Shown one piece after another: positions 1-52,865 of a stretch of 52,865 nt of DNA. The first letter of the stretch is position 1, and each line of letters begins with the position of its first letter. This stretch comes from Nanobdellati archaeon (lineage in GTDB: Archaea > EX4484-52 > GLR71): contig JAHYJO010000010.1 in NCBI GenBank assembly GCA_019429125.1, positions 1 through 52,865 of the forward strand, in the 5' to 3' direction. A program made the position numbers and the translations under genes. The notes beneath the pieces were generated by a model that was not told the DNA's origin, searched no databases, and saw nothing but the letters and a program-made list of their open reading frames with translations.

Positions 1-805
1 CGCTCAAAAGATTTCATACATATTATATGCCTATTTAGGCATATATAGTTTTCGGTCTTTTTAGACCAAAAACGAATGAGTTAATAAAAATTAAAGGGTT
101 ATATGCCTAAAAATTAGGGAGGTCAGGTTATAAAACTTTAGAGAAACATATCAGTTTGGATAATCGGAAATGCCTCATCTAAAGCTATCTACTCTGTTCA
201 AAGGATTATTTGATTTCAAAGGCTATAAACTTTCGATAACTGCTCATCCTATAGAAATCAATAACGTGCGAGCATATAAAGATAAGTAAATTCGATTAAT
301 CTAAAATTTATTAAAAGGAAAAAACAGCAACTACTGAATCTGTTGCGATTTTCACAATAATTTATTAGATATAATATCTGATAAATTGCTATGATACGAG
401 TTTATTTTAATGACACATGGATGCCTGAATAGTTACAACTTTTTAATATAGGTAGAAGCTGAAAGTCAAAATAGATAATGGAACATTTGAAGAGGTTAAA
501 TTTTGTTGTCAAAGGTATGCGCTATTAATAGCATTGGCTTATTTGCATCATAACCATTTAAAATTGACAGAATAAAACAATGCCCTGCAATAAGCCTTAA
601 GATATTAAGTCCACAACCGATACCGCATGCTCAAATTAAAAAAATCATATATATGGGTGAAGAAAATGAATGATCTGTAAACATTTATAGGCCTTCTTAT
701 TCAATCAATCGTTAAACCAACCTGCGCAAATATCACTCATCTTTTGAACTGTGTCCCTCTAAAACAAAACTTTTATATAGTACAATAGTTATATTAAATT
801 GTACT
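1..805. other. Gene-poor left edge with hairpins and degraded coding remnants
   Basis: No intact gene is visible. The first 120 bases hold three small inverted repeats: atatgccta/taggcatat at 25-44, ggtct/agacc at 54-67, and a weaker ccta/tagg pair near 106-118. Short open stretches occur in different frames, for example 170-288 (39 codons) and about 465-575 (ending in a His-His-Asn-His-Leu run). They read like a decayed gene, but I could not identify the family. The last 30 bases form the promoter of the following ATPase. Confidence 0.4.
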
Positions 806-806
806 A
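778..806. promoter_or_regulatory. Inverted-repeat operator at the ATPase start
   Basis: A perfect 9-bp inverted repeat, tagtacaat/attgtacta with an 11-bp spacer, sits immediately upstream of and touching the ATG at 806. A TATA-like box (ttttatata) lies at about 771-779. A dyad overlapping the transcription and translation start is a typical repressor site, so the downstream gene may be autoregulated or controlled in trans. Binding is inferred, not shown. Confidence 0.45.
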
Positions 807-2131
807 TGAAAGAAATTATCAAAACACTGCTGGTCGAATGGAAAGAAAGACAAACGCCTATTATTTTTGATAGGGATGTCAATCTTGAGGAATATGCTGA
901 ATCAATACCAAATAAGATTATAGCTGTCACAGGCTTCAGAAGAACAGGCAAGACATATTCTATGATGCATCTCATCAACGGGTTATTGAAAGAGAACACC
1001 AAAGAAAATATTATCTACATCAATTTTGAAGATGAGAGAATTCCGGAAAAAACAGAGTTCTTAACCCAGTTGATACCGACAATATCTGAATTATTTAAAG
1101 GCGAGCTGAAATTTCTGTTCTTAGATGAGATCCAAAACATCCCAAACTGGAGCAAATGGCTGAGAAGAGCCTATGATAATGAAAATATAAGATTTTTTGT
1201 GTCTGGCTCATCTTCAAAAATGTCCAGCAAAGAGATCCCTACAGAATTGAGGGGCAGGTTTTTAGAAGTGAAGATGTTTCCCCTTTCATTCAAAGAATTT
1301 TTAAGGTTCAAAGGCATTGAATTTGACCTTGAGACAATAAATTATTCTGATAAGCAAAAATCAAAATTGCTGAGGCACCTAAATGAGTTTCATGAGTACG
1401 GCGCCCTGCCAGAGATTGTATTGGCTGAAGAGGGCAGGAAAGTGGATATCGCCAATTCATACTATCAGACAGTTGTCAGAAGAGATATCATAGAAAGATA
1501 CAACATAAAGAACGAGGAAGCATTAAAGGCATTATTGAGGCTCTTGCTCAATTCCACCAGATATTCCATAAGCAAGATGTACAATAACTTAAAAGCATTG
1601 CATCATGATGTGGGAAAAACAACTTTACAAAAGTATATAGGCTATATAGAAAATTCTTTTTTTATGTTCAGTGTTCCTATCTTTTCATATAAGATCAAGG
1701 ACCAGATGCAATATGCCAGAAAAAATTATTTTGTTGATGCTGTTTTTATAAGCAAGCTCTCAAGCAGGTTCACCAAAGATCTTGGAAGGCTATATGAGAA
1801 CACATTTGCGATTGACCTGAAGAGAAGGAATAAAGAATTTTATTATTGGGAAAATTTAAAAAAACAGGAAGTTGATTTTGTCATTGTTGAAGGAGGTAAG
1901 GTCAAGCATCTGATCCAGATCTGCTACAATATTGATGATTTGGATACACGAAAAAGAGAGATAAGATCACTGATTCAGGCAAGCAGGGAATTGAAATGCA
2001 AAAATTTAATTGTGATTACTCATGACTATGAATCTGAATCCGAGGAAGAATGGTTTGGCATAAGAAGAAAGATAAAGTTCATTCCGTTGTGGCAATGGTT
2101 TCTTAGTGGAACATATCATGAAAATCCTTGA
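806..2131 (+). CDS. DEXX-type AAA ATPase with DUF4143-like C-terminal half
   Basis: This 441-residue protein belongs to the large archaeal ATP-binding family that pairs an AAA-type P-loop domain with a DUF4143-like region. A Walker A motif, GFRRTGKT, is at residues 43-50. A hydrophobic Walker B strand ending in Leu-Asp-Glu-Ile-Gln is at about 103-110, and a Gly-Ser-Ser-Ser sensor-like segment follows. The C-terminal 100 residues contain a Glu-Val-Asp-Phe-Val stretch, the restriction-nuclease-like core often seen in this family. The role of these proteins is unsettled; they are often mobile and linked to toxin-antitoxin or defence-like loci. The ATG lies about 30 nt after a TATA-like box, as expected for a leaderless archaeal transcript. 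Confidence 0.85.
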   Translation: MKEIIKTLLVEWKERQTPIIFDRDVNLEEYAESIPNKIIAVTGFRRTGKTYSMMHLINGLLKENTKENIIYINFEDERIPEKTEFLTQLIPTISELFKGELKFLFLDEIQNIPNWSKWLRRAYDNENIRFFVSGSSSKMSSKEIPTELRGRFLEVKMFPLSFKEFLRFKGIEFDLETINYSDKQKSKLLRHLNEFHEYGALPEIVLAEEGRKVDIANSYYQTVVRRDIIERYNIKNEEALKALLRLLLNSTRYSISKMYNNLKALHHDVGKTTLQKYIGYIENSFFMFSVPIFSYKIKDQMQYARKNYFVDAVFISKLSSRFTKDLGRLYENTFAIDLKRRNKEFYYWENLKKQEVDFVIVEGGKVKHLIQICYNIDDLDTRKREIRSLIQASRELKCKNLIVITHDYESESEEEWFGIRRKIKFIPLWQWFLSGTYHENP

Positions 2132-2218
2132 TTTGGGCTTCAAGGAGTATGAACTTATTTCCGGATGGACAAATGCCTGCATAGGCCTATCAGAAAATTT
2201 CAAGAATCACTTTGAACT

Positions 2219-3724
2219 ATGCCTAAATATTTATATGATATCTATTCTATATGTGGATATAAGCAGGATAAATATCAGGCCTTGATACAAATGTTAGAAC
2301 TGAATGCAATCTATGAGGATAAGATTATCGAAAGAGGACATAATTACATACATAATGTAATTTACTGCCTGAAGATTGATGATTTCTTATATGCAGAAGT
2401 AGAAGGTACACACAGATACAAAACAAAGGTGAATCTTAAGACGCTTCAGGGTAGTTGTTCCTGCCCGTATGGAACCGACTGCAAACATGCAGTCGCCACA
2501 TATCTTGCGTATAAGAACAAGGATTATGTTAATGCTGAACCCTTTATCAGACACTTAGATACACTAGACAAAGAATCCCTGATAAAGATAATTGTGGATA
2601 GCATATATAGAAATCCTAAGATAGTGCTGGATTATGATTTCAAGACATTGACAAAACCTGAATCGTTTGTAAACAGTTTTATCACTGATTTCAACTACCA
2701 AAAACTAGAGAAAGCAGAGATGATAGTTTCATCATTTGATTTTAAACTGCTGACAAAAATGCTTGATTTCATAATACAGAATGAAGATGACTTATGTGAC
2801 AAAATATATGAAACAAACTATGGCGGTTATGAAGATAATGATGTACTCTTTGACTTTGAAATATGCATAAAAGAAGAAATTATAAAAAAGATAACAACAG
2901 AAGCCGAACTAAAAAAAGCAATTGCATTATCTTTAAATGAGGATATTATCAAAAATGCTGACAGTTTCATAAGATTCAAAGACACAATCAAGAAATGTTT
3001 CTCAAAATATGACTATCTTAGTTTTCTTCTACACCTTAAAAAACCAAATGTTGATGAAATCATAGAAAATATCACTGCCAAAAATAAGAATCAACTGTAT
3101 TATTTACCAGAATATAACATACAGCTTGCAGATGCCATTGCAACATCAATAAATGATAAAAAACTTATTTTCCTTGTAGCAATACATAATAATGATTACA
3201 AGAATATTTTATGCTATTTTTCTGAATTAAATAAAATCATAAAGATGGGCAGTTACCACATAATATCAACAAAAATAACAGACATTGTACGGCTATTCAT
3301 GAAAAATAAGCTAAAAGCTAAAAATATTGCAGAGACACTATTATTTCCAGAATTTATTAACCTATACGACAAAACACAGATGAATTATCTTTTAACTCAG
3401 ACTGATGATTATGAATTTATCAAAAAACTTATTGACCTTGACAAAGAACTAACTTTAACATTAATAGAAAGGCTGAATCAGCTTTCCAAAAAAGATACAG
3501 AGATACTTATCAAGAACAAAAAGGATATCTTCCGGCACCAAGATACGGAGGGGGTCGTGTCTATGCTGAAAGTGTTAAGGAATATGTATGGAGATCAATA
3601 CATAATTGACATAATCCAAATAAATTCTGAAAGATTCAAAACGTCAACCGCCTTAAAGTCAAGGCTGAAGCAAGAAGGAATATTTATAACCAACTTAAAA
3701 GGAATATTTAATATAAGGGTGTAA
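2219..3724 (+). CDS. SWIM zinc-finger domain protein
   Basis: This 501-residue protein has a SWIM-type zinc finger near its N-terminus: Cys80-x-Cys82 followed by Cys88-x-His90 (CxCPxGxxCKH). SWIM domains bind DNA or protein partners. The remaining 400 residues are helical and rich in Lys, Ile, Asn and Asp, with no enzymatic motif I recognise; spaced hydrophobic segments suggest helical repeats. It is followed after 3 nt by the pRiA4b ORF-3 family gene, so the two are probably co-transcribed. The start at 2219 has no clear Shine-Dalgarno sequence. Function is unknown. Confidence 0.8.
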   Translation: MPKYLYDIYSICGYKQDKYQALIQMLELNAIYEDKIIERGHNYIHNVIYCLKIDDFLYAEVEGTHRYKTKVNLKTLQGSCSCPYGTDCKHAVATYLAYKNKDYVNAEPFIRHLDTLDKESLIKIIVDSIYRNPKIVLDYDFKTLTKPESFVNSFITDFNYQKLEKAEMIVSSFDFKLLTKMLDFIIQNEDDLCDKIYETNYGGYEDNDVLFDFEICIKEEIIKKITTEAELKKAIALSLNEDIIKNADSFIRFKDTIKKCFSKYDYLSFLLHLKKPNVDEIIENITAKNKNQLYYLPEYNIQLADAIATSINDKKLIFLVAIHNNDYKNILCYFSELNKIIKMGSYHIISTKITDIVRLFMKNKLKAKNIAETLLFPEFINLYDKTQMNYLLTQTDDYEFIKKLIDLDKELTLTLIERLNQLSKKDTEILIKNKKDIFRHQDTEGVVSMLKVLRNMYGDQYIIDIIQINSERFKTSTALKSRLKQEGIFITNLKGIFNIRV

Positions 3725-3727
3725 TCT

Positions 3728-4261
3728 ATGGAAAAGATATTTCAGCTCAAGATAGTACTGGATGGATCAAAGCCTAAGATCTGGAGACGTGTGCTTGTAG
3801 AAGATACAACAACGTTCGACAGGATGCATAATATAATCCAAAAAGTGATGGGATGGGGAAACTGCCACCTTCATATGTTTCATGTAGGAGTGTCAGAAAT
3901 AGGTGAACCAGACCCAGATTATGAAGGCAATATAAAGGACTCAAAAAAGATTAAATTAAAAGATATACTCATATTAAAACAGAAGTTCAGATATGAATAC
4001 GATTTTGGTGACTGCTGGGATCACATAATCACTGTTGAAAAGATTCTTAACAAGGAAGACTCAAAAAAGTATCCGGTTTGCATCGCTGGAGAAATGGCAT
4101 GTCCCCCTGACGATAGCGGAGGCATCTGGGGTTATGAAGAACTTCTTGAGATTATGAAAAATAAAAGCCATCCAGAACATGAACATACTGTAGAATGGAT
4201 GGGAGAAGACTTTAACCCCGAAGAGTTTGATATTGATAAAGTGAATAGGCGATTTAAGTAG
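3728..4261 (+). CDS. Plasmid pRiA4b ORF-3 family protein
   Basis: The 177-residue product matches the pRiA4b ORF-3/IS1096 TnpR-like family. It opens with a basic strand containing Pro-Lys-Ile-Trp-Arg-Arg, then has a Gly-Trp-Gly-Asn-Cys-His-Leu-His segment, the core Tyr-Asp-Phe-Gly-Asp-Cys-Trp-Asp-His, and the C-terminal Cys-Pro-Pro-Asp-Asp-x-Gly-Gly-x-x-Gly-Tyr block. These are the family's hallmarks. The biochemical role of the family is not established; members turn up on plasmids, in mobile elements and in chromosomes. The gene starts 3 nt after the SWIM-domain gene, suggesting a two-gene operon. Confidence 0.88.
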   Translation: MEKIFQLKIVLDGSKPKIWRRVLVEDTTTFDRMHNIIQKVMGWGNCHLHMFHVGVSEIGEPDPDYEGNIKDSKKIKLKDILILKQKFRYEYDFGDCWDHIITVEKILNKEDSKKYPVCIAGEMACPPDDSGGIWGYEELLEIMKNKSHPEHEHTVEWMGEDFNPEEFDIDKVNRRFK

Positions 4262-4355
4262 AAATGGTAAAGACAATAAATCCCTCAATATCTTACTTGT
4301 TTATGCAATCTGGAAAAGAAAAACATTATAAAATTCAGATAATATAGTTGTTATT

Positions 4356-5438
4356 ATGATACCAATCGCTAAACCCTCAATTGGTTCTGAAGAAAAAAAG
4401 GCAGTGTTAGATGTCCTTGAATCTGGCATGATTGCACAAGGGGCAAAAACAAAAGAACTTGAAGACTCTTTTGCTGATTACATAGGTACAAAATACGCTG
4501 TTGCTACAAATAATGGTACTTCTGCATTACATGTTGCGCTTCTTGCCTGTGGAATCAAAGAAGGCGACGAAGTCATAACAACACCATTCTCATTTACTGC
4601 AACCGCAAATTCTATACTTTACTGTGGCGCAAAACCTGTATTTTCAGACATTGATGAAAATACATTCAATCTAGACCCATTAAAGATTGAAGATAATATT
4701 ACTAACAAAACAAAGGCAGTTCTTGTCGTTCATCTTTTCGGCAATCCTTGCGATATGGATAAAATCAAAGAAATTTGTAATAAACACAACCTTTTGCTTA
4801 TAGAAGATGCATGCCAGGCACATGGGGCAAAATACAAAGGACAGATGGTCGGGTCAATCGGAGACTGTGGTGTTTTTAGCCTGTACCCAACTAAAAACAT
4901 GACAACTGGCGAAGGTGGGATGATTACCACAAACAGCCCAGAAATCGAGAAAAAATGCAGAATAATAAGAGATCACGGCCAGGATGGGCGCGATAACCAG
5001 ACTATGCTCGGTTATAATTACAGAATGACTGACATCCAGGCGGCAATTGGTGTTGAACAGCTTAAAAAACTTGAAGGATTCATAGAGAGAAGGATTGAGA
5101 ATGCAGAATTGTTAACAGAAGGATTGAAGAATGTAAAAGGTATAATCACACCGATAATAAAAACAGATACAAGGCATGTGTTTAATCAGTATACGATAAG
5201 AGTTACAAATGATTTTAAGATTACAAGAGAAGAATTAATTCAAAAACTAAAAGATATGGGTATAGGCGCTTTCGTCTACTATCCGAAACCTATATACAGA
5301 CAGAAATATTATCAGGAGTTAGGATATGAGGAAGAACTTAAAAACACTGAAAAAATAACAAAAGAGGTATTGAGTATACCTGTGCATCCTGGTGTTAGTA
5401 AAGAGGATATAAGACTTATAATAAAACAATTTCTATGA
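4356..5438 (+). CDS. DegT/DnrJ/EryC1/StrS sugar aminotransferase (WbpE-like)
   Basis: This 360-residue PLP-dependent fold-type I enzyme would transaminate a keto-sugar nucleotide. The PLP lysine is Lys180, within SLYPTKNMTTGEGG. The Ile-Glu-Asp-Ala-Cys-Gln-Ala-His-Gly segment at 149-157 supplies the cofactor-binding Asp, and Gly-Thr-Ser-Ala-Leu at 54-58 binds phosphate. Length is normal for the family. The nearby WbpB-like dehydrogenase and WbpD-like acetyltransferase (7.7-9.3 kb) suggest that it acts as the 3-aminotransferase in UDP-2,3-diacetamido-sugar acid synthesis. That specificity is inferred from context. The gene is monocistronic and lies on the opposite strand from its presumed partners. 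Confidence 0.88.
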   Translation: MIPIAKPSIGSEEKKAVLDVLESGMIAQGAKTKELEDSFADYIGTKYAVATNNGTSALHVALLACGIKEGDEVITTPFSFTATANSILYCGAKPVFSDIDENTFNLDPLKIEDNITNKTKAVLVVHLFGNPCDMDKIKEICNKHNLLLIEDACQAHGAKYKGQMVGSIGDCGVFSLYPTKNMTTGEGGMITTNSPEIEKKCRIIRDHGQDGRDNQTMLGYNYRMTDIQAAIGVEQLKKLEGFIERRIENAELLTEGLKNVKGIITPIIKTDTRHVFNQYTIRVTNDFKITREELIQKLKDMGIGAFVYYPKPIYRQKYYQELGYEEELKNTEKITKEVLSIPVHPGVSKEDIRLIIKQFL

Positions 5439-5538
5439 ATATGCAGTACTGTGTGAATACACACCCACCAGTAAGATATATAAAATTTGCACTATATAAG
5501 TATATTATCCCTTTATTATCCACATATAAGAATCAGGA

Positions 5539-5754
5539 ATGATAAACATGACAGCTGAAGCAGATACAATGAATAAGATTTTTGATGAACTTAAATCATT
5601 GAAAGAAGATGTTACTTTTATCAAAGAACATATGTTTGATCCAGATACTGTGATGACTACGGAAGAATGTAAAATATTTGAAGAGAGTATGAATGAACTT
5701 AAGGATGGAAAAACAACAAATTTGTCTAAACTTAAGACAGATCTGGGTATTTAG
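5539..5754 (+). CDS. RelB-like antitoxin (putative)
   Basis: This 71-residue acidic protein ends one base before the RelE-like toxin reading frame. Its N-terminal half is an amphipathic helix and its C-terminal part is short and charged, as in small RelB-type antitoxins of archaea. No strong DNA-binding motif is visible, so the antitoxin call rests mainly on size, acidity and tight coupling to the downstream gene. ATG 5539 has internal alternatives at Met4 and Met11. A TATA-like box (actatataag) lies about 45-55 nt upstream. Confidence 0.65.
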   Translation: MINMTAEADTMNKIFDELKSLKEDVTFIKEHMFDPDTVMTTEECKIFEESMNELKDGKTTNLSKLKTDLGI

Positions 5755-5755
5755 G

Positions 5756-6010
5756 GTGTTTGATGTTGAATTCTCAAGCCATGCCGAGAGATTTCTTAAA
5801 AAATCAGATAAGCAACTTGCTATAAGACTTCTTGAAAAAATTGAAAATTTATCAGAAGATCCGTTTCCTGCAGATATCAAAAGAGTCGTAAACAGGAATG
5901 AAAAAATATTTAGGATCAGAGTTGGTGACTACAGAATTCAGTATTCTGTAGACTATAAAAAAAATCTGATTTTTATTTCTGATATTAATAAACGGTCAAG
6001 AGCGTATTGA
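5756..6010 (+). CDS. RelE/ParE-family toxin
   Basis: The family similarity begins at a GTG at 5756, one base after the antitoxin stop. The resulting protein is 84 residues. An ATG further upstream (5693) would add 21 residues out of character for the family. The fold signature is clear: an initial strand, two helices (HAERFLKKSDKQLAIRLLEK), then a Val-Asn-Arg-Asn-Glu-x-Ile-Phe-Arg-Ile-Arg-Val-Gly-Asp-Tyr-Arg-Ile-Gln-Tyr strand pair carrying the conserved basic residues. RelE relatives cut mRNA on the ribosome. I take it as the toxin of a two-gene module with the preceding RelB-like gene. Confidence 0.82.
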   Translation: MFDVEFSSHAERFLKKSDKQLAIRLLEKIENLSEDPFPADIKRVVNRNEKIFRIRVGDYRIQYSVDYKKNLIFISDINKRSRAY

Positions 6011-6040
6011 ACGGAATCTGCTTCTTTTGTTCTCATTTCA

Positions 6041-6082
6041 CTTCGTTCTATTCAAAGCTTTCTGATTGAAAATCAGAAATCA
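6041..6082. repeat. Direct repeat with hairpin, left copy (flanks the ATPase gene)
   Basis: A sequence of about 42 bp running from cttcgttctattcaaagc through a perfect hairpin, tttctgatt-gaa-aatcagaaa (6059-6079), recurs almost identically at about 7528-7569. This copy overlaps the stop codon of the minus-strand ATPase gene. The hairpin could act as a terminator or as a repetitive extragenic palindrome. Confidence 0.7.
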
Positions 6083-7413
6083 TCCAAGTCAAAGACAACA
6101 AAACCTTTTGCTTTCAGTTCTTCTTTACCTTCAATCTTTTTTGCTACAAGACCGAAATACTCTTTTCGGACCCCTAAATTCCAGTCTACAAAAACTGATT
6201 TTTCCTTAAGGTCAGACATTATCTTCTCTGCCTGTCTCAAAGACAGGTCTTTCCATTTACATTCTACAAAGAGGATATCTTTTGTATCATCGTTTAAAGC
6301 GACTATATCAATCTCTTTATCTTTATGCCACCAACGACCAATTTTTGTGAAATTAAATATTTTATCTTTATTTCGAATAAAAAACTGCGTAGATATTTTT
6401 TCAAAAACAAAACCGAGATACGTACTATATTCTTTTTTAATTATGTTTATATCAAAAATACCTTCTTCAATCATATTTAGATTAGGGTAAATATATCTGA
6501 ACCAGAACCATATAAAATTATCAGAGATATAGTACCTGCCTTTTCTAGATTTTATATTTTCAGTAACAGAAACTACTCTTTTTATCATCCGAACATCTAC
6601 AAGATTAGACATATACGGACTTATGTCTGTTCTTTTGACATTCATGAAACCCTTAATATCATTAAGTTTTGTCTTGCCGTTAGATATTGCCTCAAGTATA
6701 AGCTTATATGTCCCGACATCGAAAAACTCATACCTCATAAGAAAATCGATTTCATCTTTTAAAAATGAGGTCCACTCATTTATCTCGCCATCCATCCATG
6801 ACCAAAAAGACATATCTATTTTATTCAAATAAAAGGGTATACCCTCAGCAAAACCATAGATTTCAATAAGCTCTTTAATTGTTGTGTTAGGAAAAAATTC
6901 TGAAATATTATAAAAATCAATTGACTTTAATTCAATTGAACCAGTTCTTCGTCCATACAATGGACTTTTATAGCTCAATACTTTTGAGGTCATTATAGAT
7001 ACAGAAGAACCTAGAAGGAAAAGTTTTATATTTGAATCTTTCAATATAACATCAGTTATATACTGAAATAAATTCAATATATTCTCATCTTCTTTTATCA
7101 TGTTTTGAAACTCATCAATTATTATCGTTTCAGTTTTATCTTTAAGGAAATCAAAAAGAACATCCCATTCCGCTTTAAGCTTTGATGCTTCTGGATATTT
7201 TTGTATACAATAGGTATAAAATCTCCCAAGATTATCAGAATTCACTGCCAAATAATACACTCTTTTGTTTTGTTCAGTTACATTAAGTATTAGCTCAGTC
7301 TTTCCTATACGCCGCCTTCCATATATTACAATAAATTCAAACCTATCGCTTTCAATTATTTTTTTAAGTGCAGTACGCTCTTTTTTTCGGTCTTTGAATT
7401 TTTGTATAATCCT
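6073..7413 (-). CDS. Archaeal DEXX-type AAA ATPase with no canonical start codon
   Basis: Read from the first in-frame GTG at 7260 the protein has 395 residues and lacks the P-loop. The frame stays open upstream and encodes a normal N-terminus: Ile-Ile-Gln-Lys-Phe-x-Asp-Arg-x-x-Glu, then a Walker A motif GRRRIGKT. The expected initiator codon at 7411-7413 reads AGG instead of ATG. Walker B is Ile-Ile-Ile-Asp-Glu-Phe-Gln-Asn. The C-terminus carries a DUF234-like Glu-Ile-Asp-Ile-Val-Ala and Val-Glu-Cys-Lys-Trp pair, the nuclease-like D/ExK core. A TATA-like tttaaatagta lies about 30 nt upstream of the AGG. Either a rare ATT or ATA start is used, or the gene has lost its start. Direct repeats flank it. 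Confidence 0.75.
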   Translation of the reverse strand, partial: RIIQKFKDRKKERTALKKIIESDRFEFIVIYGRRRIGKTELILNVTEQNKRVYYLAVNSDNLGRFYTYCIQKYPEASKLKAEWDVLFDFLKDKTETIIIDEFQNMIKEDENILNLFQYITDVILKDSNIKLFLLGSSVSIMTSKVLSYKSPLYGRRTGSIELKSIDFYNISEFFPNTTIKELIEIYGFAEGIPFYLNKIDMSFWSWMDGEINEWTSFLKDEIDFLMRYEFFDVGTYKLILEAISNGKTKLNDIKGFMNVKRTDISPYMSNLVDVRMIKRVVSVTENIKSRKGRYYISDNFIWFWFRYIYPNLNMIEEGIFDINIIKKEYSTYLGFVFEKISTQFFIRNKDKIFNFTKIGRWWHKDKEIDIVALNDDTKDILFVECKWKDLSLRQAEKIMSDLKEKSVFVDWNLGVRKEYFGLVAKKIEGKEELKAKGFVVFDLDDF

Positions 7414-7767
7414 AATTATACTAATCGCAATTATACTATTTAAATCTTTCGGCAGATTTTAGAAAATAATGACTATAAATTATTGTTTCAAAAAAATGAG
7501 TTTTACTCAGAAATCATTTCATTCCACTCCGTTCTATTCAAAGCTTTCTGATTGAAAATCAGAAATCATCTCATTAGCATTCGAAGCTTTCTTCGCTTAC
7601 GCTCAGAAATCAGCTCATTTCCCTTCGTTACATTCGAAGCTTTCTGATTGAAAATCAGAAATACACTTAAAAACTAAAATACAACTAGAGTTTAACTTTA
7701 GTCTCATTATCCCTAAACTATAGTTTTATTTTAGTAAATATTATATAATTATCAAAAAATAAAAGAA
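7414..7767. other. Intergenic region with repeated hairpins
   Basis: No gene is visible. The stretch 7528-7661 contains three tandem, partly degenerate units of the attcgaagctttctgatt type. Two of them (7545-7565 and 7641-7661) carry the perfect tttctgatt/aatcagaaa hairpin also found at 6059-6079. The remaining sequence is AT-rich and separates the 3' end of the glycan operon from the ATPase promoter. An aactagagtttaactttagt/ctaaactatagttttattttagt stretch (about 7682-7735) is also weakly dyad-symmetric. Confidence 0.55.
7528..7569. repeat. Direct repeat with hairpin, right copy
   Basis: Near-identical to 6041-6082, including the perfect hairpin tttctgatt-gaa-aatcagaaa at 7545-7565. A further copy with the hairpin at 7641-7661 and a degenerate unit between them make a small tandem cluster. 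The copies lie on both sides of the 6.1-7.4 kb ATPase gene, as expected for a mobile or recombined cassette. Confidence 0.68.
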
Positions 7768-8361
7768 TTAAACAAGTTTCTTTAAATCTACAACTGATAT
7801 TTTTATATCTTTATCACAATTTGCACACTTATACAAAACATTAATGTTGTTGTCTTTGATTTTTTCTGTCAACTTATGACCGCACTCACATACGAATCCT
7901 TTCAGTTTTGCTGGATTGCCGTAAGCTAGGCCGTAATCTGGTATGTCTCTTGTGACAACTGAGCCTGCTCCAACCATTGCATGTTTTCCTATTGTATTAC
8001 CACAGACTATGACTGTGCCTGTCGCAATGGATGCGCCTTCTTTTACAAGAGTTTTTGACCAAGAACGAGATGTTGAATTTGCACGAGGATAAAGGTCGTT
8101 TGTAAATATGACGCCCGGACCTATAAATACTTTATCTTCAAGAACTACACCATCATAGACTGCTACAAAATTTTGTATCTTAACATTGTTGCCGATTATA
8201 ACATTGACATCGATATAACTGCTTTTACCGATTATACAACCAGTTCCAATAACGGCAGTTTCTCGGACTTGTGCCTGGTTCCAAATCTTGGTCCCAGCAC
8301 CTATTTTAGCATCTTTTGAGACGTCTGCAGTTTCATGAATAAATACACTAATTTTTATCAC
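7768..8361 (-). CDS. Left-handed beta-helix sugar N-acetyltransferase (WbpD-like)
   Basis: This 197-residue protein has hexapeptide repeats throughout its first 150 residues, for example the Ile-Gly-Ala-Gly-Thr-Lys-Ile-Trp-Asn opening and Gly-Ala-Gly-Ser-Val-Val-Thr-Arg-Asp-Ile-Pro. The tail has a two-CxxC-like zinc ribbon (Cys-Glu-Cys-Gly-His and Cys-Ala-Asn-Cys). That layout is typical of WbpD/WlbB enzymes, which acetylate the 3-amino group of UDP-GlcNAc(3NH2)A. The GTG start at 8361 overlaps the end of the upstream dehydrogenase by 14 nt, so translation is probably coupled. Exact substrate is inferred from neighbours. Confidence 0.87.
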   Translation of the reverse strand: MIKISVFIHETADVSKDAKIGAGTKIWNQAQVRETAVIGTGCIIGKSSYIDVNVIIGNNVKIQNFVAVYDGVVLEDKVFIGPGVIFTNDLYPRANSTSRSWSKTLVKEGASIATGTVIVCGNTIGKHAMVGAGSVVTRDIPDYGLAYGNPAKLKGFVCECGHKLTEKIKDNNINVLYKCANCDKDIKISVVDLKKLV

Positions 8362-9316
8362 CTGTAACTATTAAACACACTTTCAACGCCTCTAAAGCAT
8401 CTTCACCTGTTACTTTTGGTATTGCTCCAGTTCCTATACAATCAATGAAATGCATCAATTCGTTCTTTAATGGTTCAGATTTTGTTATTTCAATGTTTTT
8501 GTGCTCAGCTTCACCAAATTTTATGATAAAATCACCAAAACTGTCAAATTCTTTTTCAAGATTGGTTTCATAAATTACAAGTTCTTGAGTTATGTAATTT
8601 AGTTCTGCATATCCTTTTGTGCCTGTTATGCTCAATGTCCGTATCTTTACTGGTGTTGTCCAGTTCACTTCGATGAATGCACTTGTACCATCATATTTAA
8701 GAAGTATATTCGCATAGTCTGGACGGTCATCTATCAGGGCATTTCCAAGATTGCTGTTTACTTTTTCAGGTGTACTTTTCAAAAGATAGTTGAATATGTC
8801 AATATCGTGCACCGCAAGATCTACAACTACATCTGCATCTTTTATTCTTGAAGGAAAAAGCCCTACTCTTTTTGAAATTATGGATGTTATCTTGCCAAGA
8901 GTTCCTGAATCTATCTGTCTTTTTAATTCAGTTATTGCAGGATTGAATCGTTCAATGTGACCTACCAATAACAGTACGTTGTTTTTCTTGCAAGCTGAAA
9001 TTATTTCTTCCGCATCTTTAACCTTATCTGCTATCGGTTTCTCTAAAAGTATATGTTTGCCTTTGTTTGCACAATATAATGCAACCGATGTGTGAAATTT
9101 TGTAGGGACTACAACTGATACTGCATCTATTTCTTCCGTATCTAACATTGCTTTAAAGTCTGCGTAAAATTTACAGGAATGTTTTTCTGCTAGTTTTTTT
9201 CCATTAATTTCGTCAAGATCGGATATTGCAACCAGATTGACATTTTCCAATTCAGAATAAATCCGTACGTGATGTCTACCCATTGCACCCGTACCTATGA
9301 CTGCTACATTTATCAT
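8348..9316 (-). CDS. Gfo/Idh/MocA sugar-nucleotide dehydrogenase (WbpB/WlbA-like)
   Basis: The 322-residue enzyme has an N-terminal Rossmann fold (GTGAMG at 8-13) and the catalytic Glu-Lys-Pro motif with Lys93, followed by the family's Ala-Val-His-Asp-Ile-Asp-Ile-Phe segment at 168-175. In the WbpB/WlbA branch, such enzymes oxidise the 3-hydroxyl of UDP-GlcNAcA to the 3-keto sugar, which the aminotransferase then aminates. It overlaps the acetyltransferase gene, which supports the same pathway. No UDP-GlcNAc 6-dehydrogenase is in the window. The ATG at 9316 gives the expected short N-terminus. Confidence 0.87.
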   Translation of the reverse strand: MINVAVIGTGAMGRHHVRIYSELENVNLVAISDLDEINGKKLAEKHSCKFYADFKAMLDTEEIDAVSVVVPTKFHTSVALYCANKGKHILLEKPIADKVKDAEEIISACKKNNVLLLVGHIERFNPAITELKRQIDSGTLGKITSIISKRVGLFPSRIKDADVVVDLAVHDIDIFNYLLKSTPEKVNSNLGNALIDDRPDYANILLKYDGTSAFIEVNWTTPVKIRTLSITGTKGYAELNYITQELVIYETNLEKEFDSFGDFIIKFGEAEHKNIEITKSEPLKNELMHFIDCIGTGAIPKVTGEDALEALKVCLIVTGDKN

Positions 9317-9386
9317 GATAATAGATTACAAGATAAATTTTATATATCTTACAAGATTTTTGAAAAAAAGATTGATTTTAAAAAAT

Positions 9387-10358
9387 CTATATTACAAATA
9401 TTAAAATGCTAATCAATACAAAAATAAGTTCAAGAAGATAAAGTTTATATGTTGCTTGCTTTTCTGTTGTCTTTTTAAATGATGCAACAAGCCAGGGAAG
9501 GTAAAATATATTTGGCACTACAAGATAACCATTCTTGTCAACCGAACCGAACCTCTCATAACGTGTCTTTTCTTTGCCACGCGTAAAATAACCGTAATAA
9601 TACAAGAATAGGTTGAATATGTGCGGAGCTATAAGAATCACTCCGACAAGTTCTATGTTTCCTAAAATTACAATTACTGACAGCATTACACCTATCAGAA
9701 ATGTTCCCGAATCACCTGGAAATATTCTTGCCGGGTATCTATTGTAATATAAGAATGCGAGCAATACGAAAACAAGCGGTGTGCTCAACAAAACAACTAT
9801 TGTGTTGTCTGTGATGAAACCTATTGCTGACAATGCTGAAAACATTAGAATTCCCAAACCTGCCTCAAGACCGTTGTATCCTGCGACCATATTAACTGCA
9901 TTTGCTGCGCCTGTAATTGCAATAGGTATCAGTATCAATGTGTAGATTATTCCAAAATCAACAGAACCAATAAATGGTAAATATAGAGTTGTAACTCCTG
10001 CTTTTATAACCATCAATGGCGGTGCTGCAAGAAGAGGTAACAATGTTTTTGTTCGCCAGGAAATGTTATAGATATCATCAATCATGCCGATGAATGCCAC
10101 TAACAATACTGTTGTTGTTACTGCAAATATCTGCACTATATATTGTGGGAATATCTCCATAATCAAAAAAAGTGCTATAAGATACCCGAAAAGGATTATT
10201 ATTCCGCCTGATTCTGCTACTTCTTTCTTTTCAATTTTGTATTTGTCAACGCCGACCATGCCTGTCTGTTTCGCTTTTTTTATGTAGGGAGGTATTAAGA
10301 GGTAGGTAAAAATAAAAGAAAGAAAAGAAATTAAAAAAATTGTTGAAATAAGATCCAT
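9387..10358 (-). CDS. Glycosyltransferase 4 family, UDP-GlcNAc-1-phosphate transferase-like (AglH/Alg7-type)
   Basis: This 323-residue polytopic membrane protein of the MraY/WecA/Alg7 superfamily should transfer a sugar-1-phosphate to dolichyl phosphate, the first step in building the lipid-linked glycan. Motifs in order: the Met-Ile-Asp-Asp pair at 92-95 (Mg binding), Asn153-x-x-Asn156 with Gly-Tyr-Asn-Gly-Leu-Glu at 160-165, and Phe-Pro-Gly-Asp-Ser-Gly at 213-218. About ten hydrophobic segments are visible. It lies 3 nt downstream of AglB in the same direction, so the enzymes that start and finish N-glycosylation appear to share a transcript. The sugar used is not determined by sequence alone. 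Confidence 0.88.
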   Translation of the reverse strand: MDLISTIFLISFLSFIFTYLLIPPYIKKAKQTGMVGVDKYKIEKKEVAESGGIIILFGYLIALFLIMEIFPQYIVQIFAVTTTVLLVAFIGMIDDIYNISWRTKTLLPLLAAPPLMVIKAGVTTLYLPFIGSVDFGIIYTLILIPIAITGAANAVNMVAGYNGLEAGLGILMFSALSAIGFITDNTIVVLLSTPLVFVLLAFLYYNRYPARIFPGDSGTFLIGVMLSVIVILGNIELVGVILIAPHIFNLFLYYYGYFTRGKEKTRYERFGSVDKNGYLVVPNIFYLPWLVASFKKTTEKQATYKLYLLELIFVLISILIFVI

Positions 10359-10361
10359 AAT

Positions 10362-12758
10362 CTATTCCTCTATTATAGATACATTTGTTTCCTCAGTTGT
10401 TGACTCAATTGATTCGTTAATTAATTCTAGGGATTCATTATTTTCATTGATTAAATCACTTGATTCCTCGGCAACTTCAATTGGTTCACTAATTATATCA
10501 ATTTGAGATAATGTCGAGATATCTCCGTTTTTAGCGATTACCTTGAATATCTTTATTTCTGTGTTGTCATAGACCTTTTCAAGGAATGGGACTCCAACGC
10601 CATCAAACAGATATAGTTTTGCGAAATTTGAAAGACCAGCCTCCATCTCTGGATATGGTAGATATACACCAAATGGTGTAAACATTAGGCATGCTTCATA
10701 TACTGGCTCTGCTGGTTTTAAGTCAACAAAACCGTTTGCTGTGCAAAGTCCTTTTATGTTTGCGGTGCCTTGAGGTGTGATGAACTTTATGTCGCCACCA
10801 ATGCCACCTTCCTGAGTCACGGGAACATAGATGCTGTTTGTACCTAACTGGTATGCCATTATTGTCAAGTTACCTTTAGGTACTGATTTTGCAAGAGTTA
10901 ATGGGATGAAACTGTTTACTTTTTCACCATTATGAGCAATCTTTGACATTGCTGAAAATTTACCGATTAATGTGTAATCAACCACTACATAATCTGCGGG
11001 GAAATATTCAATTATATCTTTTAAGTCAGATGTGTTATCACTTATGAAACCGTTTGCAAGGATTGGATTTATTGTATGACCTTTTTCATTTCCACCATCT
11101 GCAACTGATGCTCTTTCACCAGCTGTCTCAAACCAGTAACCGTAATCCCACCAGGAAAGGATTACTGAGTCAACTGGTGTTTCTGTCTTTAAAAATTGTG
11201 AAGCTCCCTGCCAGTTTTTGTTAAGTGACGGACCAATTGATTTTGAGAATGCTAGACCTGCGGATAGATTTACAAGCAATAATAAGATTACAAATATTAC
11301 AGGGATTGCTTTCAATATGTTTACTTTAAGACCTGCAACATCTATCTTTTTGAAATTCTTGACTAAGGATGAATCGTTGAACCACTTAATCATATAGTAA
11401 ATACCGAAGGCTCCTGCAAGTGCTGCCGGTGCACCTAAAAGGAATATTATACGGATTCTTGCAAAGGATGCATAAATTGATGCCACAACCCACACCAGAG
11501 TGAACATGTATCTCCAGTCTTTTGTCTTGTAAAGTTTATATGCTAAAAATGCGATTCCGATTAACATAAATATCCAAAGCGACATGTAAGGGATTATAGA
11601 GTTTAGCTGTGGTGTAAGGTATTGTGCGTATTCTGCTCCTAGCTGCCCTTTTATAGTTGCCCAATTTGCAGGGTTGTTTTCTGCAACAGTTGAACCTATA
11701 ACACCTTCATTCCAATGCAGTAGACTATCTATCGCATTAAAAAGGCTAGCAAGACTCTTTGAGAAAAATGAACCAATCAATGCAAGAATTAAACCAATGA
11801 CTGAAATTATCGGCATTGCATATTTCATATAGTTTTCAGATACAATTTTTCTTTGTTCAATGATATAACGAACAATTACAAAACCAACTACACTAAATGA
11901 TAAAAGAGCATAAGATCCTGTATATCCCAAACTTGCCGGAACATTAGCTATTGCAGGGGTCAATATTGAAACAAACATCATAATTGGATATGTTTTATAT
12001 ATCGATTTTGGATGTATGTTCAAAAATACAAGAATGCCTGTTATCATTGCAAGTATAAGGAAGATTATGTTTGCACCACCCCATATGAAATTTACCATCA
12101 ATAGAGAGAAACCTGCATTGATTGCGGACAGTGTTGAATTTTTGTTCAGTGCGTGAGCAAAGAAATAGAATACAAGGATAATAAATATGGCAGAGGATGG
12201 TTCTTTCTCAAAAAATCCTGCTGTAGTTCTATAAAGTGTTGATGCGTTCACTGCAAGTAAGAAACCGGCGAGAAGACCTACTTTCTTGTTGAATAATTCT
12301 TTACCTAATAAATACATTGCAATACCCATGAAAGCTCCCATGAGTGCAGGATACCATTTTGCCCATTCATAAAATGAAAGAGAAGGAATTATCATTGCAA
12401 TCAGTTTATACATGACCACAGGAAGATAAAATATGCCTGGTGTGGTTATATGAGGGTCCATTCCTGTCGGGAAATACCTCAAAGTGTCAAAGACTAGATG
12501 GAAATTGTTGTTCATCATGTCAAGAGCAGTTCTGTAAAGATAGAAAGGGTCGAGCGCCTGAAGACAGACCATACCTTCAATGCAATCTGCTAAAGGTTTC
12601 AGAGATTGTGTCCTAATATACAAACCTATTGCAAAAATAAGAAGTAATGCAACCAATGTCCAGTATTTCTGTACATACTGGTTTGATTTTATTTTATCGT
12701 ATCCATTAGTTACTTTTTCTGATAAAGCAACCAAATTCAAGCCTTGTGATTCTGACAT
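10362..12758 (-). CDS. aglB: Dolichyl-phosphooligosaccharide-protein glycosyltransferase (STT3/AglB)
   Basis: This 798-residue oligosaccharyltransferase transfers a lipid-linked glycan to Asn in Asn-x-Ser/Thr sequons outside the membrane. The first half has about 13 membrane spans. An acidic motif around Asp70 (Asp-Pro-Phe-Tyr-Leu-Tyr-Arg) and a second around Glu184/Glu186 are the metal-binding DxD-type sites. Thr-Val-Ala-Glu at 357-360 matches the TIxE loop, and the signature WWDYG lies at 536-540 in the soluble domain. The last 55 residues are rich in Glu, Ser and Asn and probably disordered, an unusual extension. It is first in an operon with the GPT-like gene. Confidence 0.94.
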   Translation of the reverse strand: MSESQGLNLVALSEKVTNGYDKIKSNQYVQKYWTLVALLLIFAIGLYIRTQSLKPLADCIEGMVCLQALDPFYLYRTALDMMNNNFHLVFDTLRYFPTGMDPHITTPGIFYLPVVMYKLIAMIIPSLSFYEWAKWYPALMGAFMGIAMYLLGKELFNKKVGLLAGFLLAVNASTLYRTTAGFFEKEPSSAIFIILVFYFFAHALNKNSTLSAINAGFSLLMVNFIWGGANIIFLILAMITGILVFLNIHPKSIYKTYPIMMFVSILTPAIANVPASLGYTGSYALLSFSVVGFVIVRYIIEQRKIVSENYMKYAMPIISVIGLILALIGSFFSKSLASLFNAIDSLLHWNEGVIGSTVAENNPANWATIKGQLGAEYAQYLTPQLNSIIPYMSLWIFMLIGIAFLAYKLYKTKDWRYMFTLVWVVASIYASFARIRIIFLLGAPAALAGAFGIYYMIKWFNDSSLVKNFKKIDVAGLKVNILKAIPVIFVILLLLVNLSAGLAFSKSIGPSLNKNWQGASQFLKTETPVDSVILSWWDYGYWFETAGERASVADGGNEKGHTINPILANGFISDNTSDLKDIIEYFPADYVVVDYTLIGKFSAMSKIAHNGEKVNSFIPLTLAKSVPKGNLTIMAYQLGTNSIYVPVTQEGGIGGDIKFITPQGTANIKGLCTANGFVDLKPAEPVYEACLMFTPFGVYLPYPEMEAGLSNFAKLYLFDGVGVPFLEKVYDNTEIKIFKVIAKNGDISTLSQIDIISEPIEVAEESSDLINENNESLELINESIESTTEETNVSIIEE

Positions 12759-12791
12759 AAATATCCCTTTATGATTAATCTAAAACAAATA

Positions 12792-13727
12792 CTATTTTAT
12801 ATCTTTCTGTAATAACAACTCTTTTACTGTTGATTTTATAGATGATAAGGAATCATATTTTGGTGTCCATCCTAGTTTTTCAAGCTTGTCAATTGAAAGT
12901 AGCATATCTACCACATCACCTTTCCAGCCACCAATAGAACCTGTATAATTGAACTTTACTTCTTTCAATCCCATTGCACCTGCAACAACATTAGCAAGTG
13001 TTGTCACATCAACTTGGTCTTTTGAACCGATATTAAAGGCATCAACAATATTTTTCTGATTATTTTTTGCATAAATCATGCCGTCAATGCAATCATCAAT
13101 ATACAGATATGACTTTTTCTGTTTGCCGTTGCCTAAAATTTCTAACTCATATGGATTCTTAGTTAGTTTTTTTATGAAATCTGCTATCACACCATGCGTT
13201 TTTGTTCCTGGACCTATTACGTTTGCAAACCGTACAATGGTTGATTTGATACCAAACATATTTGCATATGTAGAAACCAGTGCCTCACCTGCTAACTTTG
13301 AACCGCCATACATTGATATCGGCAATAATGGTCCGTAATCTTCAGGAGTGGGTATAACTGAAGCATTACCATACACAACGGAGCTTGAGGTGAATACAAA
13401 TGATTTTATCTTTGCTTTTCGACAAGCTTCAAGAATCTTATACAACATGACCACGTTCTGGTCAAAATCTATTTTTGTATTGTCTGCACCCAAACGCACA
13501 TCTGAATTTGCAGCAAGATGATAGACTTCATCAATGCCTGTAAAATAAGAATCAATGTTTTCTGTTAAAAGGTCAACCTGCATACATTTTAATTTTGGTT
13601 TTTGAGATAAAGATGATGAATATTTATCTAAAACTAGCACTTCACAACCTTCATCTAATAGTTTTTTTACAAGATGAACTCCTATAAACCCCACGCCACC
13701 TGTGACTATCACTTTTTTTTCAGACAT
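12792..13727 (-). CDS. NAD-dependent sugar epimerase/dehydratase (GalE-like)
   Basis: A 311-residue extended short-chain dehydrogenase acting on nucleotide sugars. The NAD-binding motif is GGVGFIG at 10-16, and the catalytic pair is Tyr140-x-x-x-Lys144 with Ser residues at 114-116. Length and motifs fit UDP-glucose 4-epimerase or a related epimerase; the epimerised position cannot be told from sequence. It starts the minus-strand glycan block, 33 nt upstream of the aglB start, and probably supplies a precursor such as UDP-Gal or UDP-GalNAc. Confidence 0.86.
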   Translation of the reverse strand: MSEKKVIVTGGVGFIGVHLVKKLLDEGCEVLVLDKYSSSLSQKPKLKCMQVDLLTENIDSYFTGIDEVYHLAANSDVRLGADNTKIDFDQNVVMLYKILEACRKAKIKSFVFTSSSVVYGNASVIPTPEDYGPLLPISMYGGSKLAGEALVSTYANMFGIKSTIVRFANVIGPGTKTHGVIADFIKKLTKNPYELEILGNGKQKKSYLYIDDCIDGMIYAKNNQKNIVDAFNIGSKDQVDVTTLANVVAGAMGLKEVKFNYTGSIGGWKGDVVDMLLSIDKLEKLGWTPKYDSLSSIKSTVKELLLQKDIK

Positions 13728-13756
13728 AAATTTAATTTTGTGAAATATGTTTATAT

Positions 13757-13886
13757 ATCTAAATCGCTTTTTACAATTATTTTATATCAAAAAATAATTT
13801 TAATGAAAATAAGAGTTAATTTGAACTCTTCAGGTATAACGGCACGCTACTGGAGACAGACATATAAACAAAAAATTAAAAATCAT
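13757..13886. repeat. Long direct repeat, left copy (flanks MNT/HEPN cassette)
   Basis: About 130 bp are repeated with high similarity at 15056-15177. Shared landmarks are atctaaat at the left edge, a tatcaaaaaataattt run, an agagtt/aactct hairpin, the block acggcacgctactggagaca, a TATA-like catataaaca and a final aatcat. This copy has a few extra bases (tcaggt) after the hairpin. It precedes the MNT gene as the other copy precedes the BRO-like gene, so each could carry a promoter. Confidence 0.85.
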
Positions 13887-13914
13887 AAGGAAATAGCTTA
13901 TTAATTTGAGAGTG

Positions 13915-13960
13915 TGCCAAAAAATGGCAAAGTTGTGCCAAAAAATGGCAAAGTATATAT
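13915..13960 (+). promoter_or_regulatory. Duplicated palindromic operator and TATA box of the MNT/HEPN operon
   Basis: Two identical dyads tgcca-aaaaa-tggca lie at 13915-13929 and 13936-13950, exactly 21 bp apart (two helical turns), so a dimeric regulator could bind both on one face of the helix. A TATA-like agtatatatatg follows directly. The MNT protein has an N-terminal winged helix, so autoregulation by the antitoxin is the simplest reading. Confidence 0.7.
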
Positions 13961-13983
13961 ATGAATAAGTCCTATAAATTGAC

Positions 13984-14556
13984 ATGAAAGCAGAAGATAA
14001 GATATTTTATGCATTTTATGAATCTAAAGAACAACAACTTTATTTTAATCAGATTAAAGAGATAACAAAATTGTCAAATAGCTCTTTACAGAATGCATTG
14101 AATCTACTCATTAAAGATAAGACGTTAACAATAGATAAGAGGAAATCAAATACATTTTATAAAATACATAATAAAAAATTGTTTGCCTTGCATTTTTCAA
14201 AAATTAGCCTTAAAAAATTCCAAAATTTAAATAGAGGGATTAGGATGCCTCTGGATAATTTTCTTACAAAAATAGAAGGAGATATATTTACAATAGTGCT
14301 GTTTGGATCTGCTTCAAGAAAAGCTGAAAAAAAAGATAGTGATATTGATATTTTAGTCGTCTCTAAAACTAAAATTAATCTAGACTTGTTGAAAAAAGAA
14401 ATAGATAGTCTATCTAATTACCCATTAAATATATTTCAGTGTAATATTTCAGAATTTAAAAATGCAGAGGATCATGTTGTTTATCAAGCAAAAAATACTG
14501 GTTTTCCCATAAAGGGCGAACAAAACTTTTTTGAGGTAGTTTTAAATGAATATTGA
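13984..14556 (+). CDS. HTH-nucleotidyltransferase (MNT-type antitoxin)
   Basis: This 190-residue protein has a winged-helix-like N-terminus (residues about 5-62) and a minimal nucleotidyltransferase domain. Catalytic residues are Gly108-Ser109 and the metal-binding Asp120-x-Asp122, in the order GSx(10)DxD. MNT proteins paired with HEPN toxins act as antitoxins, in some systems by adding nucleotides to the toxin. The gene overlaps the HEPN gene by 11 nt. Fusion of a DNA-binding domain to MNT fits self-regulation through the two upstream palindromes. Low GC and flanking repeats suggest recent acquisition. Confidence 0.85.
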   Translation: MKAEDKIFYAFYESKEQQLYFNQIKEITKLSNSSLQNALNLLIKDKTLTIDKRKSNTFYKIHNKKLFALHFSKISLKKFQNLNRGIRMPLDNFLTKIEGDIFTIVLFGSASRKAEKKDSDIDILVVSKTKINLDLLKKEIDSLSNYPLNIFQCNISEFKNAEDHVVYQAKNTGFPIKGEQNFFEVVLNEY

Positions 14557-15061
14557 TATTTATTATCTAAATAACCAAAGGTTGCTTGATGACAAAATTA
14601 ACTTCTTTAAAAAGACTAAACAATTAATCAATCAAGAACATAATCATAGATTGGTTTTAGCACATCTTGATAAAGCAAAACATAATCTCAAATTCTTTGA
14701 TAAAAATAAAGATGATGATACATTTAATGATTGGTTAATTGTGATATTATATTATACTTTATATCATTGTGCACTTGCTTTAGTCACTAATAAAAATTAT
14801 ACATCTAAAAATCATACTGCAACATTGTTATTTTTAATAAAATATTATTCAATTCATAAAGAAGATGCAGAACTCATTGAAGAATTATTAGTAAGTAAAG
14901 AGGATGCTACGTTTTATACGGAATTGAAATTTAAAAGACATATCGCAAGTTATAAAACAGAAACAAGTTTTACGCATGATCAAATAACTAATTATAAAGT
15001 GAAGGTAATAGAATTCATACAAAAGGTTGAAGATATTATTAAAAATCACGCAGACATCTAA
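14546..15061 (+). CDS. HEPN-domain protein (putative toxin)
   Basis: This 171-residue all-helical protein resembles HEPN toxins. It has the characteristic Tyr-Tyr-Thr-Leu-Tyr-His-Cys-Ala-Leu-Ala-Leu helix and a following Lys-Asn-His-Thr-Ala-Thr segment. An Arg35-x4-His40 sequence is present but lies nearer the N-terminus than the usual RNase RX4-6H motif, so I do not claim it as the active site. It overlaps the MNT gene and presumably forms a toxin-antitoxin complex with it. Its stop codon falls inside the start of the right-hand direct repeat, so the C-terminus may have been set by the insertion or duplication. Confidence 0.75.
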   Translation: MNIDIYYLNNQRLLDDKINFFKKTKQLINQEHNHRLVLAHLDKAKHNLKFFDKNKDDDTFNDWLIVILYYTLYHCALALVTNKNYTSKNHTATLLFLIKYYSIHKEDAELIEELLVSKEDATFYTELKFKRHIASYKTETSFTHDQITNYKVKVIEFIQKVEDIIKNHADI

Positions 15062-15177
15062 ATATTTTTTACAATTATTTCATATCAAAAAATAATTTTT
15101 ATAAAAATAAGAGTTAATTTAAACTCTAACGGCACGCTACTGGAGACAGACATATAAACAAAAAAATTAAAAATCAT
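15056..15177. repeat. Long direct repeat, right copy
   Basis: About 122 bp matching 13757-13886, including the agagtt/aactct hairpin and the acggcacgctactggagaca block. It begins in the last codons of the HEPN gene and ends about 10 bp before the start codon of the BRO-type gene. The two copies bracket the MNT/HEPN cassette exactly. Confidence 0.85.
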
Positions 15178-15186
15178 CCTATCGGG

Positions 15187-15711
15187 ATGATTGAGATGGA
15201 TAAAGATAATGCTTTAGTTGTGTTTGAGAATAAAGACATTAGAAGAGTTTGGTTTAATGATGAATGGTGGTTTTCTGCTATGGATATAGTTGGAGCTTTA
15301 ACAAATTCAACAAATCCTACTAGATATTTAAAAGATATGCGAAGACGAGATGAAAGCTTTAAAGACGGGGGGGGCAAATTGCCACCCCCCCTTGAAATAA
15401 TTACAAAAGGAGGAAAACAAAGAATTAATTGTGTTTCAACAAAAGGTGCATTTAGATTAATTCAATCAATACCTTCAACGAAAGCTGAACCATTTAAACA
15501 ATGGCTCGCTAAAGTCGGTTATGAAAGAGTACAAGAAATAGAAAATCCAGAACTGGCTCAAAAACGGATGAAAGAGCCCTATTTACAAAAAGGTTATTCA
15601 AATGAATGGATTGAGAAAAGAGTTCGTGGTATTGCTATTCGAGATGAATTGACAGATGTTCTTAAAAATCAAAGATTTTTAGGACCCCAAAAATGCGTTA
15701 GCATTTTTTAG
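15187..15711 (+). CDS. BRO-N domain protein, N-terminal part of a split gene
   Basis: The first 174 residues resemble the N-terminal two thirds of BRO/phage antirepressor-like proteins: an Asn-Asp-Glu-Trp-Trp-Phe-Ser-Ala-Met-Asp opening, then Pro-Ser-Thr-Lys-Ala-Glu-Pro-Phe-Lys-Gln-Trp-Leu-Ala-Lys-Val-Gly-Tyr-Glu. The frame ends at 15711 just after a 20-bp palindrome, and the conserved C-terminal part resumes in another frame at 15713. The gene also contains G8 (15367-15374) and C7 (15385-15391) tracts that form a near palindrome, which is striking in AT-rich DNA. I read it as a recently disrupted gene. Whether the N-terminal fragment works as a DNA-binding protein is unknown. Confidence 0.7.
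   Translation: MIEMDKDNALVVFENKDIRRVWFNDEWWFSAMDIVGALTNSTNPTRYLKDMRRRDESFKDGGGKLPPPLEIITKGGKQRINCVSTKGAFRLIQSIPSTKAEPFKQWLAKVGYERVQEIENPELAQKRMKEPYLQKGYSNEWIEKRVRGIAIRDELTDVLKNQRFLGPQKCVSIF
15664..15708. repeat. Two tandem hairpins inside the BRO-type gene
   Basis: Two perfect hairpins lie back to back: aaaaatc-aaa-gattttt (15664-15680) and aaaaatgc-gtta-gcattttt (15689-15708). The sequence tttttagga occurs after each. About 28 extra nucleotides (one more than a multiple of three) explain the frameshift in this gene. The second hairpin with its T run could also act as a terminator. Confidence 0.65.
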
Positions 15712-15712
15712 G

Positions 15713-16081
15713 AAGTGGGCTAATCGTAGAATAAAAACCAATAAAGAATTTTCAATTTTAACATCAGAAATTAGTAAGGCCACATTTGATATGACACCAT
15801 CAGAATATAAACAACATAAAGGACGTAAAAATGAGAATTTAAGAGATCATATGAATGATTTAGAATTAATATTTACTATGCTTGGCGAAGGAGTTACAAC
15901 GGAGATTACAAGAAATAAAGATGCACATGGTTTTGGTGAAAATAAAGTTGCAGCAAAGGAAGGCGGTGCAGTGGCAGGTAATGCAAGAAAAGATGCAAAA
16001 AATAAAATAGGAAAAACTATCATTTCAAATGATAATTATATTGATACTCCTGAAAAAATAAAGAAATTGGAGGAAAAGTAA
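15713..16081 (+). pseudogene. C-terminal part of the split BRO-type gene
   Basis: In the +1 frame relative to the upstream fragment, the open frame from 15713 encodes Lys-Trp-Ala-Asn-Arg-Arg and then the family's conserved C-terminal part: Ile-Ser-Lys-Ala-Thr-Phe-Asp-Met-Thr-Pro-Ser-Glu-Tyr-Lys, Asn-Leu-Arg-Asp-His-Met, and Ala-Lys-Glu-Gly-Gly-x-Val-Ala-Gly-Asn-Ala-Arg. The first ATG is at 15791, giving a 96-residue product if translated alone. No ribosome-binding site is evident there. It is most simply the 3' half of the disrupted gene. Confidence 0.75.
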
Positions 16082-16442
16082 ATACATTATATTTTTTAAT
16101 GAAAATAATTATTTATCAAACCTAAATAATATTGCTTAAACAACTATGTCTTAAAAAACATAGACTATACTCTATGAAAAACCCATAAAAACTTAGAGTA
16201 TACACTAAGACATATATAAAATGTTTTTAGCAGGCGCAAATATTAATTATGAATTGTTAAAAAATACCACCTACCAACAAAAGTTGTCGATTATAAACGA
16301 CAAGTTTATAGGTTTTCGTCGATTATAAACGACAAGTCTGAACAAATCTCAAGAACATAACTACTCGAAAAATATATGTTAATGGGAAAAAAATAAGTTA
16401 TATACCTTTATGGAAATGGATGTTAAGAGATACATACAAAAC
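16082..16442. other. Intergenic region with nested dyads and a repeated palindrome
   Basis: There is no convincing gene. Nested inverted repeats occupy 16145-16214: outer tatgtctta/taagacata and inner tatactcta/tagagtata (16166-16174 and 16194-16202). Two copies of gtcgattataaacgac follow at 16286-16301 and 16318-16333, 32 bp apart; each has gtcg/cgac ends. These look like protein-binding sites. They lie downstream of the BRO-type fragment and of the convergent reductase gene, so what they control is unclear. Confidence 0.6.
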
Positions 16443-17498
16443 TTAAAGGAAATCCATGTCACCAAATACTTCTATATCTTTTTTGTTCTTTGATAACAAG
16501 GAAAAGAATGTGTCTAGCTCTGTGTCAGATAATGAATCTAACGTTTTTCTTATACCTAAACCCAAATCAATTTTGTCTTTTAACTTTTGTTTCCATTTTA
16601 TATCATAATTCTTTAATATAGACTTATCAAAATTGTTTTTATCTAAAGCATCCAATATAACTTCAACTGCTATGTCTGCGCACATAAGACCATAGATTAT
16701 ACCACCACCTGAAAAAGGTTTTACTTGAAGGGCAGCATCACCTAAAAGCATGACATTGTCTTCTACAGTACTTTCAAGATGACCGAAACATATTGGATGT
16801 GTATAAGTCTTATCAATTTTAACATTACGCTCTAAAAGAAACTGATTAAATTTTTCAATATGGTTCTTATCACTTGCCAGACCATACTCTGTCTTTTCTC
16901 CGCGCGGTATCTTCCAGGCAAAAAAACCTGGCGCAACATCAGACCCATAAAAGAGTTCAACTAATTCTGAATTATCCTTTTCAGTTGTATATCCGATTAT
17001 GCCGTTGACTCTCGTCATCCCCCCTGTATCAAGCCCTGATTTTCTTCGTACAAGGGATGCTGCGCCGTCACAACCAATAATTAGTTTTGATTTGATTGTT
17101 TTATCAGGAGTTAAAGTAAAAACCCCTTTATCTTTGACAACATAATCCAAAAATGGTGTATCTAACAATATGTTTGCGCATGAGGCTTTTGCACGTTCTG
17201 CCATGAACTTGTCAAATGAGACACGGTCAAGGACATAGGCTTGAACTTCGTTTTTTTTTATTGTAAATGATTCACTTTTAGAATGAAAAATTGAGCCGTT
17301 TATCCTGTGCTCAATCAAGGACTCATCCAACTCTACAAAGTTGTCCAGCCGTGTGCTTACAAGACCAGAGCAGGCATGCTTTCCTATTTCTTTTTTTTTC
17401 TCAATTATAAGTACAGAGATACCTTTTGATGCTAATTTTTCAGCTAAATAGGTTCCTATCGGGCCTGCGCCCACTATCAATATGTCTGTCTCTTGCAT
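16443..17498 (-). CDS. Geranylgeranyl reductase family flavoprotein
   Basis: A 351-residue FAD-dependent reductase of the digeranylgeranylglycerophospholipid reductase family, which saturates isoprenoid chains of archaeal membrane lipids or polyprenols. The N-terminal FAD motif (Gly-Ala-Gly-Pro-Ile-Gly) is at about 8-13. The Cys-Ser-Gly-Leu-Val segment follows at about 43-47, and the second FAD motif, Gly-Asp-Ala-Ala with Pro-Phe-Ser-Gly-Gly-Gly-Ile, is near 245-265. It is last in a minus-strand run behind two small membrane-protein genes (11-nt gap). Which lipid is reduced is not known. Confidence 0.88.
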   Translation of the reverse strand: MQETDILIVGAGPIGTYLAEKLASKGISVLIIEKKKEIGKHACSGLVSTRLDNFVELDESLIEHRINGSIFHSKSESFTIKKNEVQAYVLDRVSFDKFMAERAKASCANILLDTPFLDYVVKDKGVFTLTPDKTIKSKLIIGCDGAASLVRRKSGLDTGGMTRVNGIIGYTTEKDNSELVELFYGSDVAPGFFAWKIPRGEKTEYGLASDKNHIEKFNQFLLERNVKIDKTYTHPICFGHLESTVEDNVMLLGDAALQVKPFSGGGIIYGLMCADIAVEVILDALDKNNFDKSILKNYDIKWKQKLKDKIDLGLGIRKTLDSLSDTELDTFFSLLSKNKKDIEVFGDMDFL

Positions 17499-17509
17499 AA
17501 GACTTAGTT

Positions 17510-17884
17510 TTACTGGAAATGTTTTAAATGTTGTTTTCTCTTTTTCTTCTTATCCTTAACCATCAAAGATATCAAATATGAAAATATCGCAATCAAAATC
17601 AATATGAATAACAATAATTTAATCAATGTGTCAAAATTAAATGATGTATCACTTATTGCTAATTCTGTTGAAAATGTAGATAATAGTACCATATAAGAAA
17701 AACTACCAATCAAAAAACTTATGATTACCTTGTCTGTTGATTTAATTGTCGTCTCTTTTAGAAAATCTTTCTGTTTGCTAGAAATACGATACCCTAAAAA
17801 TAAAGAAACATAACCAATACCTATTACAATTAGTGTTAAAACTAAGGAATTTATATCATTTATAGGTATGATTGATAAATCCAT
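17510..17884 (-). CDS. Small membrane protein, unknown function
   Basis: The 124-residue product has three predicted membrane segments (about residues 14-31, 49-68 and 85-107) and a very basic C-terminal tail of Lys, Arg and His. I do not recognise a family. It lies between a 52-residue membrane protein and the geranylgeranyl reductase with short gaps, so it may be co-transcribed. A ggttatt sequence just upstream may serve as a weak ribosome-binding site. Confidence 0.65.
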   Translation of the reverse strand: MDLSIIPINDINSLVLTLIVIGIGYVSLFLGYRISSKQKDFLKETTIKSTDKVIISFLIGSFSYMVLLSTFSTELAISDTSFNFDTLIKLLLFILILIAIFSYLISLMVKDKKKKRKQHLKHFQ

Positions 17885-17891
17885 AATAACC

Positions 17892-18050
17892 TCACAAATC
17901 TGAAAAGAAGGAAATAAGCACTACAATTATTATAAAAATACCTAAAAGTTGTTGTGTCTCATTTCCAGTCATGTAAATAAACCCACCAAAAAGGAAACCA
18001 ATTACAATCCCTATAAGTTTGGTTTTATCTATTTCATTTGTATTTGACAT
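17892..18050 (-). CDS. 52-residue membrane protein, unknown function
   Basis: An ATG at 18050 opens a 52-codon frame ending at 17892, 7 nt before the next minus-strand gene. The product has a hydrophilic N-terminus (Met-Ser-Asn-Thr-Asn-Glu), a Gly-rich membrane segment at about 12-28 and a second at about 36-49, connected by a short loop. Spacing and two-helix design support a real small gene in the same operon. No family is recognised. Confidence 0.55.
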   Translation of the reverse strand: MSNTNEIDKTKLIGIVIGFLFGGFIYMTGNETQQLLGIFIIIVVLISFFSDL

Positions 18051-18162
18051 AAATGTTATTTTGGTTTTTAAATTATATATGCTTGTATAATGGCCTATGT
18101 TTTTTGACGCTAATAAACAAATAACGATTTAAAAATTAAAATATAAATTAATTTGTGATTGT

Positions 18163-18399
18163 ATGAATCTTACAGCAGTTATTAAAAAAGGATAAACTAT
18201 GTATGTGGCTGTATGTCCTGAATTAGATGTTGTTAGTCAGGGACCTACTGTTGAAAGCGCACTTGATAATCTGAAAGAAGCAGTAGAACTTTTTATTGAA
18301 GAAATGGGTATGCCTGATGATATCACAGAAAAAGATACAATAATTGCAAGATTTGAGGTATGCGAACATAGAAAAACTAACCGTGCTATCGGGACGTAA
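18163..18399 (+). pseudogene. Decayed HicB antitoxin gene
   Basis: From ATG 18163 the sequence reads Met-Asn-Leu-Thr-Ala-Val-Ile-Lys-Lys-Gly, then TAA (18193-18195), then continues in the same frame with Met-Tyr-Val-Ala-Val-Cys-Pro-Glu-Leu-Asp-Val-Val-Ser-Gln-Gly. Together this is the classic HicB N-terminal half with one nonsense codon. Translation from the ATG at 18199 would give 66 residues lacking the first strand. The C-terminus ends in the remnant of hicA. Intact HicB neutralises the HicA mRNA interferase. Confidence 0.75.
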
Positions 18400-18425
18400 A
18401 GTCATCAAAATTCTTGAAAAATTCA
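18376..18425 (+). pseudogene. HicA toxin remnant (first 16 or so codons)
   Basis: In the frame starting at ATA 18376 the sequence encodes Glu-Lys-Leu-Thr-Val-Leu-Ser-Gly-Arg-Lys-Val-Ile-Lys-Ile-Leu-Glu-Lys-Phe, which matches the start of HicA toxins. Homology stops at about 18425, where the 3' end of the convergent dehydrogenase gene takes over. The expected initiator is ATA. The toxin is therefore deleted, leaving a truncated hicBA pair. Confidence 0.65.
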
Positions 18426-19330
18426 ATCACTGCTTCTGCCGCATGGATACACATCCTCTTATCTGCCTCAACTGTCATTGCGCCTAAATGAGGTGTCAAC
18501 ACCACATTGTCAAGAGATAATAGTCTTTTATCGTTTATTGGTTCTGAATCAAAAACGTCAAGAGCTGCGCCTTTTATGCTTTTTGTTTCAAGAGCTACAA
18601 TCAATTCTTTCTGGTCAATTACAGGACCCCGTGAGGTATTAACTATTATGGCTGTAGGTTTCATTGATGACAAAAATTCTTTCCCTACAAGATGTCGTGT
18701 AGACTCAAAAAGCGGAACATGGACTGATACTATGTCTGACTCGCGCGCTATATCTAATATGTCTTCTTTTTTTGTTACACCTTCTTTTTTCATTGCTTCA
18801 ACTGATACAAAAGGATCATAGGCTATTATTTTCATGCCGAATGCAGAAGCAATTTGCGCAACGCGCAAACCAATAAGACCAATTCCTACAAGACCTAATG
18901 TCTTGCCGTTCAGTTCTTCGCCGATAAATAGGTTTCTGTCCCAGCCCTTTTCACCTTTTACATAACTGTCTGCAGCATGAATGTTTCTCAATAAAGACAA
19001 AGACAGGGCAAAGACGTGCTCTGCAACTGATATAAAGTTTGCGCGAGGTGTGTTTCTTACTTCAATACCTTTCGATTTCGCATAACTTACATCAACATTG
19101 TCAAGACCTACGCCTGCACGGACTATCAGCTTGAGGTTTTTTGCTGAATTTATCACATCTTTTGTAAGTTTGGTATAGGTGCGGATGATTATTGCATTAT
19201 ATTGATTAATATTAGTTATTAGTGTCTCTGCTGTTGTTTTTCCATCAATGGATATGTCTAATCCTTTTTCAGATTTAAGAAGTCTTATAGCTTCAATATC
19301 TAATTTTTCTGTCACAAGCACTTTTGCCAT
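18386..19330 (-). CDS. serA: D-3-phosphoglycerate dehydrogenase-like 2-hydroxyacid dehydrogenase
   Basis: From ATG 19330 (Met-Ala-Lys-Val-Leu-Val) the protein has 314 residues, the short form without an ACT domain. It has the NAD motif Gly-Ile-Gly-Leu-Ile-Gly and the family signatures Asn-Thr-Ser-Arg-Gly-Pro-Val-Ile-Asp and Thr-Pro-His-Leu-Gly-Ala. This suits phosphoglycerate dehydrogenase, the first step of serine synthesis, though other 2-hydroxyacid dehydrogenases look alike. An upstream GTG-type start at 19357 would add nine poorly fitting residues. The last codons overlap the hicA remnant, so the C-terminus may have been altered by that recombination. Confidence 0.85.
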   Translation of the reverse strand: MAKVLVTEKLDIEAIRLLKSEKGLDISIDGKTTAETLITNINQYNAIIIRTYTKLTKDVINSAKNLKLIVRAGVGLDNVDVSYAKSKGIEVRNTPRANFISVAEHVFALSLSLLRNIHAADSYVKGEKGWDRNLFIGEELNGKTLGLVGIGLIGLRVAQIASAFGMKIIAYDPFVSVEAMKKEGVTKKEDILDIARESDIVSVHVPLFESTRHLVGKEFLSSMKPTAIIVNTSRGPVIDQKELIVALETKSIKGAALDVFDSEPINDKRLLSLDNVVLTPHLGAMTVEADKRMCIHAAEAVIEFFKNFDDFTSR

Positions 19331-19386
19331 AAAAACACCTAAACTACAATTTAACAATAACTATTAAATATATATAGGAACAATTA

Positions 19387-20265
19387 ATGAATATGCTTGA
19401 ATACTTCATATTTATACTTATGATTATAATTGGCTGCGCCATTATCGTTTTTTCATTAGATAAAAAACGAGGTGGTATGAAACATAATAATAATTATGTT
19501 GGATTATCTTCTAAAGGTATAATGACAAAAACTAGACCGGTTAACTATTGTCGGCCTACAAAATATTCTAGTGAACCTAAAGACAAAGTAGATACCCTAT
19601 TCACTTCAGGCAAACAGATTGACAATAAGGACAGATACAACAGGATTATGGAACGTAAAAAAAATATCAAACCTGGCGAAATCGAGATTCCTCTCAATGC
19701 ATGGAATAAGAACGAACAAAAAAGTAAAGGATTTGTAAAACCTCAGCCCATCAAGCAGAGCGGTAAATATGGACACCTATTCATTTCTGATTCATCTGCA
19801 TCTGCAAGCAAGCTTGCAAAACTTAAGATGCGCGCAATGGAAGTATATGATGACCAGTATACAAAAGAAGATATGCCTAAAGAAGATGAAAAGCCTTCTA
19901 TATTCTCTATGTTCGGAGGAGATGATGAAAACGAAGATGATAAAAGACAAGCATATCAACCATTACCGCAATCAAATGGATTTAGGCAAGAGATACAACA
20001 AGAAAACTCTTTCAGGAACACATATCGTCAACCTATGACTGAAGAGTCAAGCATGTCAGAACCAAGAAGTTTTATTGAACCTGTAAATAATAATTTTAAT
20101 AATATACATGAACCTATGCAAGATACTTTTTCACCATTACCTCAAAAAAATAATTATGATGAGGAGGCAAAAGAAGAGGCTTTCAACCGTATGCTTAGAT
20201 TTGAACCTAAAAAAGATGTGCCACCAAAAAAGAAAGATAATAATGAATGGACACCTATCTTCTGA
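19387..20265 (+). CDS. Membrane-anchored, mostly disordered charged protein, unknown function
   Basis: A 292-residue protein with one N-terminal membrane segment (about residues 4-23) followed by a long hydrophilic tail rich in Lys, Asn, Gln, Asp, Glu and Pro. The tail contains a Ser-Ala-Ser-Ala-Ser-Lys-Leu-Ala-Lys-Leu helix near the middle and a cluster of Asp/Glu. No domain is recognised. The sequence looks like a cytoplasmic tail anchored to the membrane. It starts either at ATG 19387 or ATG 19393. It diverges from serA and converges on the YqaA-like gene. Confidence 0.7.
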   Translation: MNMLEYFIFILMIIIGCAIIVFSLDKKRGGMKHNNNYVGLSSKGIMTKTRPVNYCRPTKYSSEPKDKVDTLFTSGKQIDNKDRYNRIMERKKNIKPGEIEIPLNAWNKNEQKSKGFVKPQPIKQSGKYGHLFISDSSASASKLAKLKMRAMEVYDDQYTKEDMPKEDEKPSIFSMFGGDDENEDDKRQAYQPLPQSNGFRQEIQQENSFRNTYRQPMTEESSMSEPRSFIEPVNNNFNNIHEPMQDTFSPLPQKNNYDEEAKEEAFNRMLRFEPKKDVPPKKKDNNEWTPIF

Positions 20266-20269
20266 AATA

Positions 20270-20698
20270 TTATAAAAAGAATAAGGCCAGAACAATATAC
20301 CTTACTAATTTTCCAGTAAATACGTATAGGTAAAACTTCTTTAAGTCTGAACCTATGATGCCTGCAAATATGGTCAGAGCATCACCTATTATGGGTACCC
20401 ATGAAAAAAATAGTATTGGCGTACCGTACCTGTTAAAAAGAGTTGTTGATTTTTTGAACTGTTTGCTTTCAAGCTTTATGTATCTTGAAAGAAATGTCTT
20501 CTCACCATAAAAACCCACATAATAGTTTATAAGAGATCCTAAAAAATTACCTGTTGTAGCAATTATTATCAATAATGGTATATTGTGCCCTGAGTATGTA
20601 AGATATGCAAAAAGCCCTTCTGAACCTAAAGGAAGTATTGTGGATGCTAGAAAAGCTGTTACAAACATTGAACCATAGACATAAATAAAATCAATCAT
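20270..20698 (-). CDS. YqaA/DedA-like (VTT domain) membrane protein
   Basis: The 142-residue membrane protein has the features of the YqaA branch of the SNARE-associated/DedA family: Pro-Leu-Gly-Ser-Glu near the first re-entrant segment, Thr-Gly-Asn-Phe-Leu-Gly-Ser-Leu-Ile-Asn-Tyr-Tyr-Val-Gly, and Trp-Val-Pro-Ile-Ile-Gly-Asp before a Gly-rich stretch. Related proteins are implicated in lipid scrambling or membrane homeostasis. Length is typical of YqaA. It converges on the upstream gene with a 4-nt gap. Confidence 0.85.
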   Translation of the reverse strand: MIDFIYVYGSMFVTAFLASTILPLGSEGLFAYLTYSGHNIPLLIIIATTGNFLGSLINYYVGFYGEKTFLSRYIKLESKQFKKSTTLFNRYGTPILFFSWVPIIGDALTIFAGIIGSDLKKFYLYVFTGKLVRYIVLALFFL

Positions 20699-20816
20699 AA
20701 TAATTCTTTTTGTTGTATTTATTTAAAAATAATTGAAATCTTATCATAAACAATGAAAAGAAATATAAACCTAACGATAAAATCTTAAATATACATTTTA
20801 TGTAAGTGTGTTCTTT

Positions 20817-21767
20817 ATGAAAATGATTACTGACTACAAAAAGCTGTTGATTATCTCATTTATCCTTATTTTCTTTTCAGTAGGGGTACTCGGATACAAT
20901 TATTTACAGACTGGAGAAATCCTTGACAAGAGCATTGATTTTAAGGGAGGTACAGTAGCGTCTGTTGTGGTTCTTTCTGGTACTGTTGATGTTTCTGCAA
21001 TTAAGGATGTGGCAAATGACAAAATTGGTCAGGTTGTTGTGAGGACTTCAACTAGCGATGAAGACACAAGCATAATATTTGAAAGCGAAAATGTAATGCA
21101 GGACAAAGACATTATTGACATACTTGATTTAGCAGGAATCTCATATGATTCAAATGACATCAATATACAGTCTGTTGGTGCAGCTCTTGGTGCTGAATTT
21201 ATGAAACAGGCACTTATAGCTGTCATGTTCGCATTCGGGTTTATGGCTATCATAATTTTTCTTACATTTAAAACATTCGTACCATCCATTGCAATTATCG
21301 CTTCTGCAACTGTTGACATACTTTTTGCAATGGCACTTATGGTTATTTTTGGTGTAACCCTTAATCTTGGTACCTTGGCTGCACTATTATTACTTATCGG
21401 TTATTCGGTTGATACTGATATCCTTCTCACTACAAGATTAATCAAAAGAAAAGGTGAAGGCACATTGGATGAAAGAGTAGCATCGGCAATGAAAACAGGT
21501 GTCACTATGACTACTTCGGCAATTACAGCATTTGCCGTCTTGTATCTTGTGTCCACATCAGTTGTACTTGACCAGATTGCACTTGTTATAATATTCGGGC
21601 TTCTAGCTGACTATATAACCACATGGTTTCAAAATGTTGGACTTTTAAAATGGTATCTCCGTGATGAAGAAAAGGTTGAAGAAGAAACTGTGAAAAAAAA
21701 ACCAAGATATGTAAGACGACAGGAAAACAATAAAAAACAAACTAAAAAAAAGGGTAAGAAAAAATGA
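20817..21767 (+). CDS. secF: Protein-export membrane protein SecF
   Basis: About 316 residues from ATG 20817 (a GTG at 20808 is an alternative). It has one N-terminal span, a periplasm-side domain beginning with the Asp-Phe-Lys-Gly-Gly-Thr motif, and five more spans in the second half. The Val-Asp-Thr-Asp-Ile-Leu-Leu segment sits in the conserved fourth-span region, and the C-terminal tail is very basic. SecF and SecD together help late steps of Sec-dependent export. The gene overlaps secD by 4 nt (ATGA). Family: RND-type SecD/SecF. Confidence 0.93.
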   Translation: MKMITDYKKLLIISFILIFFSVGVLGYNYLQTGEILDKSIDFKGGTVASVVVLSGTVDVSAIKDVANDKIGQVVVRTSTSDEDTSIIFESENVMQDKDIIDILDLAGISYDSNDINIQSVGAALGAEFMKQALIAVMFAFGFMAIIIFLTFKTFVPSIAIIASATVDILFAMALMVIFGVTLNLGTLAALLLLIGYSVDTDILLTTRLIKRKGEGTLDERVASAMKTGVTMTTSAITAFAVLYLVSTSVVLDQIALVIIFGLLADYITTWFQNVGLLKWYLRDEEKVEEETVKKKPRYVRRQENNKKQTKKKGKKK

Positions 21768-23203
21768 ACTACAATAAATTGCTCAAAGACTGGAGAATCG
21801 TGATGCTTTTTGTGGCAATCATAGTTTCTATCATATTTATACATCCAATCTATACTTTGCAGGACGATGGGACTGCTACAATTACTACTAGTATAAAGAA
21901 GGGTCTTGACCTTGAAGGAGGAGTCAGGGCATTGATGTTGCCGGAAAATCCTGAACTTTTAGATAAAGCAATAACTACACTTAATGTGCGTGTGAATACT
22001 TTAGGTCTTACTGAAACTAGAATTATGTCTGTTGGGTCTAAATATATACAAGTTGAGATGGCAGGTCTTGGTGAGGCTGAAATCCGAAAAATACTTGAAC
22101 AGCAAGGCAAATTTGACGCCAAAATAAAGAGGCATGTAGAAACCAAAGATGGTTTAGGTACGTTAGAATTTGGCGGAAATTATGATGTTACTTTAGATGA
22201 TGATATAATTACTGTTAATGGTGAAATACTAAAAATCAATGATACTATAACTCTTGAAGGCATTGTCTTTAAATACACAAATATCACTGGAAATACTGTT
22301 GAACTTACGGGTCTTGCATACACAGGTGATGATATTGTCAAAGTTTTCGGTGACGCACAGCATGCACGTGTACAGCCAACGGATAATGGATATCAGTTCA
22401 GTTTTCAGATAATGGTAAATTCAAATGCAGCTTCACGGTTTGCTAAATTAACTGAGAAAGTCCCTGTTGATTTCAGTACAACTGGTGGTTACCTTAAAGA
22501 AAACATTGACCTTTATCTTGATGATGTCATGGTCGATTCATTAAGAATCGGATCTGGGCTTAAAGGTACAATTGAGACTACCATAACTATAAGTGGTCCT
22601 GGTGAAACTCAGCAAGATGCAATTGATAAGATGCGAAATATGCAGGCAATTCTTGAATCTGGTGCACTGCCTACAAAGCTTGAGATTGTTAAAATTGATA
22701 GGATTAGTCCTACTCTTGGAAAAGAATTCATGAGCACTGCTATACTTGCAATCATATTTGCAATAGCTGTTGTAAGTATTGTTATATTTATTAGATATCG
22801 TGATGTACGTATTGTACTTCCGATCATGATGACTTCATTGAGTGAAGTTCTTATCATTTTAGGTGTGGCCTCATTTATCAACTGGACTATTGACCTTGCT
22901 GCAATTGCTGGTATTATTGCTGCTGTCGGTACAGGTGTTGATGACCAGATTATAATTGCTGATGAAAGTAGCAAGAAAGAGAAGACTATGACCAGCCTTA
23001 AAGCAAAGATGGCTAATGCATTCTTTATCATATTCACTGCAGCATTCACAACTATTGCTGCTATGGTACCACTACTTTTCATGGGTGCGGGCGCACTTAG
23101 AGGGTTTGCACTGACTACTATTATAGGTGTACTTATCGGTGTACTTATAACTCGACCTGCTTTCGGAAGGGTTATCAAAGAGATTAAAGAAGAGATGGAA
23201 TAA
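21764..23203 (+). CDS. secD: Preprotein translocase subunit SecD
   Basis: The 479-residue protein begins with a single span, then Leu-Asp-Leu-Glu-Gly-Gly-Val-Arg, the SecD hallmark. A large extracytoplasmic region (about 60-320) follows, then five spans that include Gly-Thr-Gly-Val-Asp-Asp-Gln-Ile-Ile in the fourth, where acidic residues are needed for proton-driven function. Its order after secF and the ATGA overlap match other archaeal secFD operons. It is followed by a MITE-like insertion 20 nt downstream of the stop. Confidence 0.93.
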   Translation: MNYNKLLKDWRIVMLFVAIIVSIIFIHPIYTLQDDGTATITTSIKKGLDLEGGVRALMLPENPELLDKAITTLNVRVNTLGLTETRIMSVGSKYIQVEMAGLGEAEIRKILEQQGKFDAKIKRHVETKDGLGTLEFGGNYDVTLDDDIITVNGEILKINDTITLEGIVFKYTNITGNTVELTGLAYTGDDIVKVFGDAQHARVQPTDNGYQFSFQIMVNSNAASRFAKLTEKVPVDFSTTGGYLKENIDLYLDDVMVDSLRIGSGLKGTIETTITISGPGETQQDAIDKMRNMQAILESGALPTKLEIVKIDRISPTLGKEFMSTAILAIIFAIAVVSIVIFIRYRDVRIVLPIMMTSLSEVLIILGVASFINWTIDLAAIAGIIAAVGTGVDDQIIIADESSKKEKTMTSLKAKMANAFFIIFTAAFTTIAAMVPLLFMGAGALRGFALTTIIGVLIGVLITRPAFGRVIKEIKEEME

Positions 23204-23223
23204 GTTATCTATTTTATTTTTTA

Positions 23224-23480
23224 GTACTTGTTTAACTAAATTTTGTCTTAATTGCTTACGATTTTTTTGATAGGGTCATTATTTGTTGAAATATTTTTAA
23301 GTTATAATTTTCTACGTTACTTGCGGGCTATCGATTTTACAAAAAAGGAGTAAATATTTTTTAACAAAAATTAACTACACATTTTCAAGCCGTAGCTATT
23401 GATTTTATAAAAAGTATAATGTATGTAAGTTACATCATAATGGTCATAGCATGCCGATTATTTTTTTGCTAAACAAGTAC
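23224..23480 (+). mobile_element. MITE-like element family A, copy 1
   Basis: A 257-bp AT-rich element with terminal inverted repeats (gtacttgttta at the left and its complement taaacaagtac at the right) and an exact 8-bp flanking duplication atttttta on each side. It has no coding capacity for a transposase. It is about 97% identical to the copy at 31326-31582 by eye (roughly eight differences). This suggests recent mobilisation by a transposase elsewhere in the genome. Confidence 0.88.
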
Positions 23481-23607
23481 ATTTTTTATATTTATTTAGT
23501 TCTTTTTGTATTTCATCAAATTGTTTTTCTTTTAATTCTAACTGTGCTTTTATGCTATAAATAAGTTCAATTAATTGTGTTCTATCCATATCATCTATAT
23601 TTGGCAT
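23458..23607 (-). CDS. 49-residue hypothetical protein ending inside MITE copy 1
   Basis: An ATG at 23607 opens a 49-codon frame rich in Glu, Lys, Gln and Leu, likely a short coiled coil. Its last nine codons (Cys-Thr-Cys-Leu-Ala-Lys-Lys and the stop) are supplied by the right terminal repeat of the MITE. The original C-terminus was therefore replaced by the insertion, or the whole frame is fortuitous. No family is recognised. Confidence 0.35.
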   Translation of the reverse strand: MPNIDDMDRTQLIELIYSIKAQLELKEKQFDEIQKELNKYKKCTCLAKK

Positions 23608-23680
23608 TAGGTCTATATATTATAATTGTTTGTAGTAGTTTTGTTTTTAGGTTAGGTATTATAGAAATTTATAGAAATTT

Positions 23681-23693
23681 GCTAAACAAATAC
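23681..23693 (-). repeat. Solo terminal repeat of MITE family A
   Basis: gctaaacaaatac matches the right-end terminal repeat of family A (as in copy 3) but no element body accompanies it. It may be a remnant of an older insertion, or a chance match in AT-rich DNA. It lies 201 bp from copy 1. Confidence 0.45.
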
Positions 23694-23710
23694 TATTTTT
23701 TTATTTAATA

Positions 23711-23974
23711 TCACAACTCAATAGCAAGGTCTAAATTCTTTTCAGATATGTTTTCATTCTTCAACTTTATCAGTTTAAGGTTTATCTTGTAAGGCGTGAA
23801 GTCTGCGTATTCCTCGAATATCTGAGGATATTTCTGTATTAGGCGGCGTGAGATCTCCATGTGAAGCTTGGACTGGCGAGATAGTTCTCGGATCCATAAA
23901 CCAGTCGGATTCTCTTTCAAGATATTTATTAGCTTAAGAAGGTTCTTGCGCTCTTTGTCTGTCATTTTCGCCAT
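23711..23974 (-). CDS. Small winged-helix protein
   Basis: The 87-residue protein has a winged-helix pattern: helix 1 at about 6-20, then Gly-Leu-Trp-Ile-Arg-Glu-Leu-Ser-Arg-Gln-Ser and a recognition helix with Met-Glu-Ile-Ser-Arg-Arg-Leu-Ile, then a wing. It is probably a DNA-binding regulator. It lies downstream of the PfkB kinase gene, 36 nt away. A perfect acatatatatgt palindrome (23996-24007) in that gap could be its own TATA box or operator. Confidence 0.7.
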   Translation of the reverse strand: MAKMTDKERKNLLKLINILKENPTGLWIRELSRQSKLHMEISRRLIQKYPQIFEEYADFTPYKINLKLIKLKNENISEKNLDLAIEL

Positions 23975-24010
23975 GAGTATATTATGGTAGGTGACACATA
24001 TATATGTATT

Positions 24011-24925
24011 TTAGAATTCACTCAATATCTTTTGAGCACCGAAATTGTGGGACTTGGCAAGGACAAAGTTCCAGAGGTCATCTACTTTCTTGAACTTGAG
24101 GTTCAATATATTGTCATAACCACGGCCTGCGCTCTTCAACGATGCCATGGTATTTCCTACAATGGCTGACCTTACAGGGTCTCGTATATTGTGATAGGAT
24201 GCAAGGAACGCGCCTGAAAATGTATCGCCTGAACCTGTGGGGTCTTTCATCATAGTATTGTAGATTGTCGGAGCAAACTGGATAGTTTTGCCTTTTATGA
24301 CTATTGAGCCCAAGCCTCCAAGAGTCACTATGATTATTGTCTTCGGATAATTTTTTGAGAGAATGTGTGTCGCTATGTCTGTACGGTTGGTAGATGTCAG
24401 TTTTTGAGCCTCTATCTCGTTTGCCACAAAGATGTCTGCTGAATCTATCAGCTTAGTGAATTGTTTCTTATACTTGTCTATGAAAGGATAATGCGTGTTT
24501 ACCAGAATCAGTGAACGTGGAGACTTACTCCTTATCTTTTTTATGAAAGCAAGCTGTTTTGTCGGCGCCATCTGAGTTATAAGAAAAGATGTGTCCTGCA
24601 CCAGCAACTGTTCTGGTATTGATTTTGTAGTTAGTCTTTTATCAATATCTACGTTGTATCTTGGATATTCTGCCTCAAAATTTTCATCTATTTTTATCTC
24701 TAAATTTTTTGATACGTGATTTATAGTCTTTAGGTTTTTTAGATCTATGCCTTTGTTTGTGAATATTTCAAGAAAATCTTTAGGGTAATCTTTGCCAATT
24801 TTTCCTACTATGGCTGTCTTTGTCAATGCTGATGCTGAAATTGCCGAGTATACTGATGCCCCACCAGGATGAATCCTTGTCTCATTATTTAAAGTGACTG
24901 TGTCCAATGAGGGATTGCCTATCAT
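24011..24925 (-). CDS. PfkB-family carbohydrate or nucleoside kinase
   Basis: The 304-residue protein is a ribokinase-fold kinase. The first motif reads His-Pro-Gly-Gly-Ala-Ser-Val-Tyr-Ser-Ala, and the C-terminal anion-hole motif is Asp-Pro-Thr-Gly-Ser-Gly-Asp-Thr-Phe-Ser-Gly-Ala, with the catalytic Asp after Gly-Ser-Gly. Substrate is not predictable. The start is uncertain: ATG 24925 gives a short N-terminus (Met-Ile-Gly-Asn-Pro-Ser), and a ggtgat ribosome-binding site lies 20 nt upstream, farther than usual. It is probably in one operon with the resolvase-like gene upstream (15-nt gap). Confidence 0.82.
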   Translation of the reverse strand: MIGNPSLDTVTLNNETRIHPGGASVYSAISASALTKTAIVGKIGKDYPKDFLEIFTNKGIDLKNLKTINHVSKNLEIKIDENFEAEYPRYNVDIDKRLTTKSIPEQLLVQDTSFLITQMAPTKQLAFIKKIRSKSPRSLILVNTHYPFIDKYKKQFTKLIDSADIFVANEIEAQKLTSTNRTDIATHILSKNYPKTIIIVTLGGLGSIVIKGKTIQFAPTIYNTMMKDPTGSGDTFSGAFLASYHNIRDPVRSAIVGNTMASLKSAGRGYDNILNLKFKKVDDLWNFVLAKSHNFGAQKILSEF

Positions 24926-24940
24926 AACTATCGTAAAATA

Positions 24941-25330
24941 TCACCTATTGTCTCTTGTGTTATAATTGTACCGAATCTCTTTAAACTCTACCTTTTTCAT
25001 CTTGACAAGGTGCTCTATCTTTTTTTCCATCTGTGTCTTGACTGCATTGCCACTCTTAAATTCCAGGAACACTATCTTGTCGTCACCAAAATATATTCCG
25101 TCTATGGGCTGGCCTAAGGCATAAAACTTTTTTCGGTCATAGGGGAACAGGTCGTCAAAAAATGGGATGAACTCTTCTATCTGCTTGCCGAATCGTATAC
25201 GTAAGCTGCGGATGTCGTGGTTTACTATGTTGAATTTGTCTTCAAGTGCCTTGTACCGTCGCTCTTTGTCTGTAAGGTACATTATAAGGAAGATTACAAA
25301 GACTACAAGGATGAATTCAATAAGTGTCAT
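24941..25330 (-). CDS. Membrane-anchored Holliday junction resolvase-related protein
   Basis: This 129-residue protein has one N-terminal membrane helix (residues about 3-20), a coiled segment, then a small nuclease-like fold with Pro-Ile-Asp-Gly-Ile-Tyr-Phe-Gly and a Phe-Leu-Glu-Phe-Lys-Ser-Gly strand, the ExK arrangement of restriction-like endonucleases. Related archaeal proteins are annotated as Holliday junction resolvase-related. With a membrane anchor, a chromosomal resolvase role is doubtful. Activity is untested. Confidence 0.75.
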   Translation of the reverse strand: MTLIEFILVVFVIFLIMYLTDKERRYKALEDKFNIVNHDIRSLRIRFGKQIEEFIPFFDDLFPYDRKKFYALGQPIDGIYFGDDKIVFLEFKSGNAVKTQMEKKIEHLVKMKKVEFKEIRYNYNTRDNR

Positions 25331-25393
25331 AGAATCTATAATTAAGTTGTCAAGGATAAATAAAAATGTTTGTGGTATATATGAAAAAATAAT

Positions 25394-25954
25394 TTAAACA
25401 AATGATAATAATGTATATTTGCCCAGTCTTAAATTCTTAGAAGTTATTATTGTTTCAACTTCTGTTTTATGTTTTTCAAAAATTTCATCTGTGAACAAAT
25501 CAATACATATTATTGGTTTTTTATTATCATCTAATTCTACTGTTCGTACAAATACATCAACTGAATATGTCATTTCACCTATCTCTCTAGCGACCTCATA
25601 TATTTTTTCGATGTCATAGGGAGATTCTATACGTATACCAATATAATTTTTTGCATGGTTTCCTTTAATTATCTGTTTTAGTGTGTCTTCACATTCAATT
25701 GATATGTCGCAACCTTTTAGGTCTGAATCTAGATCCATATGTTTTCTAAACAAACCAACAATATCTTTTGACAAATAGGTATCGATAACCTCTCCTGTTA
25801 AAAATATACCTGGTGCAGATATAGATTTACCATATCTAGATAAATTATTAAAATATGAATATTTTGTATTGTCTAATTTAAATGTACTAAAACTATTTTT
25901 GAGTTCATCAACTGTTTTATTTTCAAAATAGATTAGACCTCTTATCATTTGCAT
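25394..25954 (-). CDS. Hypothetical 186-residue protein
   Basis: I do not recognise this protein. It is a soluble alpha/beta protein of average charge with no membrane span, no signal peptide and no obvious catalytic motif. The middle includes His-Ala-Lys-Asn-Tyr-Ile-Gly-Ile-Arg-Ile, and the last third is strand-rich. It follows the lysine-rich 72-residue gene by 16 nt, so the two probably share a transcript. The start may be ATG 25954 or the Met two codons later. Confidence 0.6.
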   Translation of the reverse strand: MQMIRGLIYFENKTVDELKNSFSTFKLDNTKYSYFNNLSRYGKSISAPGIFLTGEVIDTYLSKDIVGLFRKHMDLDSDLKGCDISIECEDTLKQIIKGNHAKNYIGIRIESPYDIEKIYEVAREIGEMTYSVDVFVRTVELDDNKKPIICIDLFTDEIFEKHKTEVETIITSKNLRLGKYTLLSFV

Positions 25955-25970
25955 AGTAATATCCTTTATT

Positions 25971-26189
25971 TTATTTTTTTATTGTGGGTTTTTTCTTTGG
26001 AGATATTGGTTTCTTTTTTTGAATAGATTGTGTCTCTGGACTTTTCTTTTGTGTTGTAGTTTTGGGTTTTTCTTGGATTGGTTTTGTTGCTTTCTTTACT
26101 TTCTTTTTTTGGGGAGTAGTTTTACTATTTTTATTTTGCTGTGAATATTTCATCCGCACCCTATCTCTTAACATTTGCAAAATATCCAT
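25971..26189 (-). CDS. Lysine/proline/threonine-rich small basic protein
   Basis: A 72-residue protein. The first 15 residues form a possible helix, and the rest is a disordered run of Lys, Thr, Pro, Gln and Ser with Pro-Lys-Lys-Lys motifs. Such tails bind nucleic acids nonspecifically, so DNA or RNA association is plausible, but nothing more can be said. It opens a probable two-gene minus-strand operon. A TATA-like tttcaaatatatatc lies about 20-35 nt upstream. Confidence 0.55.
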   Translation of the reverse strand: MDILQMLRDRVRMKYSQQNKNSKTTPQKKKVKKATKPIQEKPKTTTQKKSPETQSIQKKKPISPKKKPTIKK

Positions 26190-26253
26190 ATTCTTTTTTG
26201 GGCGTTTTCAAATATATATCTATGGTTCGGCACTATGTATTAATATAAAGCTT

Positions 26254-26267
26254 ATATCTTAAGATAT
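26254..26267. promoter_or_regulatory. 14-bp perfect palindrome before the permuted GTPase gene
   Basis: atatcttaagatat is a perfect palindrome ending three bases before the ATG at 26271, with a TATA-like aatataaag just upstream at about 26242-26250. Its position over the expected transcription start suggests a repressor site. The binding protein is unknown. Confidence 0.35.
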
Positions 26268-26270
26268 TGT

Positions 26271-27035
26271 ATGGGTAGTTTATGGAATCGTATGATGCAT
26301 GCCATCAAAACCAGTGATGTGGTACTCGAAGTTGTAGATGCAAGAGCACCATTTTCTACTAGGTCTGAAAAACTTGAAAAGCTTATTTTCCAAATGGATA
26401 AAAAGCTTATCATAATTATAAATAAAAGTGATCTTGCCGACGAGGCACTTGTTGAAGCTGCACATAACGAAATTATGAAGACAATACCTTGCATATATGT
26501 GTCTGCACGAGAAAAAGAGGGCATAACGCATATCAAGAAAATGATAAACATGAACCGCCCAAAAGATAAAAAACAGGTAAGGGTATCGGTTGCAGGATAC
26601 CCAAATACTGGTAAAAGCAGTATTATTAATTATATTTCTGGAAGACATGCAGCAGGCGTTGCTCCTGTTCCTGGACATACAAGAGGAGAACAATGGATAA
26701 AAGTCAATGCAAGTATCATGCTTCTTGATACTCCTGGCGTTGTACCTTTTGGTGAAAATATTGAAATTACACAAGGGTTTGGCAGACCTGAAAAGATGAA
26801 AAATATAGAGGACTCAACTGAAGAGTTCATAAATAGTGTCGCATCTTCTAAATATAATAACATACAGGAACTTTACAAATTAACTGATGAGGAGTTGGCA
26901 TCGGGGGACATATTAACAGTCATCGCAAAAAAACGTGGTTTCCTCATCAAAGGCGGTAAAGTTGACATTAAAAGGGTAGCACAACAAGTTATCATTGACT
27001 GGAACACAGGCAAGATAAAGGCCTATGTTGACTGA
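26271..27035 (+). CDS. Circularly permuted GTPase (YlqF/YawG-like)
   Basis: The 254-residue GTPase has its G motifs in permuted order: Asn-Lys-Ser-Asp (G4) first, at about 44-47, then Gly-Tyr-Pro-Asn-Thr-Gly-Lys-Ser-Ser (G1) near 109, and Asp-Thr-Pro-Gly-Val (G3) near 148. That order defines the YlqF/YjeQ/YawG group, whose members assist ribosome assembly. The extra C-terminal part (about 190-254) is helical, as in archaeal relatives. Probably leaderless. Confidence 0.9.
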   Translation: MGSLWNRMMHAIKTSDVVLEVVDARAPFSTRSEKLEKLIFQMDKKLIIIINKSDLADEALVEAAHNEIMKTIPCIYVSAREKEGITHIKKMINMNRPKDKKQVRVSVAGYPNTGKSSIINYISGRHAAGVAPVPGHTRGEQWIKVNASIMLLDTPGVVPFGENIEITQGFGRPEKMKNIEDSTEEFINSVASSKYNNIQELYKLTDEELASGDILTVIAKKRGFLIKGGKVDIKRVAQQVIIDWNTGKIKAYVD

Positions 27036-27071
27036 AAAACATATATATATTTTTAACTATATATTTTTTAT

Positions 27072-27443
27072 ATGAAACGTTATGGGGTAGTTGTCGGAGT
27101 AATTAAATATAATGATAAAATCCTTTTTCTAAAACGAAATGAAAAAAAGAAAACGTCTCCAAAATTGTGGCAAACTGTTTCTGGGTACATAAAAAAATAT
27201 GAATCTGTTGAAGATGCGGTATTAAGAGAAGTAATTGAAGAGACTGGGCTTTGTAGTAATATCATCAAAACTGGTGAGATTGTAGAAGTCTGTGATAAAT
27301 ATGGACACTGGATTACTTTTCAATTCCTTGTAGCTGTCGATTCTGATATGGTTAAGATTGATAGCGATGAGCATACAGAATACAGATGGATTGATGTTTG
27401 CGATTTTGAAAAATTTGACTGCATTTCTGGAACAAAAGAATAA
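27072..27443 (+). CDS. Nudix hydrolase
   Basis: The 123-residue protein contains a complete Nudix box (G-x5-E-x7-R-E-x-x-E-E-x-G-Leu) between about residues 39 and 61. Nudix enzymes hydrolyse nucleoside diphosphates linked to other groups. Substrate is not evident. Its start is 36 nt after the GTPase stop, and a TATA-like tatatatttt in that gap suggests a separate promoter. Confidence 0.88.
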   Translation: MKRYGVVVGVIKYNDKILFLKRNEKKKTSPKLWQTVSGYIKKYESVEDAVLREVIEETGLCSNIIKTGEIVEVCDKYGHWITFQFLVAVDSDMVKIDSDEHTEYRWIDVCDFEKFDCISGTKE

Positions 27444-27552
27444 TTTAATGTTTTGGAAATTATTCAACAGTGAAAATGACTTTAAAATGTCAAAGATATT
27501 TATACATAGTTTCTACAAGTAATTGTTAGAATATTAATTCAGGGCAATTATT

Positions 27553-28920
27553 ATGGTAGACAATTTCTTCAGACCAAAGAGTGTGGCAATAATCGGTGCA
27601 AGCGCTAATCCTAAAAAACTGGGTAATAATATACTTGTCAATTTCAAGAAAAGATTTAAAGGCAAGATATATCCTGTCAACTTAAATGAAGATGTTATTG
27701 AAGGACTTAAAGCGTACAAGAATGTTACAGACATTAAAGATGCTGTTGACCTTGCTGTTGTTGTCGTCCCTGCAAATATTGCAAATAGGGTTGTTGAGGA
27801 TTGTTCTGGTTGCGGAATTAAGTCAATCATAATTATTACTGCAGGATACCGAGAAAGTGGCAGTGAAGGTATCATACTTGAAAACAGGCTTAAAAATATA
27901 ATAACTATAAATAATCTTCGGGTCATAGGACCTAACTGTATAGGTGTCCTTGATACTTACAGCGGTGTTGATACAATATTTTCTCCTTTTGAACGTATGG
28001 AGAGACCTAAAAAAGGCAAGATTTCTGTCATATCACAGAGCGGGTCTTTCGGGACTGCATTTCTTGATTGGTGCGCACAACATAAGATGGGTATAAACAA
28101 GTTTGTCAGTTTCGGTAACAGGGTAGATGTTGATGAATGTGACCTTGTTGATTATTTCTCTAAAGATAAAGATACTGATCTTGTTGTAATATATCTTGAA
28201 GGGCCTAAGAATGGGCGCGAACTGATGAAAAACTTAAAAAAGACAACTAAGATTAAACCAATCATAGTTCTTAAGGCAGGTAAAAGTGATAAGGGTGCAA
28301 AAGCTGCAGCATCGCATACGGGCACTCTTGCAGGTAGTTATAAGATATTTAGTTCTGCAATGAGGCAAGTTGGGGCCACTGAGGCAAAAACACTTGATGA
28401 ACTTTTTGATTTTACAAAGGTGTTAAGCAAACAGAGAGCTGCAAAAGGTAATAGGGTAGCTATTATCACTAATGGAGGTGGGTATGGTGTGCTCTCTGCA
28501 GATGCCTGCTTTTATGAAGGGCTGAAACTTGCTGAATTTTCACATTCTAGTGTTGAGACAATAAAAAAAGTTATGCCTGGCTTTGCTGGAGTACATAACC
28601 CTTTAGACCTAATAGGTGACGCAACTGAAGAAAGATTTGAAACTGCACTTGCTACATTAATAAAAGATACGAATGTGGACATAGTTGTTGTTTTCATATG
28701 GGCACTTGGTACCACTCTTGATTCTGGTGTGGTTGATGTCATATCCAAAATTGCTGAAACTTCTAAAAAACCTATTATCTGTGGTGGGCTTGGTAGTAAA
28801 TATACGATAGACATGCTACTTAGGCTTGAAAATTCAGGGATACCTACATTTTCTACACCTTGGAGAGCTATGAAAGCTGCTAAAGTCTTGGCTGAATATG
28901 GAAAAGTCAAAAAGATATGA
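27553..28920 (+). CDS. ADP-forming acyl-CoA synthetase, alpha subunit
   Basis: The 455-residue protein starts with a CoA-binding Rossmann domain (Ile-Gly-Ala-Ser-Ala-Asn-Pro-Lys-Lys-Leu-Gly) and continues with the ligase domains. Gly-Pro-Asn-Cys-Ile-Gly and His-Thr-Gly-Thr-Leu-Ala-Gly are conserved; the latter contains the phosphorylated His. It lacks the ATP-grasp domain, which is encoded separately at 49.3 kb. The enzyme makes ATP from acetyl-CoA or other acyl-CoA, a typical archaeal route. Length matches known alpha subunits. Confidence 0.92.
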   Translation: MVDNFFRPKSVAIIGASANPKKLGNNILVNFKKRFKGKIYPVNLNEDVIEGLKAYKNVTDIKDAVDLAVVVVPANIANRVVEDCSGCGIKSIIIITAGYRESGSEGIILENRLKNIITINNLRVIGPNCIGVLDTYSGVDTIFSPFERMERPKKGKISVISQSGSFGTAFLDWCAQHKMGINKFVSFGNRVDVDECDLVDYFSKDKDTDLVVIYLEGPKNGRELMKNLKKTTKIKPIIVLKAGKSDKGAKAAASHTGTLAGSYKIFSSAMRQVGATEAKTLDELFDFTKVLSKQRAAKGNRVAIITNGGGYGVLSADACFYEGLKLAEFSHSSVETIKKVMPGFAGVHNPLDLIGDATEERFETALATLIKDTNVDIVVVFIWALGTTLDSGVVDVISKIAETSKKPIICGGLGSKYTIDMLLRLENSGIPTFSTPWRAMKAAKVLAEYGKVKKI

Positions 28921-28928
28921 ATAATAAA

Positions 28929-29426
28929 TTATTGATCCTCAAGAATATGAGATACTACATTTGAATAATCAAATCCTTTGAATATATTATCTATTGAAGA
29001 GATGAACTGGTCTGTATTTTTTATGTAAGTTCCCCATTTTGTCTTTATGTCAACTATGAAATCCTCATAACCTTTCATATCTTTGTGAGAGGAGATGAAA
29101 ACTGATGTCCTTCCTGAAAGACCGTTACCTCTTGCAAAACATAATATGTTTTTGTTGTTTATTATCTCTTTTATGAAGCCTATAAGCTCTTCTTTTTTTG
29201 AGTAATCAGTCCATTGAATGAAAGTTATGATTATTATGTTTAACCCTATCATTTTTAAATTCGGGCTGGCATGGTATCCTATTATATATTTTTCTTGCTC
29301 AAGCTTCTGCCTTATCCTTGTGACTGTAGGCTGGGTCGTGTCAAGCTCTTTTGCTATTTGTTTGTCTGTCTTCCTGCCTTTTTGTATAAGCTTTAAAAGC
29401 ACATCTTTCTCCTTTTTTTTAAGCAT
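28929..29426 (-). CDS. Lrp/AsnC-like winged-helix regulator
   Basis: The 165-residue protein begins with a helix-turn-helix: Lys-Gln-Ile-Ala-Lys-Glu-Leu, then Thr-Gln-Pro-Thr-Val-Thr-Arg-Ile-Arg-Gln-Lys-Leu, ending in Tyr-Ile-Ile-Gly-Tyr. This is the Lrp-type DNA-binding domain. The C-terminal half has a strand-rich, RAM-like domain. It lies downstream of the acyl-CoA synthetase gene on the other strand, so shared regulation is possible but unproven. Confidence 0.8.
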   Translation of the reverse strand: MLKKKEKDVLLKLIQKGRKTDKQIAKELDTTQPTVTRIRQKLEQEKYIIGYHASPNLKMIGLNIIIITFIQWTDYSKKEELIGFIKEIINNKNILCFARGNGLSGRTSVFISSHKDMKGYEDFIVDIKTKWGTYIKNTDQFISSIDNIFKGFDYSNVVSHILEDQ

Positions 29427-29536
29427 AATATCTATATGGTATTTTAAAAATAAAAATTGATTGGTCTAAAATCTTAAAAATATAACCGAAAACTATATAA
29501 ACACACCTTAATATATTAGTTAATAGGTGTATAATT

Positions 29537-29884
29537 ATGACAAAAAATATGAGTCAAAGAGATAGAGCGATAAGAATAATCATTGGAGCAGTAATTTTAC
29601 CTAGTGTGGTCTTGAATGCTCCATTTTCTATTCAGCTTACAGGAACTGCATATATGGTAGGTGCGCTTTTTGGTGTTCTTCTTCTTGTGACCGGTGCTAT
29701 GGGAACATGTCCTGTATATGGTCTGCTTAAGAAAAAAACACAGATACCAACTAAGCCTGTGGTAATAAAAGCTGTTGCGGTCAAAAAGACTGTGAGAAAA
29801 CCTGTAGCTAGGAAAACAACAAGAGCTCCTGCAAAAAGAAAGGCTCCAGCAAGGAAAAAAGTTGCACCTAGAAAGAAAAAGTAA
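29537..29884 (+). CDS. DUF2892-like membrane protein with H1-like basic tail
   Basis: A 115-residue protein. The first 75 residues contain two membrane helices (about 12-28 and 36-54) and the Thr-Gly-Ala-Met-Gly-Thr-Cys-Pro-Val-Tyr block of the DUF2892/YgaP membrane family. The final 40 residues are almost only Lys, Arg, Ala, Pro and Val (Ala-Pro-Ala-Lys-Arg-Lys-Ala-Pro-Ala-Arg-Lys-Lys), like histone H1 or Hc1 tails. This arrangement could tether DNA or RNA to the membrane. A TATA-like aactatataaac lies about 45 nt upstream. Confidence 0.75.
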   Translation: MTKNMSQRDRAIRIIIGAVILPSVVLNAPFSIQLTGTAYMVGALFGVLLLVTGAMGTCPVYGLLKKKTQIPTKPVVIKAVAVKKTVRKPVARKTTRAPAKRKAPARKKVAPRKKK

Positions 29885-29904
29885 TTAAGGTTTGATTTTT
29901 AGGT

Positions 29905-30105
29905 TTATCCACCTGAAATAATTTTTATTATCTCTATCTTATCTTCTTTTTTTATTTTTATATTTTCTGGTTCTATTTCATTGTTTATCTTTATAAGAAT
30001 AGTTTCTGTGTTTATATTAAGCTTATTCAACAATTCTGAAACTTTCGGGATGTTGTCAAAAATTAGCTTGTTTTTCTTGTTTTCATAAGTTACTATAATT
30101 TCCAT
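29905..30105 (-). CDS. ThiS/MoaD-like ubiquitin-fold protein
   Basis: From ATG 30105 the protein has 66 residues (30117 would add four). It has a beta-grasp pattern and ends in Ile-Ile-Ser-Gly-Gly, the C-terminal di-glycine needed for activation by an E1-like enzyme. It could act in sulphur transfer (thiamine, molybdopterin, tRNA thiolation) or as a SAMP-type modifier. No partner E1 gene is nearby. Convergent with the membrane protein gene at 29537. Confidence 0.8.
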   Translation of the reverse strand: MEIIVTYENKKNKLIFDNIPKVSELLNKLNINTETILIKINNEIEPENIKIKKEDKIEIIKIISGG

Positions 30106-30156
30106 AAATATATACAAATAGTAAATGTTAAATAATTACTATTTTAAATTAGTTGT

Positions 30157-30498
30157 ATGAAAGAATTACTTATTAAAGCAAAGATGGCTATGGACCGTGG
30201 TAAATACTGGCTCAGCTATATCAATTTTGTAATGCTTCTTTTCATATCTGTCACAAGCATGAAACAATATGAATACTTCTCTTTTTTGCAAGGTAGATAC
30301 TGGCTTATTATACTGGGTCTTGGTACTTTTGTATTTATAACCATACTTGGTTATGTTGACTTGAAAATATTAAAGACTTTTCAAATTGAAACTGAGATAT
30401 ATGCGAGAATCAATCCTGTACAGCAGAAAATGTTTGATAATCAAGACAAAATACTTGATATGATTTCTGGTATTGAAAAAAATATGAGTAAAAAATGA
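30157..30498 (+). CDS. Small membrane protein, unknown function
   Basis: The 113-residue protein has two membrane segments (about 20-36 and 46-66) followed by a hydrophilic, helical C-terminal part. No family is recognised. Its stop codon abuts the stop of the convergent histone gene with no intervening base. The arrangement of two spans plus helical tail resembles small archaeal DUF proteins of unknown role. Confidence 0.6.
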   Translation: MKELLIKAKMAMDRGKYWLSYINFVMLLFISVTSMKQYEYFSFLQGRYWLIILGLGTFVFITILGYVDLKILKTFQIETEIYARINPVQQKMFDNQDKILDMISGIEKNMSKK

Positions 30499-30702
30499 TC
30501 ACATGTCTTTTGCAAGACGTATGTCTTTTGCCTTGACTGTGTTTCTTCCTGCATGCTCTGCAAAGGTTACTGCACTTTTTGCTACTTCATCAGCCATCGC
30601 TTCAAGGATTTCTGCAAACATGATTGCAGCTTTTATTGACACTCTTTGGGCACCTGAGTTTCTTAACAGGCGATCTGCTGCAGCTGCCGGTATATTTGAC
30701 AT
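30499..30702 (-). CDS. Archaeal histone (HMf-like)
   Basis: The 67-residue protein is a single histone fold: helix 1 with Ala-Ala-Ala-Asp-Arg-Leu-Leu-Arg, then Ala-Gln-Arg-Val-Ser-Ile-Lys-Ala-Ala, a long central helix (Glu-Ile-Leu-Glu-Ala-Met-Ala-Asp-Glu-Val), and Arg-Asn-Thr-Val-Lys-Ala-Lys-Asp-Ile-Arg-Leu-Ala. The conserved Arg and Lys-Ala-Lys-Asp-Ile segment bind DNA. It would wrap DNA as homodimers. Length is exactly that of HMf-type histones. MITE copy B1 lies 45 bp upstream of the start and may affect its promoter. Confidence 0.94.
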   Translation of the reverse strand: MSNIPAAAADRLLRNSGAQRVSIKAAIMFAEILEAMADEVAKSAVTFAEHAGRNTVKAKDIRLAKDM

Positions 30703-30747
30703 AAATATTATATTAGTGTTTGGGGTTTAAATGTTTTTATGGTTTTT

Positions 30748-30915
30748 GGCACTGTCCATTTTTTGAGTGATTTTAAACAAAATGTAGTTAATTAAATATC
30801 TTCATTTATTTTGTAATTCAACGTGAAATGTGTATATTAAATAGTTCTCTGGAGGAGTTTATAAACAAACAATATTTAAAAAATATTCAAAATCACTCAC
30901 TTTTTGAACAGTGCC
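30748..30915 (+). mobile_element. MITE-like element family B, copy 1
   Basis: A 168-bp element with imperfect terminal inverted repeats, ggcactgtcca at the left and tgaacagtgcc at the right. An exact 8-bp duplication, tggttttt, flanks both ends. A very similar element lies at 52486-52654. There is no transposase coding capacity. It sits between the histone and hjc genes. Confidence 0.88.
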
Positions 30916-30970
30916 TGGTTTTTTTGTTTTATATTAGATTATATAAGAAGACAAACACTAAAATTATATC

Positions 30971-31294
30971 ATGTATAAAAAAGGGTATAATTTTGAGCGC
31001 ACAATCAAGCTTGAACTTGAGGCTGATGGCTGGAAAGTCATACGATCAGGAGGGTCAAAGAAACCTGACATGATAGCTGCACGAAATGGAAAGATAATTA
31101 TTATAGAATGCAAAATCACTAAAAAAAATAAGGTTTACCTTGAAACTGAAGAGGTTGAAAATCTGAAAGAGGTAGCTGAACATTTTGGCGCAGAATGTAT
31201 GTATGCTGTGAAGACTATAAGAGAAAAATGGTCACTTGTATCGGTTGATAGCCTGAGACAGACAGGTTCTAGTTATGTGTTTGATTTTGAATGA
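30971..31294 (+). CDS. hjc: Holliday junction resolvase Hjc
   Basis: The 107-residue nuclease has the Hjc catalytic set: Glu9 in helix 1, Asp33 in Lys-Pro-Asp-Met-Ile, and Glu46-x-Lys48 in Ile-Ile-Glu-Cys-Lys. The Ser-Gly-Gly-Ser loop before Asp33 is also conserved. Hjc cuts four-way junctions during recombination and fork restart, which fits its place next to cdc6 and PolD. A TATA-like ttatataag lies about 30 nt upstream. Confidence 0.9.
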   Translation: MYKKGYNFERTIKLELEADGWKVIRSGGSKKPDMIAARNGKIIIIECKITKKNKVYLETEEVENLKEVAEHFGAECMYAVKTIREKWSLVSVDSLRQTGSSYVFDFE

Positions 31295-31325
31295 AAAAAT
31301 AATTAATAATAATAATAATATAAAT

Positions 31326-31582
31326 GTACTTGTTTAGCTAAATTTTGTCTTACTTGCTTACGATTTTTTTTATAGGGTCATTATTTGTTGAAATATTTTT
31401 AAGTTATAATTTTCTACGTTACTTGCGAGCTATCGATTTTACAAAAAAGGAGTAAATATTTTTTAACAAAAATTAACTACACATTTTCAAGCTGTAGCTA
31501 TTGATTTTATAAAAAGTATAATGTATATAAGTTACATCATAATGGTCGTAGCATGCCGATTCTTTTTTTGCTAAACAAGTAC
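31326..31582 (+). mobile_element. MITE-like element family A, copy 2
   Basis: A 257-bp element nearly identical to 23224-23480, with the same terminal repeats (gtacttgtttagc at the left and gctaaacaagtac at the right) and an exact 8-bp duplication, atataaat, on each side. It lies between hjc and the 3' end of cdc6, next to the proposed origin. Confidence 0.9.
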
Positions 31583-31620
31583 ATATAAATTAATAATCAA
31601 AAATCAAAATTATTTAATAA

Positions 31621-32814
31621 TCAAATGTTGAACTCGTCGCTTAAATATTCTGATACTTTAATATATACCTTACCTGATATCGCAAGCCTTATAGTCCTTG
31701 TCCTACCATGCCTGCCACGACTTATTACTTTTGTGTTTATAATACTTAACATGTCAAGCTCGGCAATAAGATCACTTATCCTTCTCTGTGTCAATGGCTT
31801 TATGCCAATCTTGTCACACAATGTCACATAAAGGTCAAAGACGTCGCCTGTGAATATGTATTCTGAACTCTTTTCACTTAACATGAATATTGTCTTAAGA
31901 AGTATCTTTGACTGTTTTGGTTGGGTCTTGACTGCCTCAATTATATGGTCCATGTCTATCTTTGATTCTGCGCAATCAACATGGTCAATTGTTATGTTTG
32001 TCATGTTCTGGCGTTCGGCAAGTTCTCCTGACACTCTTAAAAGATTCAATGCGCGTCTTGCATCGCCGTGCTCTTGAGCTGCAAGGGCTGCACATTTCTG
32101 GATTACACCGTCTGATATTACATCATTGTTGAATGCAATTGTAGCCCTTTCTAAAAGTATATCTTTTATCTGGAGCGCGTTGTAAGGTGGAAATATCATC
32201 TCTTCGTCTGAAAGTGAACTTTTGACTCGAGCATCCATATTCTCTGTGAAAGACAGATTGTTTGATATGCCAACTATTGTCACTTTTGAATTCTCTGTAT
32301 CCTGATTTATCCTTGTCAGCGTGTACAGCAATTCATCGCCAACTTTTTCTATTAAAGCGTCTATCTCATCAAGAATTAAAATTACTACACCTTTCTTTTC
32401 CTCAAGTGCTTCAAAAAATATCTTGTATACCTGATCTGTAGGAAGACCTGTAGGTGGTACTTTTTTTCCTAGAAGGCTTGCAAGGTATGCTATTAGACGG
32501 TATTCTGTGTCTGCAACTCTTTTCATCTTGCAATTTACATATAATACATCTATTATTACGTTGTTTGCAGCTGCTATCTCTTTAAGCTGACTGGTAACAT
32601 ATTGTGTCACAAGAGTTTTTCCAGTGCCTGTCATACCATATATGAATATGTTTGACGGCCTGTCTCCCTTTAAAGCAGGAGCAAGAATACCACCTATAAG
32701 ATTAATCTGCTCTTCACGGTGAGGTACAGTATCTGGTGTATATTTTATTGTAAGTGCATTTTTGTCTTTGAAAAAAGTCTTTGATTGCATATATGTCTCA
32801 AACAAGTTCTTCAA
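31621..32814 (-). CDS. Orc1/Cdc6 replication initiator
   Basis: This 397-residue initiator of the AAA+ Orc1/Cdc6 family binds ORB motifs and helps load MCM. Walker A is GMTGTGKT at 60-67 (counting from TTG 32814), and Walker B is Ile-Leu-Ile-Leu-Asp-Glu-Ile-Asp near 145-152. A lid domain and a C-terminal winged helix (Thr-Gln-Arg-Arg-Ile-Ser-Asp-Leu) follow. The start is irregular: TTG 32814, with a ribosome-binding site and ATG at 32833 in another frame (see findings). Four ORB-like motifs lie just upstream, consistent with initiator binding near its own gene. Confidence 0.92.
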   Translation of the reverse strand: MKNLFETYMQSKTFFKDKNALTIKYTPDTVPHREEQINLIGGILAPALKGDRPSNIFIYGMTGTGKTLVTQYVTSQLKEIAAANNVIIDVLYVNCKMKRVADTEYRLIAYLASLLGKKVPPTGLPTDQVYKIFFEALEEKKGVVILILDEIDALIEKVGDELLYTLTRINQDTENSKVTIVGISNNLSFTENMDARVKSSLSDEEMIFPPYNALQIKDILLERATIAFNNDVISDGVIQKCAALAAQEHGDARRALNLLRVSGELAERQNMTNITIDHVDCAESKIDMDHIIEAVKTQPKQSKILLKTIFMLSEKSSEYIFTGDVFDLYVTLCDKIGIKPLTQRRISDLIAELDMLSIINTKVISRGRHGRTRTIRLAISGKVYIKVSEYLSDEFNI

Positions 32815-32867
32815 TGTCTTTTGGCTCAGTCATAACACCTTTTAAAAATATAATTTTTTCTATAATA

Positions 32868-33118
32868 TTCTACAAGAAACAATGGTATATTATAATTTTA
32901 TATGTTTTTTATCTTGTATATATTTCTATAGGAAATAAAGGTTTAAATAGTTATTGTTTGTAATTTGTTTTTAATTGTTTTGACCCTCACCCCTTTGTTT
33001 CTTTTGGAACCTTTTAATTTAATTAGTATTAGAATAAAATATAACATTGTTATATATTATATTAAAAAAAAATGTGTTTGTTTATGTAATGGTGTTCTAC
33101 TGGAAATAATGGTGTGAG
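32868..33118. other. Putative replication origin: ORB cluster beside cdc6
   Basis: Four ORB-like motifs with the core TTCyAnnrGAAAyaAwGG: 32868-32885 (+), 32924-32942 (+), 32987-33011 (minus strand, gttccaaaagaaacaaagg) and 33094-33118 (+, ttctactggaaataatgg). The last two share the full core plus a ggtgag-like tail and point in opposite directions. Between them lies an 80-bp, almost pure A/T stretch that could serve as the unwinding element. Position next to cdc6 is typical of archaeal oriC. Confidence 0.75.
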
Positions 33119-33139
33119 TGACAACCTAAAGGGGTAACT

Positions 33140-33718
33140 CTACAAAATGTTTCCACCTTGATAGTTGTTCTCTTTTTGGTCATTATAATGTGCATTTGAA
33201 TCTAAGATGTTGAAAGAAACTTGCATGAACCTTACACCGATGTCAATTGCTGCACCAGGCAAAGATGGTTTGAACATGACAGTCAAAATACCACGGTAAC
33301 CTGCTTCACCAAATCCTGTGACTATATCACACTGGCAATATCTGAAAAGTGATGATCTTGGTTCTATCTCAAAATTTGTGTTTTCAGGTGTGTTGAGCTT
33401 TTCGCAGGTGACGGCAAGGTATGTCTTTTTTTCGTCAAGATATATCAATGTGCCTTCTTTTAAGACTATAATATTCTCAGTCTTTAGGTTTTTTATGTGA
33501 TTTTCAAAACCTTTCAATACATATGCATTACCTAGTTTAGGTTTTATTGCGCTATTTTTATCTATTCTTAACTGGCCTGCCTTTTTTACTTCGATTAATA
33601 CAGCAAGCCTGAAATCAAAGCCATTTGCAGTTATTTGATAATCAATGTCTTTGTAATCAGAAATTATATTTTTCTCTTTTATGAGATTTTTCAGGGTTTC
33701 TTTGCTTAAGACTGTCAT
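33140..33718 (-). CDS. dCTP deaminase/dUTPase-family protein
   Basis: From ATG 33718 the protein has 192 residues. It has dUTPase/Dcd motifs: Pro-Arg-Ser-Ser-Leu-Phe-Arg (motif 2), Gly-Phe-Gly-Glu-Ala-Gly-Tyr-Arg-Gly (motif 3) and a Gln-Gly-Gly-Asn C-terminus. The family keeps uracil out of DNA by producing dUMP or dUTP control. It neighbours EndoQ, an enzyme that cuts at uracil and other deaminated bases, so the pair may serve one purpose. Which of the two activities it has cannot be decided from sequence alone. Confidence 0.85.
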   Translation of the reverse strand: MTVLSKETLKNLIKEKNIISDYKDIDYQITANGFDFRLAVLIEVKKAGQLRIDKNSAIKPKLGNAYVLKGFENHIKNLKTENIIVLKEGTLIYLDEKKTYLAVTCEKLNTPENTNFEIEPRSSLFRYCQCDIVTGFGEAGYRGILTVMFKPSLPGAAIDIGVRFMQVSFNILDSNAHYNDQKENNYQGGNIL

Positions 33719-33763
33719 AAATAATACCATAAAGATTTATGTTTTAAAATTTTAAAACTGTTT

Positions 33764-35083
33764 ATGTTAATTAATTGTGATTTTCATTCGCATTCAGGGT
33801 ATGCGGGCGGTGTGGGACAGATATCGCTTTTAGATCTTGAGGTTGCAATGGAAAAAAAAGGTATAGATGTTTTTGGGACTGGCGATTGTCTTCATCCACA
33901 ATGGCGAGAATTTTTAAAAGATAATCTTGTTGAAAGAAAAGAGGGACTTTTTTCAAACAAAGATAATAAGGCACGGTTTATGCTACAGACCGAAGTAATA
34001 TTTACTGCTGCTGTAGGTTCAGGCAGGAAATCTGTGCATACTGTCATTTTGTTTCCGTCATTTGAATCTGTTGAGAATACATGTAAGCTTTTAGATGGAA
34101 TGGGTGTCAAAAATACTATTGGAAGACCGTTCATAAAATGTGTTGATAGGGTTGATGTAAGTAATAGATTGTCAAAGATACTTGATGTTGATGATAAGAT
34201 TGAAGCTATACCTGCGCATGTCATGACACCTCAAGGTGTTTACGGATCAAATAATCCGATTGATAAGATGAAAGATTTTTATGGTGCTGCTACAGAGAGG
34301 ATAACAGCTGTTGAAACTGGGCTTTCGGCTGATCCTGAGATTCTTTCTTTGATACCTGAACTTGATGATTATTCGCTGATTTCAAACAGTGATGCGCACT
34401 CGGCTGCACTCAACAGGATGGGCCGTGAGTTTACAACTGTTGATACAACTTCTGTTTCTTATGGAAATATAATTGATTCTATAAGAAAGAATAAGATTGC
34501 AAGGACAGCAGAATTTAATCCTACTGAAGGCAGGTTCTTTCTTACGGGGCATAGGGCAGGCAAAAAAGGGCATAATGATGCTTATTGTGTGTTTTCACCA
34601 AAATATACACCTAAAGATAACAAGTGTCCCATATGCAGTAAAAAGCTTACAATAGGTGTCCTTGCGCGAGCATTACAGCTGAAAGAAATTCAGGGTGGTA
34701 CAAGACAATTTGGTGAACTGTCACCATCAACTAAAGATTTTGTCAGGATGGTGCCATTGGTTGAGGTCATTGCACATTCAATTGGTGTATTGTCTGTTGT
34801 CTCTGTAAAAGTTGTGGAACTTTATGAAAAAATTATAGGTATATTTGGAAATGAAGCGCGGATATGGTTTGAAAAAGATGAGACTATAAGGAAAAAGCTT
34901 GCTTCGGCTGAACTTTCAGATAATGTGATTGAAAATATAATTAAAGTTAAAAATGATGATTTCTGTTTTTCACCACCTGGGTTTGATGGAACTTACGGCA
35001 AGTTTAGTATTGGTGGGAAAGAAGATGTGTTTAATGTCAATTTAATATCTGGATATGTGCCAGGACAGAAAAGACTGTTTTAA
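33764..35083 (+). CDS. Endonuclease Q (EndoQ), PHP-domain DNA repair nuclease
   Basis: The 439-residue protein has an N-terminal PHP domain with the metal-binding Asp-Phe-His-Ser-His-Ser-Gly-Tyr motif at 6-13, a Gly-Thr-Gly-Asp-Cys-Leu-His-Pro segment, Ser-Asn-Ser-Asp-Ala-His further on, and a C-terminal zinc-binding module with Cys-Pro-Ile-Cys. EndoQ from Thermococcales nicks 5' of uracil, hypoxanthine and abasic sites. The call is by family recognition. Neighbouring Dcd and DP1 make repair of deaminated DNA at replication plausible. Confidence 0.88.
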   Translation: MLINCDFHSHSGYAGGVGQISLLDLEVAMEKKGIDVFGTGDCLHPQWREFLKDNLVERKEGLFSNKDNKARFMLQTEVIFTAAVGSGRKSVHTVILFPSFESVENTCKLLDGMGVKNTIGRPFIKCVDRVDVSNRLSKILDVDDKIEAIPAHVMTPQGVYGSNNPIDKMKDFYGAATERITAVETGLSADPEILSLIPELDDYSLISNSDAHSAALNRMGREFTTVDTTSVSYGNIIDSIRKNKIARTAEFNPTEGRFFLTGHRAGKKGHNDAYCVFSPKYTPKDNKCPICSKKLTIGVLARALQLKEIQGGTRQFGELSPSTKDFVRMVPLVEVIAHSIGVLSVVSVKVVELYEKIIGIFGNEARIWFEKDETIRKKLASAELSDNVIENIIKVKNDDFCFSPPGFDGTYGKFSIGGKEDVFNVNLISGYVPGQKRLF

Positions 35084-35173
35084 TTGCTTTAGATTTTTTG
35101 TTATTTTTAGATTTCTATATGTTTTGTTTAGTATTGTCTATAATTTTAAAACATTTAATTACTCAATTAGGGT

Positions 35174-36661
35174 ATGAAAGATATGAACAATAAAGATGTT
35201 GCTGGCATTTTCATTGATGCAGGTATACTTGCTGAGTCTGAAGCTGTTGATTATGTGGTTGATAAAGGTATTGATGCAGTTTTACTTTCTGAAAAACTTA
35301 TGAGTGCAGGCAAATTTTTTCTTACAAGAGAGGTTATTGAAGCTTTAGATAGAGAGGATAAAATTAAAGATATAGGAAATGTAGTTGAGGTCAAGGCTGC
35401 ATCAAAAAAGATTATAGCTAAAGATATTGCAGGGTCTGTCAAAGTGCACAGTAAAGCTGAAGAACCTCAAAATACTAAGACATTGACAGATTTTGTAGCT
35501 TATTTTAATGATAGGTATGAAAAGATAAAAAATATTATTTTGGCACACACTGAAGTTAAGAACACTATGTCTATAGGTAGGCTCAATGAGGCGACAGATG
35601 AAAAGAATGTTTGCGTGATAGCTATCATATCTGATATTAATATTAGTAAGAATGGGCATCACATATTGAATATTGAGGATCCGACAGGGACTATGACTGC
35701 AATAATCATGAAAGACAAAAATATAGGTGAAGATACAATTATTCCTGATGAAATCATAGCAGTATTTGGAAGTGTGAGTAATGGTACTATGTTTGTAAAC
35801 AGTATGGTTTTTCCTGACGTGCCTGTCATGAATAGCTATGACAAGAGGATTGAGGATGACGTGAGCGCAGTACTTATATCTGATATCCATATGGGTAGTA
35901 ATGAGTATCTGCAGAAGGTTGAGGACAGGTTTATTAAATGGCTTAAAAGTGGGGATGATAGTGCGGGAAAAGTCAAGTATATCTGCATATCAGGGGATAA
36001 TGTTGACGGCGTCGGCATATATCCAGGGCAGAAACAGGACCTTAAGATTGTAGACATTTATAATCAGTATCTTGCATTTGAAAAGTTTATTGAAAGAATT
36101 CCTGAATATATTGAGATTGTCATCATTCCTGGAAACCATGATGCTGTACGTCTTGCTGAACCACAGCCGTCAATTGGTAAGAATTATTTTCCTAACATTA
36201 CAAGTTTTAAGAATGTTCATCTGGGACCTAATCCATGTCGGGTGGAACTTCACGCTATGAATGGGAGGGTAGGTGTGGATGTGCTCATGTATCATGGTTA
36301 CAGTTTCACGAAGATAATTAATGCAATACCTTCACTTCGCGTGAAAGGAATGGACCAGCCTGAATATGTTATGACTGAGCTTCTTCGGAAACGGCATTTG
36401 GCGCCTATGTATAAGTCCACGCAGCTTATGCCATCAGGGGATGATCCGCATGTCATAAAGAGTGTTCCTGATATATTTCAGACGGGAGATCTTCACTCGT
36501 TTGCAGTCAAGACATATAGGGGTGTGTTGATGGTGTCTGCTTCAACGTTTCAGGGACAGACGTCGTTTATGGATCGTGTGGGGCATGAGTCTAATCCGGG
36601 TAAGGTTACAGTTGTTTCTTTAAAAGATAAGAGACCCAAGGTCTTGGATCTTTTGAATTGA
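35174..36661 (+). CDS. DNA polymerase D small subunit DP1 (3'-5' exonuclease)
   Basis: The 495-residue DP1 carries the calcineurin-like phosphoesterase set: Ser-Asp-Ile-His-Met-Gly at 236-241, Ser-Gly-Asp-Asn-Val-Asp, Pro-Gly-Asn-His-Asp, Tyr-His-Gly-Tyr-Ser and Thr-Gly-Asp-Leu-His-Ser-Phe. All metal ligands are intact, so proofreading should be active. An OB-fold region precedes (about 130-215) and an N-terminal helical domain starts the protein. ATG 35174 is close to an agggt sequence; ATG 35183 is an alternative. Confidence 0.94.
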   Translation: MKDMNNKDVAGIFIDAGILAESEAVDYVVDKGIDAVLLSEKLMSAGKFFLTREVIEALDREDKIKDIGNVVEVKAASKKIIAKDIAGSVKVHSKAEEPQNTKTLTDFVAYFNDRYEKIKNIILAHTEVKNTMSIGRLNEATDEKNVCVIAIISDINISKNGHHILNIEDPTGTMTAIIMKDKNIGEDTIIPDEIIAVFGSVSNGTMFVNSMVFPDVPVMNSYDKRIEDDVSAVLISDIHMGSNEYLQKVEDRFIKWLKSGDDSAGKVKYICISGDNVDGVGIYPGQKQDLKIVDIYNQYLAFEKFIERIPEYIEIVIIPGNHDAVRLAEPQPSIGKNYFPNITSFKNVHLGPNPCRVELHAMNGRVGVDVLMYHGYSFTKIINAIPSLRVKGMDQPEYVMTELLRKRHLAPMYKSTQLMPSGDDPHVIKSVPDIFQTGDLHSFAVKTYRGVLMVSASTFQGQTSFMDRVGHESNPGKVTVVSLKDKRPKVLDLLN

Positions 36662-36903
36662 TGTTTTTTCGTAAATGTTTTCAGAAGGGAATTAAAAGAC
36701 CGGGCAGAGTTACTTGCGCCCGGTCGGGGGTTTGGATTTATTGAGGGACTATAAGTATTATTGGTAAATTGAGTATATATAGTTTTCTGTAAATGTTGAT
36801 ATATATGTTATTATTTTATGTATTTATTGTTAGTTTTTTTGTTTAATTATGTATTTATTTACATATTTTTATATACAACCTTATCTAAATTGTCATATGT
36901 GAT
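36662..36903. other. Intergenic region with a GC-rich hairpin
   Basis: There is no gene. At 36698-36725 an 8-bp GC-rich stem, gaccgggc/gcccggtc, encloses a 12-nt loop. It stands out from the AT-rich surroundings and is followed by a G run rather than a T run, so it is not a simple intrinsic terminator. The rest holds AT-rich direct repeats (ttatgtatttatt twice near 36815-36860) and a TATA-like tttttatata about 30 nt before the next gene. Confidence 0.6.
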
Positions 36904-37389
36904 GTGATGGATTTATCAGATAATGAGAAAAAAATACTTTTGTATCTTTTTGATAACCCTCTTGCAACTAATCATACTATTGCCACATACATGAACATAC
37001 ATCATGCAACTGTTAGCGCCATAAGAAAGAAGCTTGAGGAAACGGCTGGGCTGTCTTATAAAGTGGATATAAATCCAAAGAAAGCAGGACTAGATGGGGT
37101 TTATGTGATATATTTTTCTCTTAATCCTGCTTCAAGAGGTGAAAAAGAATTTTCCGCTTTTGTAACGATGGTTCAAAATATTGAAGGAGTAATTGGGGTG
37201 GGGCTTGTTACAAACAGTGTTTGGGACGGTTGGTTTAGGGTGATTTCTAATCCTTTTGATTCTGATAGGATATTTTTTATTTTAAAAAGAAAGATTGGTA
37301 GTTATGTGGATAAGATAGAGATAATAAAATATGCAGATGCACGAGAGTCGGGTGCGCAGAACATGAATAAACTAATTGAGATGCTGTAA
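36904..37389 (+). CDS. Winged-helix transcription regulator
   Basis: The 161-residue protein has an N-terminal winged helix (Asn-Glu-Lys-Lys-Ile-Leu-Leu-Tyr-Leu through Ala-Thr-Val-Ser-Ala-Ile-Arg-Lys-Lys-Leu) and a C-terminal domain with a Gly-Val-Gly-Leu-Val-Thr-Asn-Ser strand. It resembles Lrp/AsnC-like regulators in layout but has no clear RAM motif. It lies between the PolD subunit genes, so it could control them; that is inferred only from position. Confidence 0.72.
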   Translation: MMDLSDNEKKILLYLFDNPLATNHTIATYMNIHHATVSAIRKKLEETAGLSYKVDINPKKAGLDGVYVIYFSLNPASRGEKEFSAFVTMVQNIEGVIGVGLVTNSVWDGWFRVISNPFDSDRIFFILKRKIGSYVDKIEIIKYADARESGAQNMNKLIEML

Positions 37390-37393
37390 GGGT

Positions 37394-37594
37394 TCAGCCC
37401 AGGATAGAGATTATTGCGGGTGCAACATATTTTGTGTCAATAGGGTTATTGAAAGATAATATTATGTTTTTCTTATCATTTTCATTATCAGTATTAGCTA
37501 TATCATAGTCGCCTATCATTTCAGAATTGCCGAGTTTTTTTAGTAGCTCATCTGTGTTTCCTTTAGCCATGAGTTCAATAGTTCGTATAAACAT
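37394..37594 (-). CDS. Hypothetical 66-residue protein
   Basis: An ATG at 37594 gives a 66-residue acidic protein with an N-terminal helix (Glu-Leu-Met-Ala-Lys-Gly) and a Lys-Tyr-Val-Ala-Pro-Ala-Ile-Ile-Ser-Ile-Leu ending. No family is recognised. It converges on the preceding regulator with a 4-nt gap and diverges from the DP2 gene. It is plausible as a real small gene because it fills the gap neatly. Confidence 0.5.
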   Translation of the reverse strand: MFIRTIELMAKGNTDELLKKLGNSEMIGDYDIANTDNENDKKNIILSFNNPIDTKYVAPAIISILG

Positions 37595-37798
37595 GTTTTA
37601 TAACCTCTTAAGTTTTAAAAGCAATATCATATGATGTGGTGTTATATTACTATACGTGTATAAGACTAGAAAAGTATATAAATCTGAAATATAAGTATAT
37701 ATATTCTTTGTTGTGCGTCTCTTAAACACAACAAGGTTTAATATCTTTTTCAAACAAATATTATAAAAATAGACATTAAAAGTTATATTATTCTTACG

Positions 37799-40700
37799 GT
37801 GGTCATTGATTTGGAAATAGATAAGGAGACAAAAGAATATTTTGATTCTCTGGATAGTGAGATAGATAAGGCGTATGAGCTTGCAGGTAGGGCTAGGCAA
37901 ATGAATCTAGACCCTGAGCAGAAGGTAGATATACCTATAGCTGAAGATTTGGCTGCGCGTGTTGAGGGGCTTGTCTCTATGATATTTCCAGAATTTATAG
38001 GGTCGGGCCTTAAGGAAGGCATACGTGAACTTGAAGCTGAATATGGCAAGAATGATGAGCGGGTCGCGCTTGTGGTATCTGAAAGGGTCGCTAAAGAAAG
38101 ATATTCTAAATTCGAATCTAAAGAGAGAGCGATTGAAGGAGGCATAAGAGTAGGTCTTGCGTATCTTACTTTAGGTGTCGTGACTGCGCCTCTTGAAGGT
38201 ATTAGTTCTGTGAATATAAAAGACGGTTATATTTCAATATATTATTCTGGACCTATCAGAAGTGCTGGGGGAACAGCATCAGCTATGTCGGTCCTTATAG
38301 CTGATTACCTTCGGAAAAAGATGGGTCTTGCTAAATATGAGGCAAATGAGACTGAAAGGAAAAGGTATGCAGCTGAAGTTGAAGATTATTACAGGCTTGT
38401 TGGGATGCAGTATCATCCGATTGATAAAGAGATTGAGATGATAATAGAAAATGTCAATGTGTGCCTTGATGGGGATCCTACTGAAAAGTTTGAGGTGTCA
38501 AACTATAAGGATCTACCTAGAGTTGAGACAAACCGTATTCGTGGAGGTATGTGTCTTGTTGTGGGTGAAGGGCTTACGTTAAAGGCACCAAAGCTTCTTA
38601 AAAGAGTAAACAAGTTCGGCAAAGAGTTTGATTTTGAGGACTGGTTATGGTTGGAAAAATATAATGAGCTTAAATTGAGCGTGAACTCGGTTAAAACTGA
38701 GGGCGTTGAAGTTGACGTGAAATACACGCCGTCTACAAAATACATTTCTAAAGTGATTGCGGGAAGACCTATACTGTCACATCCGGCACGGCCTGGTGGG
38801 TTCAGGTTAAGGTATGGTAGGTCGAGGACGTCAGGTATTGCGGCCACTGCACTTCACCCCGGTGTTTTTCATCTTACGCAGTTTGTGGCTGTAGGCACTC
38901 AGCTTGCGACTGAGTTACCTGGCAAGGCAACGGTATGCGCACCTGTGGATACTGTTGAGCCACCTGTCGTACTTTTAAAAGATGGTACGGTACGAAAGAT
39001 AATAACGGCCTACGATGCAAAGAAATACAGGGGCCAGGTACATAAGATATTGTCTATGGGGGACATACTTATACCTTATGGTGAATTTGTGAGTCAGAAC
39101 CACATACTTCTGCCGTCTTGTTACTGCGAGGAATGGTGGGGGCTTGAAGTTCTTCGTGAGATGAAAGATAAAAAATGCTCAATTGATGCAATACCGTTTG
39201 CAAACAAGCCGTATAAAATACCGTCATTTGATTCTGCTGTAATCATATCAAAAGAGTTGTCAGTGCCTATGCATCCTGTGTACAATCATTTCTGGCATGA
39301 CCTGTCAAAAGATGAACTTGCAAATCTTGTTCGTGCGGTTGCTATGGGTACTGTTGTAGGAGATACTTTGTTGATTGATTGTTCTGTTAAGAAGATGCTT
39401 GAGGTGTTATGCATACTTCACAGGGTGGATGAGACTTCTGGGAACGTTGTTTTTGATAAGGATGAGATGGATACAATCCTATTCACGTTGGGCAATCCGT
39501 CTAGTGTGAATGTGGATAAGTTATGTACAGTTGTAGACAAATCTAAAAATACGGTTGAGGCAATATCATCACTTTCAGGAGTTGTGTTCCATGAGAAAGG
39601 CATTACACGTGTAGGGCTTAAGATGGGAAGGCCTGAAAAAGCTGAAAGACGGCTTATGAAAGGAAGACCACAGGTAATATTTCCTTGTGGTGAAGAGGGA
39701 GGCAGGATGAGAAATCTGATGGAATCGTATTCTGCAGGTAAAGTGTCTTCATATTTTCCGACTTTTAGATGTCCTAAGTGCAACATGCAGGCATACGGCA
39801 AGATATGCTTTAAATGTGGTGATAACACACAGGAATACAGGTTCTGTTCAAAATGTAAAAAGAGCGTTCCTGACAAAGAGCATTGTGGATATCCGACAGA
39901 CAGGTTTAGGCATGTGCAGATTAATCCAAAAGAGGCAATCGATATTGCAGCAAAGAATTTGGGGATTAAAGTGTTGCCAAAACTGCTTAAGGGTGTGAAG
40001 GGTGCATCTGGGCGCGATAAAGACATGGAGATTATTGAGAAAGGACTATTGCGTGAAAAGTATGGGCTTTATGTGAACAAGGATGGGACTACACGATATG
40101 ATGCAAGTGATGTGCCTATAAGTCATTTCAAGCCTAAAGAGATTGATGTCAGCATAACGGTGTTGAAAAAACACGGGTATGTCAATGATGTCTACGGAAA
40201 ACCGCTCATAGATGATAATCAGGTTTTAGAACTCAAGGTGCAGGACATCATCATATCTGACAATTCTGATTTTTCTAGTGCTGATTATTTCATTAACGTG
40301 TGTAAATTTGTTGATGAGCTTCTTGTCAAGGTGTATGGTCTTGAACCGTATTATAACGTGAAGAAGAAAGAAGATCTTGTGGGGCAGATGGTGATAGGGC
40401 TTGCGCCACATACGTCTGCGGGGATTATTGGTAGGATTATCGGGTTTACGCCGGCCAAAGTATGTTATGCACACCCGTTTTGGCACTCTGCTAAAAGACG
40501 GAACTGTGACGGTGATGAAGATTCTATACTGTTACTTATGGACGCGCTTGTTAATTTCTCTAGGAAATTCTTACCTACTACTCGTGGGGCTGCTACAATG
40601 GATGCGCCACTTGTTCTTACTACACATCTTGATCCTGAAGAGGTAGATGATGAGGCATGGAGTGTTGATATTGTTGATTCATATCCGTTGACATTTTATG

Positions 40701-41263
40701 AAGATACAATGGAGTACAAGAAACCATGGGAAATAAGAGATAAGATTGAGCTTGTTGAAAACAGGATGGGTAAGCCTGGCGTGTATCATTCCATGTTCAC
40801 GCATGATACTGATAATTTAAATGATGCAGTTTTTAAGTCACGTTATGTTGTTTTAGAGACTATGAGCGAAAAGCTTGATGCACAGCTTAAGCTGGCTACA
40901 CAGGCGGTTGCTGTTGACGAAAGTGATGTGTCTGAAAAGATTTTAGAGAAACATCTCTTAAAAGATATAAAAGGTAATATGAGGACGTTTTCAGGGCAGA
41001 GGCTTCGTTGCGTGACCTGTAATGAGAAATATCGTCGTGTGCCTTTGACTGGTAAATGTTCTGCATGTGGAGGTAAACTGCTTCTTACAGTATCTGAAGG
41101 GACAATTCGTAAATATATTGAGCCGTCAAAACATATTATGAATAATTTTGAGGTCAGTTTATATTTGAGGCAACAATTCGCAATTTTAGAAGCCGAGGTT
41201 GATGCATTTTTCGGTAAACGCGCAAGACAGTTTAAGCTTGGCATGTTTGGCAAGAAAGACTAA
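37799..41263 (+). CDS. DNA polymerase D large subunit DP2
   Basis: The 1154-residue catalytic subunit starts at GTG 37799. It has the active-site Asn-Cys-Asp-Gly-Asp-Glu-Asp motif with Asp904 and Asp906, the conserved Gly-Pro-Ile-Arg-Ser-Ala-Gly-Gly-Thr and His-Pro-Phe-Trp-His-Ser-Ala-Lys-Arg-Arg segments, and zinc fingers near 660-700 and 1080-1095. No intein interrupts it. The last residues, Gln-Phe-Lys-Leu-Gly-Met-Phe-Gly, resemble a PCNA-binding PIP box. Four ORB-like motifs follow the stop codon within 280 bp. Confidence 0.95.
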   Translation: MVIDLEIDKETKEYFDSLDSEIDKAYELAGRARQMNLDPEQKVDIPIAEDLAARVEGLVSMIFPEFIGSGLKEGIRELEAEYGKNDERVALVVSERVAKERYSKFESKERAIEGGIRVGLAYLTLGVVTAPLEGISSVNIKDGYISIYYSGPIRSAGGTASAMSVLIADYLRKKMGLAKYEANETERKRYAAEVEDYYRLVGMQYHPIDKEIEMIIENVNVCLDGDPTEKFEVSNYKDLPRVETNRIRGGMCLVVGEGLTLKAPKLLKRVNKFGKEFDFEDWLWLEKYNELKLSVNSVKTEGVEVDVKYTPSTKYISKVIAGRPILSHPARPGGFRLRYGRSRTSGIAATALHPGVFHLTQFVAVGTQLATELPGKATVCAPVDTVEPPVVLLKDGTVRKIITAYDAKKYRGQVHKILSMGDILIPYGEFVSQNHILLPSCYCEEWWGLEVLREMKDKKCSIDAIPFANKPYKIPSFDSAVIISKELSVPMHPVYNHFWHDLSKDELANLVRAVAMGTVVGDTLLIDCSVKKMLEVLCILHRVDETSGNVVFDKDEMDTILFTLGNPSSVNVDKLCTVVDKSKNTVEAISSLSGVVFHEKGITRVGLKMGRPEKAERRLMKGRPQVIFPCGEEGGRMRNLMESYSAGKVSSYFPTFRCPKCNMQAYGKICFKCGDNTQEYRFCSKCKKSVPDKEHCGYPTDRFRHVQINPKEAIDIAAKNLGIKVLPKLLKGVKGASGRDKDMEIIEKGLLREKYGLYVNKDGTTRYDASDVPISHFKPKEIDVSITVLKKHGYVNDVYGKPLIDDNQVLELKVQDIIISDNSDFSSADYFINVCKFVDELLVKVYGLEPYYNVKKKEDLVGQMVIGLAPHTSAGIIGRIIGFTPAKVCYAHPFWHSAKRRNCDGDEDSILLLMDALVNFSRKFLPTTRGAATMDAPLVLTTHLDPEEVDDEAWSVDIVDSYPLTFYEDTMEYKKPWEIRDKIELVENRMGKPGVYHSMFTHDTDNLNDAVFKSRYVVLETMSEKLDAQLKLATQAVAVDESDVSEKILEKHLLKDIKGNMRTFSGQRLRCVTCNEKYRRVPLTGKCSACGGKLLLTVSEGTIRKYIEPSKHIMNNFEVSLYLRQQFAILEAEVDAFFGKRARQFKLGMFGKKD

Positions 41264-41295
41264 TTGGGTGATTGAACCAAAATATATATAAGCAT

Positions 41296-41540
41296 GTTCC
41301 ATAAGAAATGAACAGGTCGTGTACCTTTTGTTGTCATGTGTGCATAGGAAATGAAGGGGTGTGTTGTTGAGATGTAGCATCCACCAAAACCTTTATAAAC
41401 CTCTCCATAGGAAATGATGGGGTTTCCGTGAAGGTTGCATTATTCATGTGAGAGATAAGTATGGTCGCTGTTTCTTGTTTTGTGTTTTAAAAAGTTGCTG
41501 GTTGCGTATTTTTGGGTGTTCCATAAGAAATGAACGGGTG
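41296..41540 (+). other. Second ORB-like cluster downstream of DP2
   Basis: Four motifs in the same orientation: 41296-41321 (ttccataagaaatgaacagg), 41340-41363 (gcataggaaatgaagggg), 41401-41425 (tccataggaaatgatgggg) and 41518-41540 (ttccataagaaatgaacggg). All match the ORB plan of a ttcca/ggaa dyad followed by a G-rich tail. The 330-bp gap has no gene. It may be a second origin, an auxiliary Orc1/Cdc6 binding region, or a titration site. Confidence 0.65.
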
Positions 41541-41593
41541 TTAATTTCACATAACTTTTGTTTGTTTACGTGAAGTTGAAATAAATTGTTTTT

Positions 41594-42244
41594 TCAATAA
41601 GAATACTTCTTTATTGTGTTGTTTATACTTTCTTTTGCGTCTGTTTCTATAATTTTTCCGTGGCCTGGAAGAATGGTTGTTACACTTATTGTTTTTAGGA
41701 GACCAAGTGATTGTATCATTTCGTTTTCATTACTTCCTGGCAAGTCGGTGCGGCCTATGGCATTTAAAAATATTGTGTCTCCTGTGAACAGTATCTTTTT
41801 TTCTTTTTCGTATAGGCATATGGAACCTTCAGTGTGGCCAGGGGTATGGATAACTTTAAGGAGCATGTCATCTATACGTATGGTGTCCGAATCAAAAAGT
41901 TTTAGATCCACTTTTTGTGATATTAGTTCTTTTCCAAAAGCAAAGGCACAGCTTTTTGAATTGTCGCCAGTTTCAAGAATTTGTGTGTCATCAGAATGCA
42001 TTGCAATCTTTGCATTCGTAAATAAGGATGCACCACCTATGTGATCATAGTGGGCATGAGTGAAGATGATCCGTTCTATGTTGTCAGGGGTTATGTTTAG
42101 GGAGGCAAGCGCTTTTTCAAGAATGTTTTTGTGGAAGCCTAAACCTGTATCTATCAAGATTTTTTTCTTTATAAGGTATATGTTTGATTCAAGACCTCCT
42201 AGCTGTATAAGGTGGATGTCGTCTGTTATCTTTTGGATTTCCAT
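41594..42244 (-). CDS. MBL-fold metallo-hydrolase
   Basis: The 216-residue protein is a glyoxalase II-like metallo-beta-lactamase fold enzyme. The metal motif Thr-His-Ala-His-Tyr-Asp-His-Ile-Gly-Gly is near 60-70, His-Thr-Pro-Gly-His-Thr-Glu-Gly is near 133-140, and Gly-Asp-Thr-Ile-Phe precedes the last His. Such proteins hydrolyse thioesters, lactones or phosphodiesters. Substrate is not known. ATG 42244 gives a natural N-terminus. Confidence 0.88.
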   Translation of the reverse strand: MEIQKITDDIHLIQLGGLESNIYLIKKKILIDTGLGFHKNILEKALASLNITPDNIERIIFTHAHYDHIGGASLFTNAKIAMHSDDTQILETGDNSKSCAFAFGKELISQKVDLKLFDSDTIRIDDMLLKVIHTPGHTEGSICLYEKEKKILFTGDTIFLNAIGRTDLPGSNENEMIQSLGLLKTISVTTILPGHGKIIETDAKESINNTIKKYSY

Positions 42245-42336
42245 GTGTATTATTTCTGTTTTGGGTTTTATATTTGTTGGGTTGGAAGGATAAGAAAGTA
42301 GGTATTTATGGAGAGAGGTTAAGAAGAGGCTTTAGT

Positions 42337-42600
42337 TTAATCGTTAAAAATTGTGTTGTATATTTCATTTTGTTCTGAAACACTTTGTAACCAGTTACAA
42401 ATGTTGTCTTTAGTAGTATCAATATCTGTGAAATATTGTGTTATTTTTGTATCATTTAGTTCGTTTTTATCTATTTTTTTGATGATTTTTTCAAAGGTTT
42501 CGTAGTCTTTAAGAATAATATTGTCAATAATATAGGTTTTGTCTATATTGTTGTTATATTTATTGTTTATGTTCTTAAGCATTTGTAAAATAGGAGACAT
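42337..42600 (-). CDS. Hypothetical 87-residue helical protein
   Basis: A small soluble protein rich in Asn, Ile, Lys and Asp, apparently all helical, with a C-terminal Trp-Leu-Gln-Ser-Val-Ser segment. No motif is recognised. It stands alone between the MBL enzyme and CTP synthase genes, with a TATA-like catataatg upstream (about 42640). Asn/Lys bias is higher than in its neighbours. Confidence 0.5.
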   Translation of the reverse strand: MSPILQMLKNINNKYNNNIDKTYIIDNIILKDYETFEKIIKKIDKNELNDTKITQYFTDIDTTKDNICNWLQSVSEQNEIYNTIFND

Positions 42601-42737
42601 TTCTATTTTTTCTGGAATTTTCTTTAATCTTAATCATTATATGAAGTAAATCTCTCTCTTGCGCTACAAAGACCACTATAAAATTCAAAGAGAATTAGTT
42701 CTATATCAATTTGATGTTGTTGATATTTGTGGGCTGT

Positions 42738-44339
42738 TCAGTTATATCTTTTTTTGATTGCGGCTTCCACAAGACCTAAGAACAAGGGATGAGGGGTAAG
42801 AGGTTTTGATTTTAGTTCTGGGTGCGCTTGCGTTGCAATGAAATAAGGGTGATTGTCCAGTTCTAAGAATTCCATCAGTTTCTGGTCTGGGGATTTTCCG
42901 GAGAATATGAGACCATTCTTTTCAAGTTTGGAGACATAGGAGTTATTGACTTCGTATCTGTGTCTGTGTCTTTCTGAGATTTCAGTTTTGCCATATAGCT
43001 TTTCTGCAAGTGAACCTTTTTTAAGGTTTGCAGGCCATGCACCTAGGCGCATGGTGGCACCCATAGTGTCTATTTTTTTCTGGGAGGCCATTATGTTTAT
43101 TATAGGTATTTTCGTGTCTGGATTTATTTCTGTGGATGTTGCATCTTTTAGGTTGCAGACATTGCGCGCAAATTCTACACAGGCTAACTGGAAACCAAGG
43201 CATAGGCCAAGGAAGGGTATGTTGTTCTCTCTTGCATATTTTATGCATCGTATCTTTCCTTCAGTACCACGTGAACCGAAACCACCAGGGACTATCAAGG
43301 CATCTACATCTTTTAGTGCAGTTTTTAGGTCAATAGTATTGTTTTCAATGTGTGTAGTCTCTATGAATTTTATTTCAATTTCGCATGTGTATCGTGAACG
43401 TGCGTGATTTAATGCTTCATTTATGGATACGTATGAATCATGGAGCTGTGTGTATTTTCCTGTCATGGCAATTGTTATTTTCTTGTCTATGTTTTTTAGG
43501 CCATTTACAAAAGATGTCCAAGCATTTAGTTCGCTTCCATTGTGTTTCATGTCGAAATGATTTATTATTTTTTCTGCAATCTTTTGCTCTTTAAGTATGA
43601 GGGGGAGTTCGTAGATGTTTGCGTCATGGTCTGATATAACGTCTTCTTCTTTTACGCCGCAGAAGAGGGAAATCTTTCTTTTTGTCCTATTTATTAATGG
43701 ATCTTTGCAGCGGCAGACGATCATGTTGGGTCTGATGCCTATGTTACCTAAAATTCGTACTGAATGTTGGGCAGGTTTTGTTTTCTGTTCGCCTACAACA
43801 TCAAGTGTGGGCACAAGAACAAGATGGATAAAATAGACATCTTCTGTCACTGAAAGTTCACGGGCAGCCTCAAGGAAAGGTATACTTTCTATGTCACCTA
43901 CTGTGCCTCCCACTTCTATCAAGACAAAGTCTTTGCCTTTACCAATTTTTTTAATGTGGTCTTGAATTGCGCAAGTTATATGAGGTATAATTTGTACGGT
44001 TTTTCCAAGATAGTCGCCTTTTCGTTCTTTGTCTATCACGTGTTTGTATATTTTACCGGTAGTCAGATTATTTTGTATGGAAAGGGTCATCTCAAGAAAA
44101 CGTTCATAATTACCAAGATCCATGTCTACTTCGCCACCGTCGTCTAAGACGAAGACTTCTCCATGCTCTAGAGGGTTCATAGTACCTGCATCTATGTTTA
44201 AATAAGGATCAATTTTTAGTGGTGCTATAGAATAATTTTGTGCCTGGAGTAGTTTGCCTATAGAAACTGTCAAGATGCCTTTCCCAAGGCCGGACATGAC
44301 ACCGCCTGTTATGAATATATATTGGGTCTTTTTCTCCAT
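42738..44339 (-). CDS. pyrG: CTP synthase
   Basis: From ATG 44339 the protein has 533 residues (an upstream in-frame ATG at 44354 would add five). The synthetase half has Gly-Gly-Val-Met-Ser-Gly-Leu-Gly-Lys-Gly near residue 10 and Gly-Gly-Thr-Val-Gly-Asp-Ile-Glu. The glutaminase half has the nucleophile in Gly-Leu-Cys-Leu-Gly-Phe-Gln and the His-Pro-Glu triad near the end. It aminates UTP to CTP using glutamine. Length is normal and no residue seems missing. Confidence 0.95.
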   Translation of the reverse strand: MEKKTQYIFITGGVMSGLGKGILTVSIGKLLQAQNYSIAPLKIDPYLNIDAGTMNPLEHGEVFVLDDGGEVDMDLGNYERFLEMTLSIQNNLTTGKIYKHVIDKERKGDYLGKTVQIIPHITCAIQDHIKKIGKGKDFVLIEVGGTVGDIESIPFLEAARELSVTEDVYFIHLVLVPTLDVVGEQKTKPAQHSVRILGNIGIRPNMIVCRCKDPLINRTKRKISLFCGVKEEDVISDHDANIYELPLILKEQKIAEKIINHFDMKHNGSELNAWTSFVNGLKNIDKKITIAMTGKYTQLHDSYVSINEALNHARSRYTCEIEIKFIETTHIENNTIDLKTALKDVDALIVPGGFGSRGTEGKIRCIKYARENNIPFLGLCLGFQLACVEFARNVCNLKDATSTEINPDTKIPIINIMASQKKIDTMGATMRLGAWPANLKKGSLAEKLYGKTEISERHRHRYEVNNSYVSKLEKNGLIFSGKSPDQKLMEFLELDNHPYFIATQAHPELKSKPLTPHPLFLGLVEAAIKKRYN

Positions 44340-44533
44340 TATAACACAACACATTAAATATTGATATAATATAAAATAACTATGTATCTTTTATAAATAT
44401 AACGTAAGAAAGAGGGCTGTTTTGTTCTGAAGAAGATAACAAAGTCTTCATTAATGTGTATGTAGGGGGTATAATTTGATTTGTGTCTTGTCTTTTATAT
44501 GTTTTTGTATGGTGTATTAGTTATTATTTTTTG

Positions 44534-44601
44534 TGGCTCATAAGCTACTCCGGAAATCACTAAGCCGTGAAGCTTTCATCCTAGGGCATATAATCATTGC
44601 C
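44534..44601. other. GC-rich structured element of unknown type
   Basis: In a 279-bp gap of AT-rich sequence, this 68-bp stretch is distinctly GC-richer. It begins with tggc and ends with gcca and contains an aagct/agctt inverted repeat around ccggaaatcactaagccgtg. It could be a small RNA, or the end of an IS200/IS605-like element. Neither is demonstrated. It lies just beyond the 3' end of the radical SAM gene. Confidence 0.35.
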
Positions 44602-44633
44602 ACATGATAGTTGTGTTGTTCATTTTTAAATTA

Positions 44634-45677
44634 TTATTCTTTTGGACGTCCTTTTTTATTAAGGGGCGTGAGTTCAAAATCAAAGGAGTCATCAGTCGGC
44701 ATAGATAGGACAATTGCAGCATCTAATCCCTTTGTTGCTGCTCTTTTTGCATTTTTTACGGTTGTCTCTATGCGGTTGTTTTTGGTTGTGTATGTATTTG
44801 GTTTTAAGACTAAGCTGCATAAATCATCTACAATGACACCTTTTCTTATAAGGCCTTGCTTTGTAACTGTTTCCCAAGGCAGTCTTACATTTTCGGCACG
44901 GTGTCTCATACGATTCCAGTATTGGTAATCATATTTTGTTGATGCTGTGCAGAGGTGGATGGATATATCTTTTATGTTTTCTTTTGCATATTTTAAGAGA
45001 GTCATACCTAATTCAACGCTATCTGCAACTGCATAATCTTCATTTTCTCGTAATATGAATCCTTGCTTTTCCATACGAGCGCAGTTAGTGTCTGAATATT
45101 CAAGCTCGTTTAAGTTCATGTAGTCAATTATACCTTCTGAGTCTTTTATGAGTTTTTTTAGCAGTTTTTCTTTTCCGGGAATAAGAGGTATCTCGATTCC
45201 AATTTTAAATTTAGCTTTGTCTTTTATCTTTTGTAATCGGCCAATGTCAAATATGTGAAATCTTAAAGCGTCAAGGCCTGATAGGTTTAGTTTTTGGATG
45301 TCGTTATCTGTTAAGTCTATCTTGGTTGTATATGCATGGATATGGAAATGGGGGCCCAATTTTTTTTTTAAAAATAATACATAATGGCAGAAAACATCTA
45401 TGTCAATAAGTGGTTCTCCTCCCGTTATGCCTAAGCCTGTTGAACTGCATTTTTTTATTTCATCTATTATGTCAGAATCTTTTTTGACTTTTATTTCGTT
45501 GATCCACATATTTTTTGTGCCTTTTCTCTGTTCTGAAAGAGGGCAGTAGAAACAGTCTTTATCGCAGAGGCCTGTCAGGAACAGGACTGATTTTTTTCCT
45601 TTTATACACATTCGGCAACCGTCTGGCAGAGTGCCCAATAGCTGTGAGTTGGCGTGTGTGTCTGTAATTTCGGTCAT
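44634..45677 (-). CDS. Radical SAM protein
   Basis: The 347-residue protein has the radical SAM cluster motif Cys38-x3-Cys42-x2-Cys45 (Cys-Asp-Lys-Asp-Cys-Phe-Tyr-Cys) and a Gly-Ile-Thr-Gly-Gly-Glu-Pro-Leu SAM-binding segment. An extra Cys21-x2-Cys24 pair lies upstream, and later Cys residues could bind a second metal or cluster. Archaeal relatives are uncharacterised. Reaction unknown. Confidence 0.85.
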   Translation of the reverse strand: MTEITDTHANSQLLGTLPDGCRMCIKGKKSVLFLTGLCDKDCFYCPLSEQRKGTKNMWINEIKVKKDSDIIDEIKKCSSTGLGITGGEPLIDIDVFCHYVLFLKKKLGPHFHIHAYTTKIDLTDNDIQKLNLSGLDALRFHIFDIGRLQKIKDKAKFKIGIEIPLIPGKEKLLKKLIKDSEGIIDYMNLNELEYSDTNCARMEKQGFILRENEDYAVADSVELGMTLLKYAKENIKDISIHLCTASTKYDYQYWNRMRHRAENVRLPWETVTKQGLIRKGVIVDDLCSLVLKPNTYTTKNNRIETTVKNAKRAATKGLDAAIVLSMPTDDSFDFELTPLNKKGRPKE

Positions 45678-46118
45678 ATATATTCACGTGTAATTGTATA
45701 TTGAGTATATAATGAGTATATAATGAGCATTGATTAAGCGTATATGTATATACTATATATAGTGTATAGGATGTGTTAACAGTGTCAATAATTTTTTTTA
45801 TGAATAACTATATACTGAAAGAGGGAAATACTTTTAAATATTCTTTGATATAATATTGGTTGTGATAACAATGTCATACCTGAATAACCATAATATTGCA
45901 TGGGATTTCTTTACAGGTATGGTCATATATACAGCCCTGACTAAAAAATGTCTGACATTTAGAAGTTAGTCGGGGATGATTCTATAATATTTTCATAGAG
46001 GACCTTTCTTGCCTGAAGATAGGGTACACAAAAAATTTAATGGATTAGATATAGATTTTTATATTTTTGCAATTTACCTACATAATTTATGGGTCTAAAA
46101 TTAATTAAGGTGATTTGA
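45678..46118. other. Intergenic region with tandem repeats and possible structured RNA
   Basis: Near the radical SAM start, gagtatataat is repeated in tandem (about 45703-45726), and a near-palindrome centred on actatatatagt lies at 45752-45763; these look like promoter or operator elements. Further right, 45875-45975 contains stems that suggest a transcribed RNA (separate entry). No gene is visible before the zinc-ribbon gene. Confidence 0.5.
45875..45975 (+). ncRNA. Candidate structured RNA
   Basis: Two stems are adjacent: catacctg/caggtatg (45875-45882 with 45914-45921) and a 9-bp stem ccctgacta/tagtcgggg (45935-45943 with 45967-45975), which encloses an inner aaatgt/acattt hairpin. A TATA-like tttgatataatatt precedes it (about 45844-45857). 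The pairings are too long for chance alone in this context, but no known RNA family was recognised and the strand is a guess. Confidence 0.35.
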
Positions 46119-46274
46119 ATGAAGATGAAAGTTATATGTACAAGCTGTGAGAAAGAGATAGATTGGATATGGGGTAATCAGATATCTCGATGTGATGCAT
46201 GCAATACAATTCTTGATATTCACGATGTCAAGATTGCTAAAAGTTCGTATGAGCACTTTTTGCCGGCAGGTTAA
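46119..46274 (+). CDS. 51-residue zinc-ribbon protein
   Basis: An ATG at 46119, with a ggtgat ribosome-binding site 9-10 nt upstream, opens a 51-codon frame. The product has two Cys-x2-Cys pairs (Cys-Thr-Ser-Cys and Cys-Asp-Ala-Cys) 18 residues apart, a classic small zinc ribbon. Function unknown; such proteins often bind nucleic acid or other proteins. It converges on the first aminopeptidase gene. Confidence 0.75.
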   Translation: MKMKVICTSCEKEIDWIWGNQISRCDACNTILDIHDVKIAKSSYEHFLPAG

Positions 46275-46297
46275 TTTTTATGTTTTCTTTTTGTCTT

Positions 46298-47341
46298 TTA
46301 TATTTTTAGTTTTTTGCCGTCCACCCAAATATTTGGATTTGTGAAGACCTGATCAAAATGGTAATTGCATTCGTTTTTTCCGCTGAAACTTGTGTTTGAG
46401 CCTATGGCAATATGTGCAGTACCTAATGTTTTTTCATCAACTACCATAAGTCCTATAAGTTTAGCATTTGGATTAAGACCTATACCTAATTCACATAAAG
46501 TGTTTATGTTTTTACTATTTATCATATTTTCAGTTTCAATCTGTGCAATTGTGCTTGAAAGTTTTTTAGATGTGTTTTGTATAATATGGCCATCTTTAAA
46601 TTTTAGTATAAAATCATTTGTTACCAGTTCTGTGCCAAAAAGGTTTTTTTGGGTGCCGTCTATTATAACGGTTCCATTGCTTTTGTTTTCAACAGGAGCT
46701 ATGTATATTTCTCCAAAAGGTAAGTTTGTGCCACCCCAATTGTAATTTCCACAGGCAAGATATGCATGTCTGTCAGTTATATCTAAAATGAGATCTGTGC
46801 CTTTTTTTGTTGTTATACGTATTTGTTTTCCATTATCTAATTGTTTTTTTAATTTAAGTAATTTTTTTGTATCTTTTGATGAATTAAAGGATAGTGCATA
46901 GGTAAAAATATTCCAATCGGCTTTTTTGGTTTTTGAGAGGTCACGTGTGAATATGAGTTTTAAATTTTGTTGTAATACAAAACTTTTGAAATTAGTATTG
47001 TAATGTTTAGGTAAAGTGCCTTCAGTTTCAGATACTGATACAATTACTATGGAGTTGGGTTCAAGAGTCTTTATTTTTTCTAAAATGTCAGTATCAAGCA
47101 TATCAAGACCTGATTTTATATTTTGAATATATATTTTGCAGTTGCAACCTATTTTTTCAAGTGCTTCTTTTTCTTTTTTGGCAAGAAGTGGGGCTAGAGT
47201 ATTTTCATTGTGACCTTTATCAGTAATTATAATGGCTGTGTCACCTTTTTTTATGTCCCAGCCGTTCTTGAGTATTTTGTCAAGGTCTGGGATTTCTAGC
47301 TCAGGGAGGTTTATGATATTGTTATCAGCGTCATTATCCAT
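46298..47341 (-). CDS. M29-type (AmpS-like) aminopeptidase, paralog 1
   Basis: From ATG 47341 the protein has 347 residues; 47362 is an alternative upstream start. It shares with its neighbour the presumed metal ligands in Gly-Glu-Ile-Tyr, Glu-Leu-Gly-Ile-Gly-Leu-Asn-Pro-Asn-Ala, Ala-His-Ile-Ala-Ile-Gly-Ser-Asn and His-x-Asp-Gln-Val-Phe. These match the M29 family of leucyl aminopeptidases. The N-terminal half is more divergent than in paralog 2. Its start overlaps the end of the upstream 127-residue gene by 8 nt. Confidence 0.8.
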   Translation of the reverse strand: MDNDADNNIINLPELEIPDLDKILKNGWDIKKGDTAIIITDKGHNENTLAPLLAKKEKEALEKIGCNCKIYIQNIKSGLDMLDTDILEKIKTLEPNSIVIVSVSETEGTLPKHYNTNFKSFVLQQNLKLIFTRDLSKTKKADWNIFTYALSFNSSKDTKKLLKLKKQLDNGKQIRITTKKGTDLILDITDRHAYLACGNYNWGGTNLPFGEIYIAPVENKSNGTVIIDGTQKNLFGTELVTNDFILKFKDGHIIQNTSKKLSSTIAQIETENMINSKNINTLCELGIGLNPNAKLIGLMVVDEKTLGTAHIAIGSNTSFSGKNECNYHFDQVFTNPNIWVDGKKLKI

Positions 47342-47717
47342 AATAATCTGCCTTATATTCAATTTTTATTCTTTTTTTTGTGTTTGATGTCTGTTCTGCA
47401 AGCTTTAGCGTGCTGCGCGATTTTTTATTGTTGTTTAGGAAAAGCATGAGCCTATTTCTATAGTCCTCATTTTGAAATTTGTATGTTATTCCTGTCTTTT
47501 TGTTCTTTTTGATATTTATGTCACATAAGGTCAGCCATTTCTTGTAGCCTGTCTCAAATTCTATATGGAAAAGGTGACAACCGCAGTTCTTGTGAAGGTA
47601 TATGGAGAAACTGTTTATGTCTGCAAGGTATAAAGGTAAATCCAGTTCTTTTTTGAATGTGCTTTTATTATCTTTGTTGAATGTGAAAATCCTTAATTTG
47701 TTTTTTGTTTCCATCAA
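47334..47717 (-). CDS. Hypothetical 127-residue protein between two aminopeptidase genes
   Basis: A soluble, basic protein rich in Lys and Asn with two close Cys (Asn-Cys-Gly-Cys-His). No family is recognised. It overlaps the downstream aminopeptidase start and lies 32 nt after the upstream paralog, so the three genes likely form an operon. The first Met (47717) or second (47714) could start it. Confidence 0.6.
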   Translation of the reverse strand: MMETKNKLRIFTFNKDNKSTFKKELDLPLYLADINSFSIYLHKNCGCHLFHIEFETGYKKWLTLCDINIKKNKKTGITYKFQNEDYRNRLMLFLNNNKKSRSTLKLAEQTSNTKKRIKIEYKADYYG

Positions 47718-47749
47718 TGTATTTGTTACTTAAATAATTTATAATGGTC

Positions 47750-48823
47750 TTATTGATTTATATTTAGAAGCTGTCCGTCAACTGTAATTCTCGGGTTTGA
47801 AAATACCTGGTCAAGATGTATTATTGCGTAAATTGTTCCGCCGAACCAATAGTTGCTACCGATTGCAATGTGCGCAGTACCCACAACCTTTTCGTCAATG
47901 TTCATAGAACCTATTATCTTTGCATTTGGGTTCAGGCCGATTCCTAATTCTCCAATCCGTCTAACTCCCCAGGGGAATTCAGAGGTCTCATGGGCCCAAG
48001 TAATGGTTTCTTTTAGTTTTTCTGCTTCTTCTCCGCCGGTTATGGAAACTACAGTTCCTTTTTTGATTTCAAGGGTGATGGGTTCTTTAATTAATTGGGT
48101 GCCCTCTTTGATACGTGAGCTTAAGTCAATCACTACTTTTCCTTCAACAAATTTTCCACGGCAGGGTGTATAGACTTCACCTATAGGTACGTTTCCGCCA
48201 GTTCCTGGCGCATCATAAATTCCGTCAACAGATAAAGCCTTTTTATTTCTGATGTTAATATGAAGGTCTGTGCCGAGGTCTGTTGTTATGTGGAGTTCTT
48301 TTCCATTTTGTATAATGTCTTTGATTCGTTGGCAATTCTTGCGCACGGAAGGGTAATCAATGTCTAAAGTGGTAAGTATCTTATCAAGGTCTTCAGTGTT
48401 TATGGTGCCAAGGCTTGGCATTGAGGCAAACCGGTGGCCTTCATGCTTTATGAATGTTCTGAAGCTCTTATCTAAAGAAGCCAAGGCTCCCAATCTGTTT
48501 GATATGGCAATTATTATGGGGCTGTTTTTATTAAGAGTCCTTAATGCGTCAGTAACATTAGAATCTGCAATGTCCCCTTTTTCTTTAGAGTCCTGCAGTA
48601 TTATTTTTACGTTATTGATACCTAGTTTTTTTGCAGTAAGGAAGTAGCCAACACATAATATAGGTGCGATTCGTTTTTTTGCGTAACCTATATCTCCAAT
48701 AATAAGTAAAGTTTCGTCTTTGTTTACTTTTAGGCAGTCAGATATAATCTTTGATAAGTAAGGCATTGATTTTTTTGCAAGAATCAATTCTTTATCTGTT
48801 AAAGCTGTGAGGATATTATCCAT
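47750..48823 (-). CDS. M29-type (AmpS-like) aminopeptidase, paralog 2
   Basis: From ATG 48823 the protein has 357 residues; two upstream in-frame ATGs (48835, 48874) are possible but less typical. It shows the same C-terminal metal-site blocks as paralog 1: Gly-Glu-Val-Tyr, Glu-Leu-Gly-Ile-Gly-Leu-Asn-Pro, Ala-His-Ile-Ala-Ile-Gly-Ser-Asn and His-Leu-Asp-Gln. The family are metallo-aminopeptidases. Tandem duplication with divergence is the simplest origin of the pair. Confidence 0.85.
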   Translation of the reverse strand: MDNILTALTDKELILAKKSMPYLSKIISDCLKVNKDETLLIIGDIGYAKKRIAPILCVGYFLTAKKLGINNVKIILQDSKEKGDIADSNVTDALRTLNKNSPIIIAISNRLGALASLDKSFRTFIKHEGHRFASMPSLGTINTEDLDKILTTLDIDYPSVRKNCQRIKDIIQNGKELHITTDLGTDLHINIRNKKALSVDGIYDAPGTGGNVPIGEVYTPCRGKFVEGKVVIDLSSRIKEGTQLIKEPITLEIKKGTVVSITGGEEAEKLKETITWAHETSEFPWGVRRIGELGIGLNPNAKIIGSMNIDEKVVGTAHIAIGSNYWFGGTIYAIIHLDQVFSNPRITVDGQLLNINQ

Positions 48824-48890
48824 AATATATTCCATTGAAAAAATATGTTCAAAGATATATAAATAGGATGACAATTATTTATTGATGTGA

Positions 48891-49316
48891 ATGTTGATGA
48901 CTGAAACCAATAAAAAAATATTAGGGCTTACTGAAGTAGTTTATGTATATGGAGCAAAAAAATGCGCAAAGATTGCGGCAATTTGTGATACTGGAGCAAC
49001 AACAACGTCAATTGATGCAAATATTGCTAAAGATCTTGATTTTGGAGAACCTATCCGTATGACAAGAGTAATGAACCCATCTCTTAATACGAAGTTTAAA
49101 CGAGAAGTTGTAAAGGTCAATCTTGAGATTGCTGGCAGAAAATTTGAGGTGGGTGCAAATGTTCAGGACAGGATGCACATGACACACAAGATGATAATTG
49201 GTCGGGATATATTGTATGGGAATTTTATAGTTGATGTCTCAAAGACGCATGACGGCAACAATCTTAAGACTATAAAAGACAAAGAGACACTTAAAGTAGA
49301 AATATATGAGCTGTGA
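48891..49316 (+). CDS. Retropepsin-like RimK-associated protease family protein
   Basis: The 141-residue protein belongs to the putative ATP-dependent zinc protease family often linked to RimK ligases. The active-site triplet Asp33-Thr-Gly-Ala lies in a Cys-Asp-Thr-Gly-Ala-Thr-Thr-Thr-Ser-Ile-Asp segment, and a late Met-Ile-Ile-Gly-Arg-Asp-Ile-Leu matches the second retropepsin-like motif. No RimK gene is adjacent here. It precedes the acyl-CoA synthetase beta gene by 6 nt. Confidence 0.85.
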   Translation: MLMTETNKKILGLTEVVYVYGAKKCAKIAAICDTGATTTSIDANIAKDLDFGEPIRMTRVMNPSLNTKFKREVVKVNLEIAGRKFEVGANVQDRMHMTHKMIIGRDILYGNFIVDVSKTHDGNNLKTIKDKETLKVEIYEL

Positions 49317-49322
49317 ATTGTT

Positions 49323-49970
49323 ATGGTACTTATGACTGAGCATGATTCAAAGAAAATGTTTTCTAGTTATGGGATTAGTGTTACAAAAGAATTTGTTGCT
49401 AAAGATAGGCATGAGGCGTCTGTATATGCGGAGAGGATAGGGTATCCTGTCGTTATGAAAGTCATGTCATCAGACATTGTGCATAAGACTGATTCTGGTG
49501 GTGTTGTCCTTAATATACATGATTCAGATGATGTTTTGAGGGCGTATGACCTTATAATTAAAAATGTTTCAAAATCAAATCCACATGCTAAGATTGAAGG
49601 TGTGATTGTCGAGGAGCAGGTAGCAGGGCATGAAATTATAGTCGGGGCAAAGATTGATCCGCAGTTCGGGCCGGTAATTATGGTAGGTCTTGGTGGGATA
49701 TTTGTCGAGGTGTTAAAAGATGTATCGTTTAGGGTTGTGCCAATAACTGAGAAGGATGCGGATGAGATGATTCACGAACTTAAAGCATTTTCAGTATTAG
49801 AAGGGGTTCGAGGACAGCCTAAAGCTGATATATCAAAGATTATAAAAGCGCTTGTGGCAGTATCTAAATTAGTTCAGGATAATCCGAACATTCAAGAACT
49901 GGATATTAATCCGTTGATGGTTGATAGTAAAAGAGCAGTTGCGGCGGATGCTAGGATTATTGTTGATTGA
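49323..49970 (+). CDS. ADP-forming acyl-CoA synthetase, beta subunit
   Basis: The 215-residue protein is a single ATP-grasp domain of the acetate-CoA ligase (ADP-forming) beta type. Val-Val-Met-Lys near residue 51 is an ATP-binding Lys, followed by Ile-Val-His-Lys-Thr-Asp-Ser-Gly-Gly-Val and Gly-Leu-Gly-Gly-Ile-Phe-Val-Glu. Glu-Leu-Asp-Ile-Asn-Pro-Leu close to the end carries metal ligands. It would work with the alpha subunit encoded at 27.6 kb. Being split and 20 kb apart is known in some archaea. Confidence 0.92.
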   Translation: MVLMTEHDSKKMFSSYGISVTKEFVAKDRHEASVYAERIGYPVVMKVMSSDIVHKTDSGGVVLNIHDSDDVLRAYDLIIKNVSKSNPHAKIEGVIVEEQVAGHEIIVGAKIDPQFGPVIMVGLGGIFVEVLKDVSFRVVPITEKDADEMIHELKAFSVLEGVRGQPKADISKIIKALVAVSKLVQDNPNIQELDINPLMVDSKRAVAADARIIVD

Positions 49971-50019
49971 GATAATCAAGATTTTTATATGTTTGTTTTT
50001 TAATAAAAAATAAAAGTTA

Positions 50020-50278
50020 GTACGTGTTTAGCAAAAAAATAATCAATATGCTCCGGCCGTTATGGTGTGATTCTCAATAAGTTATAATTGTTACAAAATA
50101 AATAGCTAACGCTTAAAAATGTGTTGTTAAAAAATCTTAAAAATTATTTAATCATATTCTTATAAAATCGATAGCTTGCACCCAACGTAAAAAAGTTTAA
50201 ATATAATTATTTCAAAAAATAGTAGTTATCTCTTAAAAAATCAAAATTAAGCAAGACAAAAATTAGCTAAACAAATAC
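50020..50278 (-). mobile_element. MITE-like element family A, copy 3 (older)
   Basis: This 259-bp element in the reverse orientation has the same ends (gtacgtgtttagc and the complement gctaaacaaatac) and similar internal landmarks to copies 1 and 2, but is clearly more diverged. Its flanks (aaaagtta and aaaatatg) no longer show an exact 8-bp duplication. It fills the space between acyl-CoA synthetase beta and S6e, where no gene is seen. Confidence 0.78.
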
Positions 50279-50325
50279 AAAATATGAGATAATCAGATGA
50301 AAATAAAAAAAGGGAGAAAAGAGAT

Positions 50326-50721
50326 TTACTCTTTCTTTTCTTCGTCGGTTGCGCCTAAAAGTTCTTCGAGTGTTTTTGGTCCGGCTTTTATTATTTTTGC
50401 GTTTACCTGAGCTGTATCTGAACTGATTGTGTTGCCACGTACGCTTTTTCTTCGCCTTATGCCTTTGTTGTATTTGTATCCGGGACCGTGTGCAATAAGA
50501 ATTCTTTTTCTTGTTGCACCATCGATATCTTTTCTCATGCTGAAACCGTCTTTGTCGGATCCGCCTGTTACTTTAATTTTGTAACCTGGAAGACCTAGAA
50601 GGCCTGCGTCAATCTCATCACCAATCTTTTTACCAATGAATCCTGTGACAGTCTTATCTTCCATTTCTTTTGGGATTGATTTCCCTGTCGTAGGGTCATT
50701 TATAACAAATTTTACAATCAT
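50326..50721 (-). CDS. 30S ribosomal protein S6e
   Basis: The 131-residue archaeal/eukaryotic S6e has the signature Lys-Ile-Gly-Asp-Glu-Ile-Asp-Ala-Gly segment, then Gly-Gly-Ser-Asp-Lys-Asp-Gly-Phe-Ser-Met-Arg-Lys-Asp, and a basic region with Arg-Arg-Arg-Lys-Ser-Val-Arg-Gly. It is the last gene of the L15e-S6e minus-strand operon with a 14-nt gap. The C-terminal tail of Glu, Lys and Thr is normal for archaeal S6e. Confidence 0.94.
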   Translation of the reverse strand: MIVKFVINDPTTGKSIPKEMEDKTVTGFIGKKIGDEIDAGLLGLPGYKIKVTGGSDKDGFSMRKDIDGATRKRILIAHGPGYKYNKGIRRRKSVRGNTISSDTAQVNAKIIKAGPKTLEELLGATDEEKKE

Positions 50722-50735
50722 ACATAATCACCTTT

Positions 50736-51320
50736 TTACTTTCCGCGCCTTTTGTTTGCCCTTATAGAAGGTCTTATTTTTTCCGCGCCACGTCCTTTAG
50801 TCCTTACAAGACCTCTGGATTTCTGTCCTGCACCAGTCTTTCCTCTGAATACTCGGTTTGTGCTTGCTGGGTTTGTTATCCATCCGATATCTTTGTCAGA
50901 CTGTATTGCTGGATGATTAGGATCTACAAGAATAACTTCAAACCATTTGAATCGTCCGTCTTCTGCTACATAGTATGAGTTTACAACTTCCATGTTCTTG
51001 TATTTTCTTTGGACTTTCTCTTCGCCAGTCCATTGAAGTGATTTTGCAGGGTTGTAGACATTATAACCGGACTTTTTAGGTTTTCTTCCACCTCTGTCTC
51101 TTGTTCGTTCTCGACCACCACGATTGACTCGAACTCGTGTCATAACAAAACCTTCTTTAGCTTTGTAGCCTAAGCTTCGTGCCCTATCAATTCGTGTCGG
51201 TTTTTCTACACGTTCAATAGTTTCACTACGTCTCCATACAATCAGTCTTTCCTGCCAAAGTGGGCCAAGACTTTTTTTTGGAGTTTTCCATGTGTCTCTA
51301 ATATATTTGTACATTCCCAT
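50736..51320 (-). CDS. 50S ribosomal protein L15e
   Basis: From ATG 51320 the protein has 194 residues, the family's usual length; an upstream start at 51353 would add an atypical 11 residues. It begins Met-Gly-Met-Tyr-Lys-Tyr-Ile-Arg and contains [10 protein letters not shown]-x-Gly and [15 protein letters not shown], all classic L15e. An aaaggtg ribosome-binding site lies about 7 nt upstream of ATG 51320. The leader has several hairpins (see separate entry). Confidence 0.95.
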
Positions 51321-51424
51321 TGAATTCACCTTTTTGAACTCAATCCCGTTCAAGCTAAACCCTTTTTGGATTTAATCGTTTATGGGTGCCACAATATCTG
51401 TGTGGCTTGCTCACATCCTAGGAT
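51321..51424 (-). promoter_or_regulatory. Structured leader of the L15e-S6e operon
   Basis: In the 100 nt before L15e, three stems can be drawn: gccaca/tgtggc (51388-51406), aaaccc/ggattt with G-T pairing (51357-51373), and ttgaac/gttcaa (51334-51353) just before the aaaggtg ribosome-binding site. An atcctaggat palindrome ends the run (about 51414-51425). A leader this structured is unusual in this AT-rich genome. It may be an autoregulatory site where a ribosomal protein binds its own mRNA. Inference only. Confidence 0.4.
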
Positions 51425-51471
51425 AGTATTAATATTTCTAAAAATAAGAATACGCATGATAAATTTTAAGA

Positions 51472-51696
51472 CTAAGCTTTATAAAGGTTTAGATTGATAC
51501 TCCTGTGCTTTTTGTCGTTTAAATTGTTGTTCTTCTCTTTAAGTGTTGTTATTTCTTTTTCAATCTGCTGTTCTTTTTCTTTTATCTTCTTGTCTTTGTT
51601 TTCAAGTGATTCTTCTTCTTTTTTTAGTTTGTGTATCTTGTTTTTTAGGTGCTGGTCTTTTAGAGTAATTGTATGTCTTGTGTATCTGGTTATCAT
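51472..51696 (-). CDS. Small coiled-coil protein
   Basis: The 74-residue protein is dominated by Lys, Glu, Gln and Leu in heptad-like order from about residue 16 to 62. This strongly predicts a coiled coil. The N-terminus (Met-Ile-Thr-Arg-Tyr-Thr-Arg-His) is basic. No family is recognised. Possible roles include a structural or nucleoid-associated partner. Confidence 0.5.
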   Translation of the reverse strand: MITRYTRHTITLKDQHLKNKIHKLKKEEESLENKDKKIKEKEQQIEKEITTLKEKNNNLNDKKHRSINLNLYKA

Positions 51697-51967
51697 GTTT
51701 TTTTATAAAAAGTGACATTTGTCAAATAGGTTTTCAGAATTAAATAGTGCTAAACTGTCAAACTTTAAGATATAATTATATGCTGAGATTGTTTAATTTT
51801 ATAATATCATTGGTTATATAATTTGCATTTAAATATCTCAAAAGTGCAATAGTATAATTTCGTGTGTTTTTGCTCACAATATGCGCCTTTATCTGATATT
51901 TATGAGGCAAAGAAATAAAAATGATATAAACCATTATTATATAGATAAATAAGGGTCAAGGATTGAT

Positions 51968-52474
51968 ATGGATTATAAGATTAAGTTTCTGGGAAAAGAT
52001 GCAATTTTAAAGGTTGAGAATGATGAGGGCGCAAAGGCAATGATAGATAAAGATAACCTTGTCCTTTCGTCGGCTTTTGCTATGATAACCCCTGACAATA
52101 ATGTGCTTGATAAATGGAATGTCAATTATTATAACGGTACAACTGATGAACTTACTAACTTTCTGGTCACACAGGATTCGGTTGAGCATATTGAAACATC
52201 TAAAAGGGTGCACACTACAGAGGTCAAACCAATTGATTTGTCTAATGTCGCTATACCTATCACAATGATACTGTCTTGCGCTATGGTTCGGTCTGAGCTT
52301 GAATTTCCGCATGAGCCAAATAAGGTTTTCATAACACTCCATCACAATGATGAATACAAGAATGAGTGCTGGACCATTACATTATTTAGCACTAATCTGT
52401 TTTTGTACAAGATTAAGATTGATGCGATAGATGGTAAGATAATCAGTTCTGAGGTCAAGCATCTGTTAAAATGA
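51968..52474 (+). CDS. Hypothetical 168-residue protein, possible PepSY-like C-terminus
   Basis: A soluble protein with no membrane span. The last third runs Trp-Thr-Ile-Thr-Leu, Tyr-Lys-Ile-Lys-Ile-Asp-Ala-Ile-Asp-Gly-Lys-Ile-Ile, similar in pattern to PepSY-like domains (a strand, then Ile-Asp-Ala-x-x-Gly-Lys). The N-terminal two thirds are unrecognised. MITE copy B2 is inserted 12 nt after its stop codon. Confidence 0.6.
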   Translation: MDYKIKFLGKDAILKVENDEGAKAMIDKDNLVLSSAFAMITPDNNVLDKWNVNYYNGTTDELTNFLVTQDSVEHIETSKRVHTTEVKPIDLSNVAIPITMILSCAMVRSELEFPHEPNKVFITLHHNDEYKNECWTITLFSTNLFLYKIKIDAIDGKIISSEVKHLLK

Positions 52475-52485
52475 GTGATTTTTCC

Positions 52486-52654
52486 GGCACTGTCCATTTT
52501 TTGAGTTATTTCAAACAGAATGTAGTTAAATTAAATACCTTTATTTCTTTTGTAATTCGACGTGAAATGTGTATATTAAATGGATTTCTGTAGGAGTTTA
52601 TATACAAACAATATCTAAAAAATATTCAAAATCACTCACTTTTTGAACAGTGCC
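52486..52654 (+). mobile_element. MITE-like element family B, copy 2
   Basis: A 169-bp copy of the family B element at 30748-30915. It keeps the same ends (ggcactgtcca at the left and tgaacagtgcc at the right) and an exact 8-bp target duplication, atttttcc, on both sides. The internal sequence differs from copy 1 at about a dozen positions. It lies 12 nt after the PepSY-like gene. Confidence 0.9.
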
Positions 52655-52797
52655 ATTTTTCCGAAATTTTTATATATTTTGTGTGTCTAATATATACCAT
52701 GTTTACTGACTTTAGTATGAATGTTGTTGAATTTAATCTATAGTCAATGCGATAAATACTTAGAAACTATATATACATCAAAAACTAAATATCTAGT

Positions 52798-52865
52798 ATG
52801 AAAGATATACCTTTTACCTCTGAAAACATTATTGATGCAATCAATAATGAAACTGATAAATTTGC
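52798..52865 (+). CDS. Partial gene at the right edge
   Basis: An ATG at 52798 opens a frame that runs off the window: Met-Lys-Asp-Ile-Pro-Phe-Thr-Ser-Glu-Asn-Ile-Ile-Asp-Ala-Ile-Asn-Asn-Glu. A TATA-like aactatatatac lies about 25-30 nt upstream, as for a leaderless archaeal gene. Too little is visible to name a family. Confidence 0.5.
   Translation, partial: MKDIPFTSENIIDAINNETDKF

Follow-up and report, generated by a model that had tools for sequence, protein, structure and literature searches.

At oriC1 of Sulfolobus, inverted ORBs flank an AT-rich unwinding element that carries midway a short conserved motif, ucm, which is also present elsewhere in the genome; UBP binds this motif, and the activity of the origin depends on it (PMC12141716). 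The same 2025 work asks whether other archaeal lineages have UBP analogues at their origins (PMC12141716). In Haloarcula hispanica, the oriC1 enhancer is a G-rich inverted repeat flanked by the inverted ORB pair of that origin; the 11 ORBs clustered in oriC2D, immediately downstream of cdc6E, reduce origin activity, which is probably an effect of Cdc6 titration (PMC3936714). Like the locus described here, Pyrococcus oriC combines a single cdc6, ORB repeats directly upstream of it and replication genes nearby; the available part of its description mentions neither a palindrome centred in the unwinding element nor an ORB array after the DP2 gene, both of which are present here (PMC4010727). For DPANN origins, literature searches found no description, only incidental matches.

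The genome analysed consists of 1.16 Mb in 32 contigs, and the window is the whole of contig C23, 52,865 nucleotides long. The stretch of it that a preliminary description had flagged as oriC is a chromosomal replication origin. The origin itself is a good further example of the Orc1/Cdc6-ORB kind; the surprise is the putative operator inside its unwinding element. The features of the locus are the following.

31621..32814, minus strand: orc1/cdc6 initiator gene, Orc1 type (Pfam Cdc6_C 5e-27, Cdc6_lid 1e-25; NCBIfam ORC1-type equivalog above cut-off)
32868..32889, plus strand: ORB-a, weak (exact pattern match; kept in six congeneric genomes)
32924..32945, plus strand: ORB-b, with TTTAAA in place of the G tail, putative cdc6 TATA box on the minus strand (invariant in six genomes)
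32988..33009, minus strand: ORB-c, full ORB with G tail (TTCCAAAAGAAACAAAGGGGTG), facing the unwinding element (exact pattern match and published ORB motif)
33010..33094, no strand: AT-rich putative duplex unwinding element (DUE) between the inverted ORBs (most AT-rich 60 bp; inside the GC3-skew change-point interval 32790-33142)
33040..33054, no strand: palindrome TATAACATTGTTATA at the DUE centre (invariant arms in six genomes; within a 17-bp palindrome, 33039-33055)
33095..33116, plus strand: ORB-d, facing the unwinding element (exact pattern match and published ORB motif)
33140..33730, minus strand: dCTP deaminase/dUTPase-fold gene (Pfam DCD 2.5e-15)
33764..35083, plus strand: gene for a TIGR00375-like protein (NCBIfam 4e-33, below that model's cut-off)
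35174..36661, plus strand: DNA polymerase D small subunit DP1 (Pfam and NCBIfam)
37799..41263, plus strand: DNA polymerase D large subunit DP2 (Pfam PolC_DP2 domains, 5e-127)
41297..41540, plus strand: second ORB array, four same-direction ORBs at 41297, 41340, 41403 and 41519 (convergent gap directly 3' of DP2)

Positions 31621-41263 form an island of replication genes (cdc6, the dUTPase/dCTP-deaminase fold, the TIGR00375-like protein, the PolD small subunit, an HTH protein and the PolD large subunit), with ORB arrays on both of its flanks. The best PDB relatives of its Cdc6 are Sulfolobus Cdc6-1 (2qby_A) and an archaeal Cdc6 homologue (2v1u_A). The protein is 92% identical to Cdc6 of the MAG 'Candidatus Nanohaloarchaea GLR72', and the records of its other close relatives bear the labels Nanohaloarchaea, Aenigmatarchaeota or DPANN, which suggests that the source is a DPANN archaeon close to these groups. 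A second, distant cdc6 paralogue is present at C22:7509-8492, near which searches with the family-specific and the published ORB motifs found no ORB.

The four ORB-like sites of the preliminary description all proved exact: a pattern search of the window placed TTCYANNRGAAAYAAWGG with no mismatch at 32868(+), 32924(+), 32992(-) and 33095(+), and these were also the only zero-mismatch matches in the 1.16 Mb of the genome. As had been stated, the cluster lies directly beside orc1/cdc6, which runs on the minus strand, and the two sites reported to be oppositely oriented around an AT stretch are ORB-c (33009 to 32988) and ORB-d (from 33095). That stretch had been described as 80 bp of A and T only; it is indeed AT-rich, but it measures 85 bp and about 88% A+T, so that it is not purely A/T. 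Over its best 80 bp the A+T content is 88.7%, uninterrupted A/T extends for no more than 24 bp (33050-33073), and the 60-bp segment with the highest A+T content in the window (93%) lies within it. In the order ORB-c(-), 33010-33094, ORB-d(+), inverted ORBs flank the AT-rich unwinding element, as they do at Sulfolobus oriC1. Near-matches to the ORB pattern elsewhere in the genome were mostly TTACAAAAGAAATRAAGG, carried by a dispersed MITE-like repeat, and were rejected as ORBs. One MITE-like element with inverted ends occupies positions 52450-52680 of the window; its inner sequence, which mimics the ORB pattern, occurs in about 20 copies in the genome.

A test independent of the motif in the preliminary description was made with the common archaeal ORB motif, published as TCCA[CG]T[TG]GAAA[TC][GA]AAGGGGT (PMC4164010), allowing up to three mismatches. 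Pattern searches of the whole 1.16-Mb genome returned four matches, all of them in the window, where 0.02 were expected; two belong to the cdc6-side cluster and two lie at 41.3-41.4 kb. A spread of the motif over the genome, which had been envisaged as an argument against an origin, was not found, matches being confined to the window. With a looser, family-specific ORB pattern, matches in congeneric genomes were found almost only at the same two places, where these regions were assembled.

The raw cumulative skew of the window, which has its minimum near 19 kb and not 33 kb, is ambiguous alone. Since raw skew was uninformative, GC skew at third codon positions (GC3) was calculated with plus-strand and minus-strand genes kept apart. 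To the left of 33 kb, GC3 skew was +0.06 and +0.01 on the two gene strands, that is, near zero and not negative; on the right, it was +0.44 and +0.42. The best change-point, 32,790-33,142 (permutation p=0.0005), was seen on both gene strands and falls exactly at the cluster, where the preliminary description had proposed to look for one. The change in TA3 skew occurs earlier, near 21.8 kb. In G008, which belongs to a related genus, cdc6 is at 107.8-109.0 kb and ORBs are found at 109.1-109.3 and 119.2-119.7 kb; in this homologous region, raw cumulative GC skew stops falling and TA skew turns.

The survey of relatives covered 66 DPANN loci in which the DNA upstream of cdc6 was long enough; ORB-like sites preceded cdc6 in 63 of them, and an inverted ORB pair faced an AT-rich element in 43, counts that are not independent since the loci are related by descent; some of the surveyed genomes are incomplete MAGs. 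The confined motif, the skew switch and a layout conserved in most of these relatives support the earlier oriC reading, with the AT stretch as unwinding element. We infer from these features that Orc1/Cdc6 would sit on the inverted ORB-c and ORB-d, the dyad ends pointing towards the 85-bp AT-rich element, and would from there direct loading of the MCM helicase at this element; fork direction would switch at oriC. ORB-b reads TTCTATAGGAAATAAAGG-TTTAAATA, a TATA-like sequence for cdc6 occupying the place of the G tail, and such an ORB followed by TTTA was found near cdc6 in 21 of the 66 loci. Because it is fused to the putative cdc6 TATA box, ORB-b is a candidate autoregulatory operator, and Orc1/Cdc6 bound there, over the likely cdc6 promoter, would regulate its own gene.

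The second ORB array (41297-41540) is a separate ORB-rich intergenic region near the origin. In this, and in being devoid of a melting element, it resembles oriC2D of Haloarcula hispanica (PMC3936714). It differs in that it does not directly follow cdc6: its four same-direction ORBs come after a polymerase gene, that of DP2, 8.2 kb from the origin. The array is kept in the six congeneric genomes. Same-direction ORB pairs were found after DP2 in 9 of 41 DP2 loci and after the polymerase in 5 of 14 loci with a B-family enzyme, in neither case ever in opposite orientation. It is probably an array that titrates Orc1, a reading preferred because oriC2D is the nearest functional precedent; by holding excess Orc1, it would damp initiation. 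One might instead see in it a transcription-regulating element, a promoter or an attenuator after DP2, given that a conserved BRE/TATA-like ACCAAAAnnTATATAA precedes two of the four ORBs (41264-41600 of the window, and equivalents in other genera), and that ACGTGAA/TTCACGT is enriched in post-polymerase ORB arrays (9/14, versus 0/31 in controls). The array, however, lies between convergent genes and has no gene downstream on that strand, a search of 31-43 kb against Rfam found no RNA, and the neighbouring gene changes between lineages whereas the array stays. We regard this explanation as the less likely one, though it deserves to be kept in mind, and titration of Orc1 is retained below.

When the six congeneric origins were aligned, the ATATAACA-N-TGTTATAT arms of the palindrome in the unwinding element were invariant and its centre base varied. 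Exact copies of TATAACAnTGTTATA were present in 27 of 70 DPANN origins (loci again related by descent), versus none in 60 sets of dinucleotide shuffles, and 33 copies were counted in 61 kb upstream of cdc6, versus three in 1,097 kb elsewhere. In 24 loci, 23-30 bp separated the palindrome from the ORB facing it, the value for the window being 30 bp, whereas the distance to the cdc6 start varied widely. Within the DUE, the centre of the palindrome has a relative position of 0.44 in the window and a median one of 0.57 over 29 cases; where the unwinding element is compact, the palindrome sits close to the midpoint. One origin region, upstream of cdc6 in L114, contains an array of about six to eight TATAACAnTGTTATA-like palindromes.

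A conserved motif is thus found midway in the unwinding element, and its fixed spacing from the ORB together with its place in mid-DUE makes its position and role resemble those of ucm at Sulfolobus oriC1. As with ucm, the motif is also present elsewhere in the genome (PMC12141716). Comparison by eye did not find TATAACAnTGTTATA within the published ucm oligonucleotide, so that the place is similar but the motif is not ucm: its sequence is unrelated and perfectly palindromic, its genomic copies are few instead of hundreds, and it is common to the promoters of a metabolic regulon and of an HTH regulator. The oriC1 enhancer of Haloarcula hispanica is likewise an inverted repeat between two inverted ORBs (PMC3936714), but it is G-rich, whereas the repeat described here is AT-rich and a putative regulon operator.

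The other copies of the palindrome in the source genome stand before genes for two cysteine desulfurases, one NifS-type and one SufS-type, for a cysteine synthase and for an HTH protein of 127 aa, where they lie between the TATA box and the start codon or close to the start. This set is kept in congeners and, for sufS and cysK, in G008. In distant genomes, seven NifS-type genes have the exact palindrome 6-26 bp upstream; it was also found before cysteine synthase, Suf-like ABC ATPase, MsrAB and peroxiredoxin genes, and in the divergent promoter of endonuclease III-like and Lhr-like genes. In the single 1.03-Mb contig of NHA25 (G017), it occurs exactly twice genome-wide, in the HTH gene promoter and at the origin. 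The simplest reading of this distribution is that the palindrome serves, at the regulon and at the origin alike, as the operator of the autoregulated HTH protein, which would also control the Fe-S/cysteine and peroxide-defence genes.

This candidate regulator, encoded at C22:29405-29788, is a small XRE-like HTH protein of 127 aa with a C-terminal Cys cluster. Orthologues were detected in 37 of the 50 genomes searched, and the promoters of 12 of 30 orthologues carried the palindrome, the background rate being 0.45%. At E<=1e-10, the regulator was present in 23 of 25 genomes with an origin palindrome and in 8 of 25 without it, an association confounded by the fact that its presence or absence follows lineage. 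Two genomes, G019 and G028, had an origin palindrome and no match to the regulator; these assemblies are possibly incomplete or mixed. Against Pfam, the protein gave only HTH_3, BetR and ParB-HTH matches below cut-off, and against NCBIfam no match. Its structure model is an all-helical HTH fold (pLDDT 84), for which a Foldseek search of the PDB returned no significant match (best E 1.5).

Bacterial IscR and SufR are autoregulated and control cysteine desulfurase and Fe-S genes through a palindromic operator. The candidate would share with them autoregulation and a palindromic operator at genes of this kind. It differs in being a small XRE-like HTH protein, with no above-cut-off Pfam match and no solved relative; a recognisable family domain of Rrf2-type regulators (IscR) or of other named Fe-S regulators was not found in it, nor was a matching archaeal regulator found in the literature searched. 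In nanohaloarchaeal orthologues the Cys cluster is absent and the operator is kept, which makes Fe-S sensing uncertain, the least certain step of the proposed mechanism.

We infer that an autoregulated Fe-S/sulfur regulator may bind the unwinding element of the origin, in the manner of UBP at the Sulfolobus ucm. An HTH dimer at the DUE centre might block melting or organise two helicases, and would in this way gate or shape helicase loading. If the cysteines of the regulator hold a cluster, occupancy of the origin by the dimer would track Fe-S/sulfur status. The combined reading, in which oriC, a DUE palindrome acting as operator of the Cys-rich HTH protein, autoregulation through ORB-b and titration by the second array go together, appears to us highly probable.

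The palindrome could also be simply an operator of cdc6, which would place this gene in the Fe-S/cysteine regulon and give the palindrome no direct role in origin melting. The motif is a promoter element elsewhere and cdc6 is the gene nearest to it. In promoters of the regulon, however, it adjoins the TATA box, at 6-50 bp from the start codon, whereas at origins it is 87-280 bp from cdc6 in most loci, between inverted ORBs, with a spacing set relative to the facing ORB and not to the gene. Moreover, the likely cdc6 TATA box, in ORB-b, is located beyond ORB-c, on its other side. Such a simple operator of cdc6 is therefore rather unlikely, and an operator acting within the unwinding element is preferred.

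That the array at 41.3-41.5 kb is a second origin, or the true one, is improbable. Its ORBs are nearer to the consensus, its position is conserved, and the best GC3 break of G008 (115.1-115.7 kb) falls between the two arrays of that genome. On the other hand, all its sites point in one direction, it has no AT-rich element (64% A+T, versus 77% at the cdc6 side), exact or one-mismatch copies of the palindrome are absent from it in the window, the GC3 break of the window is at the cdc6-side cluster, and a post-polymerase array is absent in 41 of the 55 relatives examined. Finally, one site of the cdc6-side cluster overlaps the putative cdc6 TATA box, but that the cluster consists merely of transcription factor sites for cdc6, with no origin, is hardly credible given a skew switch exactly there on both gene strands, inverted ORBs facing an AT-rich element in most relatives, and sites matching the published ORB motif.

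With the cluster taken as oriC, its unwinding element can be compared with that of other DPANN lineages. In Woesearchaeota-type origins, the operator of the regulator was looked for and not found; TTTCTATATAGAAA had 11 copies upstream of cdc6 and two elsewhere, with at most one mismatch. The presence of this other palindrome in some of these origins suggests that different lineages may use different protein partners at the same origin position. Four Woesearchaeota-type regulator promoters were inspected; in one of them a variant, TTAACAnTGTTAA, occurs twice, and the corresponding origin lacks it. Other observations were made in these loci. Within the 80 loci, TTCTATATAGAA was found as seven exact copies upstream of cdc6 in Woesearchaeota-type origins (L089, L097, L100, L104, L106, L116 and L121) and nowhere else. 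In three Woesearchaeota-type loci (L105:3740, L117:3385 and L083:3942), a single strong ORB falls within the coding sequence of a coiled-coil/HTH protein, some 6 kb away from cdc6, and is translated there as S(S)IGNxG. At L110:3688-7479 and similar Aenigmatarchaeota loci, a 344-aa protein with no Pfam family is encoded between cdc6 and the B-family polymerase; stretches similarly placed in sister loci match DP1 weakly, and may correspond to a DP1-derived PolB partner.

The presence of one palindrome both at the origin and before iron-sulfur and cysteine genes gives a hint that the timing of DNA copying may be under the control of sulfur or redox status. More tentatively, in a broad DPANN group the DUE may be the operator of an Fe-S/sulfur-sensing regulator that couples initiation directly to Fe-S/redox state, and a swappable dimer-binding site in the DUE may be a general design. 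As a possible answer to the question of UBP analogues, the survey offers a candidate protein, a 15-bp site and a geometry that is fixed across dozens of genomes, all of which can be tested in vitro. Were the regulator to sense Fe-S clusters or sulfur, it would provide, in mostly uncultured organisms, a direct link from cofactor supply to the start of replication.
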